From: Botrytis cinerea B05.10 | Taxonomy: Eukaryota; Ascomycota; Leotiomycetes; Helotiales; Sclerotiniaceae | Direction: 5' to 3' | Assembly (NCBI RefSeq): GCF_000143535.2 | Contig: NC_037323.1 | Location: 1,674,001-1,738,000 of the forward strand | Length of the DNA: 64,000 nucleotides | In this document: in pieces, positions 1 through 64,000 of the stretch | Numbering within the stretch: position 1 is the stretch's first letter | Layout of the letters: each line of letters starts with the position of its first letter | Notes under the pieces: model-generated | The model's input: only the letters and a program-made list of their open reading frames with translations | The model's database searches: none | Told to the model about the DNA's origin: nothing | Translations under genes and position numbers: made by a program

Positions 1-466
1 CTGAATTGCACTGTGTGGAAAAATCGCAGATCGAGGCCCAAAGAACACAGCTCCTTACCAAGTCATGACTGCAGCAACAAATCGTGGTCGGATCTTTGAC
101 GTCTCGGAGCAGTATCACCAAACCTCTTGGTTAGTTGTATGTTTTTGAAACGTTTATGGAGAGAATATGGCCAAGCACACCAATGCAGTTCCTTGCTCGG
201 CATCCGGTCTTTTCATTCAACCAAGCTTTTTGACTTCTGGCAGTAGTGGAATTTTGTATAAAGAACGTCCATTCTCCCAGTGGAATATATTTTTTTTCAT
301 CATCAGCATCTTCAGCATCTTTTCTTCACTTCACAATATCTTACAATCTTTCCATCTTGCGCCGGTCGCTTTATATTTAATTTCACAAACTATCATTTAA
401 TAATTTCCAAGTTCTTCAACTTTATAACCAACCAACCAACCAACCAACCAACCAACTACTTTCAAA
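1..466. other. Upstream region of the gEgh16-like gene
   Basis: No gene is recognised here. The last 100 bases are T-rich and carry a TATATTTA-type element near 371-380, about 90 bases before the start codon at 467, so this is probably promoter and 5' leader. Confidence 0.4.
426..456 (+). repeat. (ACCA)n tetranucleotide repeat in the 5' leader
   Basis: About seven tandem copies of a CCAA-type unit lie 10 bases upstream of the start codon at 467. The tract is probably transcribed as the end of the 5' UTR of the gEgh16-like gene. Confidence 0.8.
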
Positions 467-1396
467 ATGCAATATACTTCATCAATCCTTCTTTTGGCCT
501 TCGCTGCCACCAACGTCCTCGCCCACGGTGTCGTCACTGAAGTCCAGGGTGCCAACGGTGTTAACATGCCAGCTCTCTCTGGTAAGCTTTCCCATCTCTT
601 GCTCATAGCGTCTTCTTCTTTCTTAGCTTCATCCCATTAACATATCTATCTAGTCGCCGATGGAACTCCTCGTGATTGCCCAACCCCAGGTTGCGGTTCT
701 GAGGCTGATACCTCCATTCTCAGAGCTAACGAGATGGGTACTTCCAAGGCTTCTGCTCTTGGTCGCACTGCTACTGGTCCAGTCAGTGCTGCCAAGATGA
801 TCTCCATGTTCATGGGAGGCGACGCCAACAGCACCGCCGCTGTTGCAGCTCGTGAAATTCACGCTGCCAGCATGCACCGACGCTCCCTCGTTGTCCGCGC
901 CGCTGATGGTGGTGCCAAGACTCCAAAAGGTACTTCAGAGACCGGTGTCAAGGCCGCTATGGGTGCCGGTGCCGCATCTGGCATGCCAACCTGCGCTGAT
1001 GACGGAACTGTCAAGATGACCTTCCATCAAGTCAACCAAGATGGTGCCGGACCATTGACTGCAATGGTCGACGCCACTTCCGGTGGAACTGACCCAGCTG
1101 CTTTCAAGAAGGCTGCAGTTACCCAGAACGTTCCAGGTATCGGTATCGGTGGTCTTTCCGCCGCTCAAACTACCGATTTCCAAATGGCTGTTCAAATGCC
1201 AGCTGGTATGACTTGCTCCGGCTCTGTCGGTGGCGCCTCCAACGTCTGTGTTGCCAAGGTCCAGAACAGCGCTCTCGCTGGTCCTTTCGGTGGATCCGTT
1301 GCTTTCACCCAATCCGCTGGTGCCAAGAAGCGTGCGATTGAGTACAACCTCAGCAAGCGCCGCTTTGCCCGTGCTCTCGCTACCGAATCCGAATAA
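467..1396 (+). CDS. gEgh16/Egh16H family secreted protein (GAS1/MAS3-like)
   Basis: Two exons, 467-581 and 654-1396, separated by a 72-nt GT-AG intron, give 285 residues. Residues 1-19 (MQYTSSILLLAFAATNVLA) are a clear signal peptide, followed by HGVVTEVQGANGVNMPALSV and the Cys-containing CPTPGCGSEADTS. The rest is rich in small residues (Gly, Ala, Ser, Thr), with further cysteines around 163, 234 and 245 (PTCADDG, MTCSGS, NVCVAK). The short hydrophobic N terminus, the length and the GAS-type pattern match the gEgh16/Egh16H family (Magnaporthe GAS1/GAS2/MAS3, Blumeria gEgh16). Members are secreted and induced during appressorium formation and plant penetration; their biochemical role is unsettled. 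The start was chosen because only this upstream exon supplies the signal peptide in frame. The C terminus ends in a basic stretch (KKRAIEYNLSKRRFARAL). Role in host penetration here is inference from the family. Confidence 0.88.
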
Positions 1397-3984
1397 GCAT
1401 CTTAAGTATGCTAGCGATGGTTGATAGTGGGTAATGCACCCGAAATGGTATGGATATGGAACAAGATATAAGATTAATGGTTATTATTGGTTGATGAATG
1501 GCTCGGAATTCCCTTTGTGTTAGAAATCTCTTTTGTACTGTGGTGGACTCTTGCTAGCGATAGAGAATGAGATCTGCGATTTCTTCTCTAGAGCTGGAAG
1601 AGCGAGTGGTCCTATAGATATTGTGATGATGAATTGACTTATACTTTCCTTATACACATAAAGTCCTTTCATAGATGCTGAGCACGCTCATTATTTAAAT
1701 CCTAATTATGCTGATCAAAAAACGTTTCTTTTTTTGTTTCTCATTCTGATTGTGATTTGTTTAAACTTTTAATCGATGCAGCTTTGAGCTCCTTCTTTGC
1801 TTACACTCGCGTTATTTTCGGTTCTCTACACGACTTTCAAGAAGGTTTATATACCTATTGTCGGGATATCGATCATGTGATCATACAGAGGGAGCTGTAT
1901 TGACTAGCGCAGGCGCTAGCTTCTAATCTATCTATAAATGTACATAGCTTTACATAGTAAATGGATAAGAACAATTACACCACTATAGACTAAAGTACTT
2001 TACACTTATCAACCAAGTTGATACCAACATATATATATATCAAGATCTCCAATGCTTCGCTTCTCAATGATCAGGATATAAATCTCCAATTATCAATTTG
2101 ATAAACAGATGAAAATTGCACGGAACATAGACATGAAATCAATTGTATACCAAGAAAACCGTCCCACGTTTAAAGAGTTCAATGTTAAAAGAGCATTTGG
2201 GCCACTAAGACCGCAGACTTGAGTTTAACTATTTGTCCTGCGGCTGCCTTCATGCATAGCTTATCTCTGGCCCTAAACGTATCATACATCTCACAACGTC
2301 ACTCCCAAAAACAGTGACATCAAAAGGTAGCTTACCCTTCGCCTTCACATACATACTCTAAATATCCCAGTCTCTTCATCAAAAATCTCATAGAAAGCCT
2401 CGGCGCAGCTGGCAAGCCAGCTTAGATCTTCCTAGTTATTAGAGGGGCAATATGGAAGGGAATATATGATGGGCGAAGAAGAAAAAAGTGCGATGCCTAG
2501 TTATGGATACTTAAGTGGGTAGGTACATTTAGCTCCGGTCATTGGGCAAAGTTTTGGAAAGAAGTCATCATAGGGGAACTTGCAGTATTACAGCGTGCAT
2601 TTTTTGGAGCCGACGCACGCCGGTTAACGTAAAATTTATTTTCACGAGGTATGAATCCACACTTTACGAAGACAAAATGGGAAACTCGGGTCTCATCCAG
2701 GTCAGGGTTGCCTCTTTTTTTCCAAGTCAAGGTAGAGAGAGGAAAGTGTTCCGAATCCGATGCGTACCGTTGATATACTCGTCCTACCGGCTCTGCAAGT
2801 TACCGATATCTTACATATGGATTCTTCGGCAGTATTCCGATTTAGATTATGGACAGCTTGAGCTCGACATATTGGATTGACTTTTTGAGAAGTTGTGGCA
2901 TGTCAATAACGGTAAGATGCAGAAGTTTTATCTATACATATGAATTGATTGATACAAAACATCAGATTAAGCTGTGAGGCTTCGATGCATTGAAACGGCC
3001 CGCAAAAGAACGTTGACACAACTCTTCGACCACGTGAACCTCGCGCCAAATTTAGAATCTTGGCATATTTTTGTCTCGCAACTTTGCGATTTGCTTGGTA
3101 GTCAATTGCAATGATTCTACCTCCGATTAGATGTTATGTCAAGCACAGCATCACTATCATCTTGATTCATTTGTGACACGATGTTTGAAATGATGTTGTC
3201 CTGCTATTTGCCTAGCGATGGTCCGTTCCACTTCCCCTTTTATTTCGTACCCTGAAAAGTCACTTTTTTTGCCCAATATTTCATGTGGCTCTATGTGGCT
3301 CGCCTGCAAGAACAATACGAAGGTATCACGGACAATACTAAGAACAACCGCCACAAACATCATGTACTCATATTTCTGAATAGCGTAGAAGTTTTCTAAT
3401 GCTTTTGAATCATATTTCCGTTTCCTAATTGATCTTAACCAAGTAGTCTAGGTCAAAGTCAATTGTGAACGACTCAATTTTTGATTCATCTTGTATTAAA
3501 ATTTCTCTTATTTTTTTTTTGAGTGCTCAAAATCTTGTGTTAGTGTGGTCTATTTCGGTAAAATCGAACAATACTAAGGAGAGTCTTCATTGTCCTTAAC
3601 TGTGATATTGACTATGATATTATCGAGACCCGGATCCTCGTCGGATTTTTTCAATTTCCTCAATACTATGGTCAAGTAATGCACTTGCTATTATCTCGAG
3701 ACATTGTCGTCACGAGCACGACTTGTGATCTTTTAAGTAGTTCAAGAATTTCTAGAGGCATTTTGAATATAAACTTTCCTCCCCTCCTACAGGCAGTGTG
3801 TCTAGTCAAGCCTTCAACGTCTTCGAACGTTCCACAACAGAGTGATAGTCCTTGGATTATTCTATCATAGCTATCTTTGCTAGGCAAATAAATTGCCTTA
3901 TACATTACTCCTTCGACACACCTGTTACTTCGACACATTATCATACCGGCAAATTACCACGCTCTGGAAATATCGGAAGCAAAG
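1397..3984. other. Intergenic region with no supported gene
   Basis: About 2.6 kb of AT-rich DNA between the gEgh16-like gene and the STE2 gene. Open frames at 2542-2880 and 3672-3944 are short, show no family resemblance or plausible splicing, and overlap frames on the other strand. The last part is presumably the receptor promoter. Confidence 0.5.
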
Positions 3985-5232
3985 ATGGCTTCCAATAGTT
4001 CGAACTTCGATCCGCTAACCCAGAGTATTACCATTCTCATGGCCGATGGTATTACAACTGTGTCTTTCACACCACTCGACATTGACTTTTTTTACTACTA
4101 CAATGTGGCTTGTTGTATCAACTATGGTGCTCAAGCTGGAGCTTGCTTGTTGATGTTCTTCGTCGTCGTCGTCCTCACCAAGGCTGTCAAGCGCAAGACC
4201 CTCCTCTTTGTGCTCAATTTCCTCTCACTCATTTTCGGGTTCCTTCGCGCCATGCTTTATGCCATCTACTTTCTTCAAGGTTTCAATGACTTCTACGCCG
4301 CTTTCACGTTCGATTTCAGCAGAGTGCCACGCTCGTCATATGCTTCTAGTGTTGCTGGTAGTGTCATTCCTCTTTGTATGACGATCACAGTCAACATGTC
4401 TTTATATCTTCAAGCTTACACTGTCTGTAAGAACTTGGATGATATAAAACGAATTATTCTTACCACACTCTCTGCTATTGTCGCCCTACTAGCAATTGGC
4501 TTTAGGTTCGCCGCAACGGTCGTCAATTCCGTGGCTATATTAGCAACATCTGCTTCGTCTGTGCCAATGCAATGGCTAGTCAAAGGAACCCTTGTAACGG
4601 AGACAATTTCGATATGGTTCTTCTCCCTCATATTTACTGGAAAATTAGTATGGACCCTCTATAATCGCCGAAGAAACGGATGGAGACAATGGAGCGCGGT
4701 GCGAATTCTCGCTGCTATGGGTGGTTGCACCATGGTTATCCCTTGTAAGGATTCGATACTATGATCCGATTGAAATATAAACTAATACTGAACAGCTATT
4801 TTTGCCATCCTCGAATATGTGACACCTGTTTCGTTTCCAGAAGCAGGAAGTATTGCCCTAACATCGGTCGCACTTTTACTCCCCATTTCTTCACTTTGGG
4901 CCGGTATGGTAACAGACGAGGAAACATCTGCTATCGACGTGTCCAACCTTACTGGTTCACGCACGATGCTAGGTTCACAAAGCGGAAACTTCTCACGAAA
5001 GGCACATGCCAGTGACATCACGGCACAATCCTCCCACCTCGATTTCTCATCCAGAAAAGGAAGCAATGCCACCATGATGAGAAAAGGCAGCAATGCCATG
5101 GACCAAGTTACCACAATTGACTGTGTCGTTGAGGATAACCAGGCGAATCGTGGTCTGAGAGATAGCACGGAAATGGATCTCGAAGCCATGGGTGTTCGTG
5201 TTAATAAATCGTATGGTGTTCAGAAGGCATGA
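3985..5232 (+). CDS. STE2-type alpha-factor pheromone receptor (class D GPCR)
   Basis: Exons 3985-4744 and 4796-5232 with a 51-nt intron give 398 residues. Seven hydrophobic segments can be seen: roughly 40-66, 72-95, 120-148, 160-185, 196-222, 237-262 and 270-290. The seventh contains LPISSLWA (282-289), matching the conserved LPLSS.WA signature of fungal STE2 receptors. The N terminus is short and extracellular with an N-glycosylation site (NSS). The cytoplasmic tail (about 292-398) is polar and Ser/Thr-rich and contains RKGSNA twice (340-345, 349-354). The family binds the peptide alpha-factor and signals through a heterotrimeric G protein to the mating MAPK cascade; in filamentous fungi it also serves chemotropism. 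The start at 3985 is the first ATG and gives a normal-length N terminus. Splicing within TM6 restores the conserved IPS-IFAILEYVTP stretch, which supports the intron. Confidence 0.92.
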
Positions 5233-5771
5233 GTAGATTTAAGTACAGTTACGCATGATAGATACCCCAGATTTGATGAGGAGAATTGAATGGGCAGTTT
5301 AATAGAGGTGATATCCGAAGATGCGGTAGTAATGAGCGTTAATTGAGAGCATTTGCACAGGTGCGAAGCGAATCGGATTGAAAGCTTTCTTTTTCAAATG
5401 TAGTTACGCATGGAAATCCATCGTGTTAATTTATAGGTCTCTTGAGAATGGAATCATTATCGCACGCTACTGTTTCTTTTCAGATGACGCACTTTTCATT
5501 GTTGATAATTTTGGCAAGTGCCATCCGCGATTTCCAGTCGATGGTGACTTCACATCATAGATGGAGGGATCATTTCTCATAACCTCATGGAATTGCCTCT
5601 TGAATAGATACACCGAATAACATCACAACTTCATATCGTCATTCGTTCAGCTGCCTTCTCATACAACATAACTATTCCACTGCCTTACGCCAGTGATCAT
5701 ATCATACATAGGTATTCCTTGCTATTTGATTTCGACGTGAAGTATTTACACGGTCAGTGGATGTGGCAAAT
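5233..5771. other. Intergenic region between STE2 and the next gene
   Basis: No convincing gene. A frame at 5719-5967 encodes a hydrophobic 82-residue peptide, but it overlaps the first exon of the downstream gene in another frame and is treated as a shadow. Confidence 0.5.
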
Positions 5772-8700
5772 ATGGCTTACCATGGATCATGGGGACGTGG
5801 TCGTAGCATTTATGGCCATAATAATGTTCGTTCCAATGCTAAGATATCTATCACTGGGAGATCGAGATCCAAAGCTTCTTCTCTCGGCGACCCAACTACT
5901 CCTGATCGTGGGCGGAGTAGTAGGGATAACAAATCCTTTTATCGGTAAGGCTTCTTTGACAGATTGATTTGTATAAGTCAAAGGGCATAGTGTCTCTAAT
6001 ACTGCTTCAAACATTACTAACGACATAACTTTGTCAGTTCAAAACCAGTCGTAACATCATCTCTTCGATGTCTAGTTGGCAAATTCGAAGCCATGGACGC
6101 TTTAAGTCTTCCTATTCAAGACTTCACACTCCAGCCCGCACTACTACACTCGGCGCGAAACTCTCCCCGAAAAAGAAGCAGAACAAGAGATTCTTCCCAG
6201 AAAAGATTATCCACCATCTTAAGCCCGACGAGTAAGAATTTATCCAGAGATGATGATGTTTTTATCGAGGAATACATGAGAAATAATACATGGGGAGACA
6301 CGCCTAGCAGTACGAAATCAACACTCCTCCGATCTCAGAAGAGACAATTCCAATTGAGACGATTGAGAACTCCACAGCAGCCGGCAAAATTTATAAAGAC
6401 GCCATCGAAAAGCGAAAATCGGAAGGTTTCCTCGAGATCTAATTCGAAGAATATGAGTGGTAAAAAAGTCGAAACTCCAGCCTATACACTCCCGAAAAAA
6501 TCTCCAAATAAGAAAATCGGCAACATGATTAAAGACCGAATACGCTTCTTCGACGGAAGTCCAGACGAGAAACTTCCCTCGAGCCCCGCAAAATCAAGTC
6601 CTCCAAAGACCATCCCATCTCTATTTGCTCCAGCTCCCCATGTCTATCGTAATGATGAATCCCCCTCAACTTCCCACACCACCGCTATTGAAACACCAAA
6701 CTTTAAATCAGCAATGAGAGGCTCAACAAACTTCTCTAGAACATCTGAAGTGGCCAAGGAGAAAAGTGCCATGATCTCTTCAACTCAAAAAGCTCAGTAT
6801 ACACCAGTACTTCAAAGAAAACAACGCAACGTTTTCGGAGAAGCGGTTCAGAATCCCTTCTTGGCTTCTCAGGGAAGCTCGGAAAAGACGAGATCTTCGA
6901 ATACGGTTTCGCCTCATACCTCTCCGACGAGACCGCATGGATTCAAAAGACTGGATTCAGAAACTAAAAGTAGGTTGATTGCATTCAAACAGATTCCCGG
7001 CGAGAACCAGTCAATGCCCTTGTAATCCTAGCCCAACTAACTTTTATCACTAGTAGACACTAATTCCCGTGGAAGTTCTCTAGCCCGTTACGAAACCAAC
7101 GCTACCCCCACCCGCGGCCCCTCTCTCCCTAGAATCTCCCGCCCAAGAGGACGAACGGTCCCCGGCCGTAAAGATCCCAAAACAGGCATACAAAAAGATG
7201 TTGATACACGACGAAGCCAAATTAGTGAGAAAATCGAAGCCATCTATCAAGCCAAAAACGAAGCCCGGAAAACCGAAGGTCAAGATACTAAGATTGTTCT
7301 CCAGGGAAACTATGCAGTGTCTCCCATGCCTAAAAAAGAGGAGAAAGATGATGTGAGACAACCCCAGCGGATAAAGGATACGTCGTCTTTTCGATCGAAA
7401 TCGAAAGTCGCTGATATGAGAATGAGGTTTGATGGTGGTGCATCTTTTGCGGGAACCGCATTACCTGGTTCTGCAACAAGAGATGCAGGACCAAGAATCG
7501 TGTCTCCAGTCAAAGAAGGAGAGGATTCTTCAATTATCCCTATTCCTCCGCCGGCACCACCACCTCCAATTTTCTCATCACCCATTCGCAGGAAAAGCAT
7601 TCCTGGCCCTAATACTCCTCAACATCTTCTTTCCCTCCCCACTCAGAAACAAAAACAACTAAGTCCCAAATCAACTGAATTCTCTTCCTCGCCGAGGAAA
7701 AATACACTTTCAGAAACAATTATGCAGAGAGTATCTGTTTTACCCTTAGAATCCTCTGAGAAGATAGCAATACAAAGACGTCAGCAGACACCAGCGCCCT
7801 TGGATGATTCACCCGTAACTCCACGACCCGAGAAGAGTGCACTTCAGACTTGGCCGCGCTCGGGGGTTAGAAGGCCGAAACAAGTAAGAAATGGGTTGAT
7901 AGCGGAGAAAATGAGGTTGTTTGAGGATATCTCGAGGAAAGAGAAGAATGATGAGAGTATTATTCCTGGGAAGGAAAAACAGGATGGGGAAAGTGGACAA
8001 GGGAGACCTGTGATTGGTAATGGTGGTGGTAGAACGAGAATGACAACGAAAGCGTTGATCGAGGGGAGGATAGAAAAATTCGAGATTAGTCCACGGAGAG
8101 ATGGGGATAAAGATGGAGAAGCAAGGAAGGGAAGAATTAATCCGGTTTTCCCAATGGCTATTGTGGCGAATGATGAATGGAAGGGGAAGGGAAAGGACAA
8201 GGGAAAAGAAAAAGAGGGGCCAATAAAAGATAAACATGAGAATGCTGGTATCAAAACTGTTGAATTATCTTCACCATCTCCGGCAACAAAATCAAGAGAG
8301 AGACCAAGGAGTAGAGGGCCAAGAGTAGGAAGTAGAGGCCGTGTGGTCGGCCAATGGAATGATTTTCTCCCGCCGGGTGATGAGGATATGGATGGAGATG
8401 CATTAGCGCATTTGCCTCTTAAAAGAGGGCTGAGAGATGCGAGAATGCATATGGGTAGAGACGGGAGTCATAGTATTGATTGGGATGAGGTGGAGCGGGA
8501 GCTTGGGGAGAAGGGAGGGTGGAGAGAAGAGGATCTTGGGTTGGTGGGATGGGGGGAGATGGAAAAAAACATTGAGGGGTTGAGAGGAGGAAAGGGGATT
8601 AGTGTTAGTATTAAGGTGAGGGGGAAGGAATCTGGTGGGAAGGTTGGAAGAAGAGAGGATGGAAGAGATCAGAGTGAGAGCAGGGGTATAATGGTGGTTA

Positions 8701-8840
8701 AAGAAGCGGAATGTGGATTATCGGAACCGAAACCGTTGAGGGCGGTGGAAATGAAGAGGATGGTGGAAATATGTAGGGACAGGGAGAGAGTTGGAGAGAG
8801 GGAGAGGAGTAGAGGGAGGAAGATGGAGAGGAGAAAGTGA
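5772..8840 (+). CDS. Large basic, mostly disordered fungal protein of unknown function
   Basis: Three exons join in one frame: 5772-5944, 6038-6969 and 7054-8840 (introns 93 and 84 nt, both with CTAAC branch-like sites), giving about 963 residues. The N terminus is Arg/Ser/Gly-rich (MAYHGSWGRGRSIYG). The junction of exons 1 and 2 creates SLRCLVGKFEAMDALSLP (about 68-85), the most conserved-looking segment. Most of the protein is low complexity: Ser/Pro/Lys/Arg-rich, a poly-Pro run near residues 531-542, and a basic, Glu/Arg-rich C terminus ending ERSRGRKMERRK. Short helical motifs of the form I-x-E-K-I-x-x-F-E recur (see findings). I do not recognise a named domain. The 3' splice site of intron 2 is a tandem TAGTAG, so one residue is uncertain. 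An earlier in-frame GTG at 5757 was not chosen; the ATG at 5772 is the first ATG in frame. It lies tandem to STE2 and convergent with the AhpC-like gene. Confidence 0.78.
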
Positions 8841-9659
8841 GGGAGAAGGGGAACAGATTGAAAGAATGCTATTAGGTGTTTGCGAATGGACGGAGAAAGG
8901 GGAAAAAAGGCACAAGTGCTTTGAGGCATTTTAGTTCAGTGGGAATGGCTAGTTGAATGGATTATGAGTGTGAGTGCGGGTGTGAAGGGGCAGAAGTTGG
9001 GTAGGATATTCTTCCTCTGTACTGGTTAAGTAGGAAATGAAAATAGAGATAGAAGGAGAGTATAGATGATGATGATGATGATGATCAGTTAAGATCCATA
9101 GGAATTAGAATTATAAGAAATAGAAACCAGGCTTACTACTCGGAAAAGCTTATGATGAGTATAGAGTGTAGTTGTATTCACATAGATCATCCCAATCTGG
9201 CATTGCTAGATGATATATGGGGTGAATGGAAACCGAATGTTGGATGATGGTTAATTGTGCTGGTGTTGGTATGAAGGACTGGAAACCTAAGTACAAAATA
9301 CCGCCGGGTCCTTTTGCTTACTGCCTTTTGAACAGAAAGGCAACAAGAGATTGGAATTAGATATGCAACAAAACTTTTGAGGTGCACAATTTGCCCAATA
9401 GAAGCAGAGTGGACTGCAATATCATGGAAATTTCATAGTAAAATTGTGGAAGAACCAGTATTCCAAGGAAACATTTCGAAATTGGGTATAGAAACAGTAA
9501 CGGCAAGCTTTCATGCAGCAAAGATTGCAAAAGAACTCCCCCATGAATCAATCGCTCCGCTAAGATGATCCCCCAAGAATATGCCGACCAAACTCCATGG
9601 CCTCTCACTTGACCCATGCATGCCAGTCACTCTCGATATTAATTGACACCATCTGTCAC
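8841..9659. other. Convergent intergenic region
   Basis: Shared 3' space between the unknown protein gene (+) and the AhpC/TSA-like gene (-). It holds a short GAT-type trinucleotide run near 9067-9084. No gene is supported. Confidence 0.5.
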
Positions 9660-10826
9660 CTAGGACGGCTTTTCACTGATTGCTTCCTTGCTCCGCACGC
9701 TACCGCCATCCTCACTCATTCCTTCTAGCTTCAGACTCGTTGCTCTACTACTCCTGGCCCCGCTGCTTATCCCAGTCCCTTTTCTCTCGCTCAATGCTTT
9801 GGACCACCTCTTTTGGTTCTTTCCCCCCTCGACCATTTCGTCGAATCCGAGGACTTCTCTGATCTCTGGAATTTCGGCATGATCTCTGGTGTTTTTCATC
9901 CTGTGGCACCAGGTGATTCTCTTCTCTTCATAGCCCTCGCTTTCTCCTATCTTATCACCGTTTCCCAAAATTCCACCGCTCGCGTGCATGCCGACGGGCC
10001 CATCCGCGGGTGAAGTGATCGGAGTGGACATTCGCACTGGCTCAAAGAGGAATTCTCCGCCGACTTGTTGGTAGTCGCCTCCTTGGAACAATTTGCCGCC
10101 TTTGATTTGTTTGAGACTCTGGAGTACGCTCTGTCCGATCCCCATAAGAGTACCTCTGCGCTGATATTCTGGTCTGGCGCCGAGATTCAATGTGCGCATC
10201 ATTCCCAGCTCGTCGTATAGCTTCTTTGTCGGATCCGCATATATTGGAAATGGACAATTTGTGGCTTCTTGGTACATGGGGATTAGAGATGGGCTGCCGC
10301 AACCAACGACGGCGATGAAGGTGGGAGTATGGAGTTGGAGGAGGGAGTCTTCGGTGATGGATGTTGCGAGGGTTCGAAGGTATTCTTGGCAGTTCTAGCA
10401 GAAAGCGTACATGTTAGTTCTGACTGAGGTGAACTACGCAGCTAGGGTAGTAGGGAGACAGCTTACCCCGCAAAAGAAATGGCGGATGAATATAACCAAG
10501 ACCCTTCTTGCTACATTCGGGCCTGAGTATAAACTTTTGAAAGGTCTGGTTTTGCCATCCCTATCTAAGACGATCATACTTTCAACCTTCTTCAGCACCT
10601 CTTGGGAGGGTATATCATTATTGGTGTTGACGTCCCCAACAAAGTCCATGGAAGGATCGACGCCATCGAATGAGGTATCTATTGAGGTCTTTGGAGGTGT
10701 AGCATTGGGAGGATCCATGATTATTGCGTGAGCCGAATCTTCGAATGTCTTTTCATTCAAGTCTCTCTCTGTGGTGGAATTAATGGGAATTCGATTCGCA
10801 GTGGGAGAATTAGACAAGGTGACCAT
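9660..10826 (-). CDS. AhpC/TSA-type thioredoxin-fold protein (peroxiredoxin-like)
   Basis: Minus strand, exons 10826-10467 and 10394-9660 with a 72-nt intron, 364 residues. Splicing joins ...VIFIRHFFCG to NCQEYLRTL, rebuilding a CGNC active-site-like CxxC (C119, C122) directly after a beta strand, as in the AhpC-TSA_2 (PRX-like 2) group. Downstream, FIAVVGCGSPSLIPMYQE, CPFPIYADPTKKLYDELGM and the GGEFLFEP segment match the rest of the fold (about 90-285). About 90 N-terminal residues and 80 C-terminal residues are polar and probably disordered; the tail is Lys/Ser/Glu-rich. Family members are assumed to act in thiol redox or antioxidant chemistry, but substrates are mostly unknown. No signal peptide is visible, so it is probably cytosolic or nuclear. 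The start at 10826 is the ATG opening the long frame; a shorter start cannot be excluded. Confidence 0.83.
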
Positions 10827-12443
10827 AATTTCATTCGATCCGTTTGCGCCGGTTCTTCGGATTTGTCCTCGTCACTGATTCACGATCGTTTAATTTGATC
10901 GAGGCTTAGACCTTTGGGCTGGCTCGGATTGGATTTATGATGAGTAAAGTGAATAATATACTTGTCGTGGGACTCGTATGTTCGTATACATAAACGCTTT
11001 TGGGGGAATCTGTATACTGTCATATATTATTTGCTATTAGTCCGTTCAACCCTCCTACGTGTCAGAGTATCAGAATATCTGTGTCAGGTCTCAGACTGGT
11101 TTCAAGGGCAGCCAGCCGTGGATAGCTTCCTTCCATTCCCTCGTTGAGCTTCATCCTCATCCAGTTTGATTGGAGCAGACGACGTAATTGTGGATGATTC
11201 GCCTGGGCGTTAACAAATCAGACCATCATATTTAGTGAAAAACTTGAATATTGGGACTTCTCTTAGCAAGAAATCGAGATTGATATACTGGATCTGTTGG
11301 ACGTGCTCCTCGGTGTTATGTTTTGATCTGGACATTGTAGGGTTCACCGGGGGGTCACTGGTGCCACTGGGTGGGTAGACCTCGGATGGTGACAAATGTG
11401 GTATCTATCATTCATGGGCTTATCTAGCTGGGCTGAGTGAAGGTTTGAGGGATGGAAGTGCAAAAGCTGGAGGAATATCTGCAATATCTGCAATATCTGC
11501 TATATTTTGTAGCTGCAATTCTTTTTCTTAGTATCTATATGGGCAGATCAATACGATAGATACATTATGCACGGCTGACATGGACCTTCCAATCTACGAA
11601 TAGGGTGAAGCAGAGAAACAAAGAAGAAAAACCATAGCGCTTCGTGAAGTTTTATCATCACACACTTATTACTTTGTCTATAAAAATCTCCATTTACTTT
11701 GCCCAACAGATATGGGCAAAGAAGACGGATGATCTAAGATCTGTTCTCCGCCTACGAATCTACGAGCAATAAGTAAAAACGAAAGGGGAAAAAGCAAAGA
11801 GATCAGGGGACGAAGGCACAACTCCCGTAAAGCATTACTGTTACACATCTTATCTAAGAATAAGAAAGATTTTCGAGTTGCCTTTTGTGCTACACAGTAC
11901 AGTCGATCTATCTCCGGCGAGTAGACGAATGGGCATGCAAGGAAATGATCCGACCGGTGAGCTCTTTCGCGGCCTCACTAGGTACATGTACAATGCTCGG
12001 TTGCAAGATGAGGAATTGGAGTTCGCAACCAGGGAAACTTACAAATCAAATGTCGTGTCACTCTCGATACCCATGAATCGTAACGTCTGAAAAGTTTCAC
12101 AACGTTGTTGAACAAACCAAGATGAGGGGATGGATGAGGGGATGGATGAGGGGAGGAGATTTCTTGACATTCATCTAATCCTCCAAGCTTATCATGATGG
12201 GGGGATGAGATCCATCCATTCCCTTCCTAATTGGTTGTACCTGCATATATTGAAAATATCCCGATGCGTGGCTGTGCTTCCAGCTGTGTACCCTTGAATT
12301 CTGCATTTGTTGCCTAATATTGATTCAGATATCAGACTGAGAGATATCCTATCCCATTACCTTCAATTGAATGTTGCAATCGTCTTCTTTCTTGGTCAAA
12401 GTTTAAACTGGGCCGCTTGTTGGGGCCACTTCCTTTGGAGATC
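10827..12443. other. Divergent intergenic region
   Basis: About 1.6 kb between the divergent AhpC-like gene (-) and the gene starting at 12444 (+). It contains a short tandem repeat near 12120-12154 (three copies of a GATGAGGGGATG-type unit) and CTGCAATAT repeats near 11475-11500. Open frames here are short and unconvincing. Confidence 0.5.
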
Positions 12444-15265
12444 ATGTCCGATAGTCCATTGTCGATTGCTGCTAGTATCACGGGATTGCTTACCTTTGTT
12501 GCAGCTGTTATGGCTGGTTTCTATGCACATGCTCTCGGTCTTCGTGATGCCGTTGATACGCAAGCCGAAATATCGAGTGCATTAGATAAAATATATCTTC
12601 TCGAAACGGAGACTGATATGTTGAATAATGCATATTTGGCTTCGCTCATTCGTCAACCCGATCGAAAATATGGTACTGGTGATTTCAAGTATTTTCAAGG
12701 ACTTTATGTCCAATCGTTAGAACGAATGAGAGTCATGGACAGAGAGCTGAGGACAAGTGCCGAATTGGTAACCAAAGGTGATGGGTATGGTAGGATTTCC
12801 AGAGTGAAGAGAAAGGCTGCTTGGATGGCATCAAGAGCTCGTATCCAAAGAGATATCGATGAGAGGAAGACCGAGAGCATAAGGATCTTTCAAATCCAAC
12901 TTGCCATGTTATCAGCGTGAGTTTGACCAATTGCTCATTCTCGACTATTGTTGGGAACTAGCTCAAGGATACATGCAGGAAAATTGATGAGCTATCTTAT
13001 CATCAAAACAATCATAACGCCACCTGCAATGTCATGCTGGCCGATATGGGAGACTTGTCAAAGTATGTGCTGTTAACGTCCGGCATCATATGCTGGACCC
13101 CCAAAATCAATACCTACTAATCCATTCAATAGTGGCATGATGAAACTACCTCCTACACCTCCAACCCCTATACTTTCTGCTCCCTTTCCTGATCGACTCA
13201 AGATCAATAATCATGCAGAAATATCAGCCACGCCAAGTCAATACCACACGCCATCAAAAACGTCTGAACCAACTCCACTTATTTCACTTCCATTGAGGGT
13301 ATGAGAGTATAAGATATTCTGGATTCCAAAAATTGTATTCCAAAAGACTTCGTTCTAGTACCACGTCAAAGCTTCCGACCCATTACACTAAATTGCAACC
13401 TGGTCACCGGAAGAGAAAGAATTCTTCAGCTCTTCCAGGAATATTGCCCCGAACAGACTATTTTACGCCTAGCCACGCATACTCCTTGCAGGGCATGTCT
13501 ATTCCCGTCGTACATTAGTCTTCGGATTTTCTTATCTCAAATTTCAGCTCCGAACATAGATTCGATTTGGGATATAACGAAAATCGCTCATGAAATCGAA
13601 CGTTGCATGCGACTCAATTTATACTCGCTATCCCCTGGGCGTACTGAATGATGAAGTACGCCATTGTCATCAACAACGTCGCTGTATGCGAAGGCAGTTT
13701 ATGATAAGTGTTATCAACGCCTCGAGTATTAAGGCCAATAGTATTGTAAAGTCTTGGATATCGATTGCTCATCCTATCCGGACACATGAAATACCTAAAG
13801 TGGTTATCGGTTGGCAGGAAGGAAAAGTATGTGATCAACTCTTGGTATTTTCCAATCACTTTCATCCTTGATACTAACATTCAAAAGGGTGAAGGATAAT
13901 AAAGTTAGCATTGATGATCTCAAAGATGGCAGCAGCGTATTCGGGCAACTTAAGGGTTCGATCTTGAAGGAAACTCTACGGTCAATGGAACTATCATCAC
14001 AATGTACCGTCGATACCCAAAAGAATATCGCAAATGGATCCGCAATGGGAGTATCTGGGACCAAAACGCCCACAGGACTATCCCGCAAAACCAGCATCTC
14101 AAGCAAAAGGAAATCTTGGTATAGTCTATCAAGCAGAAAGTCGGAAGATTGCAAACCTAGCACTTTCGAACAGACCAGCCTTTGCAATCAAACGGAAATC
14201 CCGAAAGACCGAAAAACAACCCCTCCACACGCAACAAGAGAACTTCAACCCAGCACCCATAAAACCACTTCCAATAACCCCATCACAATCATTGTCACAT
14301 CCCCAACCTCAGACACCAACACCCAACCAGACTCTTGCTCAATATCTAGTACATCATCACATTCCTCATCCCCCTCCTTAAAATCTACCTCCAGCTTCGA
14401 TCCTTCCCTTCTCATGCCCCCCTTCCCACCAACTCCTCTGAAATACGACATCCCCAAATCCAACGAAGCGCCCGAGGTGAAAAAATGGCTCATCGTTTGT
14501 ATGAATCGAAAAGCTGATACGCTCCCCCGCAAACTCGTTTTTCGCATGATGGAAATTTATGGGATTAAAAAGGAAGAGTTGGATCCGACAATGTGGGGAA
14601 AGCTTCAGCAAGGGGTTGTAGATGAGGGAGTGGTATTGAGTGTTGATGTTGATGTTGAGGATATGAATAAGAATAAGAATGAAGATAAAGGGAATATTGA
14701 GGGGGAGAAACAAGAGCCAGAGAAAGAAAAGAAAAAGGAGGAAATTAACACTGTCGATAAATCAGGAAGTCCAAGAATTTCATTCTATTCTCGAGGCAAG
14801 CGTGGTCGAAAAGATATCTCTTCCGAACATCATCATCCCAACAACCCAATTCCCACGAAACGACACTCCTACCCCAACTCCATTTCCAAACCCAACAATA
14901 ACAATAACAACAAAAATCACACCACAATCACCACCATCAAAAACATAAACCCACCCCCCAAACCCCTCACCACCAACCCGCGAATCTGGCAAAACCCCTC
15001 ATCACGCGCTCGAAACTGGCCTACCACCACCCCAAACAATAATAGTAATCACCACCACCACAACATGATGAATATGCATCACAACGCTGCATTTTCTTTT
15101 CCGCCGTATGCACATACAAATTCCCACGCGAAAAGACCAAGCACACAGCACGGAAAACAAAATCGGTATGGGAAAATGACGAAGAGGAAAATGGGGGTTT
15201 GCCCGCCGAGTTCGAGGAGGGGATCGATGGTTTCGTTGGGGAGGATTCCGGAGTGTGAGGAGTGA
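12444..15265 (+). CDS. Unrecognised multi-exon fungal protein (structure uncertain in the middle)
   Basis: The N-terminal part is clear: exons 12444-12916, 12979-13062 and 13133 onward share one frame. They encode MSDSPLSIAASITGLL with a hydrophobic helix (about 8-30), a long charged helical region, and then a Pro-rich segment (PPTPPTPILSAP). That frame meets TGA at 13302 unless an intron starts at the GT at 13237 or 13299. A second open segment without its own start (about 13347-13640, another frame) encodes helix-like protein including RERILQLFQEY and IDSIWDITKIAHEIE and is probably an exon. The final exon runs from about 13895 (after CAAAAG) to 15265. It starts KVKDNKVSIDDLKDG and is Ser/Thr-, Lys- and Asn/His-rich, with a compact stretch near APEVKKWLIVCMNRK and LVFRMMEIYGIKKEEL. 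The N terminus resembles that of fungal STAND and similar helical proteins, but I recognise no defined family. It could be one gene, two genes, or a gene damaged in the middle. Convergent with IDO. Confidence 0.5.
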
Positions 15266-15576
15266 GGAGCGAGTGGTTGGTTAGAGGGGAGGGGGAGGGG
15301 GAGGGGGTCAGGGGATTGCGCAAATGGAGGAAGGGAGAAAGAGAAGGTTGTTTATGTGGAGGATTCTGTTACTACTATATATACACATTCATCGGCGTTA
15401 TGATCAATGAATATAATCCGGCGTTTTTTTTTCCCCCTCGGTATGTATGTATGAATGGATGGATGGATGAATTATTTGGTTGGAACTTTGGGATTTGGGA
15501 ATTAGGAATTAGGATTGGAATTGGAATTTGGGATTTTGAACCTATTGTATATATATCTACTGAGTATTTATTATTC

Positions 15577-15622
15577 ATATCACATCAATATCAATATCAA
15601 TATCAATATCAATATCAATCAT
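15577..15622 (+). repeat. (ATCAAT)n hexanucleotide microsatellite
   Basis: About seven tandem copies of a TATCAA unit can be read directly. Confidence 0.85.
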
Positions 15623-15740
15623 CGTCAGGTCAGTCTTTGTGAACGCTTATTTATCCATCCCCTCCTCCCATCATCCCACCTATTCATCTCAAATTATGCG
15701 AAAGCCCTATCGATAATCGATGTATCGATGTATCGATATA

Positions 15741-15764
15741 ACCCCCCACCCCCCCCCCCCCCCC
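15741..15764 (+). repeat. Poly-C tract
   Basis: A run of about 23 C bases interrupted by one A, followed by CTCTCTC. Confidence 0.9.
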
Positions 15765-15795
15765 TCTCTCTGACAAAACACTTATGAGATTAATA

Positions 15796-15847
15796 TCCAT
15801 ATCCAAATCCATATCCAAATCCATATCCAAATCCATATCCAAATCCA
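15796..15847 (+). repeat. Tandem ATATCCAAATCC repeat
   Basis: About four copies of a 12-base unit built from ATATCC and AAATCC. Confidence 0.8.
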
Positions 15848-16274
15848 ATAAATCGAATCTTTCATACCCCCCCTTTCCCCAGAACGATATATGATATATT
15901 TCTCATCTCAGCCAGGTCAACAATTTCTCATTCCATCCCGCTCCATCCCATTCCAGCCAATAGTATACCATATATTACATACAATGCAGCTCTATACATT
16001 TTGGTTAGTATTAGATGATATCAACTTTCATTCATTCACTTATATACACATACATAGGTATGCATCAAATAATTCTTGTGTTGTCAAAACTCAACATCGG
16101 ACGAGTCATCAAATTCATCAAATTTCACTAACTAACCAGCTTATCAAAACTTTACCAAACAGTTGCTGCCCATAACAGACACCTCTATGAGCAGGTATCT
16201 CCATCAAGAATAAAAGACTAACCATGTATTTTCAAGTAAGAAGCCACAATGTGATAAGTAGCACATACATCCGC

Positions 16275-17830
16275 TTAATAACTACACAATCCACCGACCT
16301 CATCATCCAAAGTCCATGTTCCAGCCAATCCACCTAATTCCAATTCCCCATCAGGTTGTTCATCCAGTTTTCCCACGAAGAAATCCCCTTTACCCATCGT
16401 ATTCAAATCTCTATTCATGACTCTTCTCGCCCAAGAATCAATTGTTGGCTCTCCAGTTTCATCCCTCGCTTGTTTTAAAAAGGGGATAAGCGCCGTACCG
16501 CCCGTCCCCTTCAATTTCCTCTTCTTCTCTTCGTCATCACCTTTTCCACGAGATGCAGTTGCAATATCTACCTTTCGGCTACGAGTTGCTTCGGGACTCA
16601 TGGAACGGGAATGAGTGTGAGATTCACGGGATTTGATAACGATGTAACGTGTGACAATAGCGATGTGTTTGTCGCGGAATGTGCGCAACATGGCGAGACA
16701 AGCATCGTAGGCGAGACATAGTTCATGGTTATCGGTATGCGCTTCGACGTAACCGCGAATGTTGGCCACGACGGTCATATCTTCTAGGAATCGTCGATGA
16801 GCTCCTGGCATGTATTTTCTCATTTCGAGAAGAAAGTTATGCTTGGTTCGTGGAGCTGCGCCTTCAGCTTCACTCTCTGATGCGGCATCCTTCTTCTCAC
16901 CCGTGGGTCGATGTTCTATTCCTAGAACAATATCGAAGAATTGAAGAATGGAGCTTTGAGCATTACTGCCCCCAGAGAGTTGGCGATATTGACCAACTCC
17001 ATTACCCTCATCATAGAAAACTCCATTTGGTAATCCGGCTTCTTCCATATTCTTACTACCAGCAAGGAAAGGACGAATTCGATTATAGAACACATGAGGA
17101 TCGCAGCTTTCATGCATACGTTGAAGAAGTGTTCCAAGATCATCGATTCTTTCTGCAAAAGTTCGAAGACAAGATGTAACAGTTTTGCTATCGTTCTTAC
17201 GAGCCGCCTCAATTGCTGTAAGCATGAGAGGAAGAACAGGAGCAGCTCGAGCCTCGATTGCCACTGAAACCAAATAAAACCAAGACTCGTCGATAGAGCC
17301 AGTAAATGTGGTTAAAGTGGCAAGATTCTCCAAGTTGTCGACATGTTCATCTGCGAACAATGGTTTAAAGTTCCAGAGACAGACGGCAGCATATGTGGCG
17401 ACTGGTGGTACTTCCAAGTAGTTGGAAATGTGTAAAAGGGGGACTGTAATGGATGGCGGCAGGTTCTGTAAATATCACACGTAATTAGCACGAGATTTCC
17501 AAACAAGGCTTTCAGATCGATGGAAAGAATTGTACAAACCTCTTCAGGGCTATCACCACCCCAAATGTAGCTATGCGCCATGAAACATAACAACGAATAT
17601 GCTCTTCGCCATTCCGAATCATGTTCCAGACCGGCAGTCGAAAGAACTGGCAGACGATCAATAACACCGCGCAGGCGTTTACTCAAAATCAAACCTTGAA
17701 GGTTTGCATTGATCGCCTCCCATTTGTTGTAGTATGGATCGGGAAGTCGTTCGAGAGGCAGATCAGCCGGAAGAAATCCATATTCTGGAGATATTCCGTA
17801 TTGGCTGAGTTTGGGAAGTGGAGGAAGCAT
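16275..17830 (-). CDS. Indoleamine 2,3-dioxygenase
   Basis: Minus strand, exons 17830-17540 and 17465-16275 (74-nt intron), 493 residues. The enzyme uses heme to open the tryptophan indole ring to N-formylkynurenine, the first step of the kynurenine route to NAD+ (cytosolic). Family landmarks are present in order: a helical N-terminal domain with YNKWEAINANL; SGGSNAQSS (261-269), the conserved S-G-G-S-x-A-Q loop; HNFLLEMRKYMPGAHRRFLED; FRDKHIAIVTRYI with H364 as the expected proximal heme ligand; and GTGGTALIPFLKQARDET near the C terminus. The length is in the fungal range and longer than human IDO1 (about 400) owing to an acidic insert after IEHRPTGEKK and a basic Lys/Arg insert before GTGGT. 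The start follows from MLPPLPKLSQYGISPEYGFLP, a normal IDO N terminus. It is divergent from Vps23 across 853 bases. Confidence 0.95.
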
Positions 17831-18683
17831 CGTCTGATTTGGGAGAGAGAAAGATAGATAGGTTTAGTATCTGTCCTGACGCAAGGAGTATAGGATCTTT
17901 TGCCCAATACTCCTCAGCCTTTTCGATAATCTTTGACGTTGCTTTGCATATGAACTGCAATGCGAATATGTTTCGTGGGCCCCAAAGGTAGTGGAATGAA
18001 GATGAAGGATAAAATGTTTTGGAAACTTTGACGGGAAATCCTTTTTTTTTGGTTGGAGGGGACCATTGCCCCTCCTATATAGGAAAGAGACTAATAAAGG
18101 AATGGGAGAAAAATTAGCATTAACCAGCACCTTTCCGCTTAGAAAGCAAGCTCTGCTCGGAAGTGCGCGGTATCGGCCCATAAAGAGTCATCATTTTCCT
18201 TTGCCAGAAGATTGTTTGTCATGGCCACGGTCATGCTATGATATGATATGATATGTCAAAGAGGTTTCTTTGCTTGACTGTCGCGGCGTCGTCCGATCAG
18301 ACATTGGACATTGGACATTGGACATTGGATACTGGATACTGCATACGTGATACTTGATACGTGATGAGTTTGATATGCGAGTCTGACTGCCAATCTCACT
18401 CTCGCAGGGCCCGAGTTGGATGTTTCAACGTCCATGCGGCCCACATGCACAACCCACCCAATCCATACGACTGTCCAGCCTTCCATCCATCCATCCATCC
18501 ATCTTGGTCTTGAACATCCCTCCCTTCATCCATCATCTAAGATTATCTAATCAATCACATGATACTTTCTAGCTAAGCTCCACCCCCACCCGTCCCATCA
18601 TCATTGCGCTCTGAATAGCTTCACGACCGCCATCTAGCGAGCGAGCTGGCTGGACCTGAAGCTCATTTATCACAATTATCATA
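17831..18683. other. Divergent promoter region of IDO and Vps23
   Basis: Contains four tandem GACATTG copies near 18300-18330 and an ATCC run near 18483-18502. No gene is supported. It probably carries both promoters. Confidence 0.5.
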
Positions 18684-20609
18684 ATGGCCGGTGTTCAGCA
18701 GCGAGTTCTGAACTGGCTATACAGTGTTCTCACAAGCGTATGCAAATCTGTCCGCCACGTTTCACAGCTCTATTCATACTCACATTCGATATCAGGAATA
18801 TCGAGATATAAATCGCACATATAATGACATCGCCCAAACTCTTTCTCAATACAACTCATTGTCCCCACGAACAGATGTTTACAGTACGTGGATACGCTTA
18901 CATATTATACCACCAACTCGAATACTAATGCGCAAGCTAAATAGCATGCGAGAATGGCGCATCTTCACTCCTTCTTCACCTTTCTGGCACCCTACCTGTG
19001 AATTTTCGCGGCACAACCTATAGATTCCCAATCGCATTATGGATACCTCACGCATATCCGCACGAAGCTCCATTAGTATACGTGACGCCGGTTGAGGGAA
19101 TGGTAGTAAGAGCAGGTCAACATGTAGATCCGCAAGGGAAGGTCTATCATCCATATTTAATGCGGTGGCCAGACTATTGGGATGTGAGTCGCACAACTTG
19201 GCATATGGAAGCTTTGAAATTACCTGGCAGATGTACTGATGAATTGAAATATACAGAAATCTAACGTGCTCGATTTTCTCGCGATTCTACGAGATGTTTT
19301 TGCTAAAGAGCCTCCTGTTATATCGAAACAGCAACAAAATGCTACACCACGTCCACAGCCAACAGCTATGCCTCCTCCTATACCGCCACTTCCACCAAAT
19401 GTAGCTCGGTCGATACCAGGTTCAGCTTCTCCACGTCCACTGACCGACGACCTCCCTCCACCTCCCCCGCCGAAACCTACAAATCATGCAGCACCCTACT
19501 CCCCTTCGAGTTCCCCGCGGCGAGATGATGGGCCACCATTACCCCCATTACCCCCGCAAGTTGGATATGATAGTAGCAGATATGCGCCGCCAATTCCACA
19601 ATCACCAAATAGACAATCGCATGCTCCTCAAAGAAGTAGTAGTCTTCGTTATGAAAGTGCCCCTCCATTGCCACCGCAACAGCCCAGGCAAACCTTACCG
19701 GAACCATCATATAGTCCTGTGAGTCCAATAACTCCACCAGATGATTCATATAGACAGTCCTCATACTCTCAGTCATACCAACAACCTCCGCAACCTCAAC
19801 AACCTCAACAATACCCACCACAACAAGCATACAACGCAAACAATATTCAACAGCCGGCGCCCCAAAATGGTAGACCTCCACCGCCGCCTCAATACATGCA
19901 TCCACAGCAACAACCATACCCTGGACATCCAGCCCATCAGCAATGGCCTCAATACCAGCAGCAACACCAACAAACGCCGCCACCACAACCTCAAGCCAAA
20001 CCTCCACCACCGCCTGACCTTCTTGACGCCCCATTAACTCTTTCTATCCCCGATGCCTCATCCGCCAATCTTCCAGCTCCACCTGTTCCACCTAACCCTG
20101 AAAAGGATATGCTCCTCCACAAACTCGCTAACGCTTTACACTCCCAACGCCTTCATCACACTACCCAAACCACTTCTTCTATTCCAGGCCTTCAGTCGCA
20201 ACAAAAGTCTATGCTCACCACACTCTCCGCGATGCAATCTGAAATATCTGCTCTCGAATCTCTCTCCACCCTTCTCTCCAATAATACAACGGTTCTCCAC
20301 ACCTCTCTCCAAACCGCCGACAAACTTCTTCAAACCTCTCAACATCGTACTCCTCCCTCCATCGATGAACTACTCGTCGCACCAACAGTTGTAGGAAACC
20401 AACTTTATGAATTAGTATGTGAAGAAAGGAGTCTTGGAGATGCGATTGATGTCTTAGGCAAAGCGGTTGAGAGGGGAAGGATCAGTGGACCAACGTTTGC
20501 AAAGATGACGAGAGGATTAGCTAGAGAATGGTATTTGAAAAAAGCGTTGGTTAGGAAAATTGGAAGGGGTATGGGATTGAATGGGGTAGCTGGAGTGGGT
20601 GGATATTGA
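18684..20609 (+). CDS. ESCRT-I subunit Vps23/Tsg101 homologue
   Basis: Four exons, 18684-18737, 18796-18883, 18945-19183 and 19257-20609, give 577 residues. The UEV (ubiquitin E2 variant) domain occupies about 1-150: EYRDINRTYNDIAQTLS, ENGASSLLLHLSGTLPVNFR, TYRFPIALWIPHAYPHEAPL and WPDYWDKSNVLDFLAILRDVF, with splice junctions that rebuild these conserved stretches exactly. It lacks the catalytic Cys of true E2 enzymes, as expected. Residues about 150-365 are Pro/Gln-rich, followed by a helical region and the C-terminal steadiness box (about 492-570: PSIDELLVAPTVVGNQLYEL ... AREWYLKKALVRKIGRG). As part of ESCRT-I, the protein recognises ubiquitinated cargo and P(S/T)AP-type motifs on endosomes and sorts cargo into multivesicular bodies; in filamentous fungi it also supports ambient pH signalling (Pal/Rim pathway). 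The start gives a normal UEV N terminus (MAGVQQRVLNWLYSVLTS). Confidence 0.95.
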
Positions 20610-21780
20610 TATTCTATGTTGAAGATATGAGAAGAAAAGGGAAGAAAAGAGAAAGGCTAGAACCAATTATTATAGCTAGCTGGATTTTGGAATACATACA
20701 AGCAGAGCATGAAGGAAAGAAGACGATGAGTTAGCTCAAATCTAGGAAAAATCAAATCATATATAAATCAAATGAAAATATAAATATAAATTCTCTTCAA
20801 GAGAAACCTTCCATAGCTCACCAGTACATTAGTTGGCGCGTGACTTGTTATATTTCATTGGTCAATTTTTATACTCTAAAAGTTTTGTTGCACATCTAAA
20901 TTATTCCGAATCTAACAAAGTTTTGACTAGGAAAATTCGGAATTTGAATTCTTCTTGCCTTTTGGCAACAAGCATCGAGACATTATCAAAATTCACGTTG
21001 AATCACACATCAAATCACTTCACTCAAATCATAAATCCCTTAAAAATAAACTTTCAACACACGTTCGATTCCATTTCCATGTCATATCAATCAACCACTG
21101 TACACACCACCACCACACACACACACACACATGCATACATACACACGTGGAAATACTAGCTACAAAAGAAATCGAGATGTCCCATCCCTACACCCCTCCA
21201 TCCATCCGTATCCCATGTGTTTATTCACCGAGAGGCCATCGGCTCCCAAGTCATCCATCCGTCCACTTTGTCTTCCCGCCCTCCACGATTTCCGGGAAAC
21301 AAATCCTCATGCATCGCCAATAGCGATATGACAATGTCCATTCCCACCCGTCCACCCAAACATTGATGAGATGAATATCCGAGATCCTCTTTTTCTCACC
21401 CAAGTACGTTCCTTTCTTTAACTAACCTTAACTATCAAATCATAAACAGGAACAGAAAAGAAGCTAGGCCAAACAAAGCAAGCTCAAAATAATTTTCCCC
21501 ACCATCACCACCACCACCACCATATCATGTCAAATCTCAAATCTCCTACCGCTCCACCTCAAATTGTGAAAAAAATAACAAGAAAAGAAAATGAAGTAAA
21601 TATTTGTCAACCTTTCCATTAGGTAGTGGCAACTGTCCAGGTTGGAGGTAGGCACAATTCACGCTCATTGCAAATTTACTCGACAGGCCTCCTGACCTAT
21701 GTAATGTGCTCAAGTTGAGGGCGTTCACCAAATGGGTGATGTCCACTGGAGAACCATAAGGCATAATTTGGAAATTACTC
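20610..21780. other. Convergent intergenic region of Vps23 and Ssn6
   Basis: Shared 3' region of two convergent genes. Contains an (AC)n run near 21114-21131 and an ACC run near 21505-21521. Short frames (for example 20955-21323) are low-complexity shadows. Confidence 0.55.
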
Positions 21781-24700
21781 TCAAAGATTCGTCTCGATCT
21801 TTGGTTGCCCATTGGATAATCCGTTTGCAGCATGCCCATTAACGCCTGTTGGGCTAGTGATTTTTGGATCACCACTCACGGATGGAGGCCCAGATGGTTG
21901 AGCGGAAATAATTCCTCCCTTTTTGTCTTCTTCTCCATCATCATCGTAATTTTCGTCTACATCCATTTTTCGTGCTGCACGTTCTGGTTCACTGGCAGCC
22001 GGTGTTGGCTGTGCGGGAGTTGAAGGGGCTTGCTCCATGCGCTGAGCTAGTGATGGTTGTGCTACCGGTACTTGTTGACGATCGCGCTCATCTATTGAAG
22101 CCTCTTTGATTGGAGTAGCCTGCCGAGGAAGAGCAGGAGGTGGTCCAACTTCGTATGTATGAGGTGGTGGACGCGAATCTTGCTGCATTGCTGGATGGCT
22201 TTGCATGCCGTGAGTTGGTGGATGATGCGCAGCCTCTGAGGGGTGATAGTTCTCGTTCGCACGACGTTGTTCAGCGGCACGTGTTTCAGCTGCACGGCGC
22301 TGGTCTTCAACTCTCCTTTGATTCTCTGCTTGCCTTTGCTGCTCTTCAGCAAGGCGTTGTTCTTCAATCCTTCTTTGGTCTTCGGCGCGACGAGCTTCAG
22401 ATGTGCTACGATGAAATTGTGCTCGGTCACTTGGTGGTGTAGAAGGCCTGCGGTGGTGCATGTCTTCTAGTCGTGCACGATTTTCATCAGAAGCTGGCTT
22501 CTTCACTGCGGGTTCATCCTCCCATTCACGCATTCGCTTTGGACCTACAGATGGTGGTCTGTTATCACCACGATCTGAAGATGGGGCATCTACCGCAGAC
22601 AAGGCAGATGTTGGGGCTGAGGCGCCTCCCTCAATCACGCTTCTTTCGGGGATTTCGGTATGATGAGCATATGGTGGTTGATTGGAATAGGGAGTCTTGG
22701 GAGATGGCATTGTTGCACTCATTATTGGCCGAACATCTGGTCGAGGACTGTTACGGCCAAACGATGGCAAAGGAACAGGGCCAGCACCATTCATTCCATT
22801 TTGAGCTGGTGGTAGTACGGATGGAGGACCCGAAGGTGGAGGAGCGTAGTTTGTGTTCGCAACTCTTTGTGGCTGAGAAGGAGGTCCTTGTGATTGTTGT
22901 GCATGAGCAGGTGGAGGTGGCTGTGCTCCCGATGCTGCTCCTGCTCCAGGACCTGGGTAAGGACCTAGAGGGTGGTGGTCACGGGAGTCTCTTGGATCAC
23001 GGGGTTCTCTCTGGTCCCTTGGATCTCTTGGGTCCCTTGGATCCCTTTGATCTCTAGGATCCCGAGGATCCCTCAGATCTCTGGGATCACGAGGCTGAAG
23101 CTCCGCGGCACGAGGGTCGACACGAGGATCTTTGAATTCCGTTTTGAATTCTCTAGGATCCCTTGGGTCCCTTTGCTCTCTTGGGTCCCTTGGATCTCTG
23201 GGGTCCCTAGGATCTCTTAGATCTCTAGGGTCTCTTGGGTCCCTTATATCTCTAGGATCTCTGGGGTCTCTCGGGTCTCTCATCTCTATGGGAGCTCGTT
23301 GTGGGGAACGAGGACGAGGTGGAAGTTGTTGACGCGCATCGGTACCAGGATATGGTCTCATTTGCTGATCTTGTCTAGGACTTGGTACACGCTGTGTAGG
23401 TGGAATTGGACCGCGATCAGCTCCTCGTTGATCAAAAGGGTTTGGTGGCTGAGAAGGAGGATTAATTTCAGCAAGTCTACTTCCCCATCCATTAGCTGCA
23501 GGTGGACCTTGGGCTTGCGCTTGAGGAGCAGGATTTCCCCATTGAGGCCCAGGAGGGCCAACGGCACCAGTGGCTTGATAAGCTTGAGGATGTACATCTT
23601 GTGGCAGAGGAGCAGTTGCCTGACCTGGCATACCGTTGGCTTGCCCACTTCGCAATAATTGTAGACGAGCTTTGATATGAACATTGTTAGGATCAAGTTC
23701 AGCAGCACGTTGATAAGCATCCAAAGCGTCGTTGATCTGGTTGTTACATGATTCATACTATGTAAACGATTAATAATGTCTCAAACACGACCGGCTAAAG
23801 GTGAAGCAAACTTACCAGAGTACCCAAGTCGTACCAGACCTCGGAGATGTACGGGTTCAAGCGTATCGCGCGGGAATATGCATCAAGCGCATCTCGGTAC
23901 TGATTAATTTGGTAATACAAAACGCCAATCGAGCACCAGAAAGTTGGATTCCGTCCGTCTCGATAAACAGCTTGCTGATAGGCCTCGTATGCCTTGGGGT
24001 ACTTCTGTTGTGACATGTAGCACCGACCGAGGAGGTACCAACTCTGTGCATCGCTTTGATCTGCCACGTGTTAGCGTGTGAAATGTGAGACCGATCATAT
24101 TTGACGAGTCTTACCGGAACCGACAGATTGTTCCAAGTACTCAATGGCCTGCTCTTGACTTTGGAAACTGGTACTCTGTTGGTGATGCAGCCATCCAAGT
24201 TGCTGAAGGACCTTTGCATGTTTTGGATCCCGATCGAGAACACGCTTATAGGCAATTTTGGCATTATCGTACTACAAGCAACCTGTCAGAATTATCCAAT
24301 CACACTCCAACCTTCGGACTTACATCTTTTTGTTGCTCGTGAACATGTCCAATCTGGAACCAAATATCCTCTTCTGTCAATGGAGTTGGTGGCACACTAA
24401 CAATGTATCGGAAACACTACAAGAAGTTAGGAACACATGTCACTGGATTTTTGATCAGATGACTTACTTCCAGACTCTGTTGATATTTTTGCTGTTGTTT
24501 GTATATTATACCTAGGCGGAAATAAATTTCATTGGCCTTTTCGAAATCTGGCTGCATTCTCATAACTTGCGAAAATGCTTCCTCGGCGTGTTCAAGAGAA
24601 CCATATCTATCATATAGTATTCCGATACCATACCAAAGTTTAGGCTCCTGAGGTGGATGGTTAGACTTGAGATACAAGAGGCGCGTTAATCTACTAACCT

Positions 24701-25272
24701 TTGGATCCCGGAGATGATATAAAGCTTGTTGATAAGCTGAATATGCTTGTTGTAAATCATCCATCATTAAAAAGCAGTGTCCTATCACATGTTAGTATTG
24801 TAATTGAACAGCAATTGATCGCGCAACGCTGAAAAAGGTCACACTCACCAAGACTACCCCAAACATCTCCATTATTCCCATCGAGTTTGAGGATGCTTTG
24901 TAGATATTCAACCGCCTTGGCGAAGTTTTCTTGTGCGCGAAGGATAGAACTAATGGCATTCATCGCGGGTATGGATCTTGAGTTCGTGCGAAGTACATGT
25001 TCATACGCGGCCAGAGCCTCATCATTGTTGCCTAAGAGCTCTGCTAGACTTCCTATTATGCCAATTAGCGACTTGTGCTATGAAGAAAATGAGTGGCTCT
25101 TACCCATTTGAAGCCATACCGCCTCATTTATGGTAGCTAGCTGTTGCATTGGCGTTGGCGCAGGAGCCGGCCAATTTGGTTGCTGTTGAGCCATTCCAGA
25201 GGGAGCTGGACCGTTGTGAGCAGAATGATGCAATTGCATGCCCGCTGGGGGTGATGGATGATGCGCCGCCAT
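21781..25272 (-). CDS. General transcriptional corepressor Ssn6/Cyc8 (Rcm-1-like TPR protein)
   Basis: Minus strand with eight exons: 25272-25104, 25052-24849, 24781-24699, 24647-24468, 24416-24324, 24271-24115, 24060-23816 and 23757-21781; 1035 residues. About ten TPR repeats fill residues 45-410, e.g. [63 protein letters not shown] and [21 protein letters not shown]. All junctions restore helix pairs. The protein partners Tup1 in a nuclear corepressor complex recruited by DNA-binding factors (glucose repression and many other regulons). The rest is Pro/Gln-rich with a tandem RDP repeat (about 537-637), a charged Arg/Glu/Gln helix (about 820-880) and an acidic segment ([19 protein letters not shown]). 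The start at 25272 gives the usual short Pro/His/Gln leader before TPR1. Most introns are 51-75 nt. Identity is very secure; C-terminal exon length depends on the stop at 21781, which is unambiguous. Confidence 0.95.
22975..23280 (-). repeat. In-frame RDP codon repeat inside Ssn6
   Basis: Roughly 100 residues of the Ssn6 homologue are built from imperfect R-D-P triplets with substitutions such as RDL, RDQ, REP and RDI. At DNA level it is an imperfect 9-base minisatellite (CTTGGATCC-like on the + strand). Confidence 0.9.
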
Positions 25273-28200
25273 CAGTGATTATAGCATGCGATCGCAAATT
25301 TGCGATGCGTCGGAATTATGTGCTGGCGATTACGCGCCCAACCACCTCAATGAAAATAGCTTGGCGAAAGAGATCTTTTGTTGATAAATGCTCAAGATCA
25401 ACAACAACAATTGTTCTCCAACAAGATGAATGTCCTGTATCTCGAAGCCCTTGTGTCGGCGTTGTAGAAGACAGGTTCTGTTCTGAAATCGCGACCGAAA
25501 AGCTTCGTTTGACGGGCCAAAAGCGTGGCGTGCAGGGTTCAACAATGGAAATTCGAGCTTTCAGTGGATGGAGTGTGAAAGCTAATTCGAAGCTATCTAT
25601 GAAGCTCTTTCGAAATCACTATTGAGGGTGTTCGGCATGAGATTATGAGAATCGCGCCGTCATTGAAAGCGTTCGTGTCTTCGTTTCGCACTTTGACTCA
25701 ATGGAAAACAAAAAGATTCTTCTACATTTGAGATGACGAGCGGACAGGTTGATTTTTGGTATAAAATCGGTTCGATAACTCACCTAACCCACGACCAAGC
25801 TACTTTGGAATTAATTAATTTTTGGAGAATTAAAAACGTTTCCTAAACAAATAAAGGTAATACTCACGGAACACGAAGTGCGGAACGGGCTCTCTGGCAA
25901 GTATTTGTTATTTGCCTAGTTCGTGCGTGGTGGGATGGCGCTAACTACATTAGCGCATATGTTTACGTCAACTAGTACTCCTTTAGGCAAGGCGTCCGCC
26001 GACGATCGTGCGTCCATAGTAGCGTGGAAAAGATAACAATCTTCAAGCACAACCCCAGCACACGTGACTAATGACTGACTCCTTCCTTTTCCACCACACC
26101 GGCAAATTGATAAAAAGAAGTGGCGCGTGCTAAGCCCGATGGGGCAGTGGTTGTAGAGACCGATGGACCAAAGAAGGAAGTCTCCATCGTAATTTAAACT
26201 CCGATCAAATTTCAAGGGAAAAAACTAGATCCTCTCCATAGTGCCATAGTCTCCATACTTATTATTAAGTCTCCTCCGCTTCTCACTTTGCAGCCGCCAG
26301 ATTTTAAGTATTCGCCAAGACGGCCGTAGGCAAGAGGGAAACGAGAGAGGAAAAAGGAATCTGGGCAAGCCAATCACAGGATCCCGCAAGCAAAGTCCAA
26401 TGCATTCATTCTACTGCTATCAATCAATCAAGCCATCAATTAATTCATCCACGGTGGAATCTTGCCCCTTCCAAGTAGTGTTCGTGTCTAGTCGTAATCA
26501 TCAGCCTCAGACGGAGCGAAGCAGCGAGGAGGGCTGGCACCATTTAATAGTCACGACCCGACAGACCCTTTTCCACTGACCCTAATACAGGGCCCTGCCA
26601 AACACATATCCACTGATTGTCTCAACTTTCTAGGGAATGATTCAAGGTGGATAAAGTTCGCTGGGAAGGCACAAAGGGCTGTGGGGGGTTGCGTGTATCC
26701 CCTGGTAGCAATATAAGTGGAGTGTTCTCGGCGAGGCTTGAAATCCACAAAATCTAAAAGATGGTGTGGGTGCCCAGTGGTAAGCCCGCTACACCAGTTG
26801 AGGATGGTTGCAGTTGCATTCGGAAATGGCATCGCGAAATGGATGACAATGCTCACTGCACAGGCTCTGGTGTGGTGTCAGGGGTCGTGGGAAAGGGATT
26901 ATTGTGTTGGTAGCTAAGTTATTCTTCAGCCCGGCTCGGTCCTGACTTGCTTAATGCTTATTAGCACTAGGGAATGCTTTTTTGATTAACGGATGGATGA
27001 ACGGATGGATTCGTGGATTGATGGGGAAGGTTCCACAAAGACGCTGGTGCAAAGAGACTTTGGGGATATCGTGTTAAGGAAGAGAAGCATGACATCCCTC
27101 AGCCATGTGTTGTTCATACATTTGCAGGCGGCGAGAGGCGTTGAAGAAGTATTCTCTGACTTTGGGTTTGGAAGACGAAAGGAAACACGATCTTCATCCG
27201 TTCATAGACGATATGGGGGGATGGTGCGGCGGTCTTAACCACAATCCACCACAAGAGAGGGTCATGCATTGATGTGGTAGATGCGCACGGTAGGTGAGAT
27301 ATTGTGTATGTATCACAGCCTCAATCAATCCTCTCGGAATTAATTAAGCCCATGTTCATCTGGCAGATACCAGGATGGCAGATACTGAGATACTACTGAG
27401 ATGCTAGGTACATTACGAATTACGTCCAAGACATGTGAGAAAAAGGGTGTGTAGCTCAGTTGCCCAGTTGCATCTAAAGCATTCATAATTTGACAAGGCC
27501 GGTGAGTTACAGTAGACTAACTCATGCTCACTCCTCAAACTGTACGACAAACCTCGATATGGAACCAGGATCTCACCCACTCAGTGCCACCACCCACCCA
27601 CACTCGTGTACATCTTTCGCCTGTGCAGAACCCAAGTGTATCTCAGGAAGTATGCAGCACTAACCACCATCGAAATCCTGGTTAGTTATCATAAACGGTG
27701 AACATTCCCTTTCCTTTTCGTGGTTTAGTCCTCTCACGTTTGATTACTTGATTGAGGACAAGTCACCAAAGAAGGAATAATAGTTCCCGGGTACATTCAA
27801 TGGTCGAGGTAGTAGTCCGCAATAGAGTTTATTAGATGCCATGGTAGTCCGATCATAAATGCAAACAACCATCTCCATTTGAATTCCCCATTCAAAGTCG
27901 AACATTCATTCCAATAGATTTGTAAATCGGCGTGAGCGACTTCGATGCCATCTCCTCGATACAGTTTGGCATCCACCGCACATTTCGGATCTCCACCTTC
28001 AGCCATCCAGTACCCCGAAGCCAGCCAGAGCCACATCAAATCACACCCCCTATTCCCCTCCTCGGTCGATTTCGGCTCACCATCTCAATCAAGAAATACA
28101 TCTGACAGCCGTCAACCGCAGTGCAGCCGTGCGGACAGCCCCCAACCGGCATTATTGCCTTATTATTCCGGGCGGTACATAATCATTACACGGAGCGTCA

Positions 28201-30597
28201 AATGCTCTTTTGTCATGTAGGTATGGAGGATTTATTTACATGCTTCCTTCCCTTCACTCACGAAATTGAAGCCATCCAACAAAAGTTTCCACGAGTCAGG
28301 ATCGTATTTACCCTCACCCGCTTCACACCTTCCGAGTTGTTCGAACGTCGTATCGTATTTAAGGTTGTTTCAAATGACAACCCATTCCTTCCTTTCACTA
28401 GACTAATCTAACAACCCTCCTCAAGCCAATCTGTTGTTCCACTCGAGAACGTTCGAAAAGTCTCTGCCAAACTTTACGGACGAAGTACCTTTTCTCCCCG
28501 CACCGCAACCACGTTTCCACGCTCGCACCTTGATTTTTATGACGAATATCCACCCCGAAATCCTGCTCGCCTTGTGTTTATTATCGGGTTGACTTTCTTG
28601 CCAACTCGTCATCTTTCCAGCATCAAGTATGTAAGTAAGAATAAAGAACATACTTACTAATCCGTCCCATATTCCTTCACTCAACGCATTCTCGTCTTTC
28701 CGCGCATCACATCATACCTCAGTCCCAGTCGCCTCACGCATGTCCAGTGTATGTTACAGTACAGTAAGTACTTCCCTCCCCTGCACTAACCCGTCGCATA
28801 TGCATCTCCCACAGAGGCGCAGCCCATCTGCATGTCCATACCACAGCCTAAATCACAAACATGATACATCTACTTATCTCATGCGCTTCATCATCACTCT
28901 TTTCTCGATTTCTAACCGCCTCGCACATGTATTGATCTCAACAATCCTCAACAGTCAATCGAATAGACATATGTAGCAAGCTGTCCACAATCCTCTCCCT
29001 TTTCATCCGTTTCATTCGCTTATACGTCACGTCATGCCATGTCATGCCATGCCATGCAAGCAAGACCAACTCCAGTCCTGCACCACCAATTATCCCCCGC
29101 AATCACCAACGATTCAGATATACACTTTCCACTCGATTCAACCACACCGTGAACCACACCGTGAACCACACGAGAAAAGCCTTGTAACTTCACAATCCCC
29201 CGACTCCCGTTATCTCCTCCAAACTCTTCCCCTCTTTTTATACCGGAAACCACAAACTCACCCTGCACAACACACAAGTATTCGCCTCAATCTAAATCGG
29301 TTTGGGATCGTCACATGCCACTTGGCCCCCAATAATAACTTGACGTGGCTTTTTTTCATCACACGCATATTCCCGTGGTTATCAGCCACAACTGCCATTG
29401 AAAAAAAAAAAAAACGGAAAGTGGCTTGAGTGGCTGAACTTTCTTACAATAGCATCAAATCTAGCCTTGGCTCTTCCTTCTGGCCCAACTCGGTTATCGT
29501 ATCTTTGAACATTCCTCCCTCCTTCTTGTCTGACATTAGTAGACGTACAAGTCGAAATCTTCCATTTCACTCTCTTTTATCATTCCCTATCAACTCAGGT
29601 CCATATCCATCATAAAGACTATCCTTATCCTCATCCTCATCCTCATCCCCATTCATATCCACGCGATCTCAAAGAATTACACTGACCATCAATCTCACAA
29701 TCCCACAATCTCATCTAATTATGTCACACCCTAGATACACAACACAAAAACCACTCTCTGTACATATCACACCTACCTACCTACCCTACACCTCTCTTTT
29801 ATCAACCTCCCCTTTCATAAGAAATCCAAGCACGCACCCCCCCCAAAAAAAAACACAAATCTGCACACCACCTTCAAACACCACACCCCAATCCTCTCCT
29901 CCATCCACACCATACATAATAACATAGCAAGCACACGCACAAACTCCAAGATTGCGATCATACGATCGGGATTATCGGAATCAATGGTTGGACGTGCCGG
30001 TCAGATAGGTGAGACATGGCTTGGTTGGTTGGTGCTTGGGTGACTGAACTGGATCCATCTCTCTTATTAATAAATGAATAAAATTCCCTTCTCCAAAATA
30101 TCTTGGCTTTGCTTGTGTGTGTGTGTGTATTGCCCAGTAGTGGGAGATGGGTGGGTTAGGTGAGTTTGATGAGTTTGGGGTGTGTATTGGGCTGGGCTGG
30201 CTGGTTGTGAGGATTGGTTCACGTGCTTTTTGGGGGGGTGTATGTGTGGGAATGGGATTGAGAATGGGAAGTTGGAGATGTTTGTTTTCGATCTTTTTTT
30301 TTCTTTCTTTTTTTTTTGGTTTTAACAATCTCTTGTTGGAATAATAATAGAGAGTCTTGAATCACATTACTCTCATGTTCACTTACTTCGTGACACACGT
30401 GACTCTATCTGGTCCAGGTACACGTGAGGAGTCGGCCTTATCTTCACCCCTACACGTGACTCTATTCTTTTCTCCTCGGCGCAATCCTTATCATTCTTAT
30501 CGCTCACATCCATCCATCTCTCGTAATCATTCTGGAATCTGAACCTGAATCTTTACTTTATATAAGTTAACCATTTCAATTTTACAATTTATTTGTA

Positions 30598-30649
<52 letters not shown>

Positions 30650-31084
30650 TTATTATCAAAGAAGCAAAAAAAACGAACGATATTAATAAATTACACTTTC
30701 TTTACTAATCTTCTTATAAATAAATGCGAGAGTCTCTCTCGAGGTCGCTGAAGGAGACTCTTGTTTATGGGGAGGAAATATACTTGATATGTAAATAGTA
30801 TAAAAGAAGGACAAAGTTCTTATTATGCTACCTATATAGAGGCTATTTATATGTACCTAGGTAGGTACCCTGATGCGCTAGTATTGACGTACCGATACTT
30901 TTTTAGAAGTTGTTGAGATTTTCTCGATATGTAGTTAGTTAACTATAGTTATCTGATTGTTATTATTAGTTAATTTTAAGCTGTCGGTTGTGAAATTGTT
31001 ATGTAGTATTTTTTACATCTTTTTATTTCTGCTATAGTGTATTTGTATCGTGTGATTTCTTAGTAAATATCTTGATTTATCAAG
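25273..31084. other. Long gene-poor spacer upstream of Ssn6
   Basis: About 5.8 kb. No gene passes inspection: all frames are short (under about 131 codons), without family resemblance or linked exons. The first kilobase is presumably the Ssn6 promoter and 5' leader. The stretch from 28.7 to 30.4 kb is C/T/A-rich and low in G on the + strand. Runs include poly-A at 29400-29415 and (CAAT)n at 30598-30649. Confidence 0.5.
30598..30649 (+). repeat. (CAAT)n tetranucleotide microsatellite
   Basis: About twelve perfect copies, about 440 bases left of the retrotransposon. Confidence 0.95.
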
Positions 31085-31089
31085 ATGGA

Positions 31090-31272
31090 TGTTAGAATGA
31101 ATAATAGTAATGAATCAACTAGTATATTGTGGCACCAAGACTTTTCATTGCTTTTCTATAACTATGCAAATTATACAATTTATACGTGTGCGGGCCCCAT
31201 TCGGCACGCAGTAGACCCGAGAGGTCCACTGTCACGTGCCTAATTGAGCCGGTCACGTTTTGTCCCGTAACA
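31090..31272 (-). repeat. 3' LTR of the gypsy element (element orientation)
   Basis: 183 bp, TGTTA...TAACA ends, identical by eye to the copy at 38304-38486. Confidence 0.97.
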
Positions 31273-31286
31273 GAGCCCCTCTCTTT
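31273..31286 (-). other. Polypurine tract next to the 3' LTR
   Basis: On the minus strand AAAGAGAGGGG (31276-31286) followed by CTC leads directly into the LTR. This is the usual site for plus-strand DNA priming in LTR elements. Confidence 0.7.
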
Positions 31287-31489
31287 ACACTTCGCGTCCC
31301 GAGAAGTGTTTGCTTCCTTCCGTATTGTTTACTCGGAATGTGGGTCGCGTCGTCGCGTCGCTGCATGCCCGACCCTGCGCCGCATTCCAAAAGCAATTCC
31401 AATCTTGTTTAGGCATTACAAACAATAAACAAGCAAACGGCGGCATTCTTACACGCCTCACCGCCTTACCGGCAGATCACCGATAGTTC

Positions 31490-31496
31490 TATAAGG
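31490..31496 (+). promoter_or_regulatory. Possible TATA box of the opposite-strand passenger gene
   Basis: TATAAGG lies about 70 bases upstream of the ATG at 31563, inside the element and outside the LTR, so the passenger gene may have its own promoter. Confidence 0.4.
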
Positions 31497-31562
31497 GGGG
31501 TCTTCTTGCCTCTGATATATCTCCCACAATCAGATTATTCCCCCTTATTTACTCATACGAAG

Positions 31563-33045
31563 ATGGCTGCACTGCAACCCATCGCTCCGGCTGCTATCGC
31601 TGATCGGTCCGCAGCGGCCCCTTCCGCGTTAGTTATCCCTACTTGCCTTCGATGTTCTAAGCGAATTGCCGTCTCTTCTAACGACGAATTTTGCCATTTT
31701 GATAAAGGTCCTGCTGCTAAATGTAGTTATTGTCGCAAACAAAAGAAAGTCTGCCTCCCGATACCTCCTCGCTTTGTTCCCGACGTGAACCTCTTATATC
31801 AGACTCATGCCTTTTGGTGCCTTACTCCGGATAATAGCCAAGAGGATGAGGACGCCTCCGAGGTGGTGATTCGCCGGTGTAATCGATACGTCAAGGCAGT
31901 GGAGGCTTTCCTTCGAAAAGAGGTTAAACAAGGGGGGACTCACAAACCGCAGTCCGCAGAGGAATTGACTCTTCTTCTGGTGTCCAAATTGAGTAGAATT
32001 GGCGATCTTATGGAGCGCATTGTGGATTCGTATCGATTCGTTGTCGGTTGCCCTGCTCTTGCCCCTTGGTGCTGTTGATAGCTGATTTGATGGTTCTTAG
32101 AATAACCTGCCTGCCTTGGACGTCGCCGCCGCAGCTCCTACTGCACCATTAATCGCCGCCTTAAACTCGGACGAAGAAGGGGAGTTCATGGCTCCGGTTA
32201 TACACCCTCGCGCTGTGCGCGCTGTCGCCGACGCACTGCAGGGTGTCCAAGCTCCTCCGGGGCCCCCAGGTGGTAACCAGGGCCTGAATATGGTAGCTGG
32301 TTCCCTAGGTCGCCGTCATGCTTCTGCTTCATCGAGCCGGACGGGCCCCGCTGTCTTCACGACGGCTCAGCAAGGCCTCCGGAAAGGTTCTGCGAAGTTG
32401 AAGAGGAGTGTAATCGTGGATCCCAATGAATCCGAAGAGTCTGCTCCTGAAGAGGATGATGTGTCGGATCAACCTCATCAGACCACCGGTGCCCCGCGTC
32501 ACCCCTTGGATGAGAGTGTACCGGCTTTATTGTTTGGAAGCTTGGGTAGAAAGAACGCTCCTCCTGCTACGCCTCGTCGTTCTCGGTCCGATAAGCTCGC
32601 GACTAGATCCGCCATTCCCCTTTCCGCTTCTAAGTCGTCGCAGCTTGCCTCTCGCAACACACCGACACCCCGCTCTCATCCCGTAGGCTCTCTTAAATCC
32701 CGAAAGAGGGCTCCCAGCACTGTTCAACAAGTCTATATTGGTGAGTCTGATAGTCAAGCAGATTCGCCCCAAAGGCTTCGCTCTGAGAATTCTGATGTGG
32801 AGCGGGTTTCCAAGAGGCAACGGGTTGCCGCTGGTTTTCCGACAGGAGCTCGCCCTGTCAGCGAGATTCGCGAGAACGAGGAGGAAGGAGTCGGTGATCA
32901 AGATGAGATCAGTGGGGGGGGTGAGGTTGATCAGATCGGGCTCGCGAGTCCCGGGGGATATGCCAGCGATGTAGGTTCTGTCCTTCTTGGCGATCGAGAT
33001 ATTGCAGCTGACCTCCTGGATCAGGCAGATGAATTAGGGAACTGA
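31563..33045 (+). CDS. Opposite-strand Cys-rich passenger gene inside the retrotransposon
   Basis: Two exons, 31563 to about 32039 and 32101-33045, with a 61-nt intron whose donor (GTTGTC) is weak, give about 473 residues. The N-terminal region has a cysteine/histidine pattern, CLRCSKR ... EFCHF ... KCSYCRKQKKVC (about 28-66), suggesting a zinc-binding module reminiscent of but not equal to a Zn2Cys6 cluster. A helical segment follows (VEAFLRKEVKQGG ... LTLLLVSKLSRIGDLMERI). The second exon is Ser/Pro/Arg-rich with acidic patches and basic runs (LKSRKRAP, SKRQRVAAG) that could be nuclear signals. It is not gag, pol or env. It points toward pol, the two ending 170 bases apart, so their transcripts could overlap tail to tail. 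From memory, Botrytis gypsy elements carry a comparable inverted extra gene (called brownie transposon protein); whether this is its homologue needs a search. Function unknown. Confidence 0.75.
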
Positions 33046-33215
33046 TTTCGACCTTCCAGAGTTCTCTTTGCGTGATGGGTCACTTGGGTTTGGTTGTCGG
33101 TATGCTGTGGGTTCGGAGGAGTTGTCCTTTCTGGTTTCTTTGTTGGATAGTCCTTTTTGGGTAGCTTGGTGTGATGCATGCGTTCTGGGTGTGGGTCTCG
33201 TGAGGTCTTTTTGTA

Positions 33216-36200
33216 TCAAGTATTTTTAAGCTTTTTTCTTGTTCTCTTCTTTTTCTGTATTGGTAATGCTTCTTCTTTATGATATTCTTCCATCGCTGCT
33301 TTCGCATTTTCTAGATTGTAGGGTGCTTCCCACGTGTCTTCCGCCGGTTGGTAGCCCTTCCATCGCACCAGGTATTGCACACCTCTGCCTCTTTTTCTAT
33401 GTGCTAAAATCCTTTCCACCTCATGCTCTATGTGATCGTCAATTTCTTCTGGCGGCGGCGGGTCGGCGGTACCCTGTCGTTCGTGCCATGGTTCGAGTAA
33501 GGAGACGTGGAATACATTGTGGATCTTGTAGGTGGGCGGTAATCTAAGTTCGTATGCTTGCCCGCTGGTTTTTATACCCGTCACGACAAAGGGGCCTATA
33601 AATCGATCGGAGAATTTTTTCTTAGGTCGCAGTTGTTTAATGTTCTTTGTGCTTAGCATCACCTTGTCCCCGATGCTATATCGCTGTGGTGACCCCTTCG
33701 TAGTGTTCTTGTTTTTCTGATTGGTTGCCGATTTCCAGAATTCTTTCAGCTTTTCTCTTTCTTTCTCTAAAGCGTCGATGCGCTCGCGTGCTGCCGGCGC
33801 CCTTCCCTCTAAATCGGCGTCCTCGCCGATATAATGGAATGTGGGTTGGAACCCATACATAGCCTGGAATGGGCTTGTATTGGTTGTACTGTGCCATGTC
33901 GCGTTATATGTGAATTCAGCAAGGGGCAATAGCGATGCCCAGTCGTCTTGCCTATAGTTGGTGTAGCAACTTATATAGTGAATCAAATTTTGGTTTTGTC
34001 GTTCGGTTTGACCGTCGGTCTGCGGGTGGAACGCCGTCGACAGCTTACGACGGATTCGCAAGTAAAACATTAGGCTACTCCAAAATTTACTGACGAATTG
34101 CGGTCCCCTATCGGAGACTATGCCCTCTGGCACACCAAAGTCTTTAAATACTGTGCTGACCATAGTGTCAGCTAATTCAGGAGACGATATCGTCTTGTTG
34201 ACGGCGATATATCGGGCTAGCTTCGTGAACCTGTCGACTACTACTAGAATAGAATCGTATACGTGTTTTCCGTGTTTCGAAGGAGGTAAATCTGTAATAA
34301 AATCCATAGTTATCTCTTTCCAGGGTCCTTTTGGAATAGGGAGGGTCTGTAACTCGCCGTGTGGCTTATGTCTTTTGATAGCGGTTCGCTGGCATACCGC
34401 ACATGTTTTGACATGTTGTTTGACGTCTTTTCTCATTGAAGGCCAATAATATTTAGACTTCAGTATTTCCAATGTTTTAGCGACACCCCAATGACCTCCA
34501 ATAGGGTCATCGTGATGCGTTTCTAAGATTTCTGCTCTGAGAGCGCTATCTGGCGGTACGTACGCGCTCCCCTTGTGTCTAAGGAGCCCGTCGGCGCCCA
34601 CCTGCCACGGTGAGGCGTCTCCGGCGGAACGTAATCTTTGTCTTAGGTACTCTTTATTCTTTATAAAATCGTCTTCTTTCTGAAGCCGCAATAAAGCTTT
34701 TCCCATCGACTCCGATATAGGTTCGAATGCCGTTTCGTCGGATGCGAAAACACTGGCAATCCGACGTGGTATCGACTGTTTGCAACCAGTTTTTACCAGT
34801 GAAACTAACTGTCCACGTAATGGCAAGCTATACCCTTCCCTTTGCAAGCGACTAATAGCAATACGCAGGGGTTCCGTTTTCACGGTGGATTCGTAAAATA
34901 AACTCGCGATAACTGCGGTACTTTTTAATTTATTCTGGAGTGTGGGTAGCATATCATTGATACCCTCCGTGTCGGTAGCGTAGTCGGGGCGGCGCGATGG
35001 CCCGTCGGCTGGATTCAGTTTCCCTGCCCTGTACACTATTTCGAAGTCGTAGGCTGCTAGTACTTCCGCCCATCTAGCTTGTCTGCCATTGAGGGTCTTT
35101 TTCACCATAAAATGTTGTAAGCTGTTATGGTCCGATTTCACCACGATGGTGTGTCGACTACCTATCAAGTAATGGCGCCATTGCATGAATGCAGTGTATA
35201 TTGCTAGTAATTCCTGATCGTGAGTGAAGTATCGTTGTTCTGCAGGGTTCAGCTTTCTCGAGTAGAAAGCGACGGGGTGCCACCGTTGTGTCGGTGCTTC
35301 TGCAGTCCCTTCTTCGAATAGTTGCGATAGGATGCATCCTAGAGCAAACACCGACGAGTCGGTTTCGACCATGATGCGGAGCGATGGTTCGAAGTGCTTG
35401 AGTATCGGTGCCGTGGTGAATGCTTTCTTTAGTGCCTCAAATGCATCTTGGGCCTCCTTTGTCCATATAAACTCCCCTACCATTTTACCTTTCTTTGTTC
35501 CCTTCATAAGGGCGGTCATCCCGTGGGCTACCGTCGAATAGGTCCTGATAAACCGTCGATAGAAGTTCGCGAAGCCCAGGAACACCTGTAGCTCCCTAAG
35601 GTTTGTAGGTGTTGGCCATTCTGTAATAGTTTGAATGCGGCTGGATTCCATCGTCACTCCCGCTCCCGAGACGACGAATCCTAGGAATTCAACCTCATGG
35701 GTGTAAAAGACACATTTTTTCAGTTTTGCGAACAGCTTGTATTCTATAAGGCGTTCGAGGACCCTGCGGACATCCCGCGTGTGGCTTTCTCTATCCTCAG
35801 AGTAAATCAGGATATCATCTAGGTACACTACGCATATGGTGTCTGTTAAGCCTGACAGTGCTTGATTGATGTATGTTTGGAACGTTGCTGGAGCATTGGT
35901 TAGGCCGAATGGCATAACTAAGTATTCGAATTGTTTGTACCGCGTGCGGAACGCCGTCTTCCATTCGTCGCCTTCCTTGATACGAATATGGTGGTAGGTA
36001 TCTCGCAGGTCCAATTTAGTGAAGACGATACCTTGTCGAAGTCGGTTTAAGGACTCGCTGATTAGGGGTAGCGGGGTTCGATCCTTTTTGGTTATCCTAT
36101 TTAGACCCCAATAGTCGACACAAAGCCGATAGCCTCTCCCCTTTTTGGGAACAAATATGATTGGCGTTCCTGTTGAACTAATGGATCTTCTTATCCATCC

Positions 36201-37007
36201 CTTTTTTTGATATTCTATTAAGTATTCCCTTAATACTATTGATTCCTTTTTAGATAAAGAATAGATTGATTCCTAAGGAGGTTTCGAATCGGCTTCGAGA
36301 TTAATGCAATGCTTCATTGAGTGGTGTTCTGGTAGAGTACTGCTTTCTTCCTCGGAAAAGGCTTATTGGTATTCTTGGTATTCTTCGGGGATATTTAGTG
36401 TGGAGAGCGTGAGTACCCGGCGGTATCTGTTGTCTTTATGGTAATGGGGCTGGATCTCTGGTAGTATAATATATACATGGACGCCCTTTTTCACTTTGCT
36501 ATAGAGTTCGCTTGCAGAAATCATTTCGAGGTCGTTAAGAGAAGGGCGATAATAAAGAGACGTCGATTTCCAGTCGATATCTGGGTTTACCGTTTGTAGT
36601 CAGGGTAATCCAAATATAGTATCGATTTTGGGTAAGTCTAGTACAGCAGTAGTAAACTCGTGGGTGAAGGTTCTCTTCTCTTCCTTTTGATTTTTTACTT
36701 TGATGGGGAACTGATGGTTACTATACGATGGCATCGTGGTACTGTTCGCAGATACTAAAGCTGTTCCTTTCTTAATAGGCAGCCAGTTCCATTCGATACA
36801 CTTGGATTGTTGGATGATGTTGGCTTGTGCTCCTGAGTCGATAAGGCATCGAAGCGCTATTGGCTTATCTTTTGGTTGGAATATTGCTATAATGGTAAAG
36901 GTAGTACGTCCTTCTATTTGGGGACCCAGCGTCAGTGGGACGCTCAGAATAACAGCTGGGTCTAAGCGTTTCCCTGTCGGGAAGGCTGTGACATAGTTCC
37001 TGGGCAC
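33216..37007 (-). pseudogene. pol: Gypsy pol polyprotein, interrupted by three in-frame stops
   Basis: Minus strand, one continuous frame from about 37007 to 33216, broken by TGA at 36600-36602, TAA at 36363-36365 and TAG at 36273-36275. The protease is before the first stop (LIDSGAQANII, the D-S/T-G-A site). RT is after the third stop, with YLDD in VVYLDDILIYS. RNase H, integrase (HHCC zinc region ending KTCAVCQRT; DDE residues in TMDFITDLP, VSDRGPQF and HPQTDGQTERQN) and a C-terminal chromodomain (VERILAHRKRGRG ... YLVRWKGYQPAEDTWE) follow; the chromodomain marks the chromovirus lineage and is known to guide insertion into marked chromatin. The 932-codon block from 36014 to 33216 is open. 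The first stop sits where an LPWL-type Trp is expected. Gag and pol are in different frames and overlap around 36962-37007, so expression would need a frameshift. As it stands, no full Pol could be made without readthrough. Confidence 0.93.
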
Positions 37008-38233
37008 TCTCTGGATCCGTGACTTCCTTTACAGTGTTGACATACAACAGGGTTTCGGCAGTTGGAAGCGTAATGCCCCCTTTGTTGACACCTATAGCAG
37101 GTAATGTTCTTTATGCGGTCCGCATACGGTATCGCAGCGGGTTTGATATCGACCAACTCATTTTTTTGAGTCTTTTCTTGAATTGATTCCGAAGGTCTTG
37201 CAGCGATATCTGTTTGTTGCCCGGCTTCGAAACGGGCTCGCTTCGGTGGGTATCGTGAATTTTGGGGTGACTGGACCCGCTTGCGGGGCCCTTGTGATTC
37301 GTCGACGTCTTGCCTATGATAAAGCTTATCTACGTTTTCCAGTCTGCAGGCTTGTTTTATTAGTTCGCCCCTGGATTCCGGTTGTTGTAGAGACTCCGAT
37401 ATTCTCTTAGCTATATGCGGGCGTAGTCCTGCGAGGAGCCTCTCTCTTCGAATGCTATCCGCCTCCAGCTCGATGTCCTCCTCTAGGCTCTCCAAATAGC
37501 TTACAAACGCGTTTACTGATTGCCCTGGTTGTTGTTTCGCATGAATGATTCGCTGGATCGCTTGTCGCTGTCGATTCCCCTTGTCCATAATGGAGTCGTA
37601 CATATATTCCTTGAAATCGAGCCAGCTTAGGCCGGTATTGGCTGACTCGCTCTCGTATCGACGCCATACCGATAGAGGCTGCTTCTCAAAGTATTGGATA
37701 ACATGGTCGATCTTCTTCTCATCTGTAGGGAAGTGGTATCCATCATCGCTTCGAAACATGATCTCTGCCTGGAAGAAGAAGTCCTTTGCCTTCCCAATAT
37801 TCTCGCCTGCATATTTCTCCAGTCTTTGTAGTTTTGGGGGTTTCCCCTGATTGGATGCGGTAACCTGGCGGACCGATAGTGGTGGGGCTGCGACGCTGTC
37901 ATCATTGACCGGGGGGAGAGTATATAAGTTGCGCTCCATAGCCCTTTCATAAGCCTGCTTTACTCTCTCCATTTCCTTCATCATTTTGTTGAACGTCTCT
38001 TCTTGAGTTAAGCCGTCTACAGTGTCGACTCGTCGCCGTGCCGTCGCTTGAGCATCGGCAATCATTTCTTGGAGGCTTTGATTGTCTCCACTGATAGGTC
38101 GTTGTTGTTCCGTCGCTTGGCTTTCGTTACCATCATTTTGAAGAAACCCTTCGGCACCTCCTCCTGATTGGCTTGGGGTTGTGCTGGGGAATTCTCCGCC
38201 ATCTCTTCCGGGTGTTCTTCTCGTGGAAACCAT
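36962..38233 (-). CDS. gag: Gypsy Gag with zinc knuckles
   Basis: Minus strand, 423 residues, intact. A central retrotransposon Gag region (about 130-290, for example FFFQAEIMFRSDDGYHF and the W-R-R-Y and WLDFKEYM stretches) precedes a basic linker and a CCHC zinc knuckle, CYRCQQRGHYASNC (C-x2-C-x4-H-x4-C). A second Cys/His cluster, CQHCKGSHGSREC, has C-x2-C-x3-H-x4-C spacing. Gag forms the particle and packages the element RNA. The start at 38233 lies 71 bases inside the 5' LTR boundary, a usual leader length for short fungal gypsy elements. The last 46 or so bases overlap pol in another frame. Confidence 0.93.
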   Translation of the reverse strand: MVSTRRTPGRDGGEFPSTTPSQSGGGAEGFLQNDGNESQATEQQRPISGDNQSLQEMIADAQATARRRVDTVDGLTQEETFNKMMKEMERVKQAYERAMERNLYTLPPVNDDSVAAPPLSVRQVTASNQGKPPKLQRLEKYAGENIGKAKDFFFQAEIMFRSDDGYHFPTDEKKIDHVIQYFEKQPLSVWRRYESESANTGLSWLDFKEYMYDSIMDKGNRQRQAIQRIIHAKQQPGQSVNAFVSYLESLEEDIELEADSIRRERLLAGLRPHIAKRISESLQQPESRGELIKQACRLENVDKLYHRQDVDESQGPRKRVQSPQNSRYPPKRARFEAGQQTDIAARPSESIQEKTQKNELVDIKPAAIPYADRIKNITCYRCQQRGHYASNCRNPVVCQHCKGSHGSRECPGTMSQPSRQGNA

Positions 38234-38291
38234 AGTGATATCGACGGTGATTCGCTGCTTAGACTAGTTGACGGGTTACCTCTTTTTGGAG

Positions 38292-38300
38292 AATGAAAAG
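38292..38300 (-). other. Possible self-priming primer-binding site
   Basis: Three bases inside the 5' LTR, the minus strand reads CTTTTCATT. This is complementary to AATGAAAAG in the LTR itself (38355-38363), near the predicted RNA 5' end. No TGG-starting tRNA-type binding site is present here. Confidence 0.35.
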
Positions 38301-38303
38301 AAT

Positions 38304-38486
38304 TGTTAGAATGAATAATAGTAATGAATCAACTAGTATATTGTGGCACCAAGACTTTTCATTGCTTTTCTATAACTATGCAAATTATACAATTTATACG
38401 TGTGCGGGCCCCATTCGGCACGCAGTAGACCCGAGAGGTCCACTGTCACGTGCCTAATTGAGCCGGTCACGTTTTGTCCCGTAACA
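38304..38486 (-). repeat. 5' LTR of the gypsy element (element orientation)
   Basis: 183 bp, same sequence as the left copy. On the minus strand it contains TATAAAT at 38392-38398, the likely TATA box driving gag-pol RNA. Confidence 0.97.
38392..38398 (-). promoter_or_regulatory. LTR TATA box
   Basis: TATAAAT on the minus strand, LTR position 89-95. It would place the RNA start roughly at LTR position 115-130. Confidence 0.5.
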
Positions 38487-38710
38487 ATGGAAGTATAAAA
38501 GTAAGAAGTTTTTCGATTTAGAGAATGGAGATTGTATTTATTTATTTATTTATATATATATATATATATTCTTGATGAATTCGTAGAAGCAAATCATGTC
38601 GATTTATACTCATGTATTATATAATTATAAGTAATTATAAGTAATATATAAAACTTTCTATTAATTTAAGTTTAGTCTTTTTTTTTTTTTTTTTTTCTCA
38701 ATCGAGTAAG

Positions 38711-38758
38711 TAAGAAAGAAAGAAAGAAAGAAAGGAAGAAAGAAAGAAAGAAAGAAAG
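38711..38758 (+). repeat. (AAAG)n microsatellite
   Basis: About twelve copies with one G interruption, preceded by an 18-base poly-T tract at 38679-38697. Confidence 0.9.
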
Positions 38759-39803
38759 TCTAGAAAAACTATGTCAATTTAGTATAATTATAATGTTGAA
38801 AGAAAAAAAAATTTGATGGAAAAAAAAAGGTAATTAGATTCAAGTCATTGAAAACTTTCAAATACTATCGTAGCCTGCCTATATGCTTGTGATTCCTCCC
38901 TCAGCCTGTTACTAATCCGTTGTAACACACACACACTTTATACATACTCATATAATCATATAATCATATGTAAACCGAAAAGAACAACTTAAAAACATAC
39001 ATGGATTATATATACCCTATCTGATCTCATCTCATCTCATAACGTCCAATCTCATCTCATAACGTCCAATCTCATCTCATCTCATCTCACTCATCCATCC
39101 ATCCCTCATCCCCCATCACACTCCGCTCTCCGCCTCCGCACTCTACCCCAAACCCCAACCCCAACTCCAATCCCAATCCCCATATTTCGCCTCCCCTAAT
39201 ACCCTAACCCCTCTAACATCCCAACACCCTAGGAACCCATTCGCCACAGTACTCTCCTCCCTAGCCATAACCATAGTCATAGCCATAGCCATAGCCCTAC
39301 CAAAAACCATCCATTAATCCACCATGTCCACCTTGTCCACCTTATCTACCTTCCCCGGCCCTCCCCTCCCCAGTCCAGCCCAGCCCAGCCCAGCCAAGTA
39401 CATCCGTCCCAAGTCCCAAGAAGAATCATATGTTAATCACACCTTCCTTCCTCGCAGCTTGCTTGCTTGCTTGCTTGCTCATATCTAGCATCTTATTTAC
39501 TACTGCATTTTCGATTTCGATTGCAGTCTCGGCCTCGATCTTTAATCTCATTCATTTTTCATTCTGAATACCAGCCAATCTCTCTTTCTCTCTCCCCTTC
39601 TCCCCTCCAACCAAACGAAGCCACACCACACCACACCACACCACCCCAAGCACAAATTACTCTGTATATAGATACTAGGTAGAGCGAAACAAGCGAAATA
39701 AGTAAAGGCGAAACCCACATACTACATCTATCTCATCACTCATCTCATCACATCACATCATATCACTCATCACATCACTGTACCATTCACTTATCACTCA
39801 CTC

Positions 39804-39916
39804 ATCACTCACTCACTCACTCACTCACTCACTCACTCACTCACTCACTCACTCACTCACTCACTCACTCACTCACTCACTCACTCACTCACTCACTCAC
39901 TCACTCACTCACTCAC
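39804..39916 (+). repeat. (ACTC)n long tetranucleotide repeat
   Basis: About 28 nearly perfect copies, the longest microsatellite in the window. Confidence 0.95.
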
Positions 39917-40210
39917 AAACTCACAATATCTATATAACAAACCCATATCATCCATACCATCCATACCCTCCCACCCCATCTCATCTATCTCTATCCATCA
40001 CACTTCCAGCAACACAATTAGTTATTAATTATATAAATAACCACCTATTTATATATACTCAACTCACCCATCACTCATCACCCATCACTCATCACCCATC
40101 GCTCATCACCCATCACCCATCACCCACTTACAATCCACATACAATCCAACCTCATTCATCATCTATTCAAACCCATTCACCATCCATCATCTATTCAACC
40201 TATCACATCA

Positions 40211-40299
40211 ATCCAAATCCAAAATCCAAAATCCAAAATCCAAAATCCAAAATCCAAAATCCAAAATCCAAAATCCAAAATCCAAAATCCAAAATCCAG
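40211..40299 (+). repeat. (AATCCAA)n heptanucleotide tandem repeat
   Basis: About twelve copies of a 7-base unit, almost perfect. Confidence 0.9.
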
Positions 40300-40312
40300 A
40301 TAATCATCTATC

Positions 40313-40351
<39 letters not shown>

Positions 40352-41587
40352 ACATACATAGATAAATAGATAAACTCTAGAAGAGAGAAAGAAAAAAAAA
40401 AAGAAAAAAAATTCTCATCTTATATTATTACACACCATTCAATTAATTATCTAATTATCTAATCATCTAATTATATATAGTTGCTTTTATTAATATATTT
40501 CTATTATTATATTTCTATATAATAAATCTATCAATAACTATATATAATTAAATCAGATTTACATACTAAACATATACATATATATATTTCACAAAACAAA
40601 ATATCTTACCTTCGCTCAATTATCAAAATCATAGATATCTATCTACCTATTAATACACTATCAATACAATCATTGCAATCCCCCTTACCACCACTCACAC
40701 ATCACAAATAAAAAAATTCTCACTTTTAGATCTCAACAAGACACATTTAAGCTATACGATATTATTTTTCATTTTTCATTCTTCATTCTCGATTTTGATT
40801 TGGAGTGATTTCTATCCATCCCCAATTCCTCCTTCTCTTCTCTCTTCTCTCTTCCCCTCATCACCCATTCTCTCCTACATATCCCCAGGTCACCTCATAC
40901 CCATCACTATACCATCCATCATCTTCTTCTTGGTTTTCAACTCCACTTCATCTCAACCTCCCAATCGCAATCTCTCTCTCCCTCCCGTCCTTCACCTCAC
41001 TTTCCGTCCATGAATTATAATCTACACATAAGCAGAAGCACTTTCACCACCCTAATTTTGATCTCCCTCCAATCCAATCCCATCCCAAATCCCGAAAGAC
41101 ATACTATCCAATCCTATCATTCCAAACTCCTAATCCTTTCAATGTTCAATACACCCAACACCCAATTCTCTAACATTTCTATGATACACATATAAAATCA
41201 TCAATCGTGCTCTTCCCTCTCATGCATCCAATATGGTTCACCCATAAATAAATGGATTTCTTTGTGCTGTGATCATCAGTACCAAATGCTTTGCTTTGCC
41301 TTTATCTTTTTGCAGCTCGACTCCGTTCCAATGCTTATTCTCCACAACTCCGTATTTTCTTTCACGATCCTACTATAGTAGATACGATGGGATGTATGAT
41401 CTATTCATGATCATTTCAATACCTCTTTTGTGACGGACAGGAACACTTCTTGCCTACTCCATGCTGAATGATGAGAAGCTTTACTTGCTGTCACTTATCA
41501 TCTCCTGTTGCCTTCAAAGTGACAGAGGATTATATAACAATCAACAATTTTCTTATTCTTGGATTACACGGTCAAGTCATTCCAAGA

Positions 41588-44315
41588 TCAACGTTTAAAA
41601 TTGATAATTGCCAACTATAAAAATCATTAGTATTCAATCGAGCAATAATAAACAAGATACATACCACACTATTGCAACCATAAGCCAGCTTTTGACCGTT
41701 TGCATCCCAACTCAAAGCATGCTCATCTTCTCCATTCGACTCAGTTGATTGTGGTGTTTGCCAGCCATTTCCAGGTGGTCTATTCCAAGTTGCTCGGGGA
41801 AAGTAAGCATCGTCGACTTTCCAAATGAAAACTCTATCACTGGTTGCACCAGCAATGAATGCACCATCTGGAGTGAATTTAACTTTGAAAACACTAGTCG
41901 AATCAATTGTCATTGAACACTTTTGCTTTGGCTCCAGAGACTTGGCATTCCAAATGCTAACAGCGCCGTCTTCACTAGATGAAGCCAACAATCTTTCATT
42001 GCTTTCACTGCTTTCATTCTCTGAATCCGATGGAGATAATGGTTGCCATTCAAGGGAAGTAATTGGTCCGGTGTGAGCATTAAATGTTCGAGAACGACCT
42101 TTCTCGTCCCATATCTAAGATTGTTAGCAGTGAACAAGATGAATAGTCAAAGTACTTACATCAATCATACCACTCTGACTACCAGTAGCAAGCAACTTTG
42201 ATTCTCTGTCGAAAGTAGCATGTGTTACACGATGGTCGTCACGGTGTTCATATTTTGTCAAGTAATTGATCTTTCCATCCGCGAATCGAAATATTTGTAG
42301 AAATTCATTTCCATAAGCCATGAAATCCTCGTCACTCATCCATAGACCTTCAAGAGGGGATTCGAAAATTGGCATCGACGGTATCGTATGTTGTACTGTT
42401 GTGAAGTCGGCCATCGAGGTGACAGTCAAGGTTGATGCTGGCGTAGAAAGCCCTTTCAGTGTGATGGGAGAAACTGTCAAAAATAATGTGTTTGAGAAAT
42501 TCCACTTCAAGGAAACGACTGGACCTTCCATTGGACTGGAGGTATGCAATAGTTGACCTTTAGCAGTCCAAACGGTAACAGTTGCGGTTCCGTCAGGTTC
42601 CTCGCTCGAAACAAGGATATGGTTCCCATCCGAAGACCAGGTAACTTCATTGACCATTGTCTGTTGGGGCGCCAGAGGTTGGAGAAGTGGAATACACGGT
42701 GGGGCAATTCCGTTCGTATTCATGCCTGAAGCATTAGGGTTGGTATTAGTTCCATTGATGTAATCTGCGACTGTACTTGATAGATCCCACATTCGAGCTA
42801 GGGATTCAGTACCTCCCGCAGCCAAGACATTTGGTAGCTTTGGGTTCCATTCGCAACGATATAATATGGTCGATTTGGATACATTTTCATCCAATAAGTC
42901 TAGGTATAATGTTTCGGTCTTAAGATTGGTGACTTTCTCGGACTGCGTACCCCTCTCTGGTCCAATGGTGGCAGTGACGGGTGAAGGGAGTTGCTCTGGT
43001 GATGGATAAGCGTGACCATCGCCATTTTGATCAACATCCATTTCCATAGGCGTTGAAGCCGAATCGTAATAATTTGAGCTTCCATTTCCATTCGTGGTTC
43101 CATTTGAAACACCATTTTCATAACCATTGGTAAGTCGGGGTTTCTTTCCTGGTGGACCATTTGAATTTGAAACCGATTCCTCTTCGAGTTGATGCTTGCG
43201 AGCAATCTCCAAATCCTCATTGTTGTTGAGAGGTTCTTGGGGCGAAGTAATGATGGGAATAGTTCTATTTACTATTTCCAGGGGGCCAAAAACGCCCATT
43301 GGTATTTCTGAATTTGAAACATCTTGAGAGCGTCCTTGATGTTGACGGAATGCCTAAAAGAAGCACGTTAATTGAAAAGCATTTCTTGGGTAGATGTATA
43401 TCCAAGCAATTGAATGATAAACAGTAGTGCGAGCATAGCTGTATGAAAGAAGAGCGAAGGGTGAGCGATGTTGAGTGACGCTGAGTCAAGTGTGGAATGG
43501 AGTGTAAAATTCGTCAAGCGAAGTGTGCGTGAAGAGGAAGAGGGATGCATTGAGTGAGGTATGAATCAAAGTGAAATAAAATCCATCAATGAAAGATCCA
43601 AATGAACGTCACCAACACAAAACCGAGGAAGAAATCATGTGTGAGGGCATGGAAACAAAATCATATCGAAACAAAATAAGAAACACAGCCATTTCAACAT
43701 ACCCTTGATGCTTCTCTGTTATATGCATCATAAAGAAGACCTTTGTTTAGAACGGAGACTAGTGCATGCTTTCCGACATGGGGCGCAAATGGCAATAAAT
43801 CTGGTTGTTGAACGTCCCACTCTTTTGAAAGGTGACGAGCCGCTCCTTCGTAACCTGCAAGAGAGATGAAAGAATTTTGATCAGTCCAATGATTCTGGAT
43901 ACAATAAATCCCCCAGCCGTCATCGTTTGGCGACCTGAGGCTTCAAGAACCCAAGATGGTCAGGAAAAGATTGCATGAGGACGGGGAGAATATCATCTGC
44001 ACATTCATCCGCATCCTTATCCTTATCTTGTCTCTTCTTCAATGTACTTGTACATACCTGATTCTAATAAATATCTATAACACCACGGACAAGAAATTGC
44101 TGTTAGCGAAATGTCATCTCCAAACCGCTCCGGACGTGAAAGAGCGAGCGGGCGAGCGAGAGCGTGTGTATCTGTGTATTTGTGTGTGTGTGGATGTGTG
44201 GATGTTGTATGTGTGTGAAAGAGAGAGAAGACCCGAATGAATGGATCACGAGGAAAAACACGTACTTCCAAATGATATAGTTCACCTTGTCCGAGGTTAA
44301 AGTTTCCTTTGTCAT
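41588..44315 (-). CDS. LisH/WD40 protein of the TBL1/Sif2 type (Set3/HDAC complex subunit)
   Basis: Minus strand, six exons: 44315-44266, 44074-44058 (only 17 nt), 43854-43703, 43353-42160, 42114-41665 and 41614-41588; 629 residues. The first three exons join to a LisH motif, DKVNYIIWKYLLESGYEGAA, followed by a conserved helical extension. A Ser/Asn/Gly-rich linker (about 110-170) precedes a WD40 propeller with repeats such as LLATGSQSGMIDIWDEKGRS, LLASSSEDGAVSIWNAKSLE and GAFIAGATSDRVFIWKVDDA. The protein ends NSVLAIINFKR. Yeast Sif2 and animal TBL1 are subunits of the Set3/Hos2 and NCoR/SMRT histone deacetylase complexes, so a chromatin repression role is likely. ATG at 44315 was chosen because the longer open frame upstream is a poly-His, low-complexity read-through. 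A 17-nt microexon is unusual but restores the LisH core. Confidence 0.88.
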
Positions 44316-44353
44316 TGCGATCTCGTTCGTCTTCGAGGAAGGCCAGACGTTGA

Positions 44354-44393
44354 TGTGGTGGTAGTGGTGGTGGTGGTGGTGGTGGTGGTGGTT
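44354..44393 (-). repeat. (GTG)n trinucleotide repeat near the LisH/WD40 start
   Basis: About twelve GGT/GTG triplets just upstream of the chosen start; on the minus strand they would encode a His run if translated, which I consider 5' UTR. Confidence 0.85.
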
Positions 44394-47300
44394 GTGTAAA
44401 TATTTCTTCGATGTGATATGGTTGTGATGTGGTGATGATCCAAGAGAGGTCTGATTCGTGATTGTGTAGCTGCAAAGGTTGATGTATGTTGACTTCACGT
44501 ACCGTACCGTACCGTGGAAAAAGCGAAATTGGAGGGATGGGGGTATCTCTAATCGTCCTTGGGGTATTGAATTGAATGGGATGGAATCGAATGGGACGGG
44601 CTGGTCTCGTATCGTGGGGTTCGAATATACGATGCTTTGCGCGCTCTGGTGGTATCTTGTAAGGACCGTGAATGTCAATTGTCGAGATGGTGGCGGCGAT
44701 GTTGTCGATGTGTGGAAGATGGATTTGATGTTGTTGTAGTTATGTTTTTTTTCTCTCCGGGCGGGCTGTGTCGAATTCGAGATTGAGAATGGATGGAAAA
44801 GAGACTTGTTCGTTGCAACTTGCCGGCTTGTAGCTAGAAGCTAAGGACGATATTAAAAAAGCCAGAGACGAGCGCTGATTGGCTGGGAAGTGGGTAGAGA
44901 TCCAAAGAATTCACGCAGGGGAGGAGAAATCATTGGAGCAAAGTAAAAAAAGGGTATGAAAGGGCAATAGGGACGATCTTATTCACGGGACGCTAAGCCG
45001 CACTGGGCACGCGCTAGGACCGAGTAGGTATTTCTTTTCCTCGGCGCAGGTATACTCGAAAATAATCACGAATTCGATGGCATGAATGGACCGAGGAATC
45101 AGTAGACAGAGGAATCAGGCGACAGAGGGAAGAAGCAAGAAGCTGGCTGAGTAATACGTAGACAGAGGCAAGCGGTGCAAAAGTCGACTGTGTAATCAGC
45201 AGCATCGAAAATCCAGAGACGAAAATCCAGAGAAGAAAATACATGCACGATCTTCATCACAAAGGCAAAGAGAGGCTTGGTTTGAGATCAAGGGAAGCGG
45301 TGGCATGGGTTATGTTTAGAGAAACCTGGTACCTCAGGTTACCGATTTAAGGTACTGTACTCCGTGTGGTATGCGCATGACAAGCAGCCCCCCTCAAAAA
45401 GAGCAATGAAAGTCATGGATGGGATGGATGGGATGGTAGTCAAGGAACATTTACACTTTTCTTTACAAAGTACATTTATCACATTGGCCTTCACATCCAT
45501 CTTAACATCCATAGCGACAATCACCATCACAATCGACTCGGAAATCCAGTCTACACAGTGCTGTACTACGATGGCTCCTCCCATACAAAAAACACCATCG
45601 TACAATACCCTCCTCTCCTCTCCTCTACCTCATCATTCAATCCCAGGCTGCTCGAAAAGTATCCCATCAATACCTATGGAGATCATCACCCACCCACCTA
45701 CCACCGTGCTAACAAACCTACCAGGGGCCGCCAGACAAACCGACAGACGGACGGACGGACACGGGGATTCAAAAGAAACGAAGAAGAAACCGGTACCGTG
45801 TAAGAAATACCTAATAAATACATTGTACAATCCACAGAACAAGAAGAAGAAGCAGGAGAAGCAGAAGAAGCCAAACCCAGCTCAGCCCAGGAAACAAGCA
45901 AATGAACTAGGGATCTGAGAATTTACAATGGGAAGTATGAGTATGTATGTGTGATCGTCTGCCCTATCGAAAATCGAGGTGCGTGTACAGCATGTAGTAT
46001 ATGTAGTATATGTATGTATGTATGTGAGAGAAAGGTCTATCTATGCATCTATATATCTACATATAGCCAAGTCCACAAACCACTCCAGAAAAAATAATAG
46101 GATCGGAAGATTAACACCGTCGTAAATCATAGAGCGAAAGAGAAGGGGGGGAAAAAAAAAAGATCCCCTTCATTTACCCAACTCGATAGATGTTCATGGA
46201 TGAAACTGGAGATTCCCATTCATTCCCTTGATACTTTTCCATTCCCTTGATACTTTTCCATCCATTCATCATTCCCTGGATGCATACCCTTTTCTTTGAT
46301 CCCGTGTCTTTGTGGAAATCGTTAAATTCATCTTCCGATTCTTTCTTTGTTAATTGTACGAAGAGATGAAGAGGTGAAACAAAGAAGAGATGAAACGAAA
46401 TGATAAAACCAACAAGATTGATTACCATGAGTGAGTGAGTATTGGTCGGTACATACCGAATATATATATTAACAGAATCGACAAATTCCGAAAGAAAAAA
46501 AAAAAAAGGTCTGAATCTTGAAAATGACGGATTCGGTGTCAATGTCCTGATTGGATTTACCTAGGTAAGTAGGAAGTAGTAGCATTAGTTAGCATAGTAT
46601 AGTTATAGTCAGTCTCCTTGGCTTTCCCACTATAATATTCATTCCCAACTGACTGACAAGACTGACTATCCATCCATCTAATCACCTAGTCCAGCAACGG
46701 GGATTTGATTTCCTCGAGTCAAAAGAAGAAGAAGAAAAAAACATGCTAGGCACATAGTTACATACCTACCTACCGTAGTACCTACATAATACATACATAG
46801 TACAAAGGAAGTACACTAAGTGCTCCAGCACGGAGATCTTGGCTAGAACTAAATAAATGGAGTCGTTTGGCTGAACCTTTCGTCTAGACCGTGAAAGGCT
46901 TGATTTCCATCCGTTTTGGCTGAAGATGCTTCGCCGTATGGTGGTCGCGAGAGAGATTGCGTAGGAGGGATAGGCGAGCGGGTTTGTTTCTGGGTACTTA
47001 CTTGTCTACCTACCTACCTAGTTTGGTGGGCGACTTCGAAGGTACCAGGGAGGCTTAGTGTGTATAACGGCGGAGGATGTGTAATGCTTGCTTGTTGACT
47101 TGCTTGCTTGCTTGCTTCAATAAAGATAGTGGGATGGGATGGGATGGCATGGCATGGCATGGCATGGGGGGTGGCGATGGTCTGTTTGATGGAAAGTTAG
47201 ATAGAGACTAATAAGAGGTGCTTGTGTGTGTGCGTGTGTGTGTGTTAATGTGTGTGTGACAAGAGAAATGCCTGTCAATGATAAATGTACATTATCCTAT

Positions 47301-48685
47301 TATTACATGGTATTATTTTTAGTTGCCCGCTCGGAAATGCTACCACGTATGGTCAAGTGCGGGTTTGTGGAATATCGTCACTCTCACAACCATCTAACTT
47401 GTAACAAAAGAAAAAAAGAGAGCTCGGATGAAAGATCCATGGCTGGGAAGGACGCCAACAGTTTGTTCCTGTTCCCGTTGTTGATCAACGTCTCATCCCC
47501 GAGTAGGAGCACGATGCCTTCCTATCTCTCAATGGACGGACGGAGTATGTTAATTAATTCTTGACAATGTCTGATGGATGAATTGATTGACAATTTGGAT
47601 GATGGAAGTCTCTAGGATGAAGACTTGTAACGAGATTCGACCGACTATCTAATAGGCACAGAGCAATTACCGTATTCCTTTTCCTGCATCTACACAACCT
47701 CTACGCTGGTCCCGGGTATCACACCCTGCATAGCAGATATGCAACTTGCAAAGGGCACCAAACCAAGCAAGATCAACGCTTTTCTCTCCATCTTTCTTGC
47801 TCGACTAAGAGGAAGAATAAGAATAAGGGACGGAAGGACGAAACAAACTAGTGGTTAGTTGGCATCAGAAGACAATCGATGAACGACTCGCTAGAATGTG
47901 AATGAGAATTGATACATAATCTGAATACTGATGATGCCTCGGCGTGATGATGGTGATGATGATGCACAGCAGCAGTTCAAAGGGTAAGGCAAGGTAACTT
48001 ATCCCTAGCATGTGGGTTAATTCAGGTACGTGGAACTTCCAACTGTATCGCCGTTGCCGACCTAGGTCAACACTCCCTATCCCATCCATCATTCTTACTT
48101 GCGCATATACGATTCACGATTGTTTCGTTGCTACGTGCATTTTGCGGTACCGCCTCCTTCGCTCTTGTCATCACAATTGAATTGTTGGTTGTCAACCTGC
48201 ATCCACACCCATCACACGCATGCATAATTTAACAATGTCGACAATCTGGATGAACTTCTGCCAATCGTCCTTCTCCCACATTTTCGGATTTTCCACCCGG
48301 CGTGTTTCTGGCCAGGAATCGGCAGAGTAAGCTGGCGCTAGGGACGCATGGGGTCTAGCGCACCTCCACGGCCCTCACCCTTCACGTGGCCTGCAATTTT
48401 TCCAAACACGCCGGATCTTGTGATTCTCGCTCGTGCTTCAGCCTTATGTTTGAGGCTTGCTCTCTGGGGGCTTGCAAGGCCGAAACAATTGGGGTGGTCT
48501 GTGCTTGACTTCCTGCCCTTGTGGGATTTGATGACACTTTATTTTTATTAAGGGAAAGCTTGATGAAAATCCCCAAAGCTGTATACATCAACCTTTGAAA
48601 CCGCAGATTCCCATACCCAGCTGCTCACTTGTCAAAGAGGAAAGGTCGGCCGTTCCTTTTGCGCGACTCCGATACATTCACAAGT
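44394..48685. other. Gene-poor spacer between LisH/WD40 and TMEM115 genes
   Basis: About 4.3 kb. The longest frame (45364-45918, + strand) is low complexity with poly-Lys at the end and no domain. Short TACGGT, GGCAT (47145-47165), TTGC and GTGT tandem runs are present. No gene can be supported. Confidence 0.5.
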
Positions 48686-49862
48686 ATGCCACCCAGATTA
48701 AATATTCCTCCGGTTACGAGGATACTGCTCATCGCATTACTATCGGAATCCATTCTGAGTGCCGCAATTCGATACAAACAATGGAATGAGGAAACCGCCG
48801 CAGAGCTTCACGTAGTAGTGCCATACCTGTCGCTCGTCCCCCAGCTATCCTTTGTATATCCCTGGACGTTCCTGACGACGACATTGGTGGAAAATAATGT
48901 GTTTACGCTGGCCATCGCTGGAGTCACTTTGTTTTATGGAGGAAGATACCTGGAGCGAGCGTGGACGTCGAGGGAATTCGCAAAGTTCATCGTGGTCGCA
49001 TCACTCATTCCTAACCTTTTGACCTTTGGGACGTTGGTTTTCTTCTTTGCTATGACGGGCGATGTGAGCTGGACGTGAGTTACTCAAATTTTTATATTTC
49101 TTTCCTTTGAAATCGCATCCGAGATAGACGTCAATCAACTAACCCCTCGACTAAAGTCTTAGCTCAATAAATGGAACCATTCCCCTCCAAATATCCTTCT
49201 TAATTGCCTTTTCTCAACTCGTACCAACCCACACCGTCACCCTCTTCAAAGGCATCCTCTCTCTCCGCGTCCCCCGCTTCCCCGCCCTCCACCTCCTCAC
49301 CATCATCACCCTCTCCGCCATCCAACTCCTCAGCATCTCCTCCCTCTTCCTCGTCTCCTACGCCTTCCTCATCTCCTACACCTACCTCCGATTCTACAAA
49401 TCCGCCTTCCCAGACCTCGACTCCAACCAATCCCCCACTCTCCGCGGCGACGCATCAGAATCCTTCGCCTTCGCAGAGTTTTTCCCCGGTCCCCTCAAAC
49501 CCCTCATCGCTTCCCTCGCAGACGCAATCTTCAATACTCTCGTCGCCCTCAAACTCTGCACTCCCTTCTCCGCAGCTGACGTCTCGGCCAGCAGAGGCGA
49601 ATCCTCATATATTCAACAACGAACCGCCCCCGGCGGCGCAAGAGCAGAAGCAGAAAGAAGAAGAGCCCTAGCTCTCAAAGCTCTAGATCAGAGATTACAC
49701 GCGGCGAGTAGTAAGAATGTACCGCCTCCTGCACCCTCGGGTCCAAGTATCGCGACGCAACCACAGCCTGGGACGCAAACGGCAATGACGAGTCAACCGG
49801 GGGGATTGTTGGGAGAAACGAATTATGTGCCTGAAGGACATGAGGAAAAGGGGGGTTCATGA
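48686..49862 (+). CDS. TMEM115/DUF1751 rhomboid-like Golgi membrane protein
   Basis: Exons 48686-49074 and 49163-49862 (88-nt intron) give 362 residues. Hydrophobic segments: about 10-28 (ILLIALLSESILSAAI), 40-60, 65-88 (VENNVFTLAIAGVTLFYGG), 98-122 (FIVVASLIPNLLTFGTLVFFF), 134-155 (after the splice: SINGTIPLQISFLIAFSQLV), 172-187 and 190-210. YPWTFLTTTLVENNVFTL and GGRYLERAWTSREFAKFI match the conserved TMEM115/DUF1751 core. The family is rhomboid-related but lacks the catalytic Ser/His, and is Golgi-resident with a role in retrograde Golgi-to-ER traffic in animals. The cytosolic tail contains ERRRALALKALDQRL, typical of fungal members. The ATG at 48686 starts just before TM1 (MPPRLNIPPVTR). 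The second exon was read in the frame fixed by the splice; a longer open frame there is an out-of-frame shadow. Confidence 0.87.
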
Positions 49863-52800
49863 TGAAGTTGGGAATGAGAGATGAGATGGGAGTTTTAATG
49901 GGTATGAATAATGAGAAAAAGAATTTTCAATGCAGTTATTCATCTTTGCGGATGAAATTGTCTCGGACATGGATAGATGGATGGAATTATCTCGAGCGTG
50001 GATAGATGAATGGATACTAGGACTCTGCATATTGATTTGGGAATCAGATATCAGTTCATGCATTTGTTTATTTGGGGGATACTTCTTTACTTTGTCTTTG
50101 TTTCATGATTGTCATGTTGCATTCATTATATTGGGTTGTATGACATTGTATTGTATTGTATCGTATCCTGTTGGACTCTATTGTATTTGTATTCTTAGTC
50201 TCTCTCTCGCTCTCGGTTCTAAACCCGAATGTTCGGAATTGTTGTAGTTATCGATCGATCGATTTATGATACCCATCTATTATACTATATTATATCCATT
50301 CATTCAACTATTTGTGTGCGTGTGGACTCTTGTACTCACTTTCTGTCTGTCTTTGGATATATGGATTGACTAGGTGGGTAGATAGATGTGTGGGTAGATA
50401 GGCTGTTTATCTTTCTATCTATCTATCTATCTTTCTATTTGATATTGTGATTTTTGAAGGGGAAGAGAAGGGGAAGAGAAGGGGAAGAGAAGGGGAAGAG
50501 AAGGGGAAGAGAAGGGGAAGAGAAGGGGGGAGAAGGGGGAGAGAAAGGGGGGGTGGGGGTTGGTATGGTATGGTATGGTATGGACTTGGATATTAAGGAT
50601 TTGGTGATTCATAGATGTGGATGTAGATGCGGATGTGTATATGTGAATGTGTATATGTGAATGTGTATATAGATATATATGTGAATACATGAATGTGAAT
50701 ACGAAATGAAATATAAAAAGTGCATATATTTATATGTATATGTATATATGTGAAATTTAGAGTTGATATTGATATTGATATTAACACTAATTCTCTTAAA
50801 TATATCCCCTTTTGGGGGGAGGGGGTTTCTTCTCGAAAGAGTAATAAGTGATCGAGTGAGTTGTTGAGTATGTAAGTAGGTGGATGAGTATTCCATCCCT
50901 TTTTCTTCTCCTATTTTGGGCCGGGCTCGGTAAGGTGGTGGAGCTGTGAGTTTGTGAATTGATAGGGTTGTGAGTTGTTGAGTTGGGGAGTTTGGGGAGT
51001 TTTGAGGGGTTTGGGTTGATAGAATTGTGAGTTTGTAAGTTGATAGGTTGGGGAGTTCGAGGGGGTTTGAGAGTGTGTTGTTTTGAATATGCTGTAGTAT
51101 AATATGTAGTGTGATATGAAGAGGTGGTTTGGGGCTCTGAATGTACTGAGTTGGATTGAGTTGGATTTGAATTTGCATTTGGATAGTGTGTGAACGCAGT
51201 GAATGACTTCAATTCAATGGCTATTGTAGTGAAACCCTAAGCGAATGCGAAAGAGGTTAGCTCTTTCAATAGCTCTATATAAGACATATTGCTCCCGGTA
51301 CATTACATAGCTACCTCTTTAGATAGAATACAATATAGACAATTAGAACCTAAAATACATAATAAGTGTTTTATATCTTTTGTATCCTTCTCAAACCAAT
51401 AGATAGGATGGAATGGGCTATGCTATGTTGTGTTGTGTTTTATTAGATTCTGTTCTTTTTGTACATTAGTTTTGGGCTTAAATTTGGATTTGGATTTGGA
51501 TTTTCTGGTTACGGGCTGTGAGTTACGAGTTGGGATTGGGATTGGAATCTAGATTGTGTGGTTTGGGGTTGAGGGTTGAGGGTAGAGAATGAGGATAGAG
51601 ATGGAAATGAAGATAATGCTGAGTTTGAGGATGAGTATAAGTACAAATATGAGTATGGGTATGAGAATGAGGATAGGGATGAGAACGATTATGATTATAA
51701 AGTTGGAGATGAAATGAGAAGATAAGGAGATGAGGGATGAAGAATAGAGAGTAAAGGGTAGAGGGTAAAGAATAAGGTTGAGAATGAGGTTGAGAAAACA
51801 AGAGGTTGGAGGTTGGGGATAAGGATGAGGTTGAGTATAAAATTGATAATGAAATTAAGGACAAAGTTGAAGACAAAGATGGAATGGGAAAATAAGAGAA
51901 TGAGGATAAAGAATAGAGGAAGCGAGAGAGTGACATTGAGAATAAGGGAACGAAAGAGTCAGGGGTGAAGTTAGAGTTGAGTATAAGTATGGGGATGAAT
52001 TGAGCATAAGATAAGAATGAGATGAAGAATTAGAGGAGGTGAGATTGAGAATAATGTAATTAAAGAGTGAGGGTTGAATTTATGGTTGAGTTAGAATTAA
52101 GTATAAAACGAGAATAAGAATAAGAATACTATTCTTCAACCCCAGATATCCATAAACAAAAAGCCTATCTTCGCACTCAAATATCTAGGTAGGTAGATTG
52201 CTCTCGTGAGCGAGAGAGAGAGAAGAGCGAGTAGGTATCTGCATATTGGCTGTGTAGCCAGACAGATTGACGTGAAATGAGATGGGGTGAGCATGAATGT
52301 TTGATGCTATAATGTGATGGAGATATATATATATAAGAGAAAAAAATTCTAATCATCAAAATTGAGATCTTATCTAATAAATTACTTCTCGCTCCTACGA
52401 AATACAAATTAAAGTTTTACTAGTGGGTATATAGTTTAAAATCAAGCTACTCGGTATAGTATGATATGGTGTGGTATAGGATTGTATATATAGTAAGTAC
52501 ATTTAGTAGAATCCTTCGCTTATAAAAGCAATAAAGAATTTTGGGATTGAGATTGAGATGATTGTGGAGATGAAGTGGTGAAATTAGAGTTGGATTTAAA
52601 GAGAGAGGAGACGGATTCTGATTTGCTGGGATAGGTAGAGTATTAATACTGAATGAATTGGAGATTTTATGTTTGAGTAGAGGTTGATTGGTGAGATGGT
52701 GGGGGTGGGGGTAGTATGGTGGAATGACGATGATGGATGGATGAGATGGAGTGTGTTATGATGTGATGTAGTAGTAGAAGATAGAGGAATATGAGGGATA

Positions 52801-54243
52801 AATCAAGATGAGAGTATATTTATATTTGAAAGAGGGATATGAAAATACTGCTTTTGATGAATAGATAATTAGATAGTAGTGGATTAGAAAAAGGATATTA
52901 AAGAAAAAAAGATATAATGTTAGCAAAAGTATCTGACTTTGCTGTTATATAGTAATAGATGGGATATTAAATTCGAAATAGGGAGTATTTGAAGTTGGAA
53001 AAAAGTGATATGTACGAAACTTGGCGTTGGGATTTTTGAGGCTAGCTTGAAGATTAGGGGATGCTTGAAGAGATACAGTCTGTATGTAAATGGATGGTAT
53101 ATATGGCTTTTAGAGAAGAATATAGAGTTGGTAGATCGATTGGGCGAGAAGTGTACTAGAGAGTCGAGGGTTAATTGGGAAGATGAGAGTAAGGGTATAA
53201 GTAAGTATACGAGAGAGTTTATAGAAAGTAGAAAGAGGGACAAAAAAGGAGGTAAAAAATACACTTATTAACCGAGAAACGATGAGTTGAATAGGAACTA
53301 CGATAAATGCAAATTTCATTTCCTGTGCGATAGAAGAGAAAAAGTAACGCTGAGATGTAGAGTAGTGATATGAATATAAAATTAAGAGCTAGTAACAAAG
53401 TTTGGTGTAGTAGAAAGTTAGTAGCGGAAATCTTGATACTTGAGTTTTTCTATAGATATTTGTGGAGGAGAGTATCTCGATTTCGAAGAATGGGTGGATC
53501 ACCGTATGGAAGTGTTATGGTTTAGAATTTAAGATCACTATGTTGGTATGTGAAAAGTGAATGAAGTGGATGGATAGCTGACAAAGGTTTAGAGAATGAG
53601 GTTGGTGAGGTGAGACGAGGAGATATTTGGGTGTGTGTATTTGATACTCTGATGTGTGCTGAGAATCCCAGTAAGTTCAGCAGTCTGGATTATAGTCTAA
53701 TATAAAAAAAAAAGTCTTGAGAGTTTATCCGTTGGGCGGTGGGAGATTATTTAAGATATCAAAATGGTCTCAAATAATGAAGTAGTTTCATTTATGAAAT
53801 CAAAAATCACATCTCCAGAATCTCAAAACAAAAATTTCCAAGACCAATAGACTGCATTCCGAAGTGTCGTAAACACTGGTCTACCATGGTGTATAAAATG
53901 ATGTAAGAAATCCATTGCATGCTGAAAACTACTTTGTATAATAAAATATACATAAAATTTCACCATAGTAGAGCAAATATAAGTTCATATTGTTTATTGA
54001 TTGATTATTGTACACATTAATTCTAGACTATGATGAGAAGCCAGCAATTTTCATCTACTCCAATGCAAACCAACTCCCGATATTGTCATAGTATGAACCA
54101 ATCACTCGGAAATTTACAATTGGCTATATTTAAGAGATATTAAAGAATCCTAGATTATAGTATTCTCCATGCGAACCCTGTTTTGTGTATGTCCAGAGCC
54201 ACATTATAACATCTCGTTAGAAGAATTATCGAAATGAGCATTC
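49863..54243. other. C-poor simple-sequence spacer
   Basis: About 4.4 kb with no supported gene. From about 50.4 to 53.6 kb the + strand is G/A/T-rich with few C, the reverse bias of the 39-41 kb region. It has GGGGAAGAGAA tandem copies and long GAGTATAAG/GATTTG-like degenerate repeats. Frames on the minus strand are low-complexity Ser/Pro/Leu/Thr strings. Confidence 0.7.
50457..50530 (+). repeat. GGGGAAGAGAA tandem repeat (11-base unit)
   Basis: About six near-perfect copies, followed by a degenerate G-rich tail and four GTATG units. Confidence 0.9.
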
Positions 54244-55857
54244 TCAATCAATGCTATTCTCATCGTCATCGTCATCATCATCACTAACCTCGTCTCCACC
54301 ATCACTACTATCATCCTCTTCGTCATCAACACTACCCTCATCGTCTTCATCATCATCACTATCCTCGCTGTCTTCATCATCATCGCTAACCTCAACACTA
54401 TCATCATCATCGTCATCTTCTTCGTCATCATCATCAAAGTAGCCGTCATCATCATCATCGTCATCGTAAAAACCAGAATCGTCGCTATCGTCAGAATCAT
54501 CATCACTAGGAGTTTCATATCCCCTTTTTTTTGACTCTCTCGTGGCGGCCTCCCAGATCTCTTCCATGGTCATATATATGCCTCTCACCGGCATACACTT
54601 CTTGACGACACGGTGCTGTAGTACTTTGCCCAGAGAACTTGACAAAGTTCCAGGGTATGATGCGGAAAGCTTTATTGGACAAGCTATGTCTTCGTCATCA
54701 TCCTGCCCCTCATACCAAAGACCAGTGAATTGAGAAGACTTGAGTCTCAAATTAGTTTCAAGTGTGTTGAAAACACTACCCCAACCAGGACAAGTGTCGG
54801 CCATCGTCATTGTGTCAAGTGCCAAATGTTCCAGTCTTTCCGCATGTTTTTGAAGAAACTCTGAGAAAAAGACTTCGGTGCACGAGAAATGACGAAGGTT
54901 GAGACTGCGTAACTTTGGGAAACTACCTGTGCATCCAATTACCACATCCAAAGGAATTGGCACCATTGATCTTGTTTTATGATTCCCCAAATCGATACGA
55001 AGAGTTTCGAGATTAGAGGCGAGAGACAAAAATTGTGCAAGGCGAGGAACAACTACATTGACGCCGGCTTGCCATTCTTCTTCGTTGACGTTGATGGTAA
55101 TGTCGATATGCTTAACATTCTGCAACGCTGAAAGAGCCACATAGTCACTTCTCATTGGCATCGCGTTGAAAAATGCCAAAGGTAGAGCTGTGGCTCTGAA
55201 AGTAGTCAGTGGTGCACCGGCAAGGCTAGCAGCAAGAAGTAGCTCATGCGACATCCCTGGTTTGTAGGCAGTATAGCTACCACTTGATCCAGAGCTGAAC
55301 ATCTTCTTACAAAGATGTGCCTTGCGGTTGTAAGAGTTTATGACTCGATCAGATGGAAGTCCAGCGTCATCCACGACAATCGTGTTGAGAGTTGAGAATT
55401 TTGGGACAGCTTGTGCGAAGACAGAGATATCGTAATTCAACGTGTTCAAGTACAATTCACGTTTGCGAATTTGGTTGTACAGCTTCCATCCCTTGTTTAG
55501 GTCTTCGTCTTCTTCTTCTGCATCAGGACGCATAAGATTTAACTTCTTATCTATGTGATAGACATATTCGTTCTCACAAAGAGCTCGCAAGGTATATGGC
55601 TCATACAATATGCTTCTGACATTTCTCGAAAGATTTGGTTGTTTGGATATATTCAACAAGTTACTGAGACTTTTCTCTGTGAATATGACATGCAAATCTT
55701 GAACGAGGTTTTTAGACGTGACTTCGGCACAAACTTTGTTCGCCAATCGAAAATTGATCAAGTCCTCGCGAGGAAGATATTCGCAGATAATGACAAGAAG
55801 TTCCGTAGCTAAGGCATCCGTAATTGACTTGCCAGTATAGAGTGTTGGTGTCGACAT
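54244..55857 (-). CDS. F-box-like protein with highly acidic C terminus
   Basis: Minus strand, single exon, 537 residues from the ATG at 55857. Residues about 10-55 (ITDALATELLVIICEYLPREDLINFRLANKVCAEVT) look like an F-box: an L-P-x-E-L-like start, hydrophobic helix core and the L-x-x-F-R-L-x-x-K-x-C pattern. The body has leucine-rich stretches (LETLRIDLGNHKTR, FPKLRSLNLRHFSC, ERLEHLALDTM) like those of fungal F-box/LRR adaptors. F-box proteins link substrates to SCF ubiquitin ligases via Skp1; the substrate here is unknown. The last 70 residues are almost only Asp, Glu and Ser. The open frame continues upstream to 56013, but those residues have no F-box function, so the internal ATG is preferred. 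No intron is required. Confidence 0.75.
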   Translation of the reverse strand: MSTPTLYTGKSITDALATELLVIICEYLPREDLINFRLANKVCAEVTSKNLVQDLHVIFTEKSLSNLLNISKQPNLSRNVRSILYEPYTLRALCENEYVYHIDKKLNLMRPDAEEEDEDLNKGWKLYNQIRKRELYLNTLNYDISVFAQAVPKFSTLNTIVVDDAGLPSDRVINSYNRKAHLCKKMFSSGSSGSYTAYKPGMSHELLLAASLAGAPLTTFRATALPLAFFNAMPMRSDYVALSALQNVKHIDITINVNEEEWQAGVNVVVPRLAQFLSLASNLETLRIDLGNHKTRSMVPIPLDVVIGCTGSFPKLRSLNLRHFSCTEVFFSEFLQKHAERLEHLALDTMTMADTCPGWGSVFNTLETNLRLKSSQFTGLWYEGQDDDEDIACPIKLSASYPGTLSSSLGKVLQHRVVKKCMPVRGIYMTMEEIWEAATRESKKRGYETPSDDDSDDSDDSGFYDDDDDDDGYFDDDDEEDDDDDDSVEVSDDDEDSEDSDDDEDDEGSVDDEEDDSSDGGDEVSDDDDDDDENSID

Positions 55858-58475
55858 GGTGAGAAAAGATGTAGATCGATTATTTGGTAGTAAGGAGGAA
55901 TTTTGTTGCATCTGTAAAGATTTTAGAGGAAGAAAAACAGAGAATTGTTTTAACTGCGTACAACTTGGAAGGTTGTGGAGGTGTGGATGTTTGGGAACTA
56001 GAAGAGATTCCAAGCACCTTTATTGGTTTGTGAAAATAATAAACACAAATGCTACGGCTACGCGATACTTGAATGTTAATCTCGCGAAATTACGCGAAAC
56101 CGTATTTGAGATTGCTATTGCCGTACGCATAGAGAAGAGCACTGGGAATTTCTCTGCCTTTGTAAATTTTTGCTTTCTCGCCCCTCGAGATCCGCTCTTC
56201 GTTCCATATCCATATCATCAAATTCTGTACTCCAAGTTAGCTTTCTAAGTGATAATCTATATAAACAAATCATACTTTGACTCTTATCTCATCTTGTTTT
56301 ATTTTGCCGTTGTTTCTCTGTTCTTTCTTGTCAGCAGTAGAGTTTGATGCACTGTCGGTCCACTCTATGTCATTTTTGATACGGGCTCTCATTATCCCTC
56401 TCTGTTGCGATACGGTTGAATATGTGCGCGCTAGTGCACAAGCGTATTGCATATAGCTCTCTTAGCTCTGAACCTGGAATAGATAGACACAATACAATAC
56501 ACTATACCGTACCTATAATGAAGACGTCATAATCACCACCGAGGTGATACTAACAATCTCCTTTCTCGTTTCCATGCCGGAGCCTACCTCTTTCGTCAAT
56601 CTGATACGCAATATGATACAGATCCAAGCAATAAAACTACCATATCCGTAAACAATAAGAATCATATCTTTGAAACTGACGAGAATCCGGTTCGACGTAG
56701 CGAATTTGTGCAACACAGCTCTTGCCACCAGATTAAAAATGGTGATGAGAATGTAGCGCTTGGAGATTTAATGTCAAGAAAGTCACAAATTTACGTGTAT
56801 AGTTCTAGAGGAGTGAAGTTCAGAACGGGATCTGGCCGGAGGACAAATAATGAGTTGCAACGACAGAGATGAGAGTCTATATGGTTGGCGAAGTACCAAG
56901 TTGGAGGAAAGAATCCATTTAGGTACAATTGCTGAAGCGTTTGATAAAGGTTGGTCACGCGTGTGTAAAGAATAGTAGCAAATATCAGGAATGATTGGCA
57001 AAGAGGCAAAGCTTGGTGAAGACCGATTTTGCCAATGTCAGTACCGCCAATCGAAAGAAGAGCCAGAGAAGCAACAGCACAGCCACTTGACCTGCCATTA
57101 ATCTTGCTTCAACGATTATTAATCAATGGTTGTGATGCCGCCATTGGTTTGATTGTTTGGGTGTCTCCCACATTTTCGAGCTGGTTTGTCGTACTCAGGT
57201 GCCGACGGCATAGTTGATGGTTGAATTCATGCCAAGAAATGTAGAGAATAAAAATGACAATCAAATTATGACAATGAAACGAATATGATATAGGTAGAAG
57301 GTGAATACCAGCATAAGTTTGAGGATAGGTGACAGGCAGCCATCAACAAGGTTGCATAGGTCGAAAAACACGGATCAGTTCTTCTGTGTGATGTAACATC
57401 AATTTTGTTGTACAACTCGTTTTGTGATATAATAAGATCGTTTCTTCATCTACACGCTCTGCTCTTTCAATTTAGACATTTCATCAACACTGCATTTCCC
57501 TTCTTGTGGGAAAGCAGGGACGTCATCAACTAACAGCTCAGATCACGACGAGAACCTTTAGTTTGAAGCATTTCCCATGCTCCGAAACAAGATACAGTAA
57601 GACTTGAGCCCACCGGTAGAGAAATGGAAGAGCAAGTCGAGGACATTAGCAAGAGTGCACTTCTGCTAATGTGACGAATTACCCGGTTCTGCTAACAAGT
57701 ACGGTCATTTGCAAGCCACAGAAGTTCTGCACCGAGATTAATAAGTATCGCCAACAATGCATCCACAAGAGAACGTCCAGTAGACAATATACGGCGTACA
57801 AGATAGAAAATAGCACAAGCTAGTTAGAGATTCGAAGAGACGTCGTCGAAATTGGAACTTTATTCGGACCAACTTCGGATCAATAAGTTCGCTCCCCCAA
57901 TCAGCCAACCACCATTAAAACTCGTGACTTTCTTACACTCCTGGGTTTATGTTGCAGATCTGATTTGGGTGTTCTTCATCCTTCGATCCTTCCACAAGCC
58001 GCAAAAGTAAATTTGGAAGCTTGGAGAAAGAAGGAACCGATCATAAGTGGTTAGTTAAGACTTGAAGAAAAATCAAAAATCATACACCTCGACGATAATC
58101 CAATATTAAAACAGTCAACCATTATTTCTTCTCGTTCTTTGTGATGATATTGATTTGAGCTCTATGAAATACGAAATGTCTCAAATTGGGTAAAATCAAA
58201 TCATGAGATGGAACCTTGGTTTAATTCTGAAAAGCAGGTTCTTGAAGCCCCTTTTCTATTCTTGGCGGGCTCAAGATTTGATGTTCTCGCTGCTAAGTAT
58301 TGTGATACAACAGGTGTTTACTCCAAAATCACTTCGATGCCGCAAGTTCTAATATTGCGGCATTGGTAACCATTCAATAGCTCTACTTAACAACAATCCA
58401 ACCCATTTGGCAAACAATACCAAAGTAGTAAGCCCTTGTCGTCCTGAGAGATTCCTGAATGATTCTAGCATCGAC
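55858..58475. other. Intergenic region
   Basis: About 2.6 kb. No supported gene. Frames (for example 56513-56728, 57029-57217) are short and overlapping, without a family signal. Confidence 0.5.
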
Positions 58476-59783
58476 TCACTCATCTTTGTTCAGCTCGAAG
58501 ATGCTCCACGCAGGGTACGGCTGCACTGTGTCAAGAATTCCACCATCCCCATTCTGAGAAGAGACTGAAGCGCCTATCAAACCGGCCACAATTACAGCAT
58601 CGAGTTCTATCCTTCCCCTGATCCGAACGTTAACCTCGCACTTTCCGGTAGGTATATCTGCAATTTCGATGAATGGATATTTGGGAGGCTGGCTCATTGA
58701 ACCGGTGCCCTGCTCTGATCTCCTGTTTCCTCCTTTCCAGTCTCCATTTTCATTGAAGACACAGAAAACAGTAAGCCACCCAGTTAAAGACGATCCGCCA
58801 CTTAGATTATATATATTAACAATTCTTGACCAGAAATCAACTTGGGTTGTGGCTCCAGGAGTTTTGAAGGTTAGAATCATATTTTGGATTACTGGAGTAA
58901 GCATCTCTTTCCAGTGTATCAATTCTTGGTGAGCTGGCCCAAATGATTCAAGCTTGTCCAATCGGCGAAGGATTTCTTCCCAGTCTGATACCTCTCCGAG
59001 TAGCGTGACTGTAGGTATACCACACGAAACAAAAAACCTAACAGGTCAGCATACATTATAGTGCCGCATAGGATAAAAACTTCCGGACAGAGTTGTGACG
59101 TACGTGTAATCGAAGTACTTTTTCATGGTACTCATCATTACTGAGCTACATACAATGGTATCGATTCGCGTCGTGGTCGAAAATGCTGGTAAAATCCATG
59201 ACTTGAGGTCTTTATCCACGACATTGTCCTAATTACAAGTTAACAATGAGTAAGCCAATTTCTTAAGTAACATGATACAAGAGCGTAGTAAAGCTACACA
59301 AACCTGGATCATGTTGGCCATATTAGTAGTGAAAACAGTGAAGTCAAGATGATCACCTTCAACGACTAGATCCTTTTTTCCTTCGTGCGCCACAAAGAAG
59401 GAACGCAGTTCCTCAGAATGTTTATTCACATAAAACGAGAATTGAGTCACAATAGCAATCCAAATGTCATCAGGACGAAGGACAAGATGACGATGCTGAT
59501 TATACGCCTCGAGACAGGTATGTACTAAACCGTTTCCAGCTGGGAGGATCTTGCTCGCAATCTCTTCGGTAAGTGTCGATTGTATCAAAGTACCGTTGAA
59601 ATTTAAATTTCTCGGGCTCTTCGGGGGTTTCGGGGCCAATTGCTTGAGTAAATCTAGCAAGAACACCCCGTCTGCATTTGCGATCGAGGCTGAATGCAAG
59701 TTGGGATAACTCTGGTGCTTCTCACGCCAGTTTGGCTCAAATGCGTTTGCATCGTGCTGCGCGACTTTGATGGTTACTGGCAT
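58476..59783 (-). CDS. DUF4419 family protein
   Basis: Minus strand, exons 59783-59304, 59228-59104 and 59037-58476 give 388 residues. The first exon has the diagnostic early segment VFLLDLLKQLAPKPP ... NGLVHTCLEAYNQHRHLVLRPDDIWIAIVTQFSFYVNKH, followed by DFTVFTTNMANMIQDNVVDK and, after the second splice, KKYFDYTFFVSCGIPTVTLLGE with VSDWEEILRRLDKLE. This order (P-D-D-I-W near residue 108; C-G-I-P-T-V-T-L-L-G near 205) is the DUF4419 core. The C terminus closes with GWLTVFCVFNE and YPFIEIADIPTGKCEVNV. No function is established for the family. It is common and often multi-copy in fungi. No signal peptide or membrane helix is present. Splice sites fit both frame and conservation. It is followed on the same strand by the F-box gene, 2.6 kb away. 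Confidence 0.88.
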
Positions 59784-61215
59784 TGTGAAACTCGACGGGT
59801 CGACGTCCTTGGAACTTCCAACTTGGGAACTTGGGTTAATGGAAGATATTCTGTTGCAGTACGGACTTGTACCTCATCTGTGAGTGAGTGTGTTTATATA
59901 GAACTTCAGTTCTGTTCATCTGACATCAGCTTGATAATGGTACGTTACCCCAATGCATTTTCGAATTGTACAAGTTTGTGTATGGAGTAGGGGATCATCA
60001 AATGCCTCTCCCCCGGCAAGAGACGCACTTCGCCGCATACTCACATTCAGCTGACACGACAGTCTGCGTACGCAACGATGCTACATTTTCCAAGGAAACC
60101 ATCAATGTATCTCATTTTTGAGTGGGTACCTAGGAACTTTGGCCGTGTAGCCAAATTGAATCGTTGATTTAAGGTAAGCTTTAAACTTTCCTGGCTGGGT
60201 CATCACAGTTGATGATTAGCATGTATACCAGAATTAGTATCAAGTTAGGCACGTGCTAGGCAGCAATTATTTGATAGTGGGATTCGGTAAATTAGGTGAG
60301 TGGGGACTTTCTGGTAGTATCTGCCTGGTTTACTCAAATCATCTCAAATTGATAGACTATGTATGTCCTAGGCATGTACCATCAAATCAGTCTATCGAAT
60401 TATATCTGCGTGAGGCTTCAGATAGTTCTCATCCAAAGATTAAATGTTGGCGACATTCCGGATACCGGATGATATACTATCTTAATGTGACAATGCCTAA
60501 ATTTCGTATGAACACGCAAGCAGCCTACGTTATCTTATGCTTGAAATTTCTTGTCTCGACTTTTAAAACTCCAATTATGGAGCCGAATTCTCCATGTGTC
60601 GAGAACTCCCAATTGAAATACCCAAAATAGAGAAAAGCCTCTCTGTGCCAAATCTGGGAACAGAACATCCGAGGGACTCTAACCTGAAAATATCAGGATG
60701 TCGAATACATACCAATTGCATCTTAACTCCCTTTTTGTTGCCTCTTGGCAACAAAGATGCATATAGTCCCGACAATTTATCGTATCCCGAACACCCTATC
60801 ATTCGCTTCTCCAATATCTGCACCCCGGTTTTCATAGATGTATAAGAATTTCTTAGTCCCAAAAGTCTCATTGCCAAAAGACAGTAAGCTCCTGACTCCC
60901 AATACTCCCGTGTTATACTTCTGCCTAAAGGCAATAATGATCGATAAAGTATTCTTTGAGCATGGAGCAGACGGGGCATAAACTATTGAAGGGGAGGCCT
61001 AGAGCTGTCTGTAATGGGATAATTGCTGTAGATATAAAATATCAAGAGTTCGGAAGAGAAAGAGAGAGGTAGTAGATTCGTAGTTGATGTCCTACAAGCG
61101 TAGTTTTGAGAGTAGTGAATTTCTTTCACATTTCAAATATATAAAGCAGTGAGGATATACACTTCCGATATCGACTATCTGAATGTTTCCGGGTTGGTAG
61201 GTTCAAATCTCCAGA
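59784..61215. other. Intergenic region
   Basis: About 1.4 kb. No gene supported. Contains a perfect hairpin at 60734-60755 (9-bp stem, 4-base loop). Two opposing frames (60253-60630, 60575-60979) show no recognisable domain. Confidence 0.5.
60734..60755. other. Short inverted repeat
   Basis: TTTGTTGCC and GGCAACAAA around TCTT form a perfect 9-bp stem. Its role is unknown; it may be chance. Confidence 0.5.
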
Positions 61216-62732
61216 TCAAGATTCTTCATACAACGAGTTTCCAAACAGAGAAACTTTGTCGTATTCCTCAAAGTGGAATGCCCAAGTACTCATAGCGTTG
61301 ATTTGATTATCACCTCTCGAGCCTACACACAATCAGTTTCATGAATATCACCCCCAATGCCCCTCTCAAAAAGGAGAAGAAAAAACTTACTCTTCGCTCC
61401 CACATGTTGCACGGCCTGTTTCCCAAGTGCCAATCTCTCCATACCCTCGTTTCCCGCATAATCCTCAATCATCAGATCCGTTTGGCCACTCCCCCTTCCC
61501 GTCAAATAACTCCTCAGTCCCTCCACCTGCTCCCTCGGAAAAACCATAGCTTGAGTACAGCATCCTCCACTATTCATCTTCACCACTTCTGTCCCTCTGA
61601 ATTCCCACCACGGTAAGTTGTGTTTCCCAACCATAAACCCCAGAGTTATAAAGGCCGGTACTACCACCACTCCTATAACAAAAATTGTCCAGTTGTCTAA
61701 CCAACCTCCCGCTTTCCTTTTCTCGCCGATTTTGCTGCGTACAAATATGAGAGCAGTAATTGTACAGAGAGGAGCAACCAGGAAAAGTAGAAAATATCTA
61801 TGCCGATACCAAAAATCTACCTCTTCGCTCCACGATTGAAATGTTTCTGTGTAGAAAAGTCTCAAATATATCCAATTGTAAAACTTATCTTCAGGATTTT
61901 GAGAGAGAGACTCGATTTTGCTAAGAGCAGAAATAGTGCGCTGGAACCAGTCATGAGCGAATATAATATCGTCTTCCATAATTGCGATATAAGGAGCATG
62001 GGTGTCGTAGCACCGGCTTAACGCGTATACGTAATCGCTAGTGTGTTGTTAGTTCTTGGGAGTTGCTAACCAGCTTAGCATTCTCAGTTTCAAGGAAGAA
62101 GATACTCACAAAACTCCTTTAATCTGCCATTCTTTCTGCTTCATTAATTCCTCCAACCACTCTCTCCTCTCCCCCCCAACGTCATATCCACCATAATCAT
62201 CTACTACTCTCCCAAGCCACTCTTCCCCCCATAACGGATGAACACTTGGATCCATATCTGCAAATAATACATAGATCCACGCTTTCTTTCTTTCCTCCTC
62301 ACTTAATCCATCTACCATAGTTCCTAGCGCTGCATCTATGTATTGTCTTCCTTCATTCCTGTCCTGCATATCGCGCTTTATGGTTACATATGCTATACAC
62401 ATATCCGGAACCTCTGTATCGCCATCTCCATCTGAGTCTCCCGAAAGATTTGAAGTCGAATTACTGAATAAAGATGTCTGATTGCCTTCGACCAGACCAT
62501 CTAAAAAAGATAACCCCGAGGATTGGCGTCGATCAGAATAGTCTCTCTCATAGACATGTGTGCTATCGAAAAATGCGGAGTGTGGATCTCGCCAATAAAT
62601 ATAGCGAAAAAATGAAAACAGCAATAGCCATATGGCGGCAGTAGTTATGAAAGAGAGAAAAGCGCCGCGGCTTGGAATAAGCGCATTGGGGTGCGGGAGA
62701 GAAAGTTTGCGAAGGGGATTAGAATAATGCAT
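61216..62732 (-). CDS. PGAP4-like glycosyltransferase (GT109-type, split by two membrane helices)
   Basis: Minus strand, exons 62732-62110, 62037-61391 and 61322-61216 give 458 residues. A type II anchor lies at about 25-46 (GAFLSFITTAAIWLLLFSFF). The luminal part holds MCIAYVTIKRD (about 110-121) and, after splice 1, VFDYVYALSRCYDTHAPYIAIMEDDIIFAHDW with a D-x-D-like EDD motif (229-231). Two membrane helices follow (about 289-308 RYFLLFLVAPLCTITALIF and 325-345 IFVIGVVVVPAFITLGFMV), then the rest of the catalytic domain with GGCCTQAMVFPRE and LMIEDYAGNEGMERLAL, ending VQHVGAKSSRGDN. This insertion of two helices inside the glycosyltransferase domain is the hallmark of PGAP4 (TMEM246), the Golgi GPI-GalNAc transferase. 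Fungal relatives are assumed to act on GPI anchors or similar glycans. The third exon (61322-61216) adds a short tail ending YEES. Substrate in fungi is inference. Confidence 0.8.
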
Positions 62733-64000
62733 TATATAGAAGAAATTGTTAATGTGTACAATGAAATAACAAATCCTAGAGTTAAAAGACTTTGAGTGAA
62801 AGAAAGGAACTATCCAAATCCCAATTCGGTGGGAACTTCCTTCACTAGATGTTTAATTTGCATTTGAACAGGAAACCTCGATCATGAGATTGAAGGGCAC
62901 AAATCATTCAGTTAATTAACCATTTTATTGAACAAACGTAAAGTTTGTAATTAATAGATGGGAGGGTACATACATGAAAAAGATAACTCAGCCTGATGGT
63001 AAGCACTTGCATGGTAGTATTGTGGGTATTTTGTGTGTATGCAGGATCAAAGGTACAAAGTAAGGCGCATAGCATTTTACACGGTAAAAACTAGGATATT
63101 GACATAAAGAAATCTTGGCGCTTACACTATGTCACATTTGAAAGCATTCGAAGGATGGAAATTTGGGATCTGCGAAGAGATGTCGCTGGACGGTTAAATA
63201 AAGATGCTTCAATGGGTTCGTAATCGTGGATGAGTTGTTGGTGGCTCTATGCCGTGCATAGCCTCTTTTGTAGGACCGGAGGTGTGCAGTAAAAATTATG
63301 TTATTACCCGGTTGTAACTTCAAATGTAGGTTTGACCAGAACAAAATCTTGATGAGGAATTGCCAATAAATGGCCCCTTCTCTTGGGATTATTCAATGGG
63401 AGGGGAGGAACTGTCTAGTGTCCACTTTGAAAAGCTTCATTCTCATTCCTTTCGTTCACAACTCCAATACTCTACAACACTCGGAATGTACTATACCTGT
63501 CAAATTTCTACTTTATTTAAGCTTTTGAGTGCCTTTTCATGGCTCATAGCAACTCCTCGTTGCTGTACACGAAACACAATTTTCCACCAAAAGTTTCTAC
63601 ACATGGTGGGAAAAGTAGCAATTAGTGTCGATGCCAGAACAAGATCCCCAGCGTAGTTAGCATTTTAATTACCAGTATAATCAGGTGTAAAATTGTAACC
63701 AAAGCACTGATTGATAAAGCTTTACTCAAATATTGACCATTAAGGTTGCAAATTCGCTAGTGTTATATGGGTGTAAAAAATCCTGTAGCCATGCGTCTGG
63801 CGATACCGCTTCAACAGCCTCAAGCAGTCACAGATACGTCTCCAACTTCTAACAGTGGCTGAAATCCCCGAAATAATTATTGAGGGCCAGTGAAGCCAGA
63901 GTAGACAGATAGAGCTGATATCTATGAAATTTGATATACTCAATACAAGACCAAGAGAGATTAGAAGCTCGATGATCGATATCAAGGTATTTTTATAGGC
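62733..64000. other. Right-end region with no supported gene
   Basis: About 1.3 kb, AT-rich. Frames at 63360-63656 and 63740-63985 are short and unlike any known family. A gene ending or beginning outside the window cannot be excluded. Confidence 0.4.

What the first reader, a model, noticed from the sequence alone, without database searches (positions are those of the whole stretch)
31563..33045. Opposite-strand Cys-rich gene carried inside a gypsy retrotransposon
Seen: within the LTR bounds, a two-exon frame of about 473 codons runs against gag-pol and ends 170 bases from the end of pol. It is not any standard retroelement protein. Its Cys/His cluster and basic patches suggest a nucleic-acid or nuclear role. 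A spliced gene in this orientation cannot be retained as spliced by its own element, since the intron would survive in the antisense genomic RNA. Known, from memory: Botrytis gypsy elements are reported to carry an inverted extra gene and to be sources of small RNAs. Inference: this could be a selfish-element accessory factor, or a source of overlapping antisense RNA that feeds silencing.
Basis: partly seen in the sequence, partly recalled or inferred. Interest (0 to 1): 0.85.

Follow-up and report, generated by a model that had tools for sequence, protein, structure and literature searches.

The report
Extra antisense gene in fungal retrotransposon
A grey-mould fungus retrotransposon carries an extra intact gene on its opposite strand; it is not the known one (brtn), and comparison with brtn suggests, without proving it, that such genes encode DNA-binding switches for the element's own promoter.

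Summary
The gene is real. In a 7.4-kb Ty3/gypsy chromovirus (31090-38486, gag-pol on the minus strand), a two-exon plus-strand frame (31563-32042, 32101-33045; 474 aa) lies between pol and the 3' LTR. Exon 1 is found at 16 loci and is open at two; nine of 13 broken copies aligned differ from the window by C>T/G>A (plus 0-3 other transitions) and no transversion, as RIP would leave. It is not the published brtn, the 191-aa antisense ORF of Boty, another subfamily. The only homologs found are in B. cinerea.

Six N-terminal cysteines resemble a zinc cluster with atypical spacing. BRTN of Boty has canonical Zn2Cys6 spacing and a confident model resembling LAC9. Six Boty subfamilies share 96-98% of gag-pol, yet the zinc-cluster half of BRTN is only 25-74% identical, and each allele travels with its own array just upstream of the LTR TATA box (28 of 29 copies; only six independent alleles).

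Best reading: these genes encode DNA-binding regulators of their own element. For the window gene this is analogy: its LTR shows no significant array and nothing shows expression.

The parts
31085..31089 (.). target-site duplication ATGGA (left)
31090..31272 (-). 3' LTR (183 bp, TG...CA), identical to the 5' LTR
31287..31309 (.). imperfect 10-bp dyad between LTR and antisense gene; weak (23 of 400 shuffles as good)
31490..31495 (+). TATA-like box (TCTATAAGG) 73 bp upstream of the ATG; candidate antisense promoter, inferred
   Evidence: sequence; TATAA kept in all 15 rows
31563..32042 (+). exon 1 of the antisense gene (160 codons)
31644..31754 (+). six-cysteine cluster, residues 28-64, CX2CX12CX9CX2CX6C (zinc-cluster-like)
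   Evidence: 3 of 3 models of other strains
32101..33045 (+). exon 2, 314 codons plus stop; tail with basic patches and an acidic end
32695..32709 (+). basic patch KSRKR, nuclear-localisation-like (by eye)
32914..32921 (+). run of 8 G; the three models of other strains differ from the window from about here
33216..36014 (-). pol ORF: RT (partial), RNase H, integrase, chromodomain
36015..36961 (-). probable protease / N-terminal RT stretch (weak RVP match in copy L019), interrupted by nonsense codons in this copy
36962..38233 (-). gag ORF (423 aa) with CCHC knuckle
38304..38486 (-). 5' LTR
38487..38491 (.). target-site duplication ATGGA (right)

Best explanation
The frame is a genuine spliced gene of the retrotransposon, transcribed against gag-pol from an internal promoter beside the 3' LTR. 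It encodes a probably nuclear protein with an N-terminal zinc-cluster-like domain, a helical stretch and a long, probably disordered tail. It most likely binds DNA of its own element and regulates its transcription or silencing, as BRTN probably does in Boty. Shown: element anatomy, open frame in two copies, Cys cluster, same slot as brtn, BRTN's Zn2Cys6 spacing and predicted fold, and its coupling to U3 arrays. Inferred: splicing in vivo, expression, nuclear location, DNA binding, action on its own LTR, and that the window protein works like BRTN.
For: Open frame beyond chance (0 of 500 shuffles); open at 2 of 16 loci and broken in most aligned others by RIP-type changes. In both open copies the protease/RT region is disrupted while the antisense gene is intact. 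The Cys motif arises in 20 of 200000 shuffles of exon 1 (pattern chosen after seeing it). hhalign to the BRTN profile aligns all six Cys; 0 of 200 free and 1 of 100 Cys-fixed shuffles score as high. BRTN: six Cys conserved in at least 90% of 47 sequences; Zn_clus is the commonest Pfam match, 17 of 47 at E up to 0.5, best 8.7e-4; AlphaFold pLDDT 87-96 by blocks over the cluster; LAC9 1cld aligned over 33 residues at 1.7 A, and 7 of 8 rows shown are Zn2Cys6 entries. BRTN zinc-cluster allele and U3 array allele agree in 28 of 29 copies; five of six arrays are rich in direct repeats. A BRTN-like transcript is reported in a Monilinia transcriptome (PMC5987419, passages).
Confidence: 0.45

Rival explanations
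1. The antisense transcript, not the protein, matters: it pairs with gag-pol RNA, giving double-stranded RNA that feeds silencing.
For: Convergent arrangement; small RNAs from other BcGypsy subfamilies are reported (PMC8365987, passages); a review raises this for plant antisense ORFs (PMC7264820, passages).
Against: A 474-aa frame kept open in both GC-rich copies and, RIP-type changes apart, in most aligned others is not needed for this. BRTN shows protein-level conservation of six Cys and a coil across Leotiomycetes.
Confidence: 0.15
2. A nucleic-acid chaperone or packaging protein (nucleocapsid-like) acting on element RNA or cDNA rather than a transcription regulator.
For: Cys/His cluster with basic residues; tail with basic patches.
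Against: Gag already has a CCHC knuckle. The cluster resembles BRTN's zinc cluster more than shuffles do.
Confidence: 0.15
3. A captured host gene or fragment carried as a passenger, without function for the element.
For: No clear relative in other retrotransposon families; homologs found only in B. cinerea.
Against: No copy outside the element in this genome at E up to 1: all 16 loci are copies of the element. Intact while pro/pol of the same two copies is disrupted. Same slot as brtn in Boty.
Confidence: 0.12
4. Two separate unspliced ORFs (31563-32078 and a downstream ORF in 32116-33045) rather than one spliced gene.
For: The donor GTCGGT is atypical; no RNA evidence here.
Against: Three of 3 predicted models of other strains splice there; 58 nt, a TTAG acceptor and a branch-like GCTGAT (by eye) fit a fungal intron.
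Confidence: 0.1

Closest known systems
BRTN / brtn of Boty (BcGypsy1), Zhao et al. 2011 (paper not held; known through citing papers)
   Same: Antisense gene between pol and the 3' LTR of a Botrytis gypsy chromovirus; N-terminal six-Cys cluster.
   Different: No convincing sequence homology; 474 versus 191 aa; intron; separated from pol by 170 bp whereas brtn overlaps pol's end; other gag-pol backbone; no BRTN coil motif; no significant U3 array.
Fungal Zn(II)2Cys6 binuclear cluster regulators (LAC9, HAP1, GAL4)
   Same: BRTN has canonical spacing, a similar predicted fold and a following long helix; the window protein has six Cys in the same order.
   Different: Window spacing CX2CX12CX9CX2CX6C is not canonical; no Pfam hit; fold not determined.
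VANC anti-silencing proteins of Arabidopsis VANDAL elements (PMC5735166 abstract; PMC10398659 passages)
   Same: Concept: an element-encoded, sequence-specific protein whose targets are family-specific tandem repeats in the element's own non-coding DNA, diverging together.
   Different: VANDAL elements of plants, unrelated proteins, shown by experiment; here LTR retrotransposons, only inferred, and the window element shows no array.
HTLV-1 HBZ (recalled)
   Same: Antisense, spliced gene on the 3' LTR side encoding a nuclear regulator.
   Different: bZIP, retrovirus of people; no homology claimed; resemblance of arrangement only.
U3-hypervariable subfamilies: Tnt1 (PMC1838419 passages) and crapaud of Podospora (PMC10787394 passages)
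   Same: Variation concentrated in U3 (in crapaud upstream of TATA) with a conserved rest, as in Boty.
   Different: No element-encoded partner gene appeared in the passages read; in crapaud little association between LTR and internal region is reported.
Plant antisense additional ORFs (Grande, RIRE2, Retand; PMC7264820 passages)
   Same: Same slot and orientation; nuclear location reported for Grande's.
   Different: Different proteins and hosts; no zinc cluster mentioned in the passages read.

Membership tests
BRTN (Boty antisense gene) | sequence homology to BRTN | tested here: inconclusive
   BLASTP E 0.027 at best; hhalign E 0.0021 with probability 13%; above 200 of 200 free and 99 of 100 Cys-fixed shuffles; no BRTN among the hits of either search with this protein
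BRTN (Boty antisense gene) | antisense, between pol and 3' LTR | tested here: met
BRTN (Boty antisense gene) | Boty/BcGypsy1 backbone | tested here: not met
   about 52% identical to Boty pol over the RT/RNase H part; LTR 183 versus 483-578 bp
BRTN (Boty antisense gene) | conserved coil with AMAKILRLR-type motif | tested here: not met
   motif conserved in A2, absent by eye from the 474-aa sequence
Zn(II)2Cys6 cluster (window protein) | CX2CX6CX5-12CX2CX6-8C (consensus recalled) | tested here: not met
   CX2CX12CX9CX2CX6C; no Pfam Zn_clus match
Zn(II)2Cys6 cluster (window protein) | two-zinc fold | tested here: inconclusive
   model pLDDT 44
Zn(II)2Cys6 cluster (BRTN) | canonical Cys spacing | tested here: met
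Zn(II)2Cys6 cluster (BRTN) | fold | tested here: inconclusive
VANC-like self-targeting regulator (window element) | family-specific repeat array in own non-coding DNA | tested here: not met
   U3 upstream of TATA: direct and inverted 6-mer repeats within shuffles; other non-coding parts only searched for dyads
VANC-like self-targeting regulator (Boty) | family-specific repeat array in own non-coding DNA | tested here: met
   direct 6-mer repeats above shuffles in arrays A, C, D, E, F; B only by inverted repeats, in which several control segments are also rich
VANC-like self-targeting regulator (Boty and window) | sequence-specific binding and loss of silencing marks | not testable with these tools
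   needs binding and chromatin experiments

The most novel reading that the evidence does not exclude
Fungal gypsy elements carry, on their antisense strand, a DNA-binding regulator that recognises an operator array in the element's own promoter. Regulator and operator are exchanged as a matched cassette between elements with nearly identical gag-pol, so that each subfamily controls only itself. The window gene would be a second, longer, spliced version of such a regulator in another subfamily.
Probability: 0.35. Interest if true: 0.85.

Novelty: new variant of a known kind. Interest (0 to 1): 0.66.

Why it matters
Antisense extra genes occur in plant and fungal LTR retrotransposons and are reviewed as being without a known function (PMC7264820, passages). 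A predicted zinc-cluster fold for BRTN, plus subfamily-specific arrays at the promoter of the same elements, turns that question into a simple binding test. If confirmed, LTR retrotransposons would have a self-recognition system like the VANC system of plant VANDAL elements, and hypervariable U3 regions would be explained by a matched protein. The window gene would show that this is not confined to Boty.

Tried and rejected
Rejected: that this is the published brtn. Rejected: a host gene copy outside the element (all 16 exon-1 loci at E up to 1 are copies of the element; 14 of the 15 others align into or next to the LTR, L005 only from base 339). Led nowhere: Pfam on the window protein; PDB sequence search with its alignment (no match up to E 5); AlphaFold of exon 1; related loci in viral contigs for BRTN and for exon 1 (no relative confirmed); a second homolog search limited to the Cys region (the same three proteins); selection on the window gene (too few non-RIP differences); dyads in the window U3 (212 of 2000 shuffles as good) and in the LTR-gene gap (23 of 400). 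An early test of BRTN N-terminal identity against whole-LTR identity gave rho 0.07; only the array part shows a relation, and its Mantel test is not below 5% (r 0.62, 46 of 720 permutations). For structure, Foldseek gave no significant hit; VIA re-aligned 22 chains only. In the PDB sequence search with the BRTN profile 5 of 6 matches at E up to 1 were Zn2Cys6 chains, none significant, and a seryl-tRNA synthetase scored as well as GAL4 (E 0.11 each).

Not in print, as far as searches show (listings; open-licence library only; Zhao et al. 2011 not held; supplementary Figure S1 of PMC8365987, which shows additional ORFs, not seen): BRTN as a zinc cluster, or its coupling to U3 arrays.

Full report
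Setting. The window is G000:C14:1674001-1738000 of a 42.63-Mb, 18-contig genome. All three homologs found of the gene are from Botrytis cinerea; that the assembly is strain B05.10 is from memory. The element spans 31090-38486, with identical 183-bp LTRs and a 5-bp duplication. Gag (36962-38233) and pol (33216-36014) lie on the minus strand; pol carries RNase H, integrase and a chromodomain.

The gene. The plus-strand frame is at the stated place. A 314-codon stop-free run was seen in 0 of 500 dinucleotide shuffles of the region. A TATA-like box lies at 31490. After about residue 432 the three other-strain models differ from the window or end, at or near a run of 8 G (32914-32921), so the C-terminus is uncertain.

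Copies. Exon 1 is found at 16 loci of the genome (17 matches, two in one copy) and is open in two. Exon 2 gave 18 matches, two open, the rest with stops. These searches give lower bounds. I aligned 14 other copies (L002-L015; L016-L018 left out) with the window over 2127 bases. The other open copy (L002, L019) differs at 6 sites. Of 13 broken copies, nine have 542-809 C>T/G>A changes, 0-3 reverse transitions and no transversion; L005, L013, L014 and L015 show 99, 27, 10 and 17 transversions. L005 aligned by BLAST only from base 339, and most of L014's non-RIP changes sit at its LTR edge, so those two are inflated; L013 and L015 share 13 non-RIP changes and look like an older lineage. The family is thus nearly clonal and was broken mainly by RIP-like mutation, most likely after insertion. 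Mutation rates varied little between CA, CC, CG and CT in the three copies examined, 0.44-0.77, CT lowest in two. Between the window and the other open copy, 69 of 81 substitutions fall in pro/pol, 4 in gag and 3 in the antisense gene. The protease/RT part is disrupted in both: by nonsense codons in the window copy, by a change of frame in the other.

Not brtn. In Boty (L028) the antisense ORF is 191 aa. A relative 58% identical to it carries the name Putative BRTN, and one of this genome's own alleles (B) is identical to that record over its 191 residues. Boty's LTRs are 483-578 bp and its pol is about 52% identical to the window's over the RT/RNase H part. The two antisense proteins show no clear homology. 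Two searches with the window protein or its other-strain relative in 5.8 billion proteins gave the same three proteins, all B. cinerea; the method reaches only relatives that share short exact words.

What the protein looks like. Eight Cys lie within the first 106 residues and none in the remaining 368. The six-Cys pattern recurred in 20 of 200000 shuffles of exon 1 (the pattern was set after seeing it). Against a BRTN profile all six Cys align; the score beats 200 of 200 free shuffles and 99 of 100 shuffles with Cys fixed, although hhalign's own probability is 13%. The fold could not be modelled.

A matched pair in Boty. Six Boty subfamilies share 96-98% gag-pol identity (dS 0.06-0.20). Their BRTN N-terminal halves are 25-74% identical, with synonymous sites also highly diverged (pS 0.56-0.81). 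For subfamilies B, D, E and F the DNA reads: end of pol 98-100%, zinc-cluster half of brtn 36-65%, LTR start 97-99%, array upstream of TATA 34-83%, rest of LTR 96-99%; A and C also differ at the LTR start. So two variable islands sit in near-identical DNA. The U3 island is a subfamily-specific repeat array: A, C, D, E and F exceed shuffles in direct 6-mer repeats (at most 5 of 2000 shuffles as rich), while 0 of 12 control segments elsewhere in the LTRs do; B exceeds shuffles only in inverted 6-mers, and several control segments do so too. Of 32 Boty loci examined, 29 had an open BRTN and a 3' array, three had no open BRTN and were not counted; in 28 of 29 allele and array agree (array classes were set by eye), and the exception pairs allele F with array D, the two most similar arrays. 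Copies within a subfamily are clonal, so only six alleles are independent; the Mantel test over them gives 46 of 720 permutations. The two closest BRTN pairs (B-C, D-F) are the two with the most similar arrays. Allele F's zinc-cluster half is 87% identical to a Monilinia fructigena protein and 25-57% to the other B. cinerea alleles, so at least this allele is shared across genera; for allele B the nearest is its sister allele C.

Mechanism. I propose that BRTN binds the array in its own U3 and sets sense transcription or blocks silencing, and that the window gene does the same job for its element with a more diverged domain. The first half rests on predicted structure and coupling; the second is analogy, and the window U3 has no significant array. 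The closest working parallel is VANC with its family-specific tandem repeats (PMC5735166 abstract; PMC10398659 passages). U3 hypervariability alone is known in Tnt1 (PMC1838419 passages) and in the fungal element crapaud (PMC10787394 passages). A BRTN-like transcript is reported from Monilinia (PMC5987419 passages); none is known to me for the window gene.

Verdict. The gene is a distinct variant of a known kind of accessory gene; the wider pattern that it led to is the more interesting result and is directly testable.

Noticed in passing
L028, L030, L031, L033, L034, L035 (Boty copies): brtn is a hypervariable cassette inside otherwise near-identical elements, coupled to a repeat array directly upstream of the LTR TATA box.
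   Followed up: yes
P0029 versus Boty allele F (L035): The zinc-cluster half of allele F is closer to a Monilinia fructigena protein (87%) than to any of the five other alleles of its own genome (25-57%).
   Followed up: partly
L028:5512-5639: The end of brtn overlaps the end of pol on the opposite strand; this tail is 81-100% identical among the six alleles, possibly because of pol.
   Followed up: partly
L003, L008, L012: RIP-like C>T changes depend only weakly on the next base (CA, CC, CG, CT all 0.44-0.77), unlike classical CA-biased RIP.
   Followed up: no
window 33216-36961 versus L019: 53 of 81 substitutions in the whole element are A in the window and G in the other copy on the sense strand; 69 of the 81 lie in pro/pol.
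   Followed up: no
window 38260-38303 and the LTR: No tRNA-like primer site was recognised by eye; a 9-nt stretch after the 5' LTR is complementary to the LTR (AATGAAAAG), as in self-priming elements such as Tf1 (recalled); 80 of 5000 shuffles match as well.
   Followed up: partly
G000:C14:262000-286500: The other open copy (L019) lies beside a RIPped copy of the same family and near a Boty copy.
   Followed up: no
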